Below are positions 1 to 64,000 of a stretch of 64,000 nucleotides of DNA, piece by piece. The notes under the pieces are model-generated. The model did no database searches. It had not been told where the DNA came from and saw only the letters and a list, made by a program, of their open reading frames with translations. Position numbers and translations under genes: made by a program. Source of the DNA: Arbacia lixula (taxonomy: Eukaryota > Echinodermata > Echinoidea > Arbacioida > Arbaciidae); contig OZ022590.1 in the NCBI GenBank assembly GCA_963669155.1, forward strand, positions 894,288 through 958,287, written 5' to 3'. Position 1 is the first letter of the stretch. Every line of letters starts with the position of its first letter.

Positions 1-170
1 GAGAGAGAGATGAAGAGACAGAGAAAGGGAGACAGACAGACAGACAGACAAAGAGAGAGAGACGGAGAGACTGAGAGACAGAGAGACACAGAGAGACTGA
101 GACAGAGAGAGAGAGAGAGAGAAAGAAAGAGAGAAAGAAAGGGAGAGAGAGGGGGCAGGGGACAGGGGTA
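1..170. repeat. GA-rich simple repeat
   Basis: Almost pure purine tract made of GAGA, GACAGA and GAAAGA units. The open frame through it encodes only Arg/Glu/Lys/Asp/Gln and is a product of the repeat, not a gene. Confidence 0.9.
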
Positions 171-1880
171 CAATCGTCCAAGACAGCACTCGAGATTGTT
201 TAAGCTTTAGGTGTGGTCAACAGAATAGGTGCTCAACATGAATGGGAGAAAGACGACCGTCAATAGACCACTTTATGCAACCTTTAAAAGCTACCACTAG
301 TACCAGATCACATAATAGTAACACGTATGCATGATATACGAAAAAACAAACGCGTTGACGATATATTGAGTAACCAATTTATAAGGTTTCGCTTGTGTGA
401 TGCTTGTGGAAGCATCGGTCCACCTTCTCCTTTTGTTATGTTCCACATCAGTTCATCTTTGTTGCGTTTTGACGTACAGCACTTGTTTGTACAATCTATG
501 TTCATGTCTCTACAGTGTATGTATGTATTTTTGTGTTATTTGTACATAGGGCCCCTAGGGAGAAGAGTGCCAAACTCACTGATGGGGCTTAATAAATGGA
601 TAAATAAATAAATATTGGACAATAACTGAACAAACTCATGTCCATAACAACGTTAAGACATACATAGTATTCATTTGGAGGAAGAAGGTCAGAGGTCAAC
701 AGCTACATGAACACGATATAGAGAAATAAAGAACGAGGAGCGTGTGAATGGTGAAATGTAAATGCTTTTATTTTCAGAAAAACACGAAATTGCAAATGAA
801 TTGTAAAAATATACTTTAAAAATAGGATTTTATATTGGGCATAGTCGTCAAAAACAGAGAGAGAGGGAGGGGGGGATACAGAGAAGGTAGAGAGGAAGGA
901 ATAGAGAGGGGGACGAAGAGGAGTGATGTAATTCGTCGAATTAAATAGCTTTTATTTCGAGGGTAAAATAGAAGATAGTTACAGGAACTACTGCAATATA
1001 TGAAGAGATATAGGACTGTACATCGGAAGAAGTAGGATACGGAGAAGGAGAGTTAGAAATAGAGAGATAAAGGAAAAAGACAAAGGGTGACAAGAAGCCT
1101 AAGAAGACGAGGGAAGAAAGGCGTACAATAAAAGCACTATATCCCTGATGGGTGTGACCGTGAGGTTTGTTCTTTCAACCAGTGCCTCAATTAGCATAAC
1201 ATTCCGAACACCACCGTTACGTAAGTACACCAGATTACTGTGCGTTCTGAAGGATGCGAAGAAGATTCTGCTGTGTACGTTTACCCACAGTGATCGGAAT
1301 GCAAATCTGTAAACAAAGATGGACGAGAAGGTAATAACGTTTCTTTATCTCATACACACATTGTGTTTAGTCCCCCAAAAGTAGCAGATAATATAAACAT
1401 TTGTACTTCTTCACTACGAACAAAGACTATTTTTTATGCGGACAACATTTCAAAGGTTTCCTTTTAAATTTTGTCTGCTTAACAAAAGACCATATTCATA
1501 GTGTTGCCCATTTTAATCCAGAGGTTTCTTTGGTGTCGTGTGTTTTGTGTCCACCTTTGGTCAATCTTTTAAGAATTACGCAACCGGGAAATGGGTGACG
1601 TGTTCCTGAAGGTAGCTTACTTCATGTTACTTTGGTCGTATTGAAGATTAAAAGCATTGTTGACGTCAGGAATCCCAGATTTGACAAGTCTATGTTTGTA
1701 GACGACTTTTATATATATTTCTCGTTCATCACGAAGTATGTCGACCATTGAAACATTACAAAAAAGTGTAAATAGAATTGAAAAGTGAAAAGATTAGAAT
1801 GTTTTCCGCTTTTCACATACCAAGACAGTTTGGACACATTTTTGTACTAAGCGATCATTTCATCCTGAGCCTAAAGTTAA
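171..1880. other. Non-coding stretch
   Basis: AT-rich sequence with no reading frame that looks like protein. A 'ggataaataaataaat' run at about 596-612 resembles the A-rich tail of a retroelement. A second GA-rich patch lies at about 858-920. Otherwise I see nothing that can be named. Confidence 0.6.
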
Positions 1881-1884
1881 AACA

Positions 1885-3330
1885 ACTTACTTTATCATTC
1901 CTGTACTTCACGAGACTAATAACCTCGGCTTAATCTTTGATAATAAACTGAATTGTAAAGCTCACATCGATTGTGTCAGGAAAAAGTGTCCTAAAGCTTT
2001 GAATCTTCTGAAGGTTGTGTCCAAAATGGATTTGGGCGTTGATCGCATTGTTCCTATCCGTTGATATAGATCTTTAGTTAGATCTAAACTGGATTATGGC
2101 AGTGCAGTTTATAGTTCTGCTCAAAAGCCATACCTTGAAAAGTTAATACCAATCCAGAATCAAGGACTTCGACTTCGTCTAGGAGCATTTCTTTCATCTC
2201 CTTTGGAGAGTCTTTATGTGGAATCTACTGAACCTCAATTACATCTAAGGTACGAAAAGCTCTCCCTACACTCTGCGATCAAACTAAAAAATAACTCATA
2301 ATCCGACATACGATGGTACGGTGATGCCATCAGCTATCGAACCTTTTGGTTAATGTACTAAAGAAGTTATAACACATATACTCCATGCTTCTAATGTAGC
2401 TCCTTTTTGGATATATAATATTCCACTTTGGATGATAATTGAACCAGTAATTGATTATACAGCATTTAAAAAGGGTTCTACGAGGGATTTAATCATCCGA
2501 ATTTAGTTTGGAGTAATAATACATAAATATGGTACTTACCGTGCAATCTATACAGATGGATCAAAAGATATGAATTAATTTAAGAAGGCGCGGCCTGTAT
2601 TTAGTGGTCTTATACAAAGTAGATTGCCAGACAGTTCGTCCATACTGCAGCTTGTTGTCAGCTTTGAAAATGGCTTTGGGTGTTGCAGAAAACTCCGTCG
2701 GTAGACATGGTAGACATGGTAGAAGTGTTATTGATACACATTCATTGTCTTTAACAGCTTTACAAGGTATAAATCAGAAACATTCTTATGTTCAGTTATT
2801 AGAAACTGTCTAGAATCAGTAGGATAGGTAAACGAGTAATATTCGTTTGGATACCAAGTCATACAGGCATTTGGAAACAATAACAGCTGGTAAGTTGGCG
2901 AAAGAAGTTCTCGATATAATAGCGATACCTTATAGTGATCCAAAATCAAAGATTAACACTTATATTAGAAATGAATGGTAAACATTATTGGATTTATATC
3001 ATAATAATAAACTTAATCAACATCAACCAAGAATTTAAACACAAAATACTCGGGAAGTACGGGAAGACATCGCGTTGACCCTTGCGCGTATTGGTCATTC
3101 TCAATTAACTCATGTATACTTATTTGCAGCAGAAAATCCACCTCGTTGCATATTATGTAATTGTATACTTACAGTTAAACATATTCTCCTTGAATTTGTT
3201 GATTTTGCTCATATTCCTACTTCAATGATTTATGATGTTGCTTAAAATCTTAAAAGATTGTTTAGAGATGTTTCACGATCATGTATTGTAATTTTTCTGA
3301 AAGAGATTAATCTTTTCATTAGACTTTAAG
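1885..3330 (+). mobile_element. Decayed non-LTR retrotransposon (Jockey/I-like LINE), 3' part
   Basis: Broken reading frames in one direction match the order seen in the C-terminal half of Jockey/I-type LINE ORF2. First comes the end of the reverse transcriptase domain, with a stretch reading LDYGSAVYSSAQKPYLEKL near 2090. Next is an RNase H segment with the IYTDGSKD motif near 2546-2570, followed by 'IFVWIPSHTGI' near 2840. Last is a C-terminal cysteine/histidine region reading PPRCILCNCILTVKHILLEF near 3140-3200. Stops and frameshifts interrupt every segment, for example TGA at about 2062, so the copy is dead. The palm of the RT and everything 5' of it are missing or unrecognisable. Family-level placement is from memory; clade assignment would need a phylogeny. 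Confidence 0.8.
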
Positions 3331-3339
3331 TAGGAAACT

Positions 3340-4068
3340 GTTCGAATCCCAATTACAACAAATATGCCCTTGGGTGAGGTATGTTATTATTGCCTATAAT
3401 AGTATTTCGGAGGCGACTTAAAGCCGTCGGTACAGTGTAAAGGAGAATCCTACCATTTGCACATTAAAAGAACCTGCTTCTCTTTTCGCAAAGAGCAGGG
3501 AAGTTATCCCGGTGAAGAAATTAACGTATTAATTTATTACTGATAATTCAAAATCCAGCCCTATATGATTGTAAAATGACATCAGAGTAATTTTTACTGT
3601 GTAATGTAAATCGAGTAAATGTTCTACATTTATATGACACTCAAGTGATGGTAGTGTCGTTAATCTCTTATTAGTTGACCCACACATTATATAAAACATA
3701 TATTACACCCCCTTGCCCCTCCCTGGTACGCATATATCTACAGACATCCATACCATCCTGGGTCCATCCCTATATCAATTTACGATTTAATCCATTCTGA
3801 TCGATTACCTCATTCATGTGATGTTACGTAAGAATACATGAAATCACATGATTGGAGAAATCATTTCAAATTGCATGTCTTTCACCAGGCATGACCACCC
3901 CATGAATCGACAGAAGAAGAAAACATTAAACGCGATTCATGTTGGCAGACACAATTCATTGCGCAACTATTGCAAATTGATTACTGCAATAGTGTCTGGT
4001 TTGATTATTGTGTTGTGAAATATCTCCATTGTTCTTCCCATGATAACGTTCTATTCCAGTCAATCCTT
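3340..4068. other. Non-coding stretch between LINE remnant and foldback repeat
   Basis: AT-rich, with no convincing reading frame. The first about 150 bases may be the 3' tail of the LINE remnant. The rest shows nothing I can name. Confidence 0.5.
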
Positions 4069-4275
4069 AGCCTAGGTACTAGGCTGCGAGGTGCTTGGAC
4101 ACAACTCAGTCTGTTTACAACTGTGTCTGGTAACACAGACTATGCCCCAATCCCACCCTCGCTCTTCCTAAGCCAGAGGAGCCATGACGTAATTAGGGCG
4201 TAGTCTGTTTTGCCAGACTTAGTTGTTGACAGACTGGGTTGTGTCCATGCACCTCGCAGTCTAGTACTATAGGCT
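4069..4275. repeat. Imperfect inverted repeat (MITE-like foldback)
   Basis: The left arm (4069-4148) and right arm (4196-4275) are reverse complements with few mismatches, around a loop of about 47 bases. For example, 'tgcgaggtgcttggacacaa' on the left pairs with 'ttgtgtccatgcacctcgca' on the right. There is no coding capacity. It ends about 125 bp upstream of the fucosyltransferase-like ATG, so it lies in that gene's promoter or 5' intron. Confidence 0.85.
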
Positions 4276-4380
4276 GGTAAATCCTCTTCACTGATATTGA
4301 TATTCGTAGTAATACTGTACTGTCAATAATGTCAATTGTCATGTTACGCTAATCGCTACTAGCTGTCCGTTGTTTCGTCA

Positions 4381-4391
4381 TCACCACACAG
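4381..4391 (+). promoter_or_regulatory. Candidate 3' splice acceptor before the GT10 exon
   Basis: 'tcaccacacag' followed by GTCTTCCTG and then the ATG looks like an acceptor. If it is used, the 599-codon frame is the last, large coding exon of a gene with at least one 5' exon upstream. Only RNA evidence can decide this. Confidence 0.35.
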
Positions 4392-4400
4392 GTCTTCCTG

Positions 4401-6200
4401 ATGCGAGTGGCCAACAAGACGACATCTCGCTTCGGCATCACGCTGTTCCTCTTCTGCTCGTCTCTATGGCTACTCACCCAAGCTTTCCTCGCCCTTCACA
4501 ACGGCTGCTGGATGGTCAACCAGGAGGTGCTCACCCGCGTCAAGGCCCAGAAGGCGAGCACGGACTGTAAGCAAGCGGCGAGCGTGGCGGGGATCGGCAC
4601 GCAGCGCGACGTACGGGAGCGCGTACAGCGCGTCGTCTTGGACGAACCCATGCGGAACCTCGCTATATCGCATGAACCAAAGCCCAATGGGACAGGGAGC
4701 ACATCGGGCGTAGAGGGCGTGGCGGGAGGAGCGGTAGCAGCCGCACCGGAGGTAAAGGCGGTGTTCAGTGTGATCGTGGAGCGAGGAGGCGTGGCAGCTG
4801 CAGGACAGCCAGTTAACATGATGAGCAAGGACGCGCAAGTGCCTGGTGTACAGGCGGAGGGTCAGCGCGATAAGCGATCCGATGGTGATGCAGAGAAAAG
4901 AGCGAGTGGACAGAAGGCCGTGGATACTGCCTACAGTTTGGCATCGCTGAATGCTTCGACCCAGCTCGCTGCAGCCGCGGAGGCTGTTCCGACAAAGAAG
5001 CCGTTTCCGCCAGGGACTGGCGTACCGGTCCTGAAGGCTAAAGCTGGTCCGTACAAGCTACCGGCCAATACGTCTAGGTACATCGAGAAGCTGACCAAAG
5101 AGACATGGCAGACCATGGGGTGCGTGGAGCGCGTTTCCATCTTCGCTCCAGGAGCAAGGTACCTCCCGCAGGAATACATATGGAGGGAGCTCCTTGCGTC
5201 TTTCCAGAGATACAATATGGGCTATTTCCTCCTTAGGTGCCCGAACAACGCGTGCGATCTCATCCTGCGCACGGCCTCAACGGCCAAGAGCATCGCCAAC
5301 GCTCTGCCAGAAGGCGGCGCCCTCTTGGTAGGTGCTACGACGCAGTCCATGCGCGGGAAGACACGCGCTGTCATGGAGGAACTCAACGGCATGGAGCTCG
5401 AAAACCCAATTAAAACCTACCTCTTTTCTCTCGACTCTTCTCCGATGATGAACTACTACGAACCTTACATGGCGAATTTTCAGTACCACTACAGCATGAC
5501 GTACCACTCACAATCTTCTGTACCGATCCCATACGGGCACTACCGGGCAGGTGTGAACAAGGAAAGCGAGCGGAACTGGGCGGAGGGCAAGACGGGGCTG
5601 GTGGCGTGGGTAGAAGATAACTGCAATCGGACTTTCTGGCCGCGCATCGAGTACGTGCACGAGCTCAGCAAACACATCCAAGTCGACACGTACGGCCGCT
5701 GTGGCAACCTCAGATGCAAATCGCTTCACTGCCGCGAGGAACTGAAGAAGTATAAATTTGTGCTTGCGCTGGAGGAAGCAGCGTGTGACGAGTTCATCAC
5801 TCTAGCCTTCTGGCAGCGCGGTCTCGCTGCGGGCGCTGTTCCCGTTGTCTACGGAGGCAGGAAGTTCGCATACGAGAAGGTAGGTCCTCCCAAGTCCTTC
5901 CTCCACATCGCGGACTACGCCTCGCCCGAAGCTCTCGCGCAGCACCTGCTCGCGTTGGACAAATCAGACAGCGAGTATAACCAGTTTCAGCGATGGAGAA
6001 CTCGTGGGTCGGTGGATGTGTCGGGTCCGGGTTTCAAGATATCGTCGCTGTGCAGCATGGTACCCCAACTTATACACCAGTTTCCTCCAATGCCAAAGGT
6101 CATGTCCATGGACAAGTTCTACAGGACTTGTCGTAAGGGAATATACGTCAAAGGTTTGGCAGGCGTAGGTGACTTAAACAACTGGACACCATGGGTATAA
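4401..6200 (+). CDS. Family 10 glycosyltransferase (alpha-1,3-fucosyltransferase-like), divergent active site
   Basis: A 599-codon intronless frame, clearly richer in GC than its surroundings. It has the layout of a type II Golgi enzyme. A short basic N-terminus precedes one membrane segment at about residues 12-32. A low-complexity stem runs to about residue 215, and the catalytic region follows. Family marks are SMTYHSQSSVPIPYG (365-379), VAWVEDNC (401-408), VDTYGRCGN (428-436), YKFVLAL (451-457) and VPVVYGG (480-486). Known members move fucose from GDP-fucose to N-acetylglucosamine on glycans. Here the usual FENS...DYITEK loop reads LEEA...EFITLA (457-469), so the Asn, Tyr, Glu and Lys positions expected to hold GDP-fucose are changed. 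Possible N-glycosylation sites lie at N96, N184, N223, N409 and N594. A 3' splice-like 'caccacacag' ends 9 bases before this ATG and the frame stays open across it, so an upstream exon may exist. Family is secure; activity is uncertain. Confidence 0.88.
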   Translation: MRVANKTTSRFGITLFLFCSSLWLLTQAFLALHNGCWMVNQEVLTRVKAQKASTDCKQAASVAGIGTQRDVRERVQRVVLDEPMRNLAISHEPKPNGTGSTSGVEGVAGGAVAAAPEVKAVFSVIVERGGVAAAGQPVNMMSKDAQVPGVQAEGQRDKRSDGDAEKRASGQKAVDTAYSLASLNASTQLAAAAEAVPTKKPFPPGTGVPVLKAKAGPYKLPANTSRYIEKLTKETWQTMGCVERVSIFAPGARYLPQEYIWRELLASFQRYNMGYFLLRCPNNACDLILRTASTAKSIANALPEGGALLVGATTQSMRGKTRAVMEELNGMELENPIKTYLFSLDSSPMMNYYEPYMANFQYHYSMTYHSQSSVPIPYGHYRAGVNKESERNWAEGKTGLVAWVEDNCNRTFWPRIEYVHELSKHIQVDTYGRCGNLRCKSLHCREELKKYKFVLALEEAACDEFITLAFWQRGLAAGAVPVVYGGRKFAYEKVGPPKSFLHIADYASPEALAQHLLALDKSDSEYNQFQRWRTRGSVDVSGPGFKISSLCSMVPQLIHQFPPMPKVMSMDKFYRTCRKGIYVKGLAGVGDLNNWTPWV

Positions 6201-6503
6201 TGTCAACCCCAAAGTCAGAGTTTGCAGGAATTTCGCCATGAACCGGAACAACAAATCGGGTTCTTGGATTTTATTTTCGTTAAACGAGTCGTGTGCTTTG
6301 TTAATTTTGTGCTTTGCTCTCACTCAAAGTGAAACTCAAAACGTTTGATTATTTTGCTGCAAACTAGCAACTTGGCTTGTTCTTGCTGCAAAATCGCCGT
6401 TATTTGCTCTTTCTGTTGTGCTGTTTATGTTATGAATATAATTTATTTATGCAAAAAAATATGAAGAATGTGTCGATATTTGAATGACAAGACATTCCTA
6501 CGA

Positions 6504-6509
6504 AATAAA
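6504..6509 (+). terminator. Candidate polyadenylation signal for the GT10 gene
   Basis: AATAAA about 300 bases after the TAA stop at 6198-6200, in AT-rich sequence typical of a 3' UTR. It is the first perfect hexamer that I noticed downstream of the stop. Confidence 0.45.
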
Positions 6510-6514
6510 AAGAA

Positions 6515-9094
6515 ATAATGCGTAATGTATAAACATGTAGAAATATCATTGGACTAGTGAGGGCGGTTTAATGTGCGTTAAAGACAAGGGTTGGAGAATT
6601 TGCACATTGCATGTTTTGGCGTTTTTGAATTGGCGGTAGGAAATGGAATGACCAACCTACCTTCGCAAAAAGGGTTGTCAGCCCAATGCCCTGGATCGAA
6701 ATATTTGAAGATACTTGTGATTTAAGTAGTAGAGGGCGTGAAAAACAAATCAATTGCCTCGTGACATTTGATAATCCTACAAAGTCTAGGACAAGCAAAT
6801 TTCAACCCAACCTACGCACCAACGCAAATTCCACAGTTCATCTTTCATACGAAAAATCCCTAAGTGAGCGTTATTATTAGGATGGGGTCACTACACCCGG
6901 TGTGAAGTGATCATCCTTCATGATGGGCCAATATGGTGTGTGCGGGCATGATAGGCACACCATAACAGTAATCCACCAGTTGCAAAGTAGTAGAAAGCAA
7001 TTATTTGACTTGTTAACCCAACATATTGTGAATGCAAATGTACAGTTCAGAGAGTTTTTTTCTAAAGCTGTAATTACATGAACAGCTTATCTATGCTTGT
7101 GCTAAATCGTATTGTATTGCATAATATATATATTTATACAGATAGACATAGAAATGTGAACATGTTTTGACTATGTATATACATCCTCCTCTTTTAAATC
7201 AAAAAATGAAATGAAGTGAAATGACTATTGTGGTACCGGGTAGTAAAAGTCAAAATTATTCTTAAAATTGTATGAAATGACGAACGAAATTGAATCTGCA
7301 ATTTTAGGCGTGAATACCTTAGTGAATGTGTCGATGATTATTAAACTTCATGCGCACGAGTAAAAACCGGAACATTACAGTCACAAATTGAGTTTCAGTG
7401 GCACATTAGTACTAAAAAGGGGGGCTTAGACGGAAAAGGAAGACTTTGTTTACATGGATGAGATAACCAGGCCAATACGATCAGTTACATTGTATAAATC
7501 CTTGTTAAATCACCTAAATGGAATTGGGAACAAAATACTGGGTTCTAATAAATATAATTGCATTTTATTAAGAAACTACACAGTAATTAGAGTGTAGTAC
7601 GATGGTAATTCAATACTGAGATAATAAGATTGAAAACGTGAGATAATCTATGGGTATACTAGGATCACATAGTTAACGATACCATAGACCAAATATTCTG
7701 AATGCTATCAAATACACTTTTGTATAACATGAGATTATGTTAAAGTATACATGAATGGGTGGTTCTGTATTTAACACCGAACTATGAAACATTTTTTCCC
7801 AGAATGCAATTTTCCCCGCTCGCGGTACCCCTATACTTGACACAGAGACCTTTACCCACCCTCAGCGCATACCCTTAAAAAAATTGAGTGACCCTTGTCA
7901 TTTATTATCTCGTGAATTTCTCGTCTATAGCCTCTTGAAACTTGCAACCAATGTCAAGTACTCATCCTAATCTCGAGTGCATCCTTTGTAAACATTCCTG
8001 AAAACACTTAAAGGTTATTGTATTATCTGATTTTTCGAAGCTGAAAAGTCGAGTCTACCGTCAACTCGTACCGATTTCGAAGTTTGTCTTCATTGATTTA
8101 TAATTGATTGTTACGAAGTGGGGTTTATAGTTGCCAGAATCAGGGAGATAAAAACCATGATCGGATGATACTATGGTGATGTAAGTTCCCTCCAAGTAAC
8201 CCTATCTGTGTCAGGCACACTGCTGGTCTATAGGATGTGTGTATTTCTAGTGAACAAAAATACACACTCGGCATGCTATGGTTTAATATGGCGATTTGAA
8301 AATTAAAAAAGTCGAAGTTAAAATGTATCGTATTGGATTAATTTAACTGAATTGCATTGCCATCGAGCCGTTCTCGACTCCTGGTGACCCCAGGACAAAC
8401 TTTCTATCCCGTGCAAGCATGCTCAGTCCCCTCCAAGATTTTCCAGTTTCTGTAGTTCTTACGCCTAACCATCTATTTATCTTTTTTAACACGGTATAAA
8501 ACGAAGAAGGGGATAGGTAAACGGGGAATGTTTCGGCGCCCAATAAAATACCAATAAATGGATGGATGCAATGTATAAAAAAGAGGTACTGGTTAGATGC
8601 AATATATAAGATAAAGACTTCTATATCCCATTGTAAATGTTTAACATGATCGCATACTTGGACAATGCTGAACTATGTAAACATTTTGATTATGTTGCCG
8701 GTATTAGTCATGAAGAGTGGCCTGAAAAAATCAACAAACATGTGTATTTAAGGTCCTGCTATGCCGTACAAAATTAATGCTGCTCTATACGGGATTTGTA
8801 TGCATTATTGTTCCAAAGTATGTGACAGTGACACATTTTCTACTCAGCTTTAGCGGAAGTGCCGAAGTCCATCGAATGCGTGAATAAATCATTAACGGTA
8901 GAATTATGAATCGGTTTATAAACTATGTGGGTAATATTGTCATGTTTGGTGTTGAGATGCTAGTTTATCTGTAATGGCTATTACACGTTTTGCACGTATT
9001 TCTCTTGCGGTATGCTACGTATTTACATAAGGAATCCTAAATAAATATATATCAACGAGCGAGTATCCGTTGTTAGGCATACTGCCGGTATGAT
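6515..9094. other. Non-coding intergenic stretch
   Basis: About 2.6 kb of AT-rich DNA with only short frames of no recognisable character. Around 8380-8575 a stretch ends in 'aataaatggatggatg', which may be the tail of an old retroelement. I see no gene. Confidence 0.55.
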
Positions 9095-9166
9095 GTCATA
9101 GTTTCCATGTGTATATATATATATATCTATATATATCTATATACAAGAGCGATGGTAACTATGACA
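9095..9166. repeat. AT dinucleotide repeat inside a short inverted repeat
   Basis: A TA/CTATA core is flanked by 'gtcatagtttccatgtgta' on the left and its approximate reverse complement 'tacaagagcgatggtaactatgac' on the right, giving a hairpin of about 70 bases. Confidence 0.7.
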
Positions 9167-9668
9167 ATATATAGACATAGATATTTGGGTCATGGAACCC
9201 GAGATGGCATACCCGAGATGGAATAGGCTGAAGCCTATGCATGCCCTCGAATTAGTAGTAGAAATTTGGGTCTACCCTTTAATTCGCAACATGCCATTGG
9301 TATATTTTATCACACTTTAGCTCATCATAGATCATACAGATGTATTCAGTCTGGTATAGGAATGGCTAACGATTAAGCAAAATTAACCAAAACCCTATCC
9401 CACAATCCTTAGTGGGTATACCTATTATCCTAATCCAACCACAGACGACATGGGGAGTGGACTAAATAGAGGTAGACCAAACGTCATGTTTCGATTACGT
9501 ACAGGACGTTGGAGTGTGTTGGGATCTATCTAGTTTACCATGGTAAATCAACACGTGTCGTCGGCCAGTTAAGTTCTACAAACATGCTTGTCAAATATTA
9601 CAGACATCTATATTACTTTCTTGAAGTCAACTTGCGTGAAAGCGATGGCGCGGGATGGGGGTTGCTAC

Positions 9669-10041
9669 TTAAAGGGCATATACTGTACTGGGAAGGCAAA
9701 AAAAGCCTTCAAAAGGTAATTGTTAGCAATCTTCTTGCCAATGGTCTTAAATTCATGTATTGTCTGTTTTAGAAGCTTGCTGAAAGTTATTTGCCCTCAA
9801 ATGATCCACAGACGGAGTAATTAATTATTAATGATTAAATCCTCAAAATGTTCGGCCCGAACATTTTGAGGATTGTGATTTAATCACTCATTACTCCAAA
9901 TGTAGATCATTTGAGAACAAATAACTATCAAAAAGCTCCTAAAATAGGCGATACAAGAATTTAAGACCATTGGCAAGAAGATTGCTAACACTTACATTTT
10001 GAAGGCTTTTTTGCCTTCCCAGTACAGTATATGCCCTTTAA
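9669..10041. mobile_element. Large near-perfect palindrome (foldback MITE)
   Basis: Two arms of about 186 bases (9669-9855 and 9857-10041) are reverse complements with scattered mismatches. They meet at a single central base within 'aatgttcggcccgaacatt'. There is no transposase. A diverged single-arm relative at about 36835-37018 shows that this is a dispersed repeat family. The small reading frames at 9509-9772 and 10042-10299 are unrelated to it or run partly through it. Confidence 0.88.
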
Positions 10042-10441
10042 ATGTCCCCTCCATATTGCACCATTAACGCCAAATGGAGTTGCATATCTTCACGCCAGGT
10101 TTCGATCATCAAAGTTAATATGTTGTGTGCGATCCACCAACTATCCCGCAGTGACGTCTCGCCTCATGATGAACTCATTTTTGAACTGGTCATAAACACC
10201 ATTCAGATTGGGCAGTGTCTGGTTGAGAAGGAGTTAAAGACAGGTGTTCGGTTATTTACGCCACTGTTTGTACTTCTATCACAAACCATATCGATATGAT
10301 CGTGATTATTGTTTCGTTAGTTCCGGATCCGTTTTTGTGAACTTTGCGCAATGATACGAAGGGATGGGTTACGAACGTGTGTCGCCCTTAGCTATTACCA
10401 TTACCAAGAATCGTTAACATCAAATGTGAGATCCATAGAAG

Positions 10442-10632
10442 TATTGAGAACCGAAGTGTGACGTCATTTGAGCAATATTGTCAAGACAACTGGATCTAAA
10501 CTATTGCGGGTAGAGCAATCAGCGGTGATCGCTGCTGGCACTCTATCGGCACACCTATCACTGGAGTGATGTTGTTTAGAACCAGTTGTTTTGACAACAT
10601 GTTCACATGACGACACCACTTCGGTACTCTAT
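10442..10632. repeat. Imperfect foldback repeat
   Basis: Left arm 'gtgacgtcat...ttgtcaagacaactggatctaaac' pairs with right arm 'gtttagaaccagttgttttgacaacatg...gacgacaccacttcggt'. Fragments with similar ends appear near 11068-11310 and 16440-16490, so it may belong to a small dispersed family. Confidence 0.65.
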
Positions 10633-10639
10633 ACAGCCT

Positions 10640-12615
10640 GTGTATGAAAACATGAAGCAATAGAGCTAAATGTTATTATGGCATTTAACTCTTTGTCGTC
10701 CACCGATGCATTTGTGCACAGGTTAAACACACAAATATCATCGAACAGCATTTTGTCTGGCACAGGGGTAATGATATATTGTACGTATAGCACGCTACTT
10801 TTTATCAAACCCGCTCAGTCCCATAGGCAAGAAACGGAGATGGTTTTGATCTTGAGCTGTTATGTGACGATACTGAGAGGCTTAAAGATCGGTACCTCGT
10901 GGTTATGATCGTGTTTATACCGTCGGCTTCCGTTCAGGTTGATTTACATGGAAGCGGTTTCCCGCGCTAACGCTTGCATTACAATAATTATGACATATCT
11001 CGTTAGCAGTTTTGCCGCGGCGGCAAATCACGGGCCGACGATAATGTACCCAATAGATGTGTGAATATAGTGACCAAATGTGGCGTCATACGAGCATATT
11101 GCCAACACCACTTCTTTTAAAGTGTTGATGTAACGAAGAGCGGTTATGATCAAAGGGGTGTCTCTAATTTAGAGCGGCCGACACTAGCCCCCAAAACAAT
11201 ATCGGACCAGTGAAACTCAGTTGAGTGAGCTAGGTTGCTTAGAACCAGAAACCTGCTTTGCAATGCATATGACGACACCATGTACTTGGTGTTCAAAAAA
11301 GTTAAATATTCACAGTATCACAATGTAAGTGATTATGTCACAAAATATGCTTCTAAAAAAATTGACATCTCTTGACTTTAGGATGTATTAATTTCAGCTT
11401 GATTGGACGCGTTACTGATTGAATTACTTTTTTTAACACCTAGAAAATTGTGTTGAAATAGTGAAAAGTTAAAAAGTCTGCACCGCGTTACATTCATCAT
11501 TTAATATGTTACGGTATTACTACTGTGCGATATAATGAACTCCAGTGACTTTCAGTGTATTCAAACGTTTCCTCCAAAACCGACAGTCACGAGTAATCAA
11601 ATACAACTCTCCCCAATGGTCCAGCTTCGATCGGTAGAATGCCCTTTGAACCATAAGTTGTTGAAATTACCAAGAGCGGGAGTATTTGAACAGATGCAGT
11701 CGTATAAACTCGCACTTTTCCCGAAGGAAACTGATCTACTGTCACAAAACCCGAGATAAATATTGGTAAACCATTTTATGCGATAAACGAAGAGGATTTT
11801 GTGTTTGATTGATCTATTTACCACCCTGTTTACACCTGTCCAACAAATGGTACCACTAATATTTGTATAAAGGCAAAGTGTGCGTTTACTTTAGTGGTTC
11901 AGTTCTGAGAAGTGTCCGATATTATGCGGATATGAACCAACCCCCAAACCACAATATGACCGATTACTGAATGAACTTAGTGAATTATTCGGGATGACCT
12001 TACGTTTGAACCTCACCATCAGAGTTTATTGATAAAACAAAACTCTATGTCCCCTGGGAACTGGAGGTGTGGGTCATCTACGTTTGTTTTAGTGATCAAC
12101 ATCAAGTATTACTTAAATCACAGTACATGTATCAGTTGTCCCATAGTTTTAGTAGCATTGGTACATAAAATATGGAATAAGTCAATAGCCTTTTCATAGC
12201 TCAGTCCGGAGGGACTTATAAAACACATGTTACTGGTCTGCTCCGGATTGGTATATGCTCGACGACGCCTACCAAATTTCAATGAAGGTGGAAGTCGCCT
12301 TAAGCATCCAAGAAAATGTCACATTGTATCTATGTATTGTGTGCATGCTATTTACATGTACTACGCTTCTGTCAATTTAGTGTTAGGCAAACTGATATTC
12401 AATAGTTTAGGGTTAAATTTGTTTAAATTTTATGATGTCTGTGTTTGTTTAAGGGCTTTGTTTGTGATGTCTATACGCCTCATAGACAATTGTTGTACAA
12501 AGTCGTGTCATAGCATATAGTCAGAATGACTGAGACCATGTATCAACACCAAAGACGGCCACTAGCTAGTAGACAACCTTAACCTAGGGTTCAGGTTGCA
12601 TGCTGTCTGTTTTGT
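10640..12615. other. Non-coding stretch
   Basis: Apart from a probable diverged relative of the 10442 foldback at about 11068-11310, there is no recognisable gene. The 70-100 codon frames here have no domain or composition suggesting protein. Confidence 0.5.
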
Positions 12616-12619
12616 TACA

Positions 12620-13080
12620 CTGCGGTCAAAATAACGGCCGAATACACTAGACTAGCAACCCCTTTTCCTTTAGAAGAAGTGAGCATACAAGATGCTTAGT
12701 CTTACATGTCCAGACTTAGTTTTCATTGTACAGCCTGCCAACTGGGCTATTCGATCCCAATCACACCATTGCAATGGATTATCAAAATGACGGCTGAATA
12801 CACTAGACTAGCACCCCGCTTTCCCCCCGAGAAGGAATTATAATGGTGCTAATAGTCTTATGTGCTCAGACTTAGTTTTGATTGTACAGGGCTGCAAACT
12901 GAATTATCGATCCAAAAAACTGCATTACTATGGAGAAGGAATTATAAAGGTGCTAATAGTCTTATGTGTCCAAACTTAGTTTTGATTTTACAACTTGTAA
13001 CCTGGGCTACTTGTTCAAATTACTGCAAGAACAGCGACATGACATCGTGCACACTGGGCTATTCGATTGCAAGAATTGCA
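12620..13080. repeat. Imperfect tandem repeat of about 150 bases, 2-3 units
   Basis: The phrase 'gaatacactagactagca' occurs near 12640 and again near 12795. 'cttagttttcattgtacag' and its variants follow near 12716, 12870 and 12978. The units have diverged and the last is partial. The overlapping open frames at 12862-13268 come from the repeat. Confidence 0.75.
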
Positions 13081-14440
13081 ACACCAACAAGACAAACAAC
13101 ATCACACCATGCACTCCAGATTGTTTATGTTTATATGCTCTTTTATTCACAGGGATCCGTCTGGATGTGTCAGTTTGTCCACCGTACAGCATAATTTACA
13201 TTGTATGTCCATATTGCAAAGACACTGATGCACCGCTTTCATACACCATGCAGTGCATAGTGAACTAATAGGTACAGCTGGCCAATATCATACATCCTTT
13301 GAATATTTAAAATCACTTTAATTATATAATATATAATTTTACTATACATTGAAATCTGTACTATATATACACTTTGTACATTCTACTCCACAGGCATCAC
13401 AACACAGTACCACCTTACAGGGGTATAACACAATCCCCCACATTGACATATCAACCATTAAAGATTTATAAGTAACATTTGCTGCGAGACTGAACTTTGA
13501 TAGACATCCTTCCATTGTATTAACATTGGTAATGAGCGTACCCACATGGACAATGCCCCTTATAGCGACATTACATTACACATAATTGATTTTAGTTTTA
13601 CTTTGTCTTAGAGTGCAAGCCCCTCCCCCCCCCCCCTTACCACCACCACTTGGTACTTTGCCCCCAAACATTAAATCAGCCCCTACCCCAGCACCTCTCT
13701 TCTCGCACAATTGCTCTTACTGTGTCTGCCCAGTAAGCTCTTCTAGATTTGGCAATACAGAAACATTTACAGGTAAATCTACATGTATGTATGTTTATGA
13801 TGTGCGTAGACTGTATGGTAATCATGCAATGCTGCAAGGTTACCAATGATTATTGCCTTAACCTGTATTCATCCCTGTGTGTGCCAAAGGATCAGGTGCT
13901 ATTTATTACAGTTATATATCATTATTGTATACGATTTTGTCATAATTATAAGCAATTGATTTTCTTTCTTTTATGTTAAAAGAAAAATATAAATTATAGA
14001 ACTTAATACTAGTACTTTTGAAATGTAAAATGAAAGATGTGATACTTATTTTTATAAGAGATTCAATGTATGTATCTTTCCCATTTACTTTCTTTTTTTA
14101 ATTATTAACCTCACACTAATTATACTTTCATAATTAACATACAAAATTGTTCCTTTTTACTCCAGCTGGTAACTTTTTTTTTTTCGAGTAACAGAAAAAT
14201 GATGTCATCAATATGTGTTCTATGACTTGAAAATGGTATCTTTTGTCGTAAAAGTTACAATAACTTAAAAATAAACTTATCATAACAGAATTTATTCCAA
14301 ATGTTGTTTGCAAGTGTTTTATTTACTGTGCAGAGAAATTGAGGAATGTGATTGGAGGGTGGTGATGGAATGAGAGTGAGGGATGGGAGATGAAACAGGT
14401 GGGGAGAATGACAAACAAGATGACACCAGAGAAATCAATA
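13081..14440. other. Non-coding AT-rich stretch
   Basis: No convincing gene. It includes a C-run at about 13625-13636 and several plus-strand AATAAA-like hexamers, for example at 14270. Minus-strand hexamers (TTTATT on +) at 14291 and 14318 are possible, unproven, ends for the large minus-strand gene. Confidence 0.45.
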
Positions 14441-14686
14441 CTGTCCTACTCTGACAAAAGGAAGCAACTGACAAAATAGACCTTTCTTGTAAATGAGCAA
14501 AACGTGTCCGTCACTTGCAGTGACACCAGTGCAACACCACATGTTAGATTGAATAACTTGCAGCAAGATGAATATTTCTTGTCCAGATTTTGGCTGTATG
14601 TAGGGAATGCTGGGAACAATCTAAGAGTACCAATAACCCAGATTTGAGTGATTTGTCACTTGCTTCCTTTTGTCAGAGTAGGGCAG
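14441..14686. mobile_element. MITE-like element with inverted ends, copy 1
   Basis: Starts 'ctgtcctactctgacaaaag' and ends with the near reverse complement 'cttttgtcagagtagggcag'. The interior, for example the phrases around 'cagattttggctgtat' and 'caacaccacatgt', reappears in reverse orientation at 20739-20997. That makes the two copies an inverted pair about 6 kb apart. Confidence 0.85.
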
Positions 14687-14776
14687 AATACAGAAGAGAG
14701 GAGTAGCTGAAAGAGAGGGAGGCAAGGAATTCAAATAGAGAGAGCATGGACCCTACTGCAGGGTCCATAAAGAGAG

Positions 14777-14850
14777 GTGTGTATGTGTGTGTGTGTGTGT
14801 GTGTGGGGGGGGTGGTGTGTGGGAGGGGGGGGGGGGGTGTGGGGAGGGGT
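14777..14850. repeat. GT dinucleotide repeat running into G-rich tract
   Basis: A (TG)n run of about 30 bases is followed by G-runs broken by TGTG. It may be prone to slippage or G-quadruplex formation. The frames on both strands through it are artefacts. Confidence 0.85.
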
Positions 14851-14859
14851 GGTAAGAGG

Positions 14860-17800
14860 GGAGAGGGGTAAGATAGACAAGATTGCAGGGCCAAAATTGA
14901 ACAGACACAAGGAAGAGCATGGATGCTCAAAGAAGAGAAACGGGATAGGAATAAAACGAAAAGCAGGGAAAGAAATGAATTAGAATCAAAATTGCTCTAA
15001 AGAATTTGTAGTTTCTGGACTGCCAAATTGGTGGCCAAATGTCATAATTTGAATTGCTGTGAGATTAGCTCTGTGTCTTGGGATTGTGATATCGGAGAAA
15101 AGAACCACCAAACTTTATGCTGGGCAGACTAGACCACACACTTCCCAAAAACTGACAAGTCCCACCCACAATTCTCTTCATACTTACACTCATGGCGCTT
15201 CTTTGGCAAAGTAAACACAGACTTGTACATCATGATTAAAGATATTCAATTTACAGATTTTGTCCTTCCACAAAATTCCTCAAGCTCTGAAGGTGTATTG
15301 ATAATTTATAAAAGAAAAAAAAAATGTGGCATTATTATGAATAAACTACTTAAAATATAAATGAATTGCATTTCTAGAAAACATCAACATATAAAAATCC
15401 TATAAATGATGAACGTAATAAGCACAAAAGCCTTTCATTTTACCATGATTTTGAATAACATAATTTTACTGCACTCTCCCACACATATCTAAATACATAC
15501 AAGACTCAATGCATTGCAAACTAAATATGATTGAAATATTTAAGTAACCAAAAATCAAGAATATGATACACATACAAATTCATATTGAACTGTAATAAAA
15601 TAAATAATTCTATAATGCAGGTCTACAGAAAACGTTCTTGGAATTGTTCATATCTACCACACACTAAGAATTTCATGATAAGAAGTAATACAATACTTTG
15701 TAAACAATATGTCTTATTGTATTTTACTTTTTATTTTCTCAGAAGAGAATCCCATGAAAAAGCAAATGCGCTCCCCATTATGAGAGAAGCCCATGCTGTT
15801 CCCAATGGCACTGTACAGACTCTATGTTCTTTGTGTCTAAAACAGCAATAAATAATGTTTTTTGTGCAACTAAAGATATCAATATTCTGGACCTTTTCAA
15901 GGAAATGCATACCAGCAAAACTTTGATTTCAATATATTCTATGTACTGTTTTGGGAAAAATAAATTCATTAAATGTCATTCATGGCAAGTTGGAGATTGT
16001 GAAAACTGGCAACCATTTCATCTAGATTATTTAAAATCTACATCACAAGGTAAAACCAACAATTTTAGTATAAATTTACATAAATTATTGACAAGTTAAA
16101 AAGCTTTAACACTAAGGTTATTAAGTACAAACCACGCCTAGATGGAAGAAGCTGAACAAATTTCAGAAGTTGTCACTTGGTATTAGAAGGTTACTGTCAG
16201 AGTCAAAGGTTATATCAAGAAGAAGGTTTACAAGCTAATGTAAGACTTAAACAGCATTACAACACTTTCTTATGTAGAGTGTAGAGCACTGAAGTTGTGG
16301 CATCATATCTATCATTATGCAGATTTCTGATTCTAAACAGCATGAGTCTTTCACTGGGCTGACATTGTGTAGTGGCCTAGAGGCGGAAACTCACAATGAG
16401 AGCCTTTGCCATGATCGCTCTACCCACCATAGTTAGAGCCAGTCGTCACGACAACATGCTCATATGGCGTCACACTTTGGTACTCTACTTCAAACGAATG
16501 TTATGCAATCTGGGCTCTATGTCAGTGCTGATATGTAATGGTAGGAGCACCATGTCAAAACTTTTTTGTCGGAAAAATACTGTTGGCAACATGCAGATTA
16601 TCCCTTTCAGAGCCGAGAACCCATTTTGACCTCACGTACCAACATAGCCAAGAGCCCTCTTAGCTCTCCCACACACACCCTCTGGTCCTATTGAGGTACT
16701 TGAGGACCCATATACAGATATCTTCTTGCTTTATTTCTCCATTTTATCATTATATTAACCACAACATAGGATATATGCTCATCTAGGAGCATACAGGAAT
16801 ACCTACAGTGACAGAAACATTGAAGATGGACCATGGGTTTGGTCTGACCTGAAAACACAATGCATCACTTGGTCACATTCTCAAGAAAAAACGCCAGCTG
16901 AAAAGCTTGTCACATAGCTCCTAGTATGTCCATAGCATATTACTCACAATTTCCATAAAATGACATTTTCTCAGGATGAAAAATAGCTAATGTCAAGTTC
17001 TCCATGAAGATGCCACTACTCATCAGCCGTGTTCATAAACTGATTTTGAGAGTACAATCTGCATGTTCTAGCAAAGTTGCATGTTTACATGCACAACTGC
17101 ATACAGACATTTTGTTTTCAAGATGCACTAAGAATCACATTTGAGCCAAAGTCACACATCAGGGAATGTTTCTAAACATGAGTTCTATTCCACATATGAT
17201 GTACTATACAGCTGTGTGGGGTACAGTACATCAGAAGATGAACGATTGGCTCTGTCTTAATTAAGATTCACGGCAATACTTGGACCTTACAAAGCACAAT
17301 ACCATATCTCATTGTACATATTATGACACCTTTCAAATCAGGAGAAATGCTGGAGTTTTGCCAACACCCCCTCACCCCCAACAAAGTGAACAAAAGTAGC
17401 ACCAGCTTTTTGATATTAAAAAAAAAAATTACGGTTCACTCTTTTCAATCTCTCTCTCTGATATTGGTAAAAGCAGAGATACAGATAACATCTGTGGCAG
17501 ACAGAATATGTGATACGTTACCATGGCAACATTCATGTGACTGAGCAGCGGTGCTTGACGTGATCCCCTCGATCCAAGACTCAAAGTCTCGGTTGGTGCA
17601 TTCCGACCATCGTCATTCACGGACCAAAACTTCAAATCTTCAAAAGGATCTTTCAAGAACCACTGAGCTCTCGACAGAATGCTGACCTCCTAAACATCAC
17701 TCAGGACCAAGGCCTGTTTAGAGCAAAGATGATCATTATCTGGCTTTCAAATTGGCAGCGCTGTTGTTGTTTTTTTATCAGAATTTTATAGTAGAACAGA

Positions 17801-18979
17801 ACTTATTTCATTCCACTGTAAATTAACAAGTAAGAAGGTATTTCTGAATACCATTTAGGAGAAAAACACAGAATTAGGATCGAATTTCTCCCGAGTGAGC
17901 ATTTTGGAATTCCACCCCTAATTCATTTGTGATACTTGGTCATGAATGGATGAACAGGTGTAAAGTTACTGACAAGATGCTAGACTAAGGGCATGTAGGG
18001 TATTACTGAAGTCTATGTGTGTTTGTGACATACCAAGGTTTAATCACATAATCACCCATTTCACTGAAATGGTTGGTGCAGCACAAAAATGCTTAAAATG
18101 TTACGAGTCACTTTAAAACCTCAACAAGATTGTCGAGAAAGGTGAACAAAATAACCCAGCATGAAATAACTATCTCCTTCAAGTGCTTTTAGGTACAGCT
18201 AGAAAGGCCATACACCATGCACATCGCAATAAACATGTTATCGATGGAACTTTCATGATTAAGTAACTGAGGTTACTGCGTGCAACCAGCACACCTAGGG
18301 TTTCAATGCCAAAGGATTAATTTTCATCTCAATTTTTCAACCTTTCATAACTTGCAAACATTTGTACTCCACTACTCGTAAGTTGTGAGATAATACTGTA
18401 CGAGCTACTCATGTTAGCATTACTTAGTCTCAAATGCACAATAACATCATTTTGTTTTGATAGAGTCTGCACATAGCATGCACATTATTACATTTGATAC
18501 TAGACACTCGAAAGGTGCTCTGTAACATTATGCCCTCTCCTTTTTGTGACCATTTTTTTTTCTACTCCATCAAAGTCATATTTTTATTCACGGAATGTGC
18601 TACAATGACGTTCCCTCCATTATGCTGAAAACGGATTGTCACTCAGTAACAATAACATCTTCATTTCTGGTCTTGAAAAGCACAGTTTCCCTCATGTAGT
18701 CTGATGCCAAAAACATGGTTACATTCCATGCGACCAGAGAGAGACAGCGATAGTTGACGGTGGGAAGCTAACGTCATCTCCGGGATGGTAACCGCGAGGT
18801 AGGAACACAACGAGAGAGGAAGGGTCCATCATTGACTGTGACTCATGGAGATTGTCTGGGTACGATGTGGGGGGGGGGGGGGGATACCCCCCTTTCTCCC
18901 CTTCCACTTTCCTGGAAGGATGGTGAGGATGTCTGTCGTCATGGTGATGGGATGTTGAGAAGGATTGGCTGAAGAAGTC
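14860..18979. other. Non-coding stretch, possibly 3' UTR or downstream flank of the minus-strand RhoGEF gene
   Basis: No confident exon. If the candidate terminal exon at 18980-19027 is right, part of this would be the 3' UTR. It contains a diverged relative of the 10442 foldback near 16440-16490, a G-run at about 18870-18882, and a minus-strand frame at 17429-17689 that could follow a 'gtttag' acceptor. None of this is firm. Confidence 0.4.
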
Positions 18980-19027
18980 TCATCTCTTTCCGTTCACTCT
19001 TCTGTGGTTACCGTTCATCAGGACTTT
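18980..19027 (-). CDS. Candidate terminal coding exon of the RhoGEF gene (unproven)
   Basis: On the minus strand a good acceptor, with a T-rich tract ending 'cattaaaacag', precedes AAAGTCCTGATG. In phase 0 this gives 15 residues, ending VNGKR, and then TGA at 18980-18982. That fits if the candidate exon 21435-21472 is used in its 38-base form. Joined directly to the SH3 exon (phase 1) it would instead add ESPDER and stop at 19008. I cannot choose between these, or exclude another last exon, from the sequence alone. Confidence 0.3.
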   Translation of the reverse strand, partial: KVLMNGNHRRVNGKR

Positions 19028-19499
19028 CTGTTTTAATGAAAATAAACAATAACAGTAATGAGTGATACTAAACACTGACATACATTATAATTACTAATAT
19101 GATATGCAACTTACTTTAAACACCATAAATTTAGTGAGTCTAATTTTTTGTGAATCAGGACTTCTCAACAATTTCACGAGTGTTTAAATTCATGAGCGTA
19201 GAGTACTAGCACTAGTAATACATGTGTACGTACACATTGTATTAATATTTTCGGGAGTTATTAAATTTGTGAAAAGCACCTGACTCATGACATTCATGAA
19301 AATAAAAAACCCAAATAATATAGGGTGTACACAGTATGATTTTTCCACAGCATAACAAATTCACCACTCAGGTTCTCTAGGTTTATAATCTCCATCCTCA
19401 CTTCACGCCCTCATTGTATCACCTTTACCACTTCCATTGAATAACATGACCTCTCAAAGGAGACAAGGCATGAAGCTGTCTTGTACAGGTTATATCAGG

Positions 19500-19662
19500 G
19501 CCATTCTCATTGGGCTTAAAAAATCGCGAAATTAGAAAAATCACGAAGTTAGGGTGAAAGCTGCCTAGCAACCGTACCAAAAGCTGAATGGTCCTATTGT
19601 CCCTGTCCCCTAACTTTGCGATTTTTCTAACTTCGCGATTTTTTAAGCCCAATGAGAATGGC
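19500..19662. repeat. Foldback repeat
   Basis: 'gccattctcattgggctta' at the left end is exactly reverse-complemented at the right end. The arms continue with a few mismatches through 'aaaaaatcgcgaa...cgaagttaggg' to a loop of about 50 bases. Confidence 0.85.
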
Positions 19663-20738
19663 ACTATCCATACAGGTTTCAATGGTAAAGATTTTTCAAG
19701 GGATACCAAAAATGTGATCTTTATAGACAGGTATTCTTTCTATAAAGGTGGGGTGTGAGGGGAAGTTTCACTGCGCTGCCATCTTTAATCAGAGTAAATG
19801 CGACCATGAAATTATGTTTTACACATCGATCGTCATTCCTTCATGACCCAAAGCTATCCCCTGATTGCCTCCTGCGGGTGTGTTTCACCAATCTGTTAAT
19901 AAGTTACGCCTGAGTTTACACACGACTAGTGATCTGTTCTTGTGCTAAATGAGATACCCCAATTTGTTCCACCTGTTTTAACATCGTGGGAATGAACCTC
20001 CTGCAATCCTAATCAAATTTGACAAATGGTACCCTTTTTTCAGACGCTTATTAACAACAAGAAATTTAATTTACAAAGATCACATTTCAACTTTAGCTGA
20101 TGGGAAATAAAATCAGTAAGAAGCTGATTTGGCACCCAAGGACAGGTCACCAGTCTTGCGTAAATTAGTTGTGCATAACTTACGACCATCTAGGTAAAAT
20201 GTTATGTTAAGTTAGTATGTATGTTAGTACACAATGCATACCCAATGCAGAGTTAGTGACGGAAGTTACATGGTGAAAATGGATACATATTGCATTATCG
20301 AGGATACACGCCCTTGCATAAGTTACAAAAAAAAACCCTGCGTAGTGTGTTAGCGAGCCTCCCTCGATTCCCAATGCAGGTATGGGTTTTCAGAAAGATT
20401 GCATCGTGTAATGGTTCCGAAAGTATTGTGTCATTATCATAAGCCAAGCGGTAACCAAGGGGTAGTGGATGGTTCATTGCCCGGTAAGCAGGATATTCTG
20501 GTTCCAGATCTACATGGTCCTCTTGTTCTTCAATAATTCTCTAAAAGATTGATCAATCTATCAATCTTATAAAAATTGAGAGCTACAGCATAACATAGAT
20601 TATATCAAAACAAAGTCTCCCAGGACATAACAGAACACACCAAAAACAAGGTGGTTATCAAGAAAAAATCTGCACAAATCTTCAGGACTGAAGGAAGCAC
20701 AAATGCCCAGAAGATTTTGAATCTGTGAGAACACAAGT

Positions 20739-20997
20739 CTGCCCTTCTTTGACAAAAGGAAGCAAGTGACACTAATATTTGGGTTATCGGTACATGTGCT
20801 CGTAAATTGTACCCAGCATTCCCTATATACAGCTAAAATCTGGAAAAGAAATATTCATTTTGCTGCGAGATATTAAGTGTTGCCCCGGTACATGATGTGG
20901 TGTTGCACTAATGCCAATGCAAGTGACAGATACATTTTGTTCATTTACAAGAAAAAGTCTTTTTCATTAGTTACTACCTTTTGTCAAAATAGGGCAG
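20739..20997. mobile_element. MITE-like element with inverted ends, copy 2 (reverse orientation)
   Basis: Starts 'ctgcccttctttgacaaaagg' less one base and ends 'ccttttgtcaaaatagggcag'. Its interior matches the reverse complement of 14441-14686, including the 'catgatgtggtgttgcact' phrase. No coding capacity. Confidence 0.82.
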
Positions 20998-21434
20998 AAG
21001 TCCTCTGGATGCCATCTCCTACCTTACTCCTACTGCAATCAAGAGACTCAGTGGTCCACAGGCATGTGTGTGTTTACAATGTGCCTCTGCGGTTTCCATA
21101 GCTACTAGGTTAACCGCTACCCATCGTTCTCTTTTAATTGTTTCTTTTGTTGTGATTTGGATTAAAACTGCCTTGGATTTAAATACAAGGGCCACATTGC
21201 AGACATACAAAAGAGATCTTTATGGATTTGCTCATCTTTTTTTCATGGTAGTTCATTAACATTAAGTGTTGAACATCATGGAGATTGAACTAATTAACGT
21301 GCTGCCAAGGATGCGTCACTATCTATACTTCCCATATCTCAACTATGAAACAACAAATGATTAAATCTGTTTTGTACATCACTGCTGTTATACTCCACTG
21401 CACTGCACACGAGATGTCACTAACTCTCGCTTAC

Positions 21435-21472
21435 CTCATGGGGGCAGTGTTTGCCCACCGACCAACAATCAG
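21435..21472 (-). CDS. Candidate small exon downstream of SH3 (unproven)
   Basis: On the minus strand 'ctccttctatatctgacgaggccag' looks like an acceptor and CATGAG|GTAAGC is a strong donor. Using 'ccag' gives 38 bases (CT plus 12 codons ending CPHE), which takes the phase-1 end of the SH3 exon and leaves phase 0. Using the earlier 'gag' gives 43 bases in a different frame. Both are open. There is no family match to support either. Confidence 0.3.
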
Positions 21473-21499
21473 CTGGCCTCGTCAGATATAGAAGGAGTC

Positions 21500-24400
21500 T
21501 GGTGAGTCACAAGGCATGATGGGAAGGGTGATGACATCATCAATGAGGGCAATGCATGTCAAAGGTCAACAATTAATGGATGGAAATGAAATGGGATCAG
21601 TACAATGTGTTAGGAGGAACAAAAGCAAAGTTGAATTAGATTAAAAATGGAAAGACCTTCACATTTATGCTAAATATGTTATTTATCACATTTATTTCAC
21701 AAAATCTCTGTGACTGCATTGCATTTCCCAGTCAACCTACAGCCTCAATGAATCAATTAAGCCATCTTTGCTTAACACAGAGTACCTTTTCAAAACTCAA
21801 CTTCAATTACTAAACAAACTAAATCTTGACATAACAACATAAATCCCTTGTTGGGTAAAGTGAAAAGCTAAAAATTATTTGCTGAATAGCTACATCGCAA
21901 ATGTAGTAAGAAATGGCTTGTCATGCGCATCTACATTTAATCGTCCTCTTTGCTTCAATGAAAGGAAAGTCTACTTTCTATTGCTGAATGCAGTATTTTT
22001 TTGATACAGCAAATACTAAAAGGGGAAGTCTATGCATGAAAAGCCTAAATCATTCAAGCTTACCTGAGAAAGAAGAAAAAACCCAAAGTACAGTAAGCAC
22101 TTTTTAGGAGTGGAAATGAATGTAGCTATGCGTCTAGTTAGTTGACCTACTAGTAAACTGCTGTACCAGGGGAAGGTGTTAGATATATGTTTTAGAATGA
22201 ATCGAGTCATTCTTTAAGTGAACACATTTGAAAGATTTGCTACTTCAAAGTGGTTACACAATCCACTCCCCATGAGATCATCAGCGAAAGGAATAGCAAA
22301 ATGATGTACTTTGTGGAAAAACAAGTTTACTGTTATAACAGCACCCTTCAACTACAGTATGAAATCAGGTATGACAGGCAGAGCATAAACTTTGGTCCTC
22401 AACGGCAAACAAACAAAACTGGGCTCTTCTTCTTTTTACACTCAGCCATAATTCAGCTTCCATTCATATGTCCTGTCCACACTCCTAGCAAACATTCTGA
22501 CCCAAATAAGCTGACCTGCGACTAGAACTGAATTTCAACCGGCACAGTCATACATACGTAAACAATAGTACATTTTTTATATTTATTCTAGTTTCTCAGA
22601 AAGAACCCCATTATGCCAATCAAAGGCATGACTGTTTCATGTCTGATTTCCTGAATATTTTGATAACAAAATCCCCTTCCTGTGATTCATGGGTGGAATC
22701 AAAATTGAAACAAATAAAGCACACAATCTCATGAGGACTGGGCTAAATGATGACGCACAGATAATTTCATTTTGTGGTCATGCGGGGGCGCCAGACTGGT
22801 ATGGAAGGTGTAGCAACTGTAGGTGTGACTGTGAATGACTGTGATTTAAAGTTTTAGTTCTGTGCTTATTTTATAACTACATGTTAATCTACCAGTTACT
22901 CTGTGAAAAGTGAACCGAATGTGAAAAGATAGAGAAGCATTCTGTAGATGAACAGGGATTACACCTCTCAGTACCAATCAAGGGAAAGCCTGTTGACTTA
23001 TTTGCACATTTCATGCACCTATGGTACTGAAGGGTTTAAATGGTGTGACAATGCAGGGTGAGCATAGTGCCTGTGAGAGATGATTCAGGGAATGACATGC
23101 AAGATGCTTGATGATTACATAACATGTTAGCATGCTTCAAGCAAGGTGACAATAGGCATGTTCACACAAAAGGAGTTTGCCGCTAACGCTCTTGTGAAAC
23201 ATATAATCTTATTCGGCCCTTCAGGAGGTATGTCCACTTAGGCGAAGCAGCTGACTACCTGAGTATTTAACCCGTTGCTCATGGTTAGATTTTCTGGCTA
23301 TGTGAACCCTGTTCCAGTTAGGTTGTCAAAATTTGCCATGGAACTGTACTAACTGAAGGGATGTGGCTTTTTTTTTGTGTGTCCTGTGAGGTATTTGAAA
23401 ATTATTCATAGACATTGTCCATTGTACGAATAGCAGATTTTATGGGAGTTGTGCTGTTTCGTGTCTGAGTGAAAAAAAAAAGCCAGTTTGCATATATGTG
23501 GGCTCAATGTAGAACGGGTTGCGGATTGCTACATGAAGCAATCTTATGCTTTACAATAGCAGGAAAACGTTAGCAGCAAAGTACAGGCAGTGAGCTTGAG
23601 CGGCAAACTACTCCAGTGTGAATGTAGATTTACGGATATTAGGGTAATGACAAAACAAATTCATGAATAAACTAATTACGCCTCTGTCTTCAAACCCATA
23701 GCCATAATCGCATTTACTTCCCTCGACAATACAAAAATTTACGTGGAGACTTTACTGAGTGATTGTCAAATCATGGCAGTAGACATGTAAGTTATGCAGT
23801 AAAGGAGTTAAAAAGTTTCAAGCACCAAATCTGAAATAATTAACCCAGATTTTCAAAATCTCTTACAAGTGAATCATTGAATATGGAAAATCTCATTTCT
23901 CTGCAAAAGTGTATGGTAAATGGATGTAAAATAAATATCCCCCAAATGCAATGAACACAAATCAGTCAATATAAAATGTTAAACAGCATTTGAGCAACTA
24001 CAGTATGAAGTATCAGCAGAAAAATGAAAACATGTTTATGCCATAATGAATGAATACTTCAAAATGACTTGAATTAGAAAAATGTGATCCGAATTATTAT
24101 AATTCGCACCCTCGAATCATGTTTATTCAAAATTACAAATGATTAAACATGAGGGTCTAGCATGACAGATAACAAGAGAAGAACAACCTTAGCAGCCAAA
24201 ATCATTCACAAAAGTGGAAGAAAACAATCATAAAGTTGAGAAATCATACAACATAAATCAACTCAAACTGAAATGCGAAGATCAATCACACAATAAGTGC
24301 AAAATAATCTGACAAAGAAAGATAACAGGGTCAGGAACTGAAAAACAAATCATACAAAAATGCCAGTGATCACATTGCTGTTAACTTAACGTAGCCCAGA

Positions 24401-25494
24401 ATTTTCAAAATGTAGCTTAGAGTAAAACATGTGTAGAAGGTAGAAATTCAATTGCTCTGTGCTAGAAAACAAACAAAAATTATCCCAAGAATACCGGTAT
24501 ATTCTTTGCAATCAAATACATGAAGCTGAGTATACTTCCGTGGGGTTTCTCTAAACAAAGATTGAACACTTTGTAACAACATGTATTTCATATGGTATCA
24601 TTTGAATGTCGACTTGAGACATATGTCACGTTAGGATATTGTATGACTCTGAAAAGGAGTTTGATTTGTGCCAATTTTTTTTAAGCTTATCGTGTAAATG
24701 ATGAAGAGGAAGATCCACACATCATGTTCTGTGGATAACTAATCTGGATACATTGTATTCAGCTTTTTGACTGCTGAATCTTTAACAGTATCTCAATTTT
24801 AAGCCTGATATCAGTAAAAGAACCCCCCATTGTATTATGCCGTATAATATAATTACAGGATCACAAGGGCTAAATCACTTTTAGCCCCCATATAATGTTT
24901 TCACTGTTTTAAGTATAAAATAGTTTTAGTTCAGACAATGTGATCACATGACTAGGGAAGGAGAGTGAGACCCTAATGACAAGCTGACTTGCAGGAAAAG
25001 CAGACACATTATCTTCTGTGTGGATGTATGTGAAGGCTTTCACTGATCTGTTACAGTGATCTGTCTGTTTATAAAGCAAATCATCATGGGTGGTATTCTG
25101 AAAGAAACTTTAAGCCGCAAACTGTGTTAGCTTAATCAGTTGGTATTATGAAAAAAGCATCAATCACATCTTAACATTTTAGAGTTTTTTTGAGGTTTTG
25201 GACGTCCCGCCCAAGACCTTCTCAAAATCTACTGATCGCTATGGTTTTGCTTAAAGCCAGTTTCCAGTTCTATTTATTTGAAGGGAAGTTCTAATACAGT
25301 GTATTCTTTCATATCTCATGTTTTTTGAAAAATGCTTTTTGACCTACAAGAGGGACACTCTCACCTGTCTTTAATAAGAACTTAGCTTTTTAAAATACCA
25401 CCCCTTGTTGTAAGGGCCTCATTCTCCATTAAACCATAAAAGAACAAAACAAAAATAAAATCAAAATGCAAACCGAACATAAAAGCATGCAAAC
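21500..25494. other. Probable intron after the SH3 exon
   Basis: AT-rich and non-coding. It includes an element at about 23157-23625 whose ends ('ttcacacaaaaggagtttgccgc' less a few bases, and an approximate inverse) suggest another old inverted-repeat element. Nothing else is recognisable. Confidence 0.5.
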
Positions 25495-25720
25495 CTTGGC
25501 TGCTAAGGGAGTGATTAGAGCGAGAGATTCTGGTGGCAAGCATTTCCAGGTAGCTGGCAGGTACCCAGCCCTTGTCCCCGCTGGTGTGTTTTCTCACCAG
25601 CCACCAGCCGGCCTTACCGACCTTTTCCACGTCCACCACCTCGCCCTCCTGCACCGATAACTCCCCTGGCTCCACCACGTTGTATTCAGCTAGCACCACG
25701 TACTGGTTCATATCCACAGG
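25495..25720 (-). CDS. MCF2L: RhoGEF exon: SH3 domain
   Basis: Acceptor 'tccatggcag', donor GCCAAG|GTTTGC; enters in phase 0 and leaves in phase 1. It encodes an SH3 domain starting PVDMNQYVVLAEY. VLAEY replaces the usual ALYDY, a GWW pair stands in the middle, and it ends GWVPASYLE, with the tryptophans and proline that line the ligand groove. This matches the C-terminal SH3 of DBS. A Ser/Arg-rich tail ending SNHSLSSQ follows. If the donor were skipped, the frame would run 37 more codons of poor composition to a stop at 25382. Confidence 0.93.
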
Positions 25721-25862
25721 CTGCCATGGAAACATAGGAATAAGAAAGAATTAGGAAACATAGAACCTAACATCTAGTAAAAAAGTTTGTTGGCTCTTCT
25801 GAACATCTACTAATTGACAGTAACAATGTGTCATCGTTGAAGTGATGGAAAATGCGCTGTAC

Positions 25863-26167
25863 CTCTGAGATGATATCCCTGTCCAGGATCTCGTCGTCCG
25901 AGTCCGTGAACTCGGCGCTGCCCCAGTCATCGAACTCCTCATCGTTCTCCATGGAGGGCTCGCTGGTGAGGGAGGGGTTGTCCCCGCTGCCACCGCTACC
26001 CCCGCAGCCCCCTCCCGCTGAGGAGGAGTCCGAGGAGGGGGAGGGCAGGGAGGAGGAGGAGAGACCGTTGTTGTTGGCGGCGTTGGTGTTCGCCTGCACC
26101 ATCACATCTAGGTGGTGGTGGTGGCTGTTCTCTAGCAACGGCTTCTGACCCGACGATGTCTTCCTCC
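25863..26167 (-). CDS. MCF2L: RhoGEF exon: PH-SH3 linker, acidic
   Basis: Acceptor 'cattgctag', donor TCAGAG|GTACAG; enters needing two bases and leaves in phase 0. It starts RKTSSGQKPLLENS, has a His run, an Asn/Ser/Gly-rich stretch, then the acidic segment EEFDDWGSAEFTDSDDEILD. Vertebrate DBS has a comparable 'DDGGWSSAEEQ..SSDAEED' stretch just before SH3, which supports the assignment. The first 5 intron bases upstream are followed by seven 27-base repeats that also read open in this frame. Confidence 0.88.
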
Positions 26168-26172
26168 CTAGC

Positions 26173-26361
26173 AATGACAAGGAGTTGGGAGAATTGATAA
26201 ATGACAAGGAGTTGGGAGAATTGATAAATGACAAGGAGTTGTGAGAATTGATAAATGACAAGGAGTTGTGAGAATTGATAAATGACAAGGAGTTGGGAGA
26301 ATTGATGAATGACAAGGAGTTGGGAGAATTGATGAATGACAAGGAGTTGGGAGAATTGATG
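26173..26361. repeat. 27-bp minisatellite, 7 units, at a 3' splice site
   Basis: Seven head-to-tail units of 'aatgacaaggagttgggaga' plus seven bases fill 26173-26361, nearly identical (T/G variation at one site, A/G at another). On the gene's strand each unit is pyrimidine-rich and has no AG. The block ends 5 bases before the exon at 26167. Because 27 is a multiple of 3 it also reads as a repeated nonapeptide (SFINSPNSL) in frame with the exon. I judge it intronic, because a perfect AG lies after it and the upstream exon joins in phase. Confidence 0.95.
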
Positions 26362-26528
26362 AAAGAAACATAGTCACTCTCCTCTTGTGCTATAGATGCT
26401 CCTTGATTTGATATGATTTATTCATTCTTTGTTTGATATCCATTGCCTCGAATGAGAATGTAACTGCAAATTTGTAAAAGTATATTTTGATAATGTAAGA
26501 TACTGAAAAACACAAAATGTTGTCCTAC

Positions 26529-26604
26529 CTGATTGTTCCTTGTTAGTTAATAATGCTTGTCTGATGGCTTTGGTCCAGCCAATCTTATCTCCTTCTGATG
26601 GAGC
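26529..26604 (-). CDS. MCF2L: RhoGEF exon: end of PH domain
   Basis: Acceptor 'ctcattgcag', donor AATCAG|GTAGGA; phase 0 in, phase 1 out. It encodes APSEGDKIGWTKAIRQAL followed by LTNKEQS. This is the C-terminal helix of the PH domain with its invariant Trp. DBS has 'APTPEIKAAWVNEIRKVL' here. Confidence 0.93.
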
Positions 26605-26813
26605 CTGCAATGAGTCAAAGAGAAGAAAGAGATTAGATTTTAAATAATAGACGGTCATACAGTGACTTCTAAGACTACAGCCTCTACTAGCAACACTTTA
26701 ATGATCATCGTCATCACTTTCATTGTAATCAATGTCAACATGATCATCATAATTACCATCAAAATGGCTATTTTCATCACCTTTGTCATAATCATCATTG
26801 CCATTACTGTCAT

Positions 26814-26814
<1 letters not shown>

Positions 26815-26857
<43 letters not shown>

Positions 26858-26874
26858 CCATCATCACCATCATC

Positions 26875-26920
<46 letters not shown>

Positions 26921-26921
26921 A

Positions 26922-26953
<32 letters not shown>

Positions 26954-27036
26954 ACATCATTACAATCTTCACCATCGCTTCAATTACCATTACCACCATC
27001 ACCCCTACCATCATCATCACCATCACCATCACCCCG
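26815..27036. repeat. ATC/GAT trinucleotide repeat
   Basis: Nearly pure (ATC)n from 26815 to 26952, then interrupted CAT/CAC repeats to about 27036. It lies in the intron starting about 40 bases after the donor at 27076. Long frames in all phases (poly-Met, poly-Ser, poly-Ile) are artefacts. Confidence 0.95.
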
Positions 27037-27075
27037 CTGCTAACCAGGCAGGTCACCATGCCAACCCCTCCTTAC

Positions 27076-27168
27076 CTGGAGGATGTAGACTTCTACCCTT
27101 CCTCCCAGCCACAGCTCAAACTTCTTCTTGTCCCCCTTCACATGCTCTGTGACTCCCAAGGTGGTTGT
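27076..27168 (-). CDS. MCF2L: RhoGEF exon: PH domain core strands
   Basis: Acceptor 'ctcctcaaacag', donor CTCCAG|GTAAGG; 31 codons, phase 0 at both ends. It reads TTTLGVTEHVKGDKKKFELW and continues to EVYILQ. Vertebrate DBS has 'VGITENVKGDAKKFEIW...REEVYIVQ', so homology is unambiguous. Confidence 0.96.
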
Positions 27169-27806
27169 CTGTTTGAGGAGAGCAACAGAGAACTTGTTGT
27201 ATAAAAAGCCAGATGAAATGCTCCTCTTTACGGTTAGTGTGCTTCGACAGTGAAAAGATACCCATAAAGAGTCAATAGAAGGTCCAATCAAAGTCCAGTA
27301 ACAAGAACTTTTCTTTTTCATCACATAATTGTAGTTTATTGATGATATATCACATTTCCTGCATGTAGGTATTTATTGCAATTTCAGAATCAACAGAATA
27401 AAGAGTAGCTGGTCAAAGGTTAGATTTGCAAAAGGGGATTCCGGAATACATGCGATTGGATTACACATGCAATCAAGTGCATATTTTCATGTTTTATTAT
27501 CATTGAGGTAAGGGATGCAGTCGGGGAACTCACGAAAATGAAATCATCATGAATTTTTTAAATAAAAAAAGCAATTATTCATGTCCTCTTACAGCATAAA
27601 ATTAAAAAATAAATATAAATGATATATTTGATGAACAAGATACAATATAAATTAAAAAAGAAAACAGTATATTTGAATGAATTAACCTGTTGTGTGCAAG
27701 ATTAATCCACTACTTTATCCTCGTGATTTGTATTTGAGTCACATGTAGCACACTAAGAGTTAAGCGCTAAAGCATAATGATGAGTGACAACAGACACAGT
27801 ACTCAC

Positions 27807-28010
27807 TGCAATACTGTTCTTGTAAGCGTAGAAGGTCTTATCCCGGATGTCGCCGCGGCGCTTGCAGAAGAGCACAGCTCGCTCGTAGAGGAAGACGTGT
27901 CTCTGCATGCGCTTCTGCCTGATGTCTTTCAGGTTGTGTCGACTCTTGTGCTCTGTCCACATGTAGAGGGCGCCCTGCATTAAGAGCTTGCCCAGATCTG
28001 ACAGCTTACC
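27807..28010 (-). CDS. MCF2L: RhoGEF exon: start of PH domain
   Basis: Acceptor 'gaggagatagtt' side reads 'cctcatttag' immediately before GGTAAG on the minus strand; donor TTGCA|GTGAGT; 68 codons, phase 0 at both ends. It encodes GKLSDLGKLLMQGALYMWTE, then the basic KRMQRHVFLYERAVLFCKRR. These are the first PH strands (DBS: 'GNLGDLGKLLMQGSFSVWT' and 'MQRHLFLHEKAVLFCKKR'). It ends KTFYAYKNSIA. Confidence 0.95.
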
Positions 28011-28791
28011 CTAAATGAGGAGATAGTTTATTACTGATGGATTGTATTCAGAAACTATTTGCAAACAAGCATAAACATCACTAGTGATAATCGTATGTCT
28101 CGCAATGTAGGAATTTAAAAAGATCACAATGTTTTGTGCGCCGCTGCAACACTTTGTCAGGTGTGATACAAAATTGAAGTGAGTGAGGGTTTATATACCC
28201 TATGGTCAGTGCAGTGCACTCACCTAAACCCGCTCCTAAATGGTCAAAGGACGAAGCCCAATACTTATGGCTGGCGCACCCGGATGCTCGACCAAACAAT
28301 AGGCCGCTGATATGGCTCCCATAGTCTGGCGGTAACATGTTACCGACAAAGGACAAAGGACAATGCCCACTGGTATAGATATAGGCAATGTATATTTGGG
28401 GCGTGTTTATCATCTTTTTTAGAATTTGAAACGCGTTTCCAAAGGCCTTCACAAACACGTTTATGAATTCAATCGCCCAAGTCGAAAACCCGCCTTGTCA
28501 CTGCGCAGCTCTACTGCGCCGTTACATGTGCACTGTAGTATAATAGTGTGCAATCGATGTCGGAAATCGGAAACACATGGTTTAAAGTCATTTCAAAACA
28601 GCCTTGCGTTTATCTTGCTTCTCTAAACGCTTTTAGGATCGCACAAATTTGCATGTTTCAAAACAGCTTTCCGAACTCCATAATCAAAACACCTTTGCAT
28701 TTATCAACTCCCTGAAACGTGTTAAAAAAAATTTAAACGCGTTTGGAAACCTTAATTCTACCAAAAAAAGAGTTGATAAACACACCGATGG

Positions 28792-28929
28792 AGAGCTTAC
28801 CTCATAGCCTGTGATGGCAACTTGGTGCATGGAGTCATTGACATACTTGAGTACTGTTAGAGAGCTTACCTCATAGCCTGTGATGGCAACTTGGTGCATG
28901 GAGTCATTGACATACTTGAGTACTGTTAG
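28792..28929. repeat. Perfect 69-bp tandem duplication spanning a 5' splice site
   Basis: 28792-28860 and 28861-28929 are identical base for base. Each copy holds the last 60 coding bases of the DH exon plus GTAAGCTCT. The distal copy lies in the intron if the proximal donor is used. Confidence 0.97.
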
Positions 28930-28995
28930 CATGCAGTCTAGAGCAGCCTGCAGATCTTCTGCTCCCTTCTCTAACGCTGAATACCTCAACATCTC
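28870..28995 (-). CDS. MCF2L: RhoGEF exon: last DH helices, with duplicated donor
   Basis: Acceptor 'gttgtttgcag', donor CTATGAG|GTAAGC; 42 codons, phase 0 at both ends. It reads EMLRYSALEKGAEDLQAAL, then VLKYVNDSMHQVAITGYE, the long final DH helix leading into PH. An exact 69-base copy of the exon end and its donor follows, so a second donor at 28801 would add 23 in-frame residues. The proximal donor gives a protein that lines up without gap to vertebrate DBS, so I take it as the normal end. Confidence 0.94.
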
Positions 28996-29713
28996 CTGCA
29001 AACAACACGACACAACCAGGTTCACATCATATCACTGTCCATCTTGTAATGAGTATTGTATTGATATATATTATATAAATCTGTCTTAATTGCAAGTCTA
29101 ATCTCCTATCTCTAATAAACATAGTTACAACATCAATCGTATGTCAAGTTATGATCAATCGCAATTCTTTATGAGATGGGGCCTATTGTTTTTCAAATTG
29201 ATTAATCAATCTTATTTATACACAGAGTAATGTGTGGTAAACCAAAAATCTATGATCCATTGTATCTCTTTGAATAAACACCTGTCCTACTGGGGAATTG
29301 TGTATGTAACCAACTCTCTGTCTAAAACTCTTTGTGTACAGCTCCACACCATGGTAAGCAGCCCCTTGCTGCATATCCAAGTAATCCTTCTTCTCCTACA
29401 TATTTCATATCTATCATTCCCATTATCATGAAGCACTTCCCCCCAAATTTCAACTGTCTAATTCTACGCTCCCATATAATTTTCACTCTCTCAAAAACTT
29501 CTTCATTTGTTACTTTATAAGTTTGAGGAATCTTCATCCCCCTTCGTAAAACAAGTACTTCACAAAGCTAAAAATTCTTCCTCAAAGCCAATATGAATGT
29601 CCACGTTTTAATACAATCCATTGACACGGTGTCGTCTAGTTGAAAAGAGAGCCCCAAAAAATGAAAGGACTGTGAGAAGTCATGCAGTGAAAGGGTTATA
29701 GAGGCTGGCTGAC

Positions 29714-29806
29714 CTTGAGAAGGAGCTGGTACTTGGTTATTCTCTGGACTGGTTTTAAGAGGTACGCACTCAGGGGCAGCTTGTGACCTAGCTGCTTCTG
29801 GCATTC
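29714..29806 (-). CDS. MCF2L: RhoGEF exon: DH conserved region 3
   Basis: Acceptor 'catattccag', donor CTCAAG|GTCAGC; 31 codons, phase 0. It encodes ECQKQLGHKLPLSAYLLKPV then QRITKYQLLLK, the most conserved DH signature, which contacts the GTPase. It is virtually identical in pattern to DBS and other DH proteins. Confidence 0.97.
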
Positions 29807-30484
29807 CTGGAATATGAAAGGACAGCAAAGTTGTTAGTTAGGTCCAACAACAGGTATAGTGAAACCTAGACAGAAAGACTGCACAAGGGAGGCAATAAAT
29901 GTGACCTTTATGAGCAGGTGGTCTTTCTGTGAAGGATAATTTAAATATAATTTTCAATGAGAAACGCTGTTCAAAGGACACTAGAAATGTGGTCTTTATA
30001 GAAAGATGTATGCCATAAAAGTAAGGTTTCACTGTATCACAACCATAGCAACATATACAGACATAGGCAACTCTGTGATCCTTGTGGTATCTGAGAGAGT
30101 CTTCAAATTTTTATATGCATAACTCAGGATAACTTGGGAGCACATGTATTACCCTTGTTAATGTGTATGTTCTTAACCGTTACCATGCAAGGACAAAATA
30201 AAATGTTATGGGATTCAATTTTATTACTTGTGCATGAATTGGAATGTAGCACACAAAGAGTTAAGGAGGTGTGAATACGTGGCTGGACATGGGGTTCATG
30301 AAGGCAGACAAGAGCTAGATTCATCCCTAGACTGATCACTCTTGCAAAAGGGCTTTTTTTTTAAAAGAGTCTTTCCCTTCGCAGACCGAATTAAGAGGGA
30401 TATTGCAATTAGAGCCATGATACAAGAACCTATCATATACACACATGTGCACCATCAAGATCATCAAGATCATTAACATAATCG

Positions 30485-30662
30485 TCCACCTTCTCCCAGG
30501 TAGCCCCATTTATACTCCTGGGTGGAGAGCATCAATGTGGATAAAGCAGTAATGTAGATAAAGTATATTGTTGGAAGGACACAAGTGCCGTGGGTGGGAT
30601 TGAACCTGGGACCTTGAGATCTTCAGTCACAGTTCTCAAACACTACACAACGACACCTCCCT
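30485..30662 (-). mobile_element. tRNA-derived SINE
   Basis: On the minus strand it starts 'gggaggtgtcgttgtgtagt' (A-box-like region) and has the B box within 'caggttcaatcccacccac'. The body ends near 'cacccaggagtataaatggg'. Promoter boxes are spaced as in a tRNA-derived SINE. It is transcribed in the same sense as the RhoGEF gene and starts about 14 bases after that gene's donor at 30676. Confidence 0.75.
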
Positions 30663-30675
30663 CATAAGGACTGAC

Positions 30676-30774
30676 CTGGAAGAATGTATTGTTGTTGCCG
30701 CAGTCTCTTCTTAATAACTCTGACCTGGGCTTGTTTTGGCAGTAGACACTGTACAAATGGTCCAGCTCATCTTT
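30676..30774 (-). CDS. MCF2L: RhoGEF exon: DH middle
   Basis: Acceptor 'cgattaacag', donor TTCCAG|GTCAGT; 33 codons, phase 0. It reads KDELDHLYSVYCQNKPRSEL, then LRRDCGNNNTFFQ. DBS has 'FQIYEKYCQNKPRSESLWRQC..FFQ' at this place. Confidence 0.95.
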
Positions 30775-31278
30775 CTGTTAATCGTACAAACAGGGGAAAA
30801 AAAGAGACATTAACACACTATGATGACACTAAATCTTGCTGAAGTCTCTAAGTACCAAGTAATGATAGTCCCATGTTAATCACTGCACTTTTCTTTGCCT
30901 CTGGGACTGAGAAGATTAATGTGCTGATATCACTGTGATGCAATAAACATTTTCAGAGGACTGCTGAACTGAACTGTGCAGCTTTTTCTCATGACTGGTC
31001 ATGATCATGGTAAGTTTGTCCATAAAAAAAATATGAATGAAAAACAACTAACAATAACCTAGCTCATGATTTTTGTAATAATTGTTACATTCTTTTGGGA
31101 AAATGGACAAACCTTAAAGTAAAAATGTCCCTTCAAAATTCTGGAGTTTGCATATAACAATGATCTTGACAGGAATAGCCTTTCTCTATAATGTAAGTCC
31201 AAGAAGATGAGGTCAGAAAAACTGCACAAAATATCAAGAACAACTGGACACTAGTCTACTAGTGACGAGAGTACTCAC

Positions 31279-31345
31279 CATGTCTACAAAGCATTTGCCA
31301 ACAAGTGTGGGTGTGTTTCTGTAGTTCTCTAGCTCCACAAGAAAT
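31279..31345 (-). CDS. MCF2L: RhoGEF exon: DH, short
   Basis: Acceptor 'ctgtccatag', donor GACATG|GTGAGT; 67 bases, one base completing AG|A then 22 codons: FLVELENYRNTPTLVGKCFV then DM. DBS has 'IFLRELENYTDCPELVGRCFLERM'. It was identified from splice sites and homology; no long ORF marks it. Confidence 0.93.
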
Positions 31346-31915
31346 CTATGGACAGAAAATGAAGTAGGACCAATAATTGACTATACCAAGTTTTTAATGT
31401 AAGGTTCATTGGTGATCACAACAACAATCAACAACCTCCTTCTCTTCTTTCTCCCTCAGACCTCTCCGCATATTTGTTGTACATGTAATCGTTGCTTTTA
31501 TCACTTTCCACTTGTATAAAAATTCATTATCAGCATCAGCATTGCCATAGTGATTATTTCATTGCCATAGTGATTGTGAAATCAGTTTTCTATATGTATC
31601 AAATGAAGAATGCATTCTTGTGAGATTGCCAATATCAGTATCATCATTGTCATCATCATTAGAACATCATTCAGGATCCTTACAGCATCAGCTTTATCAA
31701 TATATTCATACTACAACCATTATGACCATCGCTACCACAATGATTACCATTCACTCCAACCACTCAAATTCATTATCACCACCACCTTCACTATAATCAC
31801 AAATACCAACATCACAAAGAAAATAGTATTATCAAAATCACTATGACCACTACTGCAATTGCAATCACAACTACCAACACTATCACCATCATTAAGTATT
31901 ACTATCAAAATCAAA

Positions 31916-32015
31916 ATCATCATCATCACCACCACCACCACCACCACCACAACCACCACCACAACCACCACCACAACCACAACCACCACCACCACCACCA
32001 CCACATCACCACAAC
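31916..32015. repeat. CAC/CAT trinucleotide repeat
   Basis: (CAT)n passing into (CAC)n with AACCAC interruptions, about 20 bases past the donor at 32037 of the next exon. His-rich and Val-rich frames are artefacts. Confidence 0.93.
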
Positions 32016-32036
32016 TTTATCGACCACACCCCTTAC

Positions 32037-32219
32037 CTTTTGTGGAATTGAGAGAGCTGCTCCCAGTTAGCAAAGAGGACCTCTGTGTTGCCATGGAGAG
32101 AGGGTGGGATGTGGTCAGCCATCGAGGGGCTGTCCATCTTCTTGATGTAGCCATTCAGCACAGCCTCCAGCTCCTTCACATAGATCTTCTCCGTCTCGAT
32201 CAGCTCCTTGATCACGTGT
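32037..32219 (-). CDS. MCF2L: RhoGEF exon: DH conserved region 1
   Basis: Acceptor 'cctgctgcag', donor CAAAAG|GTAAGG; 183 bases, one base in and two out. It encodes (R)HVIKELIETEKIYVKELEAV, then a stretch ending MADHIPPSLHGNTEVLFANW and EQLSQFHK. The E-x-x-Y-V-x-x-L pattern is DH conserved region 1, where a Glu helps displace nucleotide from the GTPase. Confidence 0.96.
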
Positions 32220-32741
32220 CTGCAGCAGGCAGGGAGGCAGGCAGGAGAAGGTGGTTAGTCACATAACAAATACACTTGCTTTAAAGACCGGGGTGTCCCA
32301 TTTGCAAAAGTCGTGAAACTCTGCAGGAATCAGCAGTATATCATAATGATAAAGTGTTTGAAATCTCACAGTCATAGCTTCACAAATATTTTCAGGAAAA
32401 AATATCCTTGTTTACACTTGAAAAGCAATGACCATAGCCTATATTCATAATCATATTGTCCACATCAGCGCACCATGCAGGCATTGCTCCTATTGAAATC
32501 ATGCACAGTTGACCATAGTATACAGTGGTCTCTGGTCTCTAGGCTATAGGTTTTAGATGCCCTACCCTAAACCTCCTCAAAATCTAGTATTTGCTAAAGT
32601 CAGTTTCAAGTTCTATTGTTGGGAGGGAAGTTCTGATAAAGAATCTTCTTCTAATTTAAAAGTTTTACAAAATTTCATTATTTTTTCACCTGCAAAAGGG
32701 ATACCATGTCTTTCATGGAGTATCACAGTATTCACCTATAT

Positions 32742-33300
32742 TATGATCTCCTTGATCACATGCACGTAACAGGCAGGGGCAAGAATGTAGATTAAAATAC
32801 TGATTCAAGATGCACTACAGTCACCCCTGCTTTCATGGAGTGTCGTACAGACACAAAGGTACTGCATAATGGATCTGCCCCTCCTCTATGGTTAAGATGG
32901 AGGGACCTCCTATATCTATATTCCCCCATATCACAAGTTCCTTGATTACATGCTACCAGCAAGCAGGAAGGAGAGCACAGGTTTTGATACTGAGTTAAGT
33001 TGCACTACAGTCATCCCTGCTTTCATGGAGTGTCGTACAGACACAATGGTACTGCGTAATGTATTTGGCTATACTGTATGGTTGAGATGGATGGACTTCC
33101 TATATTTCTATTCCCTTATATTACAAGCTCCTTGATCACATGCTAGCAGCAAGCAGGGGCAAGAAGGAAGATTACAATACTGAATTAATTTACACTAAAG
33201 TCATTCCGGCTTTTATGGAGTGTCTAAAGACACACCAAAATGTACAAGACAATCCTCTATGGTTGAGATAGAGAAACGTTGTTTACCAGGCAATCTCATG
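32742..33300. repeat. Diverged tandem repeat of about 187 bp carrying decayed copies of an exon boundary
   Basis: Three units share 'ctttcatggagtgtcgtaca', 'tatggttgagatgg' and 'ctccttgatcacatgc...agcaagcagg'. The last phrase occurs near 32747, 32937 and 33127. It resembles 'ctccttgatcacgtgtctgcagcaggcagg' (written here in two pieces: ctccttgatcacgtgt / ctgcagcaggcagg) at 32201-32230, the 5' junction of the DH exon. The copies have lost the AG|A acceptor and are not usable exons. Confidence 0.75.
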
Positions 33301-34043
33301 CCTGCATCACAGCCAAACTGAAAGTAACCTCACTCTGATTCCAAACAAAACATAGTCACTCCTGGTTGAACAGAGCTTCAAATAAGACGGCAAAATAGAC
33401 CATACAGAACTGCTAAAACATGACATAGACAGATGTTCTCTGTACTTTTTCGGTTCTTTCATCTGCAAAATCGTATAAGACAGGAAAAACAATGGACTTT
33501 GAATAAACCAAACTCAAGGTGGTATGTCAAAGCAATGTAATGTGTCAAGTACCACATTCAGATCACAAATCTTTTTATCATTCCATTTAGTTCAAACTAT
33601 TGTGAAGGAAAGATGCAAAATTATATTAGAACAGTGCTCAAGTAAATAGATTAATAGAAGACAATCAATGGCATGAAGTTATGATGTAACAGGATCACTC
33701 AAATAGTTGCCATATCATACATTAAAACAAATTAAACTCTGAGGCCCAATTGATTGGAGTAAGGTTTTCACAATGCAGACTGATGTACGTTCTTTCATTA
33801 CACCATGCACAATAATTCTGGACAGATGTTTTTGGGGGTCCAAAATAAATGTAAGAAAAACACTCTACCAAAAACCTAGGCAATGAAAACCAACAGGAAA
33901 TGTTGGAAGAACCCTCATTTACCAGTTATTGTAGGTCAATGTACATTGATTTACACACCTATAAAAAGATGTTGTATATGGGTAGGTTTTTGCCTACATT
34001 ACTGTTCATACACATGAGTAATTGCCCTATTATTCATATCATG

Positions 34044-34143
34044 CTGGAGTCATATGATCAGTACATGCTGATCATATGATCAGGACACGCAGGTCACATG
34101 ATCAGGAGATGCCAGTCACATGATCAGGGCATGCTGGTCACAT
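34044..34143. repeat. Short tandem repeat of about 27 bp
   Basis: Four imperfect units built on 'catgctg/cagtcacatgatcagg', 22 bases before the donor side of the exon at 34165. Each contains the palindrome-like 'tgatca'. Confidence 0.8.
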
Positions 34144-34164
34144 TCAGAGAGCATGCACACTGAC

Positions 34165-34287
34165 CTCAGCTTATACTGAGCTAGAGATCTAAAGGAGTTG
34201 GAGTTGTTCTTTTCTATGACGAAGTGATGGAAACCGTTATCCTGGTGCGAGTAGGACTTCGAACAGACCCCCATTTTCATGAGGAAT
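34165..34287 (-). CDS. MCF2L: RhoGEF exon: linker before DH
   Basis: Acceptor 'caattgtcaag', donor GCTGAG|GTCAGT; 123 bases, one base in, two out. It encodes FLMKMGVCSKSYSHQDNGFH, then HFVIEKNNSNSFRSLAQYKL. The join to RHVIKEL downstream matches the 'LRRHVMSELLDTE' start of DH in DBS, and phases match on both sides. The segment itself is not conserved, so the acceptor is slightly less certain. Confidence 0.8.
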
Positions 34288-34828
34288 CTTGACAATTGGT
34301 GACATACAGATAGGAGGGTGAAAGGTGAAGAGAGTCAGTAATCACATATCATTGTGGAAGCAAACATCTATGAATGTGAATACATAATAAGAATGCTTTT
34401 TTTAATTGCATGCACACAAGAATAAACAGGACAAAAGTTGTGACACCATAAACTATGAGCGGATGATTACTCATGCACTATTAAACATAATTGTTGTGTG
34501 GATTCCTGGTGAATAATGAGAATAATAAAACATTGATACAAGGTAGAATAAATTCATCCCCCAAAATCAAATAACTGAGAATTAATGCAAATTAACATTT
34601 TTTCCATGCTGATGATTTTATGTCTTAAAGACAGAGAAAGACAGAGTTGTAGCAACTGAGATTTTAAGTGAAAGAATAATTGAAACAAATTACTAAGCAG
34701 AGTTGAATAACATATTCTGGACAGCAACAGGAAACATATGGGGCATATAGAACACAAGGGGGTTGTTTTTGGTTAATAAGAGATTATTTAAGATCCACCG
34801 TGCTTTAGGAAGAGCAGCGTCTGGGGTT

Positions 34829-34943
34829 GAGGGGTGTCTGGGTTTGGGAGGGGTCCTGGGGAAGAGGGGTGTATGGTAGACGGGTGGATGGTAGAGGGTT
34901 GTATGGAAGAGGGGTGTATGGTAGAGGGGTGACTGGGGTAGTG
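34829..34943. repeat. About 15-bp minisatellite next to a donor site
   Basis: Imperfect units of 'ggggtgtatggtaga' starting about 8 bases past the donor at 34951. It reads open on the minus strand as repeated STIHP, which I take to be intron. Confidence 0.85.
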
Positions 34944-34950
34944 GTTGTAC

Positions 34951-35063
34951 CTGCGCTTGTAGCTGAGAGAATTACAGTCCGGCTCATCTTGGAAGTCTGA
35001 CGAGTCGCTGCCGTAGCTCACCTGCTGGGAGTCGTCTCGGATGATCTCAATCTTCCTGTCAAG
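34951..35063 (-). CDS. MCF2L: RhoGEF exon: linker
   Basis: Acceptor 'tcctgcctccag', donor AGCGCAG|GTACAA; 113 bases, phase 0 in, two bases out. It encodes LDRKIEIIRDDSQQVSYGSD, then SSDFQDEPDCNSLSYK(R). Rich in Ser, Asp and Glu, like the variable stretch between the coiled region and DH in DBS. An internal GTGAGC could act as an alternative donor but would break the phase match. Confidence 0.85.
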
Positions 35064-36834
35064 CTGGAGGCAGGAGGAGACAAAGGAGAAACAATTCAGA
35101 TGACATCAAAGTACAAAAAAATTATCAAAGGTTTCTCACTTCTTAAGGTGTCTTCAAACTATTACCTCAGAGCAGCGTATACATTTCCAAGTTGTTTTTT
35201 ATTGACATTTCTAAAAGTTTTGCATCTGCTTTTAAACAAGAATGTATGCATATGCCATATATTTAATGTAACTATAAAACATTAAGTTAATTCATTGTCT
35301 GACCCAAGACTTAATGTTTATGCACAATATTAACTCTGATCTTCAGAGACATATTAATGACAAATATTTCCCATACAATCATTGTGATGTGTTTGTAACA
35401 TGTTGACATTAATATTTCTTCATCTATCTATCATCTGAGAGAGATGAAAATCTAACTACAGGCTAAAAACATTTTTTATCATTTTTTGTGTGTAAGATTC
35501 TTATCTATCAATAAGACAGTGACAAATTATATTTCAAAATTTTTAATCCAAGATTTAAATATCTGAATTAAGTACAATGTATATGGTTTTATAAATATTA
35601 CATCTGAGTCAGTAGATTAGTGTTAATTTTGCATGCAAGTTTATTTTCACAGAGGGATGCTTAAGTTGAAGGTACGTTGTATTACTCATATAATAGAGTG
35701 TGAGTGGATTATGATTAAACAACAAATAGTGAATTACAATTATGCCGATATAGTTGTTAAAGACACTTTCCACACAGTATTAATCAAAACAGTTTAGATC
35801 ACATGATCTCCACTCACACCCATATTTAGTATGAAGAAGAAAACCTGACTGCAATGCACATCACATACATAAGAACAGTGAAAGAATATGGTGTGTCGTT
35901 TGCCCAATATCAATAAACCGTGTTTATCAGACGATAAAGAGAGTTTTCCAGTGATAAACAGTGTTTACAGACATTATTTGGCGAATGGTGCGCCATCACA
36001 TAATGGAGAACGCAAAATATCAGTATGAAACGTATTGGAAATCACTGTCCCATTATATAACAGCTGGTTCAAAATGTGGTTCTATTTCTAAAAAAAAGTA
36101 TTATAAATACGGAATGTATTGACTTTCTCACTCATATAGTCATCATGCATCCAAAACAGCCCAAACAATTTGGAATATATACAATACTTAATGACAGCAA
36201 TAATGGTCTGGTTTAAACACTCAGGTATTAATTCACTCCTGGTTTATTGGTGAGTTCAAGTATATGAATGAAAGTTTAGAAGTATAAAATGAATGAAAGT
36301 ATAGATGTATAAAATGATGTAAAGTAAGATTAAGATGGTGTTTGAAATGATCATGATTTCACATTGATTCCCTTAGATATTCAATGTTGATATGAGCGCA
36401 AGGTGATACAGCTACAGACAGAGTAGTTTTTTTCGTGATATTGATGATGATAGAACAGCTACTAGTGCGATTGTGATGATTGAAAATGACGACGATGCTG
36501 AGAAATGATGTTGATAGTAACACTGATGAAAATGGCAATGATAATATTTAAGATGATATTGAAGATGATACTGAAGATGATATGAATGAGGATGGTGATC
36601 ATCATGACGATACTGATGTGATTAACAATACTGATTGCATTTTAACGACTTTGTCACAATCAACGCATCCACTTTTTACTCTTTTTGCTCCTCTTTAACT
36701 TAACTCTTTAACTTAAGATCTTTAAGATATGCTTGAATAAAAACAAGGAAGTATTAACCTTTCCTGCGCTAGATAAAATGCTGCTCTATGGGATTTGTGT
36801 GCATTGATAGTGAAATAAACCACCAGTGGCATAT

Positions 36835-37018
36835 TAAAGGGAATATACTGTCTATGAAGCCTTCTAAAGTGTGTTAATGAGCAATCTTCTTGCCTATGGT
36901 CTTAAATTCATGTATTGTCCATTGTCCAACTTGCTGAAAGTTATTTGCCCCCAAATGATCCAAATGGTTAAATCACAAACCCTCCAAATTTTTGGGCCAG
37001 TACAGAATATTCCCTTTG
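36835..37018. mobile_element. Single-arm relative of the 9669-10041 palindrome
   Basis: 'ggtcttaaattcatgtattg', 'cttgctgaaagttatttgcc' and 'caaatgatcca' occur here in the same order as in the left arm at 9669-9855. The right arm is nearly all missing. Confidence 0.8.
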
Positions 37019-39006
37019 AGGTGAGTTAAATTTGGTCAAAAGTGAGATTATGAATATATGATATTATATAAATAATCATATGATAATAATATAAGAGGAA
37101 TAGATTAGGGGAAAATGTAAAATATCAACACAGTTGTTGTATGGTACCAAAATTACAGTTTCATAAGCTGTTAGTGCTGAGCACACATGTCTGAAGGAAT
37201 AAATAAAGACATATCAAACAGGTGTTTTTGCCGAGAAGACAGACTTTTTATGAACATCCTCTAAGTCTGTTGTGCCTCTACACAACGGAAGGCAGAGGGA
37301 CACAGGTTTACTACCTTCAGTAAAAACTAATAGCCATGAAATGGGTTTCAGCTGCACAGATAATGGTGGTGAGCTCATGTTGGATCCATGAATGTGCATT
37401 CTCAAGTAATCCTCTCATTACTTTTGGCAACTAATTGTGTACAAACTATTAAACTGCCTTTTTCATGGCTAGTGTTCACATATTCTTGAATATGTGGCAT
37501 AGCATAGGAGAGAAAGGAAGGTGCTCAACTTTCAGGGATTACGGTAACAAGCCTTACATGTTAGTAAAGCTGATTATGGGTATGTCTTTCTTCATTTTTC
37601 CATGCACCTGCTGCGCTGTTCACGAGCATGCTTTTGAACGTTCTTGTCCGCGGCTTAAGCCGTTAAGATTCACAATTGACTCGAAACAACTAACTCCTAA
37701 TTAGGTGATTACTGCTGAAAATATGCATCATAGAATATAGTGGATGGGACCAAGGCAGGAATTGCCAGACATTATTTGCTCTTCTCATTTCCTTTCCCTC
37801 ATTCCACTGAGCGGCAATTGCAAGGAAGACTCCTATTAGGCCCCTGACACCTCAATTAAGACTATACCAGGGCTCACATATTGGACTCACTTCTCACTCA
37901 ATATTTTGTTGTTTTTTATTACTTTCCTTTTTTCACCCTTTTCATTGTTTGATGTACCTTCTGTGTTGTCTTTATAATTTTCCTTATCTTTCTTGTTTTT
38001 TCCTTTCCTATTCCCACTTTATGACATTAGATACATACTATAAATGAAAATGTATGTTCTAAAGCATTGACAAATTATTTTCAGCATGAATTGTTTCAAA
38101 TGAACATACAAAAATATTACAATTTGCATGAATACTTGAAATGTGTTTGTGTAAAATATTTGTAAGATTTGAACACTATCGGGACTATGCAAGCTCATGA
38201 TGTGAATTTTATTTTATATTCATCTTAATTTTATCTTTTTCAATAATATTTGGACTGTGTAATCACAAATCGGCAAAAAGCGTCAATATTTTTAAACAAA
38301 AGTAATTCCTCAATAATGGTAATAAAATGAAATCTAGATGAATCTGGCTGAATTTTGTGTGATGTATGCTGAAGATTATGGGGAGCACTGTGTGAACTGA
38401 AGGCCCCATGAGTTCACAGAAAAAGTGTCTGTCTTTGTTCAGCAAATTACAAATAGCCCGATCCCTCAGCATGGCAACGGAAACTTCTTGCTAGGGCCAG
38501 GGAATTCCAGACAGGCAATAAACCTGTCACAGCACACCCAATCCCACGCCTCCCATGGGCCGGTGCTACGGCAAGTGGGACGCTAGCGGTGCAGGGGCCA
38601 GGGAGTTAAGAGACAGGACCGAATTGTACCTGGATTTAACCAAGGCATGAAATCTGAATCAGCTTCCTTCTTTCATTAACTCCATTTTTTCCAGCTCCTG
38701 CCTGCTTTCCGTTGATCATACACATCTTGTGGATATTTATAATAATCCATGGTGAGGAACTCAGCGCCACAGCCCCAGTGAGTCATGGGAATGAGCAGCG
38801 CGTAGCAGCGGTTTGGACTGATGGACTTGATTACAGCTGGAGCTGGATTTTACGATAAGATCTTTATAAACGATGAAGGAAGTTCACTCTTTCTCTTCAT
38901 TGTTTTCAATTTCATTCACTAACATTTATATATAAGTCACTGACAGAAATGAACTAAGCAGCTATGTACGTGGTGATGTGTGCAACAATTGTTGAATCGT
39001 GTACTG

Positions 39007-39466
39007 AAATGGATAGTTCATCCTGAAGTTATGTGGGTTTCAATAAAAGCAGAAACATGAAAGAAAATATTAGTGAAGGTTTGACAAAAATCAGTTGAGT
39101 GCATGAAAGTTATCATCTTTTAAAATGTTAGTTTTGTGATGTCATGTGAGAGGTGCTCTCCCATATGTTGTTGTGTGCTGTATGATTCGATAAATCATTC
39201 TTTTTCTGTTTTTTGATGAAAGAATATTTTTTCATAGAGGTATGTGTGTAAAAACGTGTTTCCAATGATGTATCAAATGCACAGGTAAAATGATGCATAT
39301 CCTTCTCAGAAAGTCAAAATCGCAATGTTATAAAATCAAAACTTCAAACAATCATAACTTTCTCCTTCTTTGACAGATTTTCATCACACCTACACTTAAT
39401 ATGTTTCTTCTTTTATGATTCTGCTTTTATTAAAACCATCTTAATTTTAGGATGGACTATCACTTT
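39007..39466. mobile_element. Foldback element, about 460 bp, copy A
   Basis: Shares 'gaaggtttgacaaaaatc' and 'gtgctctcccatatgttg' with 52900-53372. The ends are inverted: 'ggatagttcatcct' against 'aggatggactatc'. Confidence 0.82.
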
Positions 39467-41825
39467 AAAATCATTATCATGAACTAAGAAATGAATGTGC
39501 TCCATCAGAAAGTAAGGAATCTTGTTGAAAAGCTGATGATGAAGAGCTGATGATCTAGGGTCTTGAGTGTGATGATGTAAAGTGACATTGAAGAAATAAG
39601 TGAAAGGTAAAAACAAAAAAGTGCAATGTTACCCAACCTATGTAACATGAGAATGATATCTAGTAAACAAATGGTTTGGAAACCCCGGAAATCTACAAAA
39701 TCCTGAGAACCCAGCTGAATGTATTCACCCATCACCCTCTTACACAGACACACAATGGAAGAAAAAACATAAAACAGCCATATTTCACTTACTGTATCAT
39801 GCACATTCCACATGCATTTAATCCAATTTACTCATTCTTTGTACAACTTAAAGAAAAATAAATAGAATCACTATACTTAAATGAACTACATATATAGCAC
39901 CCATGCACCCATATAGGTTGTAATACAAGGCAAACATTGACTAAAACATATTGGTCTGATTATCATTCATTTAAAATGAAGATGTTCAAATAATATGCTG
40001 AAAAAATCTGGTCCTTTCAGCAAGAAGAACAACTGCATAAACCCAGCTATACCCTCATGCAATCAAGTGAAAAGCCTGCATACCAGCATCCAATATAAAA
40101 AAATATCATAGATTCAATATTTTTGGTGAAAAAGTGATTAAAAAGTTCTGAGTAGTAACCCCAGACTAATTACATTTATGCAACTTATTTGGACAATTTC
40201 ACTAATTAGTCATTTATCTATTAAAATAAAAAGATTGCCTGAGATGAGATGTTATTTGGAACTAGTCAAGTTTGACAGGAAAAAAGCATTGTTCTGAACT
40301 TGATCTCTGGCATCTATTTTGTGAGCATTTGAAGCAGAAATGTCTAATTTGCAACTACAATTGACAACAAGACATCTACTTTACACAAGATTGGCACGAA
40401 AATACGAACAAATCAAGGCACAGAAAGAAATCAAGCAGGCAAAGTTTTTGTTAGTTAGAATCTGGCGACATGCAAACCTGGCTGGCTGACAGGTAAAACA
40501 ACGGATGAGAATGACTCCAGGAATGATGCTAATTAGGTGAACAAAATAAACAAACAAAAGCACTAGTCGCAATTCAACAGAAAACTAACAACTTTGGCTC
40601 AGGTTAAAATGCAAAGCTTGGATTAAATAACAAAAAATAATTGAACTAATACTAAAATATGAGAGTAACAAAAATGACTCTTGCACCAGGTTATAATGTC
40701 TTTGGTATCCATGTCATGAGAATCCTTTAGAGTTAATATCATTGCTCTATTTCATGAATGGAAAACAGTTCCAAAAACGAGCAGATATAGGATAATTCAG
40801 TCCACTTATACATACTGAGAACAGAATTTACATCACTGTTGTAATAAATGTTTTCAAGTATTCCAAAACATTGCTTAAAAAGAGAAATGTTCATATTGTA
40901 ATTCCTTAGCAGCACGAAAACAAAAACAAACACAAATGGCAGAAATAGAAAAAGAAAAGGTACTAAAAATGTGCTTGCTTTAATATAAAAGTAAATTATA
41001 AAAAGGCTGTAGTATTGTAGTATATGTACAACTACATGAAAAAGATAAATAACATCACAATGCAACTGTGGACCGAAGTGCCTGCTTGTTACTCAAACAT
41101 TTTAAAGTTAGGTACAGTAGTGATAAAGATTACAGTGATACTACACTGGAAAGAATCATCTCTATTTGATATTATTGTTGACATTGAATGAGATCCTGAC
41201 GCAAGATAATGACAGTGGTGAATCTGTGTGTATGTGTGGGGGATGTTTAACTGGCAGTTCAGTTCACATTCAGGGACAGATCTACATGTAGTTTTTTGCC
41301 ACAGGGGGTGGGGGTGGGGGCGGGGGTGTTATTTAAGAGATGCCAACATGTGAGATTTTGTGCACAGGTTATAGGAATAAAGTCATACATGTCAAAAATG
41401 CCCAGATTTACCTTAATCACCCTTCCTTTTTTTATATCTTAGGGGGGGGGGGGGGGGGGTGGGTTCCAGAGGGGCTTGAAACCTCCACCCCACCCCCACC
41501 CCCACCCCCCAATCTGCCATTGCCTTTATCATGGCTCAGAATCTCATTCAATTTCAACAATGCTATCCTACAGAAACGATTCTTTCCAGCCATTCTGAAA
41601 TCAAACGAGAATGGGATACATGGTGATGGCAGAATGGTTCTTTCTTGATTAAATGTCTGGTAATCCTACCAAGATAAACACCAATGGAACAAAATAAGAT
41701 ATTAACTCCTCCTCTACCAGGCTCTATTCTCCCATATGGTACTAGTGTGTTATCACTGGTGCAAAAATGACCCACTGAAACACTAGGGTTAATATTCTCC
41801 ACAAACTGCAGTTTCACACCCAACT

Positions 41826-41938
41826 GGGGGCCATATTCATGAAACCATACTAGCCTTGTTGGATCCTAACATACAGGCTGCTGAATGTACTTTAGTAACT
41901 AACTTAGGCTTAGTAAGGTTTCATGAATATGGCTGCTG
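41826..41938. mobile_element. Short foldback element, copy A
   Basis: Opens 'ggccatattcatgaaacc' and closes 'ggtttcatgaatatggc'. The arms also pair 'tactagcc' with 'ggcttagta'. A second copy is at 58056-58170. Confidence 0.88.
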
Positions 41939-42291
41939 GTCTTCTATTCTTCTTTAAACAAAGTGCAAATCAACGTCATGCTTTATATTAAATGATAGAA
42001 ATGTGAACGGAAATTGGCAACTTAAAATAAGTCTACGGTTCCTATCTGGTGACACTCATGAGCCCTCCATTATAAAGAGTTGCGATCGATGTGAAATGCT
42101 TGCAAGTCCAACCCCCTATCTGTTATGTACAGAGTTAGGACTGATATCAATCAGAAATTAAGTTGCAATTAATCACAACTCTTTATAAGACGAGACTATG
42201 GTTTTGTGGGGGTGGGTTACAAAGCAAACAATGTGCAGGGGTGATTGGATGCAGGCTGAATGTCACTTAAGACCTTCTAGCGATCACTCAC

Positions 42292-42564
42292 CCTCTGAGC
42301 TTTGCCTTTCTTGTTCTTCTGGCGGGGCGAGTGAGGGGTGGAGGTGCCGTTGAGAGGGAGGCCCAGCTTCCCTGCCGACGGGGACCCATGGGGGGTAGAG
42401 GTGGTGGAGGAGGAGGAGGAGGGGGACTGGGGCAGGGGTGCAATGGGGGCCATCTTGAAGACGGGCCGCTCAAACTTGGCGATGATGTTCTTGAGTCCTT
42501 CCCGCCGCTTCTCAAAGAGCGCTTTGACGTCCTCCATTCTGGTGACGGCCTCTCGGACCAGGTT
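42292..42564 (-). CDS. MCF2L: RhoGEF exon: end of spectrin-like coil and proline/serine linker
   Basis: Acceptor 'ccccaacttag', donor CAGAGG|GTGAGT; 91 codons, phase 0. It begins NLVREAVTRMEDVKALFEKR, then KNIIAKFERPVFKMAPIAPL, then a Ser/Pro/Thr-rich stretch and a basic end RQKNKKGKAQR. DBS has 'LKKLAARQTRPVQPVAPRPEAL' at the equivalent spot, so the ERPVFKMAPIAP segment anchors the alignment. Confidence 0.93.
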
Positions 42565-42571
42565 CTAAGTT

Positions 42572-42645
42572 GGGGAAGGGTGATGGGGAAGGGTGATGGG
42601 GAAGGGTGATGGGGAAGGTGATGGGGTAGGGAGAGGGGGGGGGGG
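42572..42645. repeat. 14-bp tandem repeat and G-run at a 3' splice site
   Basis: Units of 'gggaagggtgatgg' ending in a G-run. On the gene's strand this is a C/T-rich tract leading straight into the acceptor at 42565. Confidence 0.88.
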
Positions 42646-43891
42646 AATGAGAGAACAGAATTAATGAGATTACTTGGTAAACACCTCAGATTCTTCAATT
42701 TCAATCAGTATCGAATTTTTTAGAAGAGAAGAAAATTCATTCATAGAATTTAGATATTATTGCATTGACAAGTTTCACCCAGATTGTTACCCTTGAATCT
42801 CCCTTTTACGTAAATTATTAAAAGGTATATATTTTATTTTTTAATCAAGAACATTTCTTATATGAACATTAAGGTCCAATTATAAAATAAAAAAACAGGA
42901 GGGGGAGCAGAATTAGAGAAATTATTCAGCAAGCTTTGTTAACAAGACCTGACCACACAACCCATGTGAAACAAAAGAAGATTGAGGAAGAATTTATGAG
43001 CATCATGTAGCTAAGTTGTTCACTTTCTTGTTATCATATCCGCATGTTCTACCTCTACACACAATGTATATCATATCACTTCAAAATCAGACAGACTTTG
43101 GAATTGTGTCTCTTCATAGCTGAATTTGCTTTTTTTCTTTAACATTGACCCAGACATTACAAGGCCTGGAAAAATCATTGGCCTACTGCCCATCTTCATG
43201 CATGTGGTGATGATGGTGATAACACCCTTTTTGTGACCAAAAACATTCCATCTTTTTGGATGAAGTGCTCATGCAAACATACTTATTAAAAGTCCAGGAA
43301 AGGAGAATGAGGGATGACAGAAATCATAAATCATGATTATAAATTGGTCAAAAAAGATGCCTACAGTTTATAATTAACATGCTTGTAAAACTGGAGAAAT
43401 TATTGTACTTCAAATGTCCAAAGTAAAATAAGAAACACCATAAAAGGAAGAAAAGAATGAAGATAAGATTCTGAAAACATTCCACAAATCATTATCTTTT
43501 GATTATTTCAATGAAAAAATGCAAACCACTTTAGAACAAAACAACCTTGAGAGGTGAAGAGCATCTTTTGTTTAAAACTATGTAGGCAATCTGTTTATTC
43601 ATGGGAAATTGGACATTTCTTTACCATACCTGCACTTCTGTTGTTGTTTTTATTCAACATTTTAACATAAATGAATAGATGGAAGTTATATGCTTACATT
43701 AAAAGTAAACAAAATACAAAATAATTGTGCATGCATGATGGTGAGACCTCATGAATTGATGGGTGGGGCTAGATCGTGCATGCGCACACAAGATGCAGGT
43801 GGCTCTGGCAAGGTGCTAGCCTCTAAGTTACCTTGTGGTGCTCATACTTGGTTGACAAATGGGGCAATTGAAGTAGGTAGAGTGAGACAGA

Positions 43892-43924
43892 GGTGGACAG
43901 ACAGACAGACAGACAGACAGACAG
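43892..43924. repeat. GACA tetranucleotide repeat
   Basis: About eight units of 'acag', in an intron. A similar run is at about 52483-52514. Confidence 0.95.
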
Positions 43925-44700
43925 AACGTTGTGCAATTGGGGGCAAGAGTGCAGGAAAGCGGGAGACGTATAGGAGGAGAAGACAAGAGATACACAAAGG
44001 AGAAACACAATAATGTTTAGTTGGATTGGCACATCATAATATAACTTGCAATACACACAATGTAGACATTTGCAACACAAAAACAATTTAAAAGTTCAAT
44101 GAAACTGTTTGATCAATTATTGACGCACCTTTTATGGTTAACACTAACTGTAATCTGTCTAAATTTCACGCCATTGCTTGTATTTTTGTTTCTAATTTTA
44201 TTTTATGCCAGCTTACTGCTACTTAAACATATAGATACTTGTCAGTTATCGTTTTGAGATTCTTTGAGACATATATTTGTCCAATTGAAGTTCGTATTCT
44301 ACTTCCCTCTACTGTAACTGCTGTCATTGATGGTTAAATTGACGTAAAGGATGGAGTTCAAGGTGACATTGCGGGATGAACTGGATTGTGATTTTTCAGG
44401 GTCAGCTAGGTCAAGTTTACAATTAGAGACAAATATATTTGATTAACAATATCCGCATGAGTCTAGCGTCGACTTAGCGTTAAATCTCTCCAATCGGTTC
44501 CCATTTCCACCTGAATACTGAAATATTTTGCCGCTGTATTCCGCACCTCTGCGAAAATCCCACCCACGTCAAAATATAAGAAGCTACCGATTCAAAACTG
44601 AAGAAAATTCCCTTTGTGACCACTTCCTGTGAGCCAGGATTTATTCACCCAACCCACCTTTTCTTAGTAGATTACGTATTCTCACATTAGAGGGGTGAAG

Positions 44701-45192
44701 GAGGGGGGGGGGGGGCATTGCCCCCCGCTCAGGATTGGACTAGTTTGTATGAACTTCATGGCTACCTCTTCTTCACAAAGTTAACTTTATTTAGACAAAC
44801 ATTGAATTTGCTCAGAATCAATCATTCCTTGTCATGAATCTTGGCTACATTTATTTCACAAACATGGTATTTACTTGACATTTCTGGTACATGCATTTAC
44901 ATTCTGCAAGATTACTAAAAAGGAGAACTAATATTTTGACTATCATCATCAACATTTGTATTTTCTTTTCTTTCTTTTTTGCAGGAGGGGGGGGGGGGTC
45001 ATTTCCTATTCACCTTCAATATTTTCTTATGATTATTCCTGTTTTTTGAAATTCTGAGATAATATGAGTAGTCACCCATTCCTCTTCTTGGAATATTGGA
45101 AGTAAAAATCATTTTTACAAGATGCATTATACAAATCATATTGTAACATTTAACAAGAGAACAAGCCATATCCCCTCCCCCCCCCCCCCCCC
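44701..45192. repeat. Three homopolymer G/C runs in one intron stretch
   Basis: G-runs at about 44702-44715 and 44986-44998 and a C-run at about 45176-45192. Nothing else is recognisable around them. Confidence 0.85.
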
Positions 45193-45748
45193 ACCCCTCT
45201 ACCTCTTTCAGAGCTGTGAGTGTTAGGTAGGGGATGTTACATGCTCCAATCACCATATCATTCAATGAAACCAGGTATCAGGTGCAGTCAGGTTTACCCT
45301 CCTAATTAGTTTTGACATCACTAATACTCCAGTCCCTGTGACTCTGACGCCAACCCTCAGACACGGCTCTTAATAAACCGTAATCAAAGATTTCCACGCT
45401 TCACTACAATTCTGGCTTTCTTTTGATGAAAATCTTTTTTTTTTCATTAATTAGAGCAAATTACTTCTAAAGATATTTGGCTCCTTACCTTTTCCTTCCA
45501 AAAAGTTAAGACATGAATGGTTGACTACACAGTATCAGAATCTCGTATCGCATATGCAGTATGTTCTACATACCTTGTATCAAAAACAAATTATTAAATA
45601 CATGATTATATTATTTTTAATTTAGATTGGTGTAAAAAGTTATCTTGGAAGGATCTAATTGATAGGACATTGAAGCCATGATCTCATTCTACATTAATAC
45701 TACAATTTGTGATATTGTGTGATACCATTCCATAAATTCCAATAAAAT

Positions 45749-45850
45749 TATATAATAATAATAATAATAATAATAACAATAATACATAGAATTTATATAG
45801 CGCACTTTCCATCTTAATTAGATGCTCAAGGCGCTTCATATTTTTTCAAG
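45749..45850. mobile_element. Fragment of a dispersed repeat with 'tatagcgc' motif
   Basis: (AAT)n followed by 'gaatttatatagcgcacttt' and 'gctcaaggcgcttcat'. I recall this pairing from the tails of repeats common in marine deuterostome genomes; placement is from memory. Confidence 0.6.
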
Positions 45851-46488
45851 ATTTACTGCAGGGTCTATACTTAATAATTTAACTTACAATTGTTGCTATA
45901 AACTTCAATCAAATCAGCCTTAATGCAAAATGGGTTATGTGACAATCTGACCGTGACACTTCAAAGGAGTACATTTGTTTACATGTATGAAGGTATATTA
46001 CGTGCATATGAAGGTAAGATACGGTTATTGTCCTTGATATGGTCTTAAAATTGCCTTGAAGGAGTTATTTTTAGTCTCCTTTCTCACATGATTTGACAGA
46101 AACTGGGAGGGAAATCAAACGTCGACAAGGTCTCTTGGTGACACCCTAACCGTTACATCGATCGATCAAGACTCTTGCCAAACAAAAGGTTATCTCCCTT
46201 CCTTCCACTCGCTATTCTCAGACACAGTGTCCAGAAACCAACCCCATCTTCTCTTGACAGCCCCTCAACTTGAAGAAGCATAGCACATAAAGTATAAGTT
46301 CTGCTTTTTTATCCAATGCATGTAGTTTTGTAGTAACTAGTTGTTTACCAGATGTGACTTTTTCACACATAACGCATGCAATTCCCAAAGAGTGCAGTCT
46401 AAATGGCATATCGTTGATTTCTAAATGTCCTTGTTAGTTCACTCTACTATTCAAGTGAATTTTTGTAAACAAATTGAACAGTTTTGTG

Positions 46489-46563
46489 GGAAATACCAAA
46501 CATTTTAGCCAATGTCATAGTGAAAGGAAATACCAAACATTTCAGCTAATGTCATAGTGAAAG
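46489..46563. repeat. 37-bp tandem duplication
   Basis: 'gaaataccaaacattttagc' and the following bases repeat once with two or three changes, in an intron. Confidence 0.85.
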
Positions 46564-47521
46564 AAAATACCATTGAAATTCATCACTGAATCAAGTTTCA
46601 ACCAGCCAAAATTTGCTTAGAAATTTAGACTCCTGCTTAATTTCACCCTTTCATTCTTACATTACATGCAGGTGCAACTAAAAAATCTATTCAAAATGTG
46701 AAAGAACATAGCGATATATAAAATATGTGCTTTTCTTTCAGACAACTACCCCTATCACCAGAGATATACCAAAGAAGTGAATTTGCGGAATTCTAACAAA
46801 AGCATGATTCACTTACAAATGTTCTCTAATCATTTAAAAGAAACAGGATGAAATACAGTCCATAAAGCAGCATTAGTCACAAACAAATGAGCTCTTCCAA
46901 TAAACATATGTAGAACAAGACAAAGCAATGATGGTCAACTCTCAAGCCCTGAGATATGAACTATGCAACAAGAATTATTATTTTTATTTAAGTAATCTTA
47001 AATGTAAATATATGATGATATGATGATTAGTAGTCAGGTCAAACCATTTCTCATAATTTTAATATAGTTTTATATTTTTATTCCTTTCACAGAGTTCATT
47101 TTTCCATCCATTTGTAGGAATATTTTATCAGTCCCGTTCCATATACAGGGGTATCCAGAGAATAACTCCAATGATAAAACGGCATGCCAACTTTTTGTCA
47201 AGTCATTCTCTTGTCTACACAGATAGATTAACAAGCACAATGACAAAAAGCTAATGAGCTGCAACATTGATGTCATAACAATGCAAGCAAACTTTAGCAT
47301 TAAAAACAATGAGAACAAGAGGATGAGCAAATGGATTTTGATTCAAACTTTTTCAAACTATTCAAACTATTCTCTTTGCTAGGTATTAGCCTTGTGGTAG
47401 ACCAGCGCAAAGATCACATCAAAAGCTGCAACAAGCGCATGATGACTAAAACCTTAGTTCAAAATGTGAGTTTTTCACTCTTACTGAAGGAAATTTTTAA
47501 TCTACCGCGAGTGCAAGATCA

Positions 47522-47672
47522 GGGCCATGTTGCATAATAGGTTTTCAATTATCGTAACTTACCATCAATGGTAACTACCACGGCAACAGCCAATGAGCTC
47601 TCATAATTGCACCTGTTGCCATGGTGGTTACCTACGTTACACAAAATTGAAAACCTACATGCGACGTGGCCC
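47522..47672. mobile_element. Foldback element
   Basis: 'gggccatgttgcat...aggttttcaatt' is inverted at the right end as 'aattgaaaacctacatgcga...ggcc'; 'accatcaatggtaactacca' has its inverse near 47620. A shortened relative lies at 50961-51048. Confidence 0.82.
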
Positions 47673-48291
47673 AGTTTGATTTCTCTTTTTAACGTATGGC
47701 TGAAGCACATCACATTGGTAAAGCACGTTCAATCAATGCAAGTGAGAAAGCGATCAGAAATGTACATAAAATACTGCATCATGTGAAATGGAATCAATCA
47801 CAACAACATTACAAGTGGCAACAAAATACTGGATCACATTAAGTGTTACATTCAAATACCGTGCATTAATCAAGAACATAACGCTTTTCATTTAAACAAT
47901 GAGAAACAAAGCTCAAAACATCAATTACTTTTTTGTAGTTTATGCTTTGAATCCTACCAGTTTGGAAACTGCCACTGCAGATATTAATGATGTGTAACTA
48001 TTAGCGTGTAAGCAATTAAAAAATCATCAATTTTGAGGATCACTTTGCCAAATGATAGGAGATAGAGCTAAGCAACAATAAAAAACAAACAAAGATAGAT
48101 CAACAAATGAAATGACAAAGTCATTCATTTTGAGAATCACTTTGCCATCAAGACAAATGGAGAGGTAAGCATCAACATAAAACCTAAGATATATCAACGA
48201 CAACATAAGGTGACAAAGTCAAGGTTACGTAAGTGCTGAGCTGTCATTTGAGACGGTCAAATGACCGTTCCTGGACAGGATCTGGACTTAC

Positions 48292-48483
48292 CTTTCCGTC
48301 CATGGTGAGAATGTCAGCAAACATCCGCCTGAACTCACGGGGGTCGCTCAGCTTCAGCTCACGGGCGCTGCGAAGCTCCTCGTCGATCTGCCGCAGGTAC
48401 TTCTCTGCGCCCTCCTTGGATTGTGATTGGTCCATTTCCTGGGAGGCAAGCAGCTTCATGCCCTCACTGCACCAATCATCAGC
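48292..48483 (-). CDS. MCF2L: RhoGEF exon: spectrin-like coil
   Basis: Acceptor 'ctgtttacag', donor GGAAAG|GTAAGT; 64 codons, phase 0. It encodes ADDWCSEGMKLLASQEMDQS, then QSKEGAEKYLRQIDEEL and a helix ending FADILTMDGK. DBS has 'MKWCDEGIYLLASQPVDKCQSQDGAEAALQEIEKFL' (given in outline), so this is the same repeat. Confidence 0.95.
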
Positions 48484-48488
48484 CTGTA

Positions 48489-49515
48489 AACAGGAGAGGG
48501 GAGAGGGGAGAGCGGGAAGGGAAGAGGGGAAGGAATGAAAAGTAGAAGAAAGAGGGGGAGAGGGGGAAGGGAAGGGGGAAGGAGAGGGGAAGGGAAAGGA
48601 AAGTGAATAGGTAGAAGACAGAGAAAGAGAGGGGAGAGAGGGAAGGGAAGGGGGGAAGGAATGAAAAGTAGAAGAAAGAGGGGGAGAGGGGGAAGGGAAG
48701 GGGGAAGGAGAGGGGAAGGGAAAGGAAAGTGAATAGGTAGAAGACAGAGAAAGAGAGGGGAGAGAGGGAAGGGAAGGGGGGAAGGAATGAAAAGTAGAAG
48801 AAAGAGGGGGAGAGGGGGAAGGGAAGGGGGAAGGAGAGGGGGGAAGGAAAGGAAAGTGAATAGGTAGAAGACAGAGAAAGAGAGGGGAGAGGGGGAAGGG
48901 AAGGGGAGAAAGGAATGAAAAGTAGAAGACACAGAGGGAGAGGGGAGAGGGGGAAGGAGAGGGGGAGAAAGGAAAGAAAAGTGAACAGGTAGACGACAGA
49001 GAGGAATGAGGTGAGAAGGAAGGAGAGAGATGAGGGAGGAGCAAAAATAGAAAAAGGAAGAAAAGGGAGAAAAAGGAGAAAAAGTAAAGGAAGAAGATAG
49101 AGAAGTGAGTGGGAGAAATGGGAAGAGAGAATGGAAGGAAAGGGAGGGGGAAGAAGGAAGAAAAGGTTGAAAAGAAGAAAAAATGAAAAAGGAAGAATAC
49201 AGAGCAGGAAGGGAAGAAGGCAAAAGAGAGAAAGGAAGGAAGGAGGGTGAAGGGAGAAAAGTAAGAAGAACAGAAAGGAGGGGGTGAGAAGGAAGAAGAT
49301 AAAGAGGGAGAAGAGTGGGGGAAGGAAAGAAACAAGAAAAAGGGAAAGAGCAGAAGAGAGGAGGGAAAGGGGAAACATGTAGTTGAGAAAGAGAGAAAGA
49401 GAGAAATGAGAGAAAGAAAGGGAAAGAGAGAAAGAAAGAGAAAGAGAGAAGGAAAGAAAGAAGAGAGAGGGGAGAGGGGGCAGAGAGAGACAGGGAAAGA
49501 CACAGACAGAGACAG
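48489..49515. repeat. 1-kb polypurine tract with internal repeats of about 125 bp
   Basis: Nearly all A and G on the + strand. A unit starting 'aggaatgaaaagtagaag' recurs at about 48531, 48657, 48783 and 48911. On the gene's strand it is a very long polypyrimidine tract leading into the acceptor at 48484. The large Ser/Phe/Leu/Pro frames here (up to 454 codons) are artefacts. Confidence 0.93.
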
Positions 49516-52140
49516 AAACAAAAAAAATGGAGAGAAAATACCAATTATGAGAAAAAGGTCAGATAATTGTTGACTAGTTCTGAGGAAATGACCATAACGA
49601 AGACTCACTCACCCACAAAACCGGACTGTTTAACACGCCATGGGAATCATCACTACCTTAAAGCAACGGTGACAGGCTAACATAACGGTGACAAGGTAAA
49701 GAATTTGTCACATTCTAACACTACTTTTAAAAAGAAATTACACAAAAGAAATGCATACAGAATGATCAGAGCTTATCACATTCAAAAGTGAGATGCAAGG
49801 AATGAAATTGGATTAGCCTATTCCTTGTTCATTGGCAAAATACAACAAATTTGACCATATTGCTTTCACACCTTTATGATTGGAGGAGTGGTATGGAGGA
49901 TAGGAGTGAAAGGAAAAAGGTATAGAGAGAGGGAGAGATGGAAGAAGACCAGGAGAGAATCACAAAAGTAAGAGAGATAGCAAAATGAACAAGGGAGATT
50001 GATGTCAGATTTGTGGGTTTAAAAGTGGGTGAAAACTCTCCTAGAAACAAATAACAGATTGCAAGGATTACTTTAATCTTGATCCCAACGATGTATGTTA
50101 AAATGGCATGTGCTACATTCAAGGAAGCAAGGGGAAACATTAAATTCATCAAGGATTTCTTGAAAGATAAGAACGAGGGGAGAACTATGCACAGGGAAGA
50201 CAGAATGAGGTTTGTGTAATGTCTGACTCCAGTAGAAGGAAAAGCCTCAATGGCGGACGCCTGATGATCAATCTTCAGTACAAGGTAACAACAATAAACA
50301 ATGCAGCTGCAGCAAAGATTTCAGTCATCAAATGCTATCAACTCAACAAGCAAGAAAAGCGTATTAACTCTTGGCATACCAGATGCATTATTGATGGTGG
50401 AAAAAAATCCACAAACACGCATAAAGTGTTAGAAAAGACAAATTGCTATTGTTTTGAGTTTTGAGTTGCAGTTTCATCTGATGATGTGAATCTACATACA
50501 CATTCCAGCATCAGAACGAATTAGTATTAATTTAGCACATAGCCTTAGAAACCCATCAAACAAATCTCCCCCATGAAACAATTCTAAGCATCGATCAAAG
50601 CAGCATTCTTTGTTTCAGGCAACTCTACAGGAGGTCCTGATTTCAGCCTCCCCTACGGTCTTAATTTCAAGACATTCTGTGATGAATTAGGAGCCAACTA
50701 GAGCAGAACGGGTCAGCACCCCTCTCTCCATGCACTAGTTCCTCCAGGTACAAAAGGTCACAGACACTCCTAAGACTGACCAAGATTTGTGGATGATGAG
50801 GAAATTTTGCGTCAATACAGGAAAATAAAGTAAATAGCAAACTGGCTCTTGCCATACATAAGACCCACTTGTTTTCTAATTAGTTTCGTGTTTTTGTTAA
50901 TGTAAGAATGTTAATGTAAGACTGTAAGAATGTATGGAAGCCTTCTATGGAAGCCTTGAATTTGATTGGCTGTCAAGCAATGTTACCATTGTAGTTACCA
51001 TTGATGGCAGAGTTACCATTAATGGTAAGTTTTATGCAACAGGGCCCTGACCTGCTTATTAAGAACAGCATGAAAGTAACACGATCATACTTCCTAAATT
51101 GGAAAATTTGAGAAGTAGATACCACTGCACCTCTGTGGCATTAACCACAGGAATATAAAAATTAAATTATCATCATCTTACGTGAAAATAAAGATGGGAT
51201 CTTCATAAACAAATTCCACGCAAGTACTAAAAGCCAGACAATAAATGCATACATTTAAATACTGGTCAGCTAACCAGCTATCAATATGACCGGGATATCA
51301 CCATGCAACTCCGAAGGGGAGTAGGATGTTTGCCAAATGGCCCAGGGGTGCTAGGGAGACACCATTCAGGTGCTAATTTCTTCCTCCCGTCTCTCTCTCT
51401 CTTTCTGAGCACACCTTGCTGCCATAACAAGTAAATTACGGTGTTGTGACTGGGATATAATCTGCTTAAATACTGTGCCTCAGGTAAAGTATGATAATTA
51501 TCAACGAATACGCCCTAATAGTTTGAAGATATATTTTGCTGTAGAATATCTATGGAGTTCCAACCTCGTGCGTGCCTACAGCATGTGGCATACACAAGTA
51601 ATACACACAAATCCCATAGAACAGCATTCTATCTGACACTCAAAGGGTTTATCACTGCTTGAATCATAATACTGAAATCTTCCAAATTTATGATAATGAG
51701 ATTTATATTGCAAACTTACTTTCCTTGAAAACAGATTTCATCAGTAAATCTTTTGCAAATATAGTAAATCATAACCGTTTCCCAATCCGTCAAATCATTT
51801 CCTCTAGTTGAAACATTTAATTACTCAAAATAATGCGAGGGCTTCGGTGAGCTTCCTGCAATACAGAGCAAACTTTGAAGCTATGCCATATCTTTCTGTT
51901 GACCCTTCCACACTTAAACTCAGCCTGATAGTGGCCTACACCTTGGTTAATTAGACCAGTTCATGCAACCTTAACACACATGGTTTGGTTTATCTTCAGG
52001 AAATGGTCTACACAAGGACTTACCGTGGGAAGCTATGTTTGTTACCTGCACTTTTAAGTGTTTGCTATTTTATATGAATTGTTTGTGTGTGTTACTTGTT
52101 CTTACCTACATCAGTGATGTAGACATACACTATGTGCATA

Positions 52141-52367
52141 CACTACAGCTCAAAGGAATTGGCATAGGGAAAGGGAAAGGGAAAAAGGGAAGGAGTCACA
52201 GTTTTAAACTTTATATATTGTTTATTATATCCAGTTGAGCATGAAACATGGTGCTTTTTAGGCTAAAGCATCATGTTTCATTCTGAACCTGGACAAAATA
52301 TACCGCAGTTAAAAAATGCGGCTCCTTCGCTTTCCCTTTCCCTATGCCAATTCCTTTGAGCCGGAGG
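52141..52367. mobile_element. TA-flanked MITE, copy 1
   Basis: Starts 'cactacagctcaaaggaatt', ends 'aattcctttgagccggagg', with TA on both sides. The interior is a hairpin with a purine-rich arm ('gggaaagggaaagggaaaaa') and an inverted 'atgaaacatg' pair. Confidence 0.88.
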
Positions 52368-52483
52368 TATGACCTAAACGGCCAGCTCAGGTAGGCTATC
52401 ATCATGGAATCACTATCCCAGACAAAACAGGAAACGCGCCATAACCGTGTTGTGCATTTCCTTCTCCTTCTCGTCAATTCATG

Positions 52484-52516
<33 letters not shown>

Positions 52517-52899
52517 TCCCCTCAAAGCAAGCCCACTTCTCAAACACAAGTTTCCTCTTATATCACTTGGTTTCCACTTCTAATGTTTTCTTCCAATCAT
52601 TTTGCTGCCATCAATTATATTTTCTTCTACCTCCTCCAGAGAGCAATCATCACTTCACTGACAGAACTGAGATAGGATACCGGACGTATTTGGGAAGCTC
52701 TCAAATGTAAACTATTATTTGCTCACCTCAAGTCTAGACATACATTGGAAGTGGATGTTATATACATGGTGGTATAAAAACAATCAACAAAAATGCATGT
52801 TTTGGGCTAATATTTGTTATCATTCTGAATAATTTTCTTTACCAGAATGCATGTTGAGTTTAATGCACCTTACAAAAAGGCTCCCCTACCTTTGGATGG

Positions 52900-53372
52900 T
52901 CCAACGTTCACCCTGAAGGTAAGTTGGTTTTAAAAACAGCAAAAACATGAGAGAAACATAGAAGTGAAGGTTTGACAAAAATCCATCCCAAGGATAAAAA
53001 GTTACGATCTTTTCAATTTTTTATTTTGTGACGTCATGTGCAAGGTGCTCTCCCATATGTTGTGTGCTCTCTGATTCCAATAAATTGCTCTTTTTCTGCC
53101 TTTGATAAAGGAATATTTTTTTTCTAAGAGGTATGTGTATAAAAATGTGTGTCTAATGATATTTTGCCTTTTGAGAAAATCAACATTTTCAAAAAAAATG
53201 AGTACACAACATACAGGAGAGCATCTCGCACATGACATCACAAAATTAAAACTTCAAAAAACTTAACTTTCTTATCCTTGGACAGATTTTTGTCAAACCT
53301 TTACTCATACCTTTCTTTCATGTGTTTGCTTTCATTGAAACCAACTTATCTTCAAGGTGAACTATCCCTTTA
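52900..53372. mobile_element. Foldback element, about 470 bp, copy B
   Basis: 'gttcaccctgaaggtaagtt' at the left pairs with 'aacttatcttcaaggtgaac' at the right. The interior repeats 'gagcatctcgcacatgacat' as an inverse of 'tgacgtcatgtgcaaggtgc'. Related to 39007-39466. It ends 33 bases before the RhoGEF donor at 53405. Confidence 0.87.
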
Positions 53373-53404
53373 ATGCTGTCTACCCTAGCTTTGAAATGAC
53401 TTAC

Positions 53405-53602
53405 CTTCTGTATTCTTTGGTGTAGCTCAAGAGAGCGTTCCAGCATGGTGCGTCGACTGACGAGCCTCGTCTGCAGGGCGGAGGTTCTCGTCTCCAACTC
53501 AGCACACTTTGGCTGGATGCTGTTCGCTTCCATCGGATACTTCTCGCTCTTCATCAGGTCCTCCCCCGTATGGGTCAACTTGTCGGACCTGTCGAGGGCG
53601 TC
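53405..53602 (-). CDS. MCF2L: RhoGEF exon: spectrin-like coil
   Basis: Acceptor 'ccataaacag', donor CAGAAG|GTAAGT; 66 codons, phase 0. It encodes a helical segment with SIQPKCAELETRTSALQTRL and ERSLELHQRIQK. DBS has 'SIRPKCQELRHLCDQFSAEI' and 'LSKSLELHRRLE' at the same distance. Confidence 0.95.
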
Positions 53603-55539
53603 CTGTTTATGGGGGAAGAGGGAGCAAAGACAGTTCAAAGTTCTGAAGTGCATAACACATAGTTATTGAGCATGTCCCTATGCACTGTAGAGAAAGAGGT
53701 ACAACATACAAGTTAAGACTGGGCCTCAGTAAAAATGCATACTGTTACATTAGATGTTGTATTAGTGCGTCTTTAAAGCGATTTTAAATGTATCAATTGA
53801 ATCAATGTTTTTCTAGTGTTCTGGGAGACTGTTCCACAAGGTTGAGGCAGTGTAAGTAAAGCTAAGTTCACCACACAACCTGGTTAGAACTGGTGGAACA
53901 ACAAACAGTTTTTTTCTTATTAGAACACAAATTTCTATCTGGTGTGTATTGTGATGTTTTAAGAGAAGAGGTCAGTCAAACATTGCCTTTTAAAAATGGC
54001 CCATCTCTCTTACAAACATCTGCAAATTTCATGAAAGTTTCCACATATTTAGCTCATATCTTTGGGATACCAACTGTGAAATTTTATGGTCAGAGGTACT
54101 ATAACTCCCGTAGAATAAATTAAAATCTAACTAGTTTTCCCTGAGATTTGATTATTTCCGTTTACAAAAAAATAAAGTTTGATCAATTATCAAAGATTAT
54201 TTCCTCAAAACCGAATATTATGCTTTGCAGATTCAAGGGAAAGGTTATATACAACTGTAGCCACTCTCTCTCAAAGTCAGGGAACTTTCAGAATTAGGTC
54301 TGCAAAAGGTACGGTTTACCTTTAAAGTAAACCCTTAATGTGCCACTGGTGGCTTATTTCATTATCAATACACGCAAATCCAAAAGAGCAGCGTTTTGTT
54401 TAGCAAACAAGGGTGAATCCAAGATACTTTGCTTATAACTCTGTCAAATGTACAATTTGGGTTTTCAAAATTATCGACTGGGGTTTAGATTTACAGCAAA
54501 AATGGTAACATATCTTTATATAAATCTTAAGGAATGAGGTCAGGATAAATCTAAGTTACAACTTTTGACATGAAGGCAAATTCACACAACACATACATGG
54601 CAAATCAGATATCAATGTGAAATTGAGGAAATTTAGACTTAACTTGACCGTTCCAACCAGTCCAGGCATTTTTAGCAAAACATACACACACAAACCAGAA
54701 AGAAATACTCCTGTAATGTTCCAGCAGTTTATTCAACAAAACAGTCCTCTTGTATTGCTCCACACATTCAGTGCATATCCTACATGAATGAACTGAATAG
54801 CATGCAAATGCAAGCCAACTCCCATTGCTGTGTTATCACAACCAAGCCTTGGTCCTATCCTACTAATGCAGGGCTGTTCCCACTGCCCACTCACTACATG
54901 TGTGTTAACATTGTCAGGCCTTGTTCTCACTGCCAGGTCGAGTTCCTATCCAATGAAGTAAATGCTAATGCAGGTCTGTCCCCACTTCTGCCTATTTCAT
55001 GGGTAATATCACAATCAAGCCTTGTTCTAACTGCCAAGCTTAGTTCCTATCATATGCATTGAATACTAATAAATGGCCTGTTCCCACTGCTAACTCACTA
55101 CATGTGTGTTATCACAGTCAGGCCTTGTTTTGGTTTAGCGCTTCCTCTCCAAAAGCTGATCCATATCTGAAAGGGGAACGTCACATTGATATCAACAACC
55201 CACATCCAGTGTCCACGCCATGATGGCGGCATTGCGCAATGGTGCAATGTTATCACTCTCCTCCTGGCGAGAGGAAAACAGAGGGAAGGAGAAACTCTGG
55301 TGGCGTCCATGCTAATCTGAAAGCACTGACAGGTTGCAGATCTGAGTATGAACATGTAACAAGCACCTGTCAGGAACAAGATAAGGTGCAATCAAATTAT
55401 GTACTTTTAAAGAAATACACTACAAACATGTATCACATCAAAGTCCTCTTTATTTCATACTGAGGAGTTTACTGAGATGTGAGATCTTGTGTCTAGCACT
55501 GGTTGGGTGTAATGCAGTGACCCAAGGAGAAGGTGGATA

Positions 55540-56030
55540 GAAGAAGAAGAAGAAGAAGAAGAAGAAGAAGAAGAAGAAGAAGAAGAAGAAGAAGAAGAAG
55601 AAGAAGAAGAAGAAGAAGAAGAAGAAGAAGAAGAAGAAGAAGAAGAAGAAGAAGAAGAAGAAGAAGAAGAAGAAGAAGAAGAAGAAGAAGAAGAAGAAGA
55701 AGAAGAAGAAGAAGAAGAAGAAGAAGAAGAAGAAGAAGAAGAAGAAGAAGAAGAAGAAGAAGAAGAAGAAGAAGAAGAAAAAGAAGAAAAAGAAGAAGAA
55801 GAAGAACAAGAAGAAGATGAAGAAGAAGAAGAAGAAAAAGAAGTAGAAGAAGTAGAAGAAGAAGAAGAAGAAGAAGAAGAAGAAGAAGAAGAAAAAGAAG
55901 TAGAAGAACAAGAAGAAGAAGAAGAAGAAGAAGAAGAAGAAGAAAAAGAAGAAGTAGAAGAAGAACAAGAAGAAGAAGAAGAAGAAGAAGAAGAAGAGGA
56001 GGAGGAGGAGGAGGGGAGAGAAGAAGGAGA
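55540..56030. repeat. GAA/TTC triplet expansion
   Basis: An uninterrupted (GAA) run of 240 bases, 80 units, at 55540-55779, then about 250 bases of GAA with AAA, CAA, TAG, GAT and GAG interruptions. It lies in the intron from about 75 bases after the donor at 56107. All long frames through it (poly-Phe, poly-Leu, poly-Arg) are artefacts. Confidence 0.98.
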
Positions 56031-56106
56031 AAAAAAAAGGACAAGAGCAAAAAGAAAGAGCAGGAGGAGAAGAAGATGACGACTACAGAAATAAAAACTT
56101 CTTTAC

Positions 56107-56226
56107 CTGGCTTTCTATTTCCAGTCCTGAATGTCTTTCTAAGTATTTGTTGCATTCCTCCACCGAGTTGCCTATACTGCCCTCTAAGTTGATCTTCTCT
56201 GCAATGTTGTCAATGAGTAATAGAAC
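56107..56226 (-). CDS. MCF2L: RhoGEF exon: spectrin-like coil
   Basis: Acceptor 'atttctttcag', donor AGCCAG|GTAAAG; 40 codons, phase 0. It reads VLLLIDNIAEKINLEGSIGN, then SVEECNKYLERHSGLEIESQ. The IGNS motif followed by a heptad-like helix lines up with 'TDIGNSLAHVEHLLRDL' in DBS. Confidence 0.93.
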
Positions 56227-58055
56227 CTGAAAGAAATAAAGGCAAAAACCAATGATAATCATTAATAACAACAAAACAATTTTCACAGAACTGATTGATG
56301 AAACTATTGCATTGTTTCATTTTGCACAAGTAATCATCATCACAAAATATTCTTGTTACATTTTATTAAACTGAAGGAAGTCAGTCTCATTTGATTATCT
56401 AACAGTTTTGTTGTTCCTTCCATTTGAATACATAAATATGAAGATATGTATAGATTTATTTGCATTTATGTAGCCTTTTTTTCACACAGGATAACCCTGT
56501 CAGTGGGCTTGCAGTGTTCTCCCTGGAGGCCCTGTGTACAAATGATACAACAATACATAAGAAGATAAACATGGCTACTGATAATCGTTTGTCTCGCAAT
56601 GTAAGGTAAACGGAATCGGTAACATATTTAGCATAACATAAACATGATTACACAACATAATGCTTATAGTAAGGCTATAAACCAAGATATGAAGTAAATG
56701 TACTTCATTATATCCTCTTGATATGATAAAACAAAATGCATTTCTTCCTACACATTGATGAAGAATATTTTCCAACTGTTAAGGAGTTTAAATAAAAGTG
56801 TTTGTTTTTTTAATCTAGCTGCTGTACTGATGTATGCACTAGCTGCAGTGAATAGCATATGACTGAAAGAAAATAAAACAACTACCACCTCTGGAAAGGA
56901 GACTAACAGGAATTAGCATGGCGACAAGAAGGCTGATCATCTTCATAAAATCTGACAACTTTAAAAAAAATCTTCCTCAATCATCTATCACCGTTGGAGA
57001 CAGGAAAAAGTCATCGGATCTATTGAATTATCGCTGGCTAATTATGACCACTGACTGCAGGTAGCGAGCCCAGATTATAGTCTGCTAACTTAGGTACCTT
57101 CTCCCAAATTGCCTTACATGAAATGCATTAATAATATTGAAAATAACACTATAATCATAAATATAATCATAATGTCAAAACATGTTTTTGACCGAACTTG
57201 CTACTGAAACCTTTTTTGTACTTTGGGGTATGTTGAGCTCAGTTTTATCTAATTTATTCCAGGTTTGTTTCAGTCTTCTCATCATTATGGGCGCATGATA
57301 TTAAGCTAGACAGGAAAGTGATTACATAACAGGGCAGCTTGTTCATTACAGTTGCATCCTTCATTCAAACGAGGGCATTTAATTTCTAGCTTATTTACAA
57401 GCCTGATGTTACATTATCATAATTTTTAGTAGTATGAGTAGTGCGGTTCGGAGAAGTAGGAATAGTAATACAAGTATGTAGTAAAAAAAATAGAACAAGT
57501 AGTTATTGTGTAATAATATTTATTTCAACATTAAATGTAGTTAATACAATCATAAGATATTGACAAAATCAATATCATTGAAACTATTGTAACTTACATT
57601 TTTTTGCAAAAGTAAGTGCCATGATAGCAATATGCAATACTTAAATCTGTTTGTCTGTTTCCATGATAGAAAGTTACCATTAATAAATGGCAATTGTTGG
57701 AAACCAATGGGACATCTCTCTAATTCCATCCATGAATTAATCTGCAAAAATAACAAATAATTATCCATGAAGTAGCAACGTTACATTTACTTATTCCCTT
57801 TAAACATAAGCCACCTGTACTATCCATATCACATCGCGACTATATCGCTAGCTCATTTCCTTGATTGCTCGTATCTAATCAGCCTTTGTCTAGTTCCTGT
57901 ACAAACCATCTCCCTATTGTCTCTCCACAAAATATTCAATTTGGTGAACAAACACACATTCCACTGAGGAATCACAAATACAAAAAAAGCGAGAGAATAT
58001 AAGCCTTGGGTTTTAGTTCTTAAGTATTGTGCTATTATCATAAACCAACTGGTAG

Positions 58056-58170
58056 CCAGGGGCCATATTCATGAAAGCTTACTAGCCTAGTTGGTTACTA
58101 CAATGCATGCATTTTGATGCACTTTAGTAACTAACTAGGCTTAGTAAGGTTTCATGAATATGGCCCCTGG
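58056..58170. mobile_element. Short foldback element, copy B
   Basis: Opens 'ccaggggccatattcatgaa' and closes 'ttcatgaatatggcccctgg', an exact inverse of 20 bases. It is the same family as 41826-41938. It appears to sit inside another repeat (see findings). Confidence 0.92.
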
Positions 58171-59754
58171 TGGATAGTTTTGCTGCCAGGTAAGCAGTAG
58201 ATTGCAGGGTCAAGTCCCTGAATCATTTTCCCTTCTCTGCTCATTTTTCTCTAAGATTGATGAAGCAATCTTATTACTATGGAGAGCACGAGCAAAAAAA
58301 AGAGATCCTCTCCAACCATCTCTCACTTTACATTGACCACACCAAATATTCTTTGGTTAAGTACAAATGAATAGATGTAGCCAGATCCAACTGTTTTGTT
58401 GTGAGATGAAACCTTGCTAGCTGCTTGTCAATTTCTGTGCTTTCAATTGTTAAAGTTAAACAGAAAATCCATAATATTTCTGCCATAAATAACAATAATT
58501 GTAATTTTTTTCCACTGATCACAACCCACACTCAGTGGTTAAGTACAAACAATAGCTGCCATCTTATCTTAAAAAGGATCAAATGCTATGTTGCAAAAGA
58601 AAAAATGCTACTTGACTCCCAATTTCCATTATTTCAATCATTCAAATTGAAGGGAAAAAAATTAATATTCCTGACATGTTTTATAAGTTACAATGAGTAT
58701 GCCATGTTTATGTAATGCATTTATTCATCAGCTGGTTCCAAAATACAGACACATCTACCTTATTTTACTTATTGCAAACCTTTCTCCTGTCTTTGCCATT
58801 GTAAGTGTACAATGTGTTTACCTATTTACATCAGTTTAAGTTAACAAACTCAATTGACACCCATCATAGCTCCTTAAGTGGGTCACCCTTCAGCAGTAAG
58901 CCTACACAGAACTAATTTAATCACCCTCGGGCGCCATAGGTATTTCTTCCGTCTAAACCTCTAAACCAAAATAACCCACACCACTTAATTCATTAACATC
59001 ACTTCATCTAGACTCTCTCCCAGATACATTAGTTGTGATGTGCTTGTAATCCACTGACCTACATATATGAGCATGCATATTAACATGGATTCCACATGTA
59101 TCCAGTGGCTGGGGAAGAGTCTAATCAATGGCGTAATCAAGGTTTCCTCTGTAGCACTGGAGAATTATCGCCAATAGGTGGCGCACTTTCAGAAAGGTTT
59201 AAGGGCTTCATGTGATGATGAGTAATGGTTATCACAGTTGCAACCTACATTCAAATGTAGAATTTAGGCATGAATGTTGAAAAAGTATGAAAATGGATGT
59301 AAAATCATCTTTCTGATTACTCTGCGTGTACCAGTAGTACAATGCAACCTGTTTACGTTTTTTCTGTTTTCTGTTTCCCAGAATAATGTTCCTTGTTGAA
59401 ACGGTTGCAGTTCGATATTCCGAAGTTCATTCCGAAGGTTCGTAATTCTGAAACAAGTAAATTGCCTATACCTCGATGCTCGTTAGTTTGAAAACGAAAA
59501 GGGTTCGTTAATCCAAGCATTTGTCGCGTAATGTTCAGAATAATGAATCTTCGGAATAACAAGTTGTTGCTGGTTGATTTTAGGCGCGTGTTCAATCACA
59601 CCAGATTATGTACGCTTCCCGTTGAAACATATATTAACTAAACTTGTATGGCCCTACTGGTTAGTAGATAAGGTCCACCTGTTTTTAAAAGACTGCATTT
59701 ATTGCCTTTATTGTGGGTTTGCCTTAGATACAGGTTTTCATTATACTTCCACAG

Positions 59755-59991
59755 CACTCCAGCTCAAAGGAATTAGCATAGGGATCAAGGGAAAGGGAAG
59801 AAAGGGAAGGACCCGCAGTTTTAAACCGTGGTATATTTTGTCCAGTTCAGCATGAAACATGATGCTTAAGCCTAAAAAGCAATGAACATGTTTCATGCTG
59901 AACTGGGTAAAATATACCACGGTTCAAAACTGCAGCTCCTCCCTTTTCTTCCCTTTTCCTTTACCCGTGCCAATTCCTTTGAGCTGTAGTG
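59755..59991. mobile_element. TA-type MITE, copy 2
   Basis: Starts 'cactccagctcaaaggaatt', ends 'aattcctttgagctgtagtg' followed by TA. The interior has the inverted 'gtggtatattttgtcc' arms. Confidence 0.88.
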
Positions 59992-60288
59992 TACAAACAA
60001 TCCTCCTCTGCATTGTTGTGCTCTAGCTGTAACCAGGGTTTCTATGGACAATTTCACACAGTCAAACACCTCACAGTATATATAAACAAAGGCCACTTGT
60101 AATAATAGCCATAAACTCCCCACATTTAGGAGACTGTGCTATTAATAAGACAGCTTACACACCCTCACACCCACTAACAGTGTGAGTAATGTAGCCGCCA
60201 CTTTGCCTTGAACTTCAAGTTGCCCAGACATATGGGTTACAGAGAGGCCCAGTGCAGGGTTGCTAGACAGACAGAACCTGTTTTTCTC

Positions 60289-60545
60289 TCACAGCCCCAC
60301 ACATACAATCTGCTGTATGTGTCACATAGGACCAGCTTTCCTCACGCAGCCCCACACATACAATCTGCTGTAAGTGTTACATAGGACCAGCTTTCCTCAC
60401 ACAGCCCCACACATACAATCTGCTGTAAGTGTTACATAGACCTGCGTTTCTCACGCAGTCCCACACATAGAAACTGCTGTAAAGATCACATAGACCTGCG
60501 TTTCTCACGCAGCCCCACACATACAATCTGCTGTCAGTATTACAT
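60289..60545. repeat. 54-55-bp minisatellite, about 5 units
   Basis: Units built on 'cagccccacacatacaatct' and 'gctgtaagtgttacatagg'. The phrase 'aatctgctg' or its variant occurs at about 60308, 60362, 60417, 60471 and 60525. A minus-strand frame reads repeated LYVWGCVRNAGL; I see no sign that it is protein. Confidence 0.92.
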
Positions 60546-62243
60546 CTATGTAATGTAATGCTCACACAAGTGATTTGAAGGCATATCTATACAATGTGGT
60601 TCTATGCACGAAGACGCCAACCCTTTCAAACCCACTGGTAACATCCCAAAGATGTGTTTATGATTTTGAAAACAGGTCAACATAGACAATAGCAAAATGA
60701 AGTTTCCAGCAAACACAATACTGGTTCATTCTATCATGTAAGAAATTATTATAGCAAAAGATGTGTATTGCTCTTTATAACAATTTCAAAATAGTTTTTG
60801 TATGTAATGATACCTATACTACCGGACAGAGCAATTGTGAAACTGTAGACTTCTGATTTGACACACAAACTCTCTGTCACTCATCCCTGAACAATCCTTT
60901 CACTCATCCATTTGGAATGAGCGTGAGTATATTGCATGATTTGATCGAAAAGATACCTTCTTATGGGGTTTTATCAGTATGGAATGTGTACATATATATT
61001 GCTAATTATTTGTTTATTTCTTAATCCGATGTTCACGTTTACATTGTCAAGCTTTGTGAACTCCGGTCCAGTTAGGATGTCAATTTTTGTCATGGAACTG
61101 TAGTAACCAAAGAGGTGTGGCTTGATTGGGTCCTAGTAGGTTTGTGAAGTTAATCTCATAACCTTTTATCTATTGTCTGTCCAGCGGATTAAGCAAGAGT
61201 CATGCTACTCAGTAAAGAACAGGTTGAAACTTTAGAACTTGCTCCATGATCTTGACTGAATTTGCCTTAAGAGCTGCAACCACTCCTTTCCAGTCAAGCA
61301 GATTTGTTAATAAAAACACCTGACACGGTTTACTATCACTAGGGTGAGTAACACACAAAGGCTTCCATCAGAGCTCGGACCAAACCGCATTCACAGGACG
61401 GACAGAGGGCGACACACTCTGTGGTTGCCGACATTTACGATTCGCCATCCGCGGTGAAACCAACCCCTCGTCCTTAGGGACCAACAACCTTTCCCAGACA
61501 ATGACGACACATACTTTAACAAGTGCCTTTCTTCCTAAAAATATCGCTGATGCTTTGTCCGTGGTTTTTCCCCACACCGTGACTGACATAAATTGAGACT
61601 GCTACCCCTGCGACAGCTTGATTGCTTGTAATTGGGAAGAAACATTGCCCTTTCCTCGTTCAACCACATTTTCACTCCAGCCTATGTGTTGGCCTTAAAT
61701 ATCATCCTTCGTGATAATGGTTACCAGGATTTATACTGCCCACAATCTATTTTAATTCTTGTTTTTAAATAGGTACCAAGGTTGCTATAAACAAACAATT
61801 TTTCGTTGTTTGTAGATTTCTATGGAGACAGCATACTCATGAATATCCTTTTGTCCTTTAAGCGTATACATGTATCTATTATGTGTCTTCATGTCTATCT
61901 TAAATGACATCTTCAACTCTAATTCCCAAATGATGATGATGGAATTTAGAAGTCACAGACTATATTCTCAGGCTAACTCAAAGCTAAGTTGCACAATAAA
62001 CAACTCACATGAATTGTATCAACATGTTGCCAATTTGAAGATCATGTACACTGGGAATTAGCTTCAAACACATTTTAATATTCATTGAAATCTGTCTAAC
62101 ATATACATTTAATAACATGTTCCTCTCTTCCTGCTCATGTACTGAGTATGTTTACAGTCTTGCTGAATAAACTTATAGACCCAAATTCATCTTCATCTTG
62201 GGCAAAGAAACAGGATCAGACCTACCCCTGTCCAATTTTGTAA

Positions 62244-62248
<5 letters not shown>

Positions 62249-62276
<28 letters not shown>
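62249..62276. repeat. AT dinucleotide repeat
   Basis: A run of alternating TA of about 28 bases in the intron. Confidence 0.9.
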
Positions 62277-63037
62277 TTCTTATCAAGTTTCTCAATCAAA
62301 CCTTTCAGAAGAGATCATGTTTTATTTCAAAATGCCAAATAAATAATTAAACATTGAAAAAATACACATATTTTTTTGTTTTATAGAAAATTCCTCCTGT
62401 CATTTCCATGCCCAAATCTGGTCAACCCAAAAAGCTAATATTGAACACTCAATCTGTATTTCATCACTTGTTTCAGTCATATCAAAAGAAAACAAGCCAT
62501 CTCCCCAAGCCACTCAGAAGTCTACCCTCAGAGAGCAGTTTTCAGTCTGTTTTCCGTCAGATGCCTTCCTGCCATGTTGTTGGTGGTAAACTGCCCAGGA
62601 CGTAAGGGACTCCAGACTTCGTGGCAGCCCAACATGGTTTTGCTTAACTTGGTTCACTTCCAGGGATTTCGTGTCTAAGTGTGCACCATTTAGAGCCAGT
62701 TTGTCTTGGCATTACTACTGGAGATGATGAAGTGATCTGTATCTGAATGATGGCCTCAAATCTCTAGTCTCCGCCCCTTTTCTTTCTTCTCTGCAATCCT
62801 TTGTCTTTCCATTTGTTGTTCTTGCCTATCGCAACATTTTTTCCATCCCATATCAGTGTGTAAAATTTGAAATCATGTACATGTACTGTTTAATGTCCAA
62901 AGTATCTGATCACATGAAGTTAGTCCAGGTTTAGTACATTGTTTGCGTTGAACCTTTATTCAGAAAAACAGGCCATTGTGATCGGTGTGATGACTTGTAA
63001 ATCTGATTCTTAGTAATAATTCATATGGCTGCATGTA

Positions 63038-63231
63038 CACTACAGCTCAAAGGAATTGGCACAGGGAAAGGGAAAAGGGAAGAAAGGGAAGAAGCCGCAG
63101 TTTTAAACCGCGGTATATTTTGTCCAGTCCAGCATGAAACACAATGCCTTAGGACAAATTATACCGCAGTTTAAAACTGCAGCTCCTTCCCTTTCTTCCC
63201 TTTCCCTATGCCAATTCTTTGAGCTGGAGTG
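63038..63231. mobile_element. TA-flanked MITE, copy 3
   Basis: 'TA' then 'cactacagctcaaaggaatt' on the left; 'aattctttgagctggagtg' then 'TA' on the right. It has the same purine-rich arm and the same 'ggtatattttgtcc' and 'ggacaaattataccgc' inverted pair as the other copies. Confidence 0.9.
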
Positions 63232-63568
63232 TAGATAGGTTTGACTATAGTAGTGCTCTGTGTAACTCTCTGCATAATATAAGGACAAGAGTACAGACCT
63301 AGTCTTAATACTAGAAATTTACGGCACACCATGTGAGAAAGGGAGGGATTTGATTCTTTCTAGAAGTTACCCTAGGTAGTCCTAAAAAGGACTGTTGGTA
63401 TCTGTCCTATGAAGGGCTGAAAGAGGGGGGGGGGGCAGTCCTGAAAAGGACTGCTTTTTATTCTTTTTGAGTGAGTCCTGAAAAGGACTGTTTAGGAGGG
63501 ACTCAAGATTTCAAATAGATTGACTATTTATTGTCAGGAATCAAGACTAGTCTTGATCTCAGACTCAC

Positions 63569-63683
63569 CAGTTTGAATTCCTCCTCATATTTCCTGATCT
63601 TGAGGCAGAATATTAGCCGTAGCTCCTGGTCGCACCATGTGTCGTCAAACTCCTTCTCCAACCCCTCTAGCTCCTCCAGTAAT
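63569..63683 (-). CDS. MCF2L: RhoGEF exon: first exon in the window, spectrin-like coil
   Basis: Acceptor 'tttatgtgctag', donor AAACTG|GTGAGT; 115 bases, one base in then 38 codons. It reads LLEELEGLEKEFDDTWCDQE, then LRLIFCLKIRKYEEEFKL. DBS has 'LLAQLNETEAAFDEFWAKHQ' followed by 'KLEQCLQLRHFEQGF'. The exon feeding it lies beyond 64000, on the reverse strand. Confidence 0.93.
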
Positions 63684-63759
63684 CTAGCACATAAACGAGA
63701 GAGAATACATTTTTCCGTGAAATCAATCAATACTATTATATACAAGTCAGGAATTACAT

Positions 63760-64000
63760 GGGTCTGGCATACAAAATATTAAAAGACAGGTATTTTCACT
63801 TATTGGTACATGTATATCAAAATTGCTTAAATACATGTATGCCCAGAGAAGGTCCATGGGGCATATGAGAGTCTGTGTACAGTTACCAGTTAATGCATGT
63901 TTGGACAAATTTACAATATGCTTCAAGAGCTTCTGTAATCACAAAGGTACTTCCATGATGTTTTTGATTAAAGACTACTAACATCGCAACTTGTCTACTT
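63760..64000. other. Intron running off the window
   Basis: No exon seen. The upstream part of the gene, expected to carry the CRAL-TRIO domain, is outside. Confidence 0.6.

Follow-up and report, generated by a model that had tools for sequence, protein, structure and literature searches.

Members of glycosyltransferase family 10 (GT10) are given as eight in humans, FUT3-7 and FUT9-11 (PMC11949838), and echinoderm genomes are reported to average 79 of them (PMC11468063). In the fucosyltransferase (FucT) of H. pylori, Tyr246, Glu249 and Lys250 are described in a figure legend as conserved catalytic residues that contact GDP-fucose (PMC11468063), and according to a review the same enzyme mutated at Glu95 and Glu249 is virtually inactive (PMC4202792). 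Among titles and the opening parts of abstracts, with most subscription journals outside the scope, we found no report of inactive GT10 paralogs, and titles and abstract openings likewise gave no explanation for the echinoderm GT10 expansion. The Arbacia lixula gene described here encodes a GT10 protein in which the counterparts of Tyr246, Glu249 and Lys250 are all replaced.

The gene occupies bp 4401-6200 of the forward strand of the window (the whole 64,000-nucleotide stretch of contig OZ022590.1 that was analysed) as a single open frame of 599 codons, free of internal stops. Its protein matches PF00852 at 140.2 bits (cut-off 23.9) over residues 395-554 (bp 5583-6062), and its phmmer matches among PDB sequences are FUT9 (8d0o, E 7.6e-23, residues 361-551), a FucTA (9s6a) and 7yro; the initial annotation had already recognized the GT10 membership and the stop-free frame, and both hold. 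Scored by family codon usage, the frame comes first of those window frames that have 40 or more amino acids and 13 or more different residues; this ranking is partly circular because the codon-usage table includes the gene itself. The top Kyte-Doolittle window (mean 1.81) lies at residue 13, and the hydrophobic segment there, residues about 12-31 (bp 4434-4493), is probably a signal anchor, with a predicted type II Golgi topology; a second peak (1.50) lies at residues 107-108. An N-terminal membrane segment is typical of animal Golgi GT10 members, and the window protein has a probable one; a stem some 200 residues long and then the GT10 domain follow it. A single-sequence AlphaFold2 model has a mean pLDDT of 37.7, too low to use for the GT-B fold. 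An AG at bp 4390-4391, nine bases 5' of the ATG, is by its sequence a putative splice acceptor of a candidate 5' UTR intron; the paralog L031 likewise has an AG, 15 bases ahead of its ATG. An AATAAA at bp 6504-6509 is a candidate polyadenylation signal by consensus match.

Elsewhere in the window, exons in minus-strand order at bp 25472-53626 encode Spectrin, Spectrin_5, RhoGEF, PH and SH3 domains (PF00435 below cut-off; PF23289, of DBS-like factors, once above and once below; PF00621, PF22697 and PF00018). Presumably these are parts of a DBS/MCF2L-type RhoGEF, the MCF2L name being taken from the domain order. Low-complexity or simple-repeat tracts at bp 55450-56155, 26655-27204 and 48244-49608 give long open frames of few residue kinds.

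A search of the genome (607 Mb in 590 contigs) for PF00852 gave at least 80 matches above cut-off, which fits the published echinoderm average; 72 of the 80 sit in open frames of 400-620 codons, and an internal stop in one match (C22:6864831), together with the short frames of several others, points to turnover in the family. The window protein was aligned with those of 76 further loci (77 rows in all), and a tree was made of 72 rows. Among the fetched loci L031 and L053 score highest against it (264 and 233 bits), with domain identities of 36% and 34%, respectively.

The donor loop of the window protein is LEEAACDEFITLA (residues 457-469, bp 5769-5807), with Glu459, Phe465, Leu468 and Ala469 exactly as the initial annotation had them. 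When a profile of 28 family rows is aligned to H. pylori FucT (2nzw), the loop columns fall on FENTQGYGYVTEK, and the counterparts of Tyr246, Glu249 and Lys250 are Phe465, Leu468 and Ala469; the numbering of these residues and of Arg195 was counted along the printed 2nzw alignment and agrees with the residue names found in PMC11468063. LEEAACDEFITLAFW of the window protein pairs with LENAPCDEYISEKFW of L031 and L053 without a gap, and the loop is gap-free against most rows of the 77-row alignment. An intact loop masked by a gap artefact was considered and is rejected: no alignment made here restores the residues, the window protein and seven near paralogs (L031, L053, L029, L020, L019, L052 and L004) are gap-free there, and the single gap that phmmer places behind the loop in its alignments to FUT9 and FucTA does not bring back Glu or Lys. 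A frameshift or assembly slip was also considered and judged unlikely, as frame and length agree on both flanks of the loop. Among the 77 rows the window protein alone carries this loop, and pattern scans of viral and prokaryotic collections, of a kind that picks up close relatives, turned up no relative.

Tyr, Glu and Lys occupy the three columns in 73, 72 and 73 of the 77 rows, respectively. The full triple is kept in 72 rows and wholly lost in four, those of the window protein (replaced by F, L, A), L047 (F, D, Q), L044 (F, D, gap) and L076 (L, A, D); L071 has a single change, E to D. The claim that four donor-site residues are replaced thus stands for Tyr, Glu and Lys, and is weakest for Asn, which is outside the trio named in the figure legend of PMC11468063; its column is Ser in L019, L020, L052 and L047, and the first three of these keep the triple. 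A clade of nine other members (L027, L049, L056, L062, L066, L067, L068, L070 and L072) has IPN-, LPN- or MPN-type loops in place of LEN with YITEK intact.

The rest of the fold, which had been called intact, is so for the conserved cysteine positions of the GT10 family and for Arg415 (bp 5643-5645), but two other motifs are changed. Arg415 lies opposite Arg195 of H. pylori FucT in the alignment to 2nzw and the family rows; the column is Arg in 74 of 77 rows (two gaps, one Ser), and we take the H. pylori residue to have a role in donor handling. Residues 345-348 (bp 5433-5444) read DSSP where the family mostly has xESP, so that the Glu is replaced by Asp345 when paired ungapped with L031, or by Ser346 in the 77-row alignment, and is missing under either. 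We take this Glu to be the catalytic base and to match Glu95 of the H. pylori enzyme, a position that the 2nzw alignment stops short of; the alignment of the loop reaches FUT9, 9s6a, 7yro, 2nzw and 5zoi, and that of the ESP motif reaches FUT9 and 9s6a only. Residues 405-408 (bp 5613-5624) are EDNC, found in none of the other rows of the 72, where ASNC (21 rows) or ASHC (22 rows) is usual. The C-terminus reads GDLNNWTPW, against GDITNWTPW in L031. In a separate clade (L058, L061, L064 and L069, support 100/100) the ESP motif is NPP and the donor loop is intact, a possible loss of the base alone.

How far these losses exceed ordinary variation was gauged on the 42 columns in which 90% or more of a reference set of 65 members agree. 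The window protein retains 32 of them and has lost ten (D306, Q338, E346, Y454, N459, Y465, E468, K469, I501 and F506); leaving each reference out in turn gives a median loss of one and a maximum of six (L004). The deep-branching L074 and L075 have lost 12 of 42 each with the triple untouched. That all three donor residues fall within ten losses of 42 has p 0.0105; for the triple with Arg195 and the ESP Glu, four of five are lost (p 0.008), and for the triple with Arg195 only, p is 0.028. Over the five columns such concentration is nominally significant for the window protein, L047 and L044 and not for L076 (p 0.13) or L071 (p 0.62), and over the triple alone for the window protein, L047, L044 and L076 and not for L071 (p 0.43), all these p values being descriptive since the rows were chosen for their loops. 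Among the other triples of conserved columns (n=11,480), one is jointly lost in four of 72 rows and one in three; the one that reaches four does so in the window protein and a single clade (L019, L020 and L052), and the joint losses of Tyr, Glu and Lys are spread over four clades.

On the tree the window protein groups with six paralogs in which the triple is intact (support 99/92), L076 with the nine members of the clade with IPN-like loops (100/99), L044 with L030 (100/98), and L047 with L004 (97/80), a join of two long branches that may be false. Parsimony needs four changes for the four triple losses. Placing the four proteins together in one clade is rejected (p-AU 5.7e-32), for a group that was picked after inspection of the tree. 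Further losses differ among them: in L047 the ESP Glu is Gln and the Arg is Ser, in L044 the ESP Glu is Gln, and L076 keeps both. The four longest of the 72 end branches are those of the window protein (1.52), L071 (1.36), L076 (1.29) and L047 (1.21), and rows on branches as long as those of the window protein, L076 and L047 are placed unsurely. L071, second in this order, has other conserved residues altered as well (e.g., W403A, D429T and Y431S). The end-branch lengths hint at a rate acceleration of the window protein, and in relative-rate counts it has more changes than L031 with ten of ten outgroups (nominal p < 0.05 in two of the ten); under one dN/dS, however, its codon branch length equals that of L004 (3.10 and 3.08), and acceleration is not claimed.

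Selection on the frame was measured with a GY94 codon model (F3x4, in a purpose-written script) on eight genes and 325 codons. Overall dN/dS is 0.11. Freeing the window gene's branch raises lnL by 3.7 with a lower dN/dS and a branch length at the bound of 30, and forcing dN/dS = 1 on it costs 22.4 lnL units relative to the free value (2 x delta lnL = 44.8). The value of one is likewise rejected on the branches of L044, L047 and L076, and also on that of L030, the control with an intact loop, whose profile is similar to that of L044. Third positions are 65-69% different and thus saturated, so that dN/dS can be called well below one and its size is not estimated; the own-branch values of 0.008-0.026, with inflated branch lengths, are themselves a sign of saturation and not to be taken literally. 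For the window gene the value is moreover an average that includes the time before the loss, which is undated, and most of the constraint could predate it. Simulated neutral drift of the L031 domain to 36% identity, which puts the entire divergence from L031 on one branch, left a mean of 13.4 stops and a minimum of six in 100 runs, and drift to 60% identity left a mean of 8.4 and a minimum of three (100 runs), against none in the window gene. A dN/dS near one, the mark of a decaying gene, is thus not what the branch gives, and there is no sign of decay in an open frame on which dN/dS = 1 is rejected as an average over a saturated branch. With 32 of 42 conserved columns retained, the suggestion in the initial annotation that the gene is kept under selection is supported as a branch average.

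That the protein transfers fucose is unlikely from its residues, because Glu249 is represented by Leu, Lys250 by Ala, and the ESP Glu is gone. Two of its changes are mild and count against a pseudoenzyme, namely Tyr to Phe and, if the ungapped alignment holds, ESP Glu to Asp. A fucosyltransferase of lowered or altered efficiency, with Asp345 as the base and Arg415 for the diphosphate, would make use of the second of these, and the ESP column is not invariant in proteins with intact donor loops (Asp in L046; Asn in L058, L061, L064 and L069); we consider such an enzyme very improbable, as mutation of Glu249 leaves the H. pylori enzyme virtually inactive (according to the review PMC4202792) and the window protein has Leu there together with the change of Lys250 to Ala. 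It is improbable, if a little less so, that an active transferase has had its pocket rebuilt for another nucleotide sugar, with Glu and Lys becoming dispensable. Purifying selection averaged along the branch, the retained Arg195 counterpart and general domain, and the new acidic residues Glu405 and Asp406 would suit such an enzyme, but the replacements Leu and Ala are non-polar, the ESP Glu is altered too, and no catalytic replacement is visible. The Glu/Lys replacements also differ in the four losses (L-A, D-Q, D-gap and A-D), which makes loss likelier than one new chemistry.

The open frame might alternatively reflect only the recency of the loss, in a young disabled duplicate that is turning into a pseudogene. 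This would not be out of place in a large family with turnover (the internal-stop match and short frames mentioned above), the averaged dN/dS gives no date for the loss, and the loop could be young; we nevertheless think it improbable, since ten of 42 conserved columns have changed and yet all 599 codons are free of stops, the C-terminus and Cys columns are conserved, and three more genes with open frames have the same triple loss. The initial annotation had left the choice between a different donor and a non-catalytic role. The different donor has no positive evidence, and the non-catalytic role is favoured because the changes strike both the donor triple and the ESP Glu, and because three other lineages have lost the triple with different replacements.

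Our preferred reading, held with moderate confidence, is that the gene encodes a pseudo-fucosyltransferase, a GT10 paralog that no longer transfers fucose from GDP-fucose but persists as a folded Golgi protein anchored in the membrane. The kept cysteine framework and the open frame suggest a folded product, and the separate loss of the same triple in three relatives suggests dead enzymes kept for another job; that catalysis is lost, that the protein folds, that it resides in the Golgi and what it does there are inferred. We think that it most likely serves active GT10 paralogs as a partner without catalysis of its own, with which they might form mixed dimers or which might compete with them for acceptor glycans; the outcome would be a tuning of which fucosylated structures get made, by analogy with the action of MGAT4D on MGAT1 or of Cosmc on T-synthase. 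More tentatively, the GT10 expansion may repeatedly yield retained dead fucosyltransferases, with at least four independent losses of Tyr, Glu and Lys under purifying selection and a regulatory layer over dozens of active enzymes. If some members are retained pseudoenzymes, the expansion may be partly regulatory and gene counts would overstate fucosylation capacity. The window protein, L044, L047 and L076 form, with their intact-loop relatives, matched pairs within one genome.

Set beside the described enzymes, the window protein is like FUT9 (8d0o), FucTA (9s6a) and H. pylori FucT (2nzw) in its sequence family (PF00852) and its Arg195 counterpart, and unlike them in the replacement of the ESP Glu and of Tyr, Glu and Lys at the donor site. 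It has the C-terminal NWTPW in common with L031 and L053, which differ from it in having ESP and ENP, plus LENAPCDEYISEK. Cosmc, an inactive relative of T-synthase, is like the protein pictured here in that it is related to a glycosyltransferase and has a role other than catalysis, but it belongs to another family, acts in the ER and has a single client. It is described as the chaperone of T-synthase (PMC5493369, PMC9775496). MGAT4D (GnT1IP-L), which is reported to inhibit MGAT1 in the Golgi via its luminal domain (PMC4572887), may serve as a model of how the window protein works, since it is a glycosyltransferase relative (by gene name) that acts on an active transferase; it is of another GT family, however, and its role is an experimental result, whereas that of the window protein is proposed.
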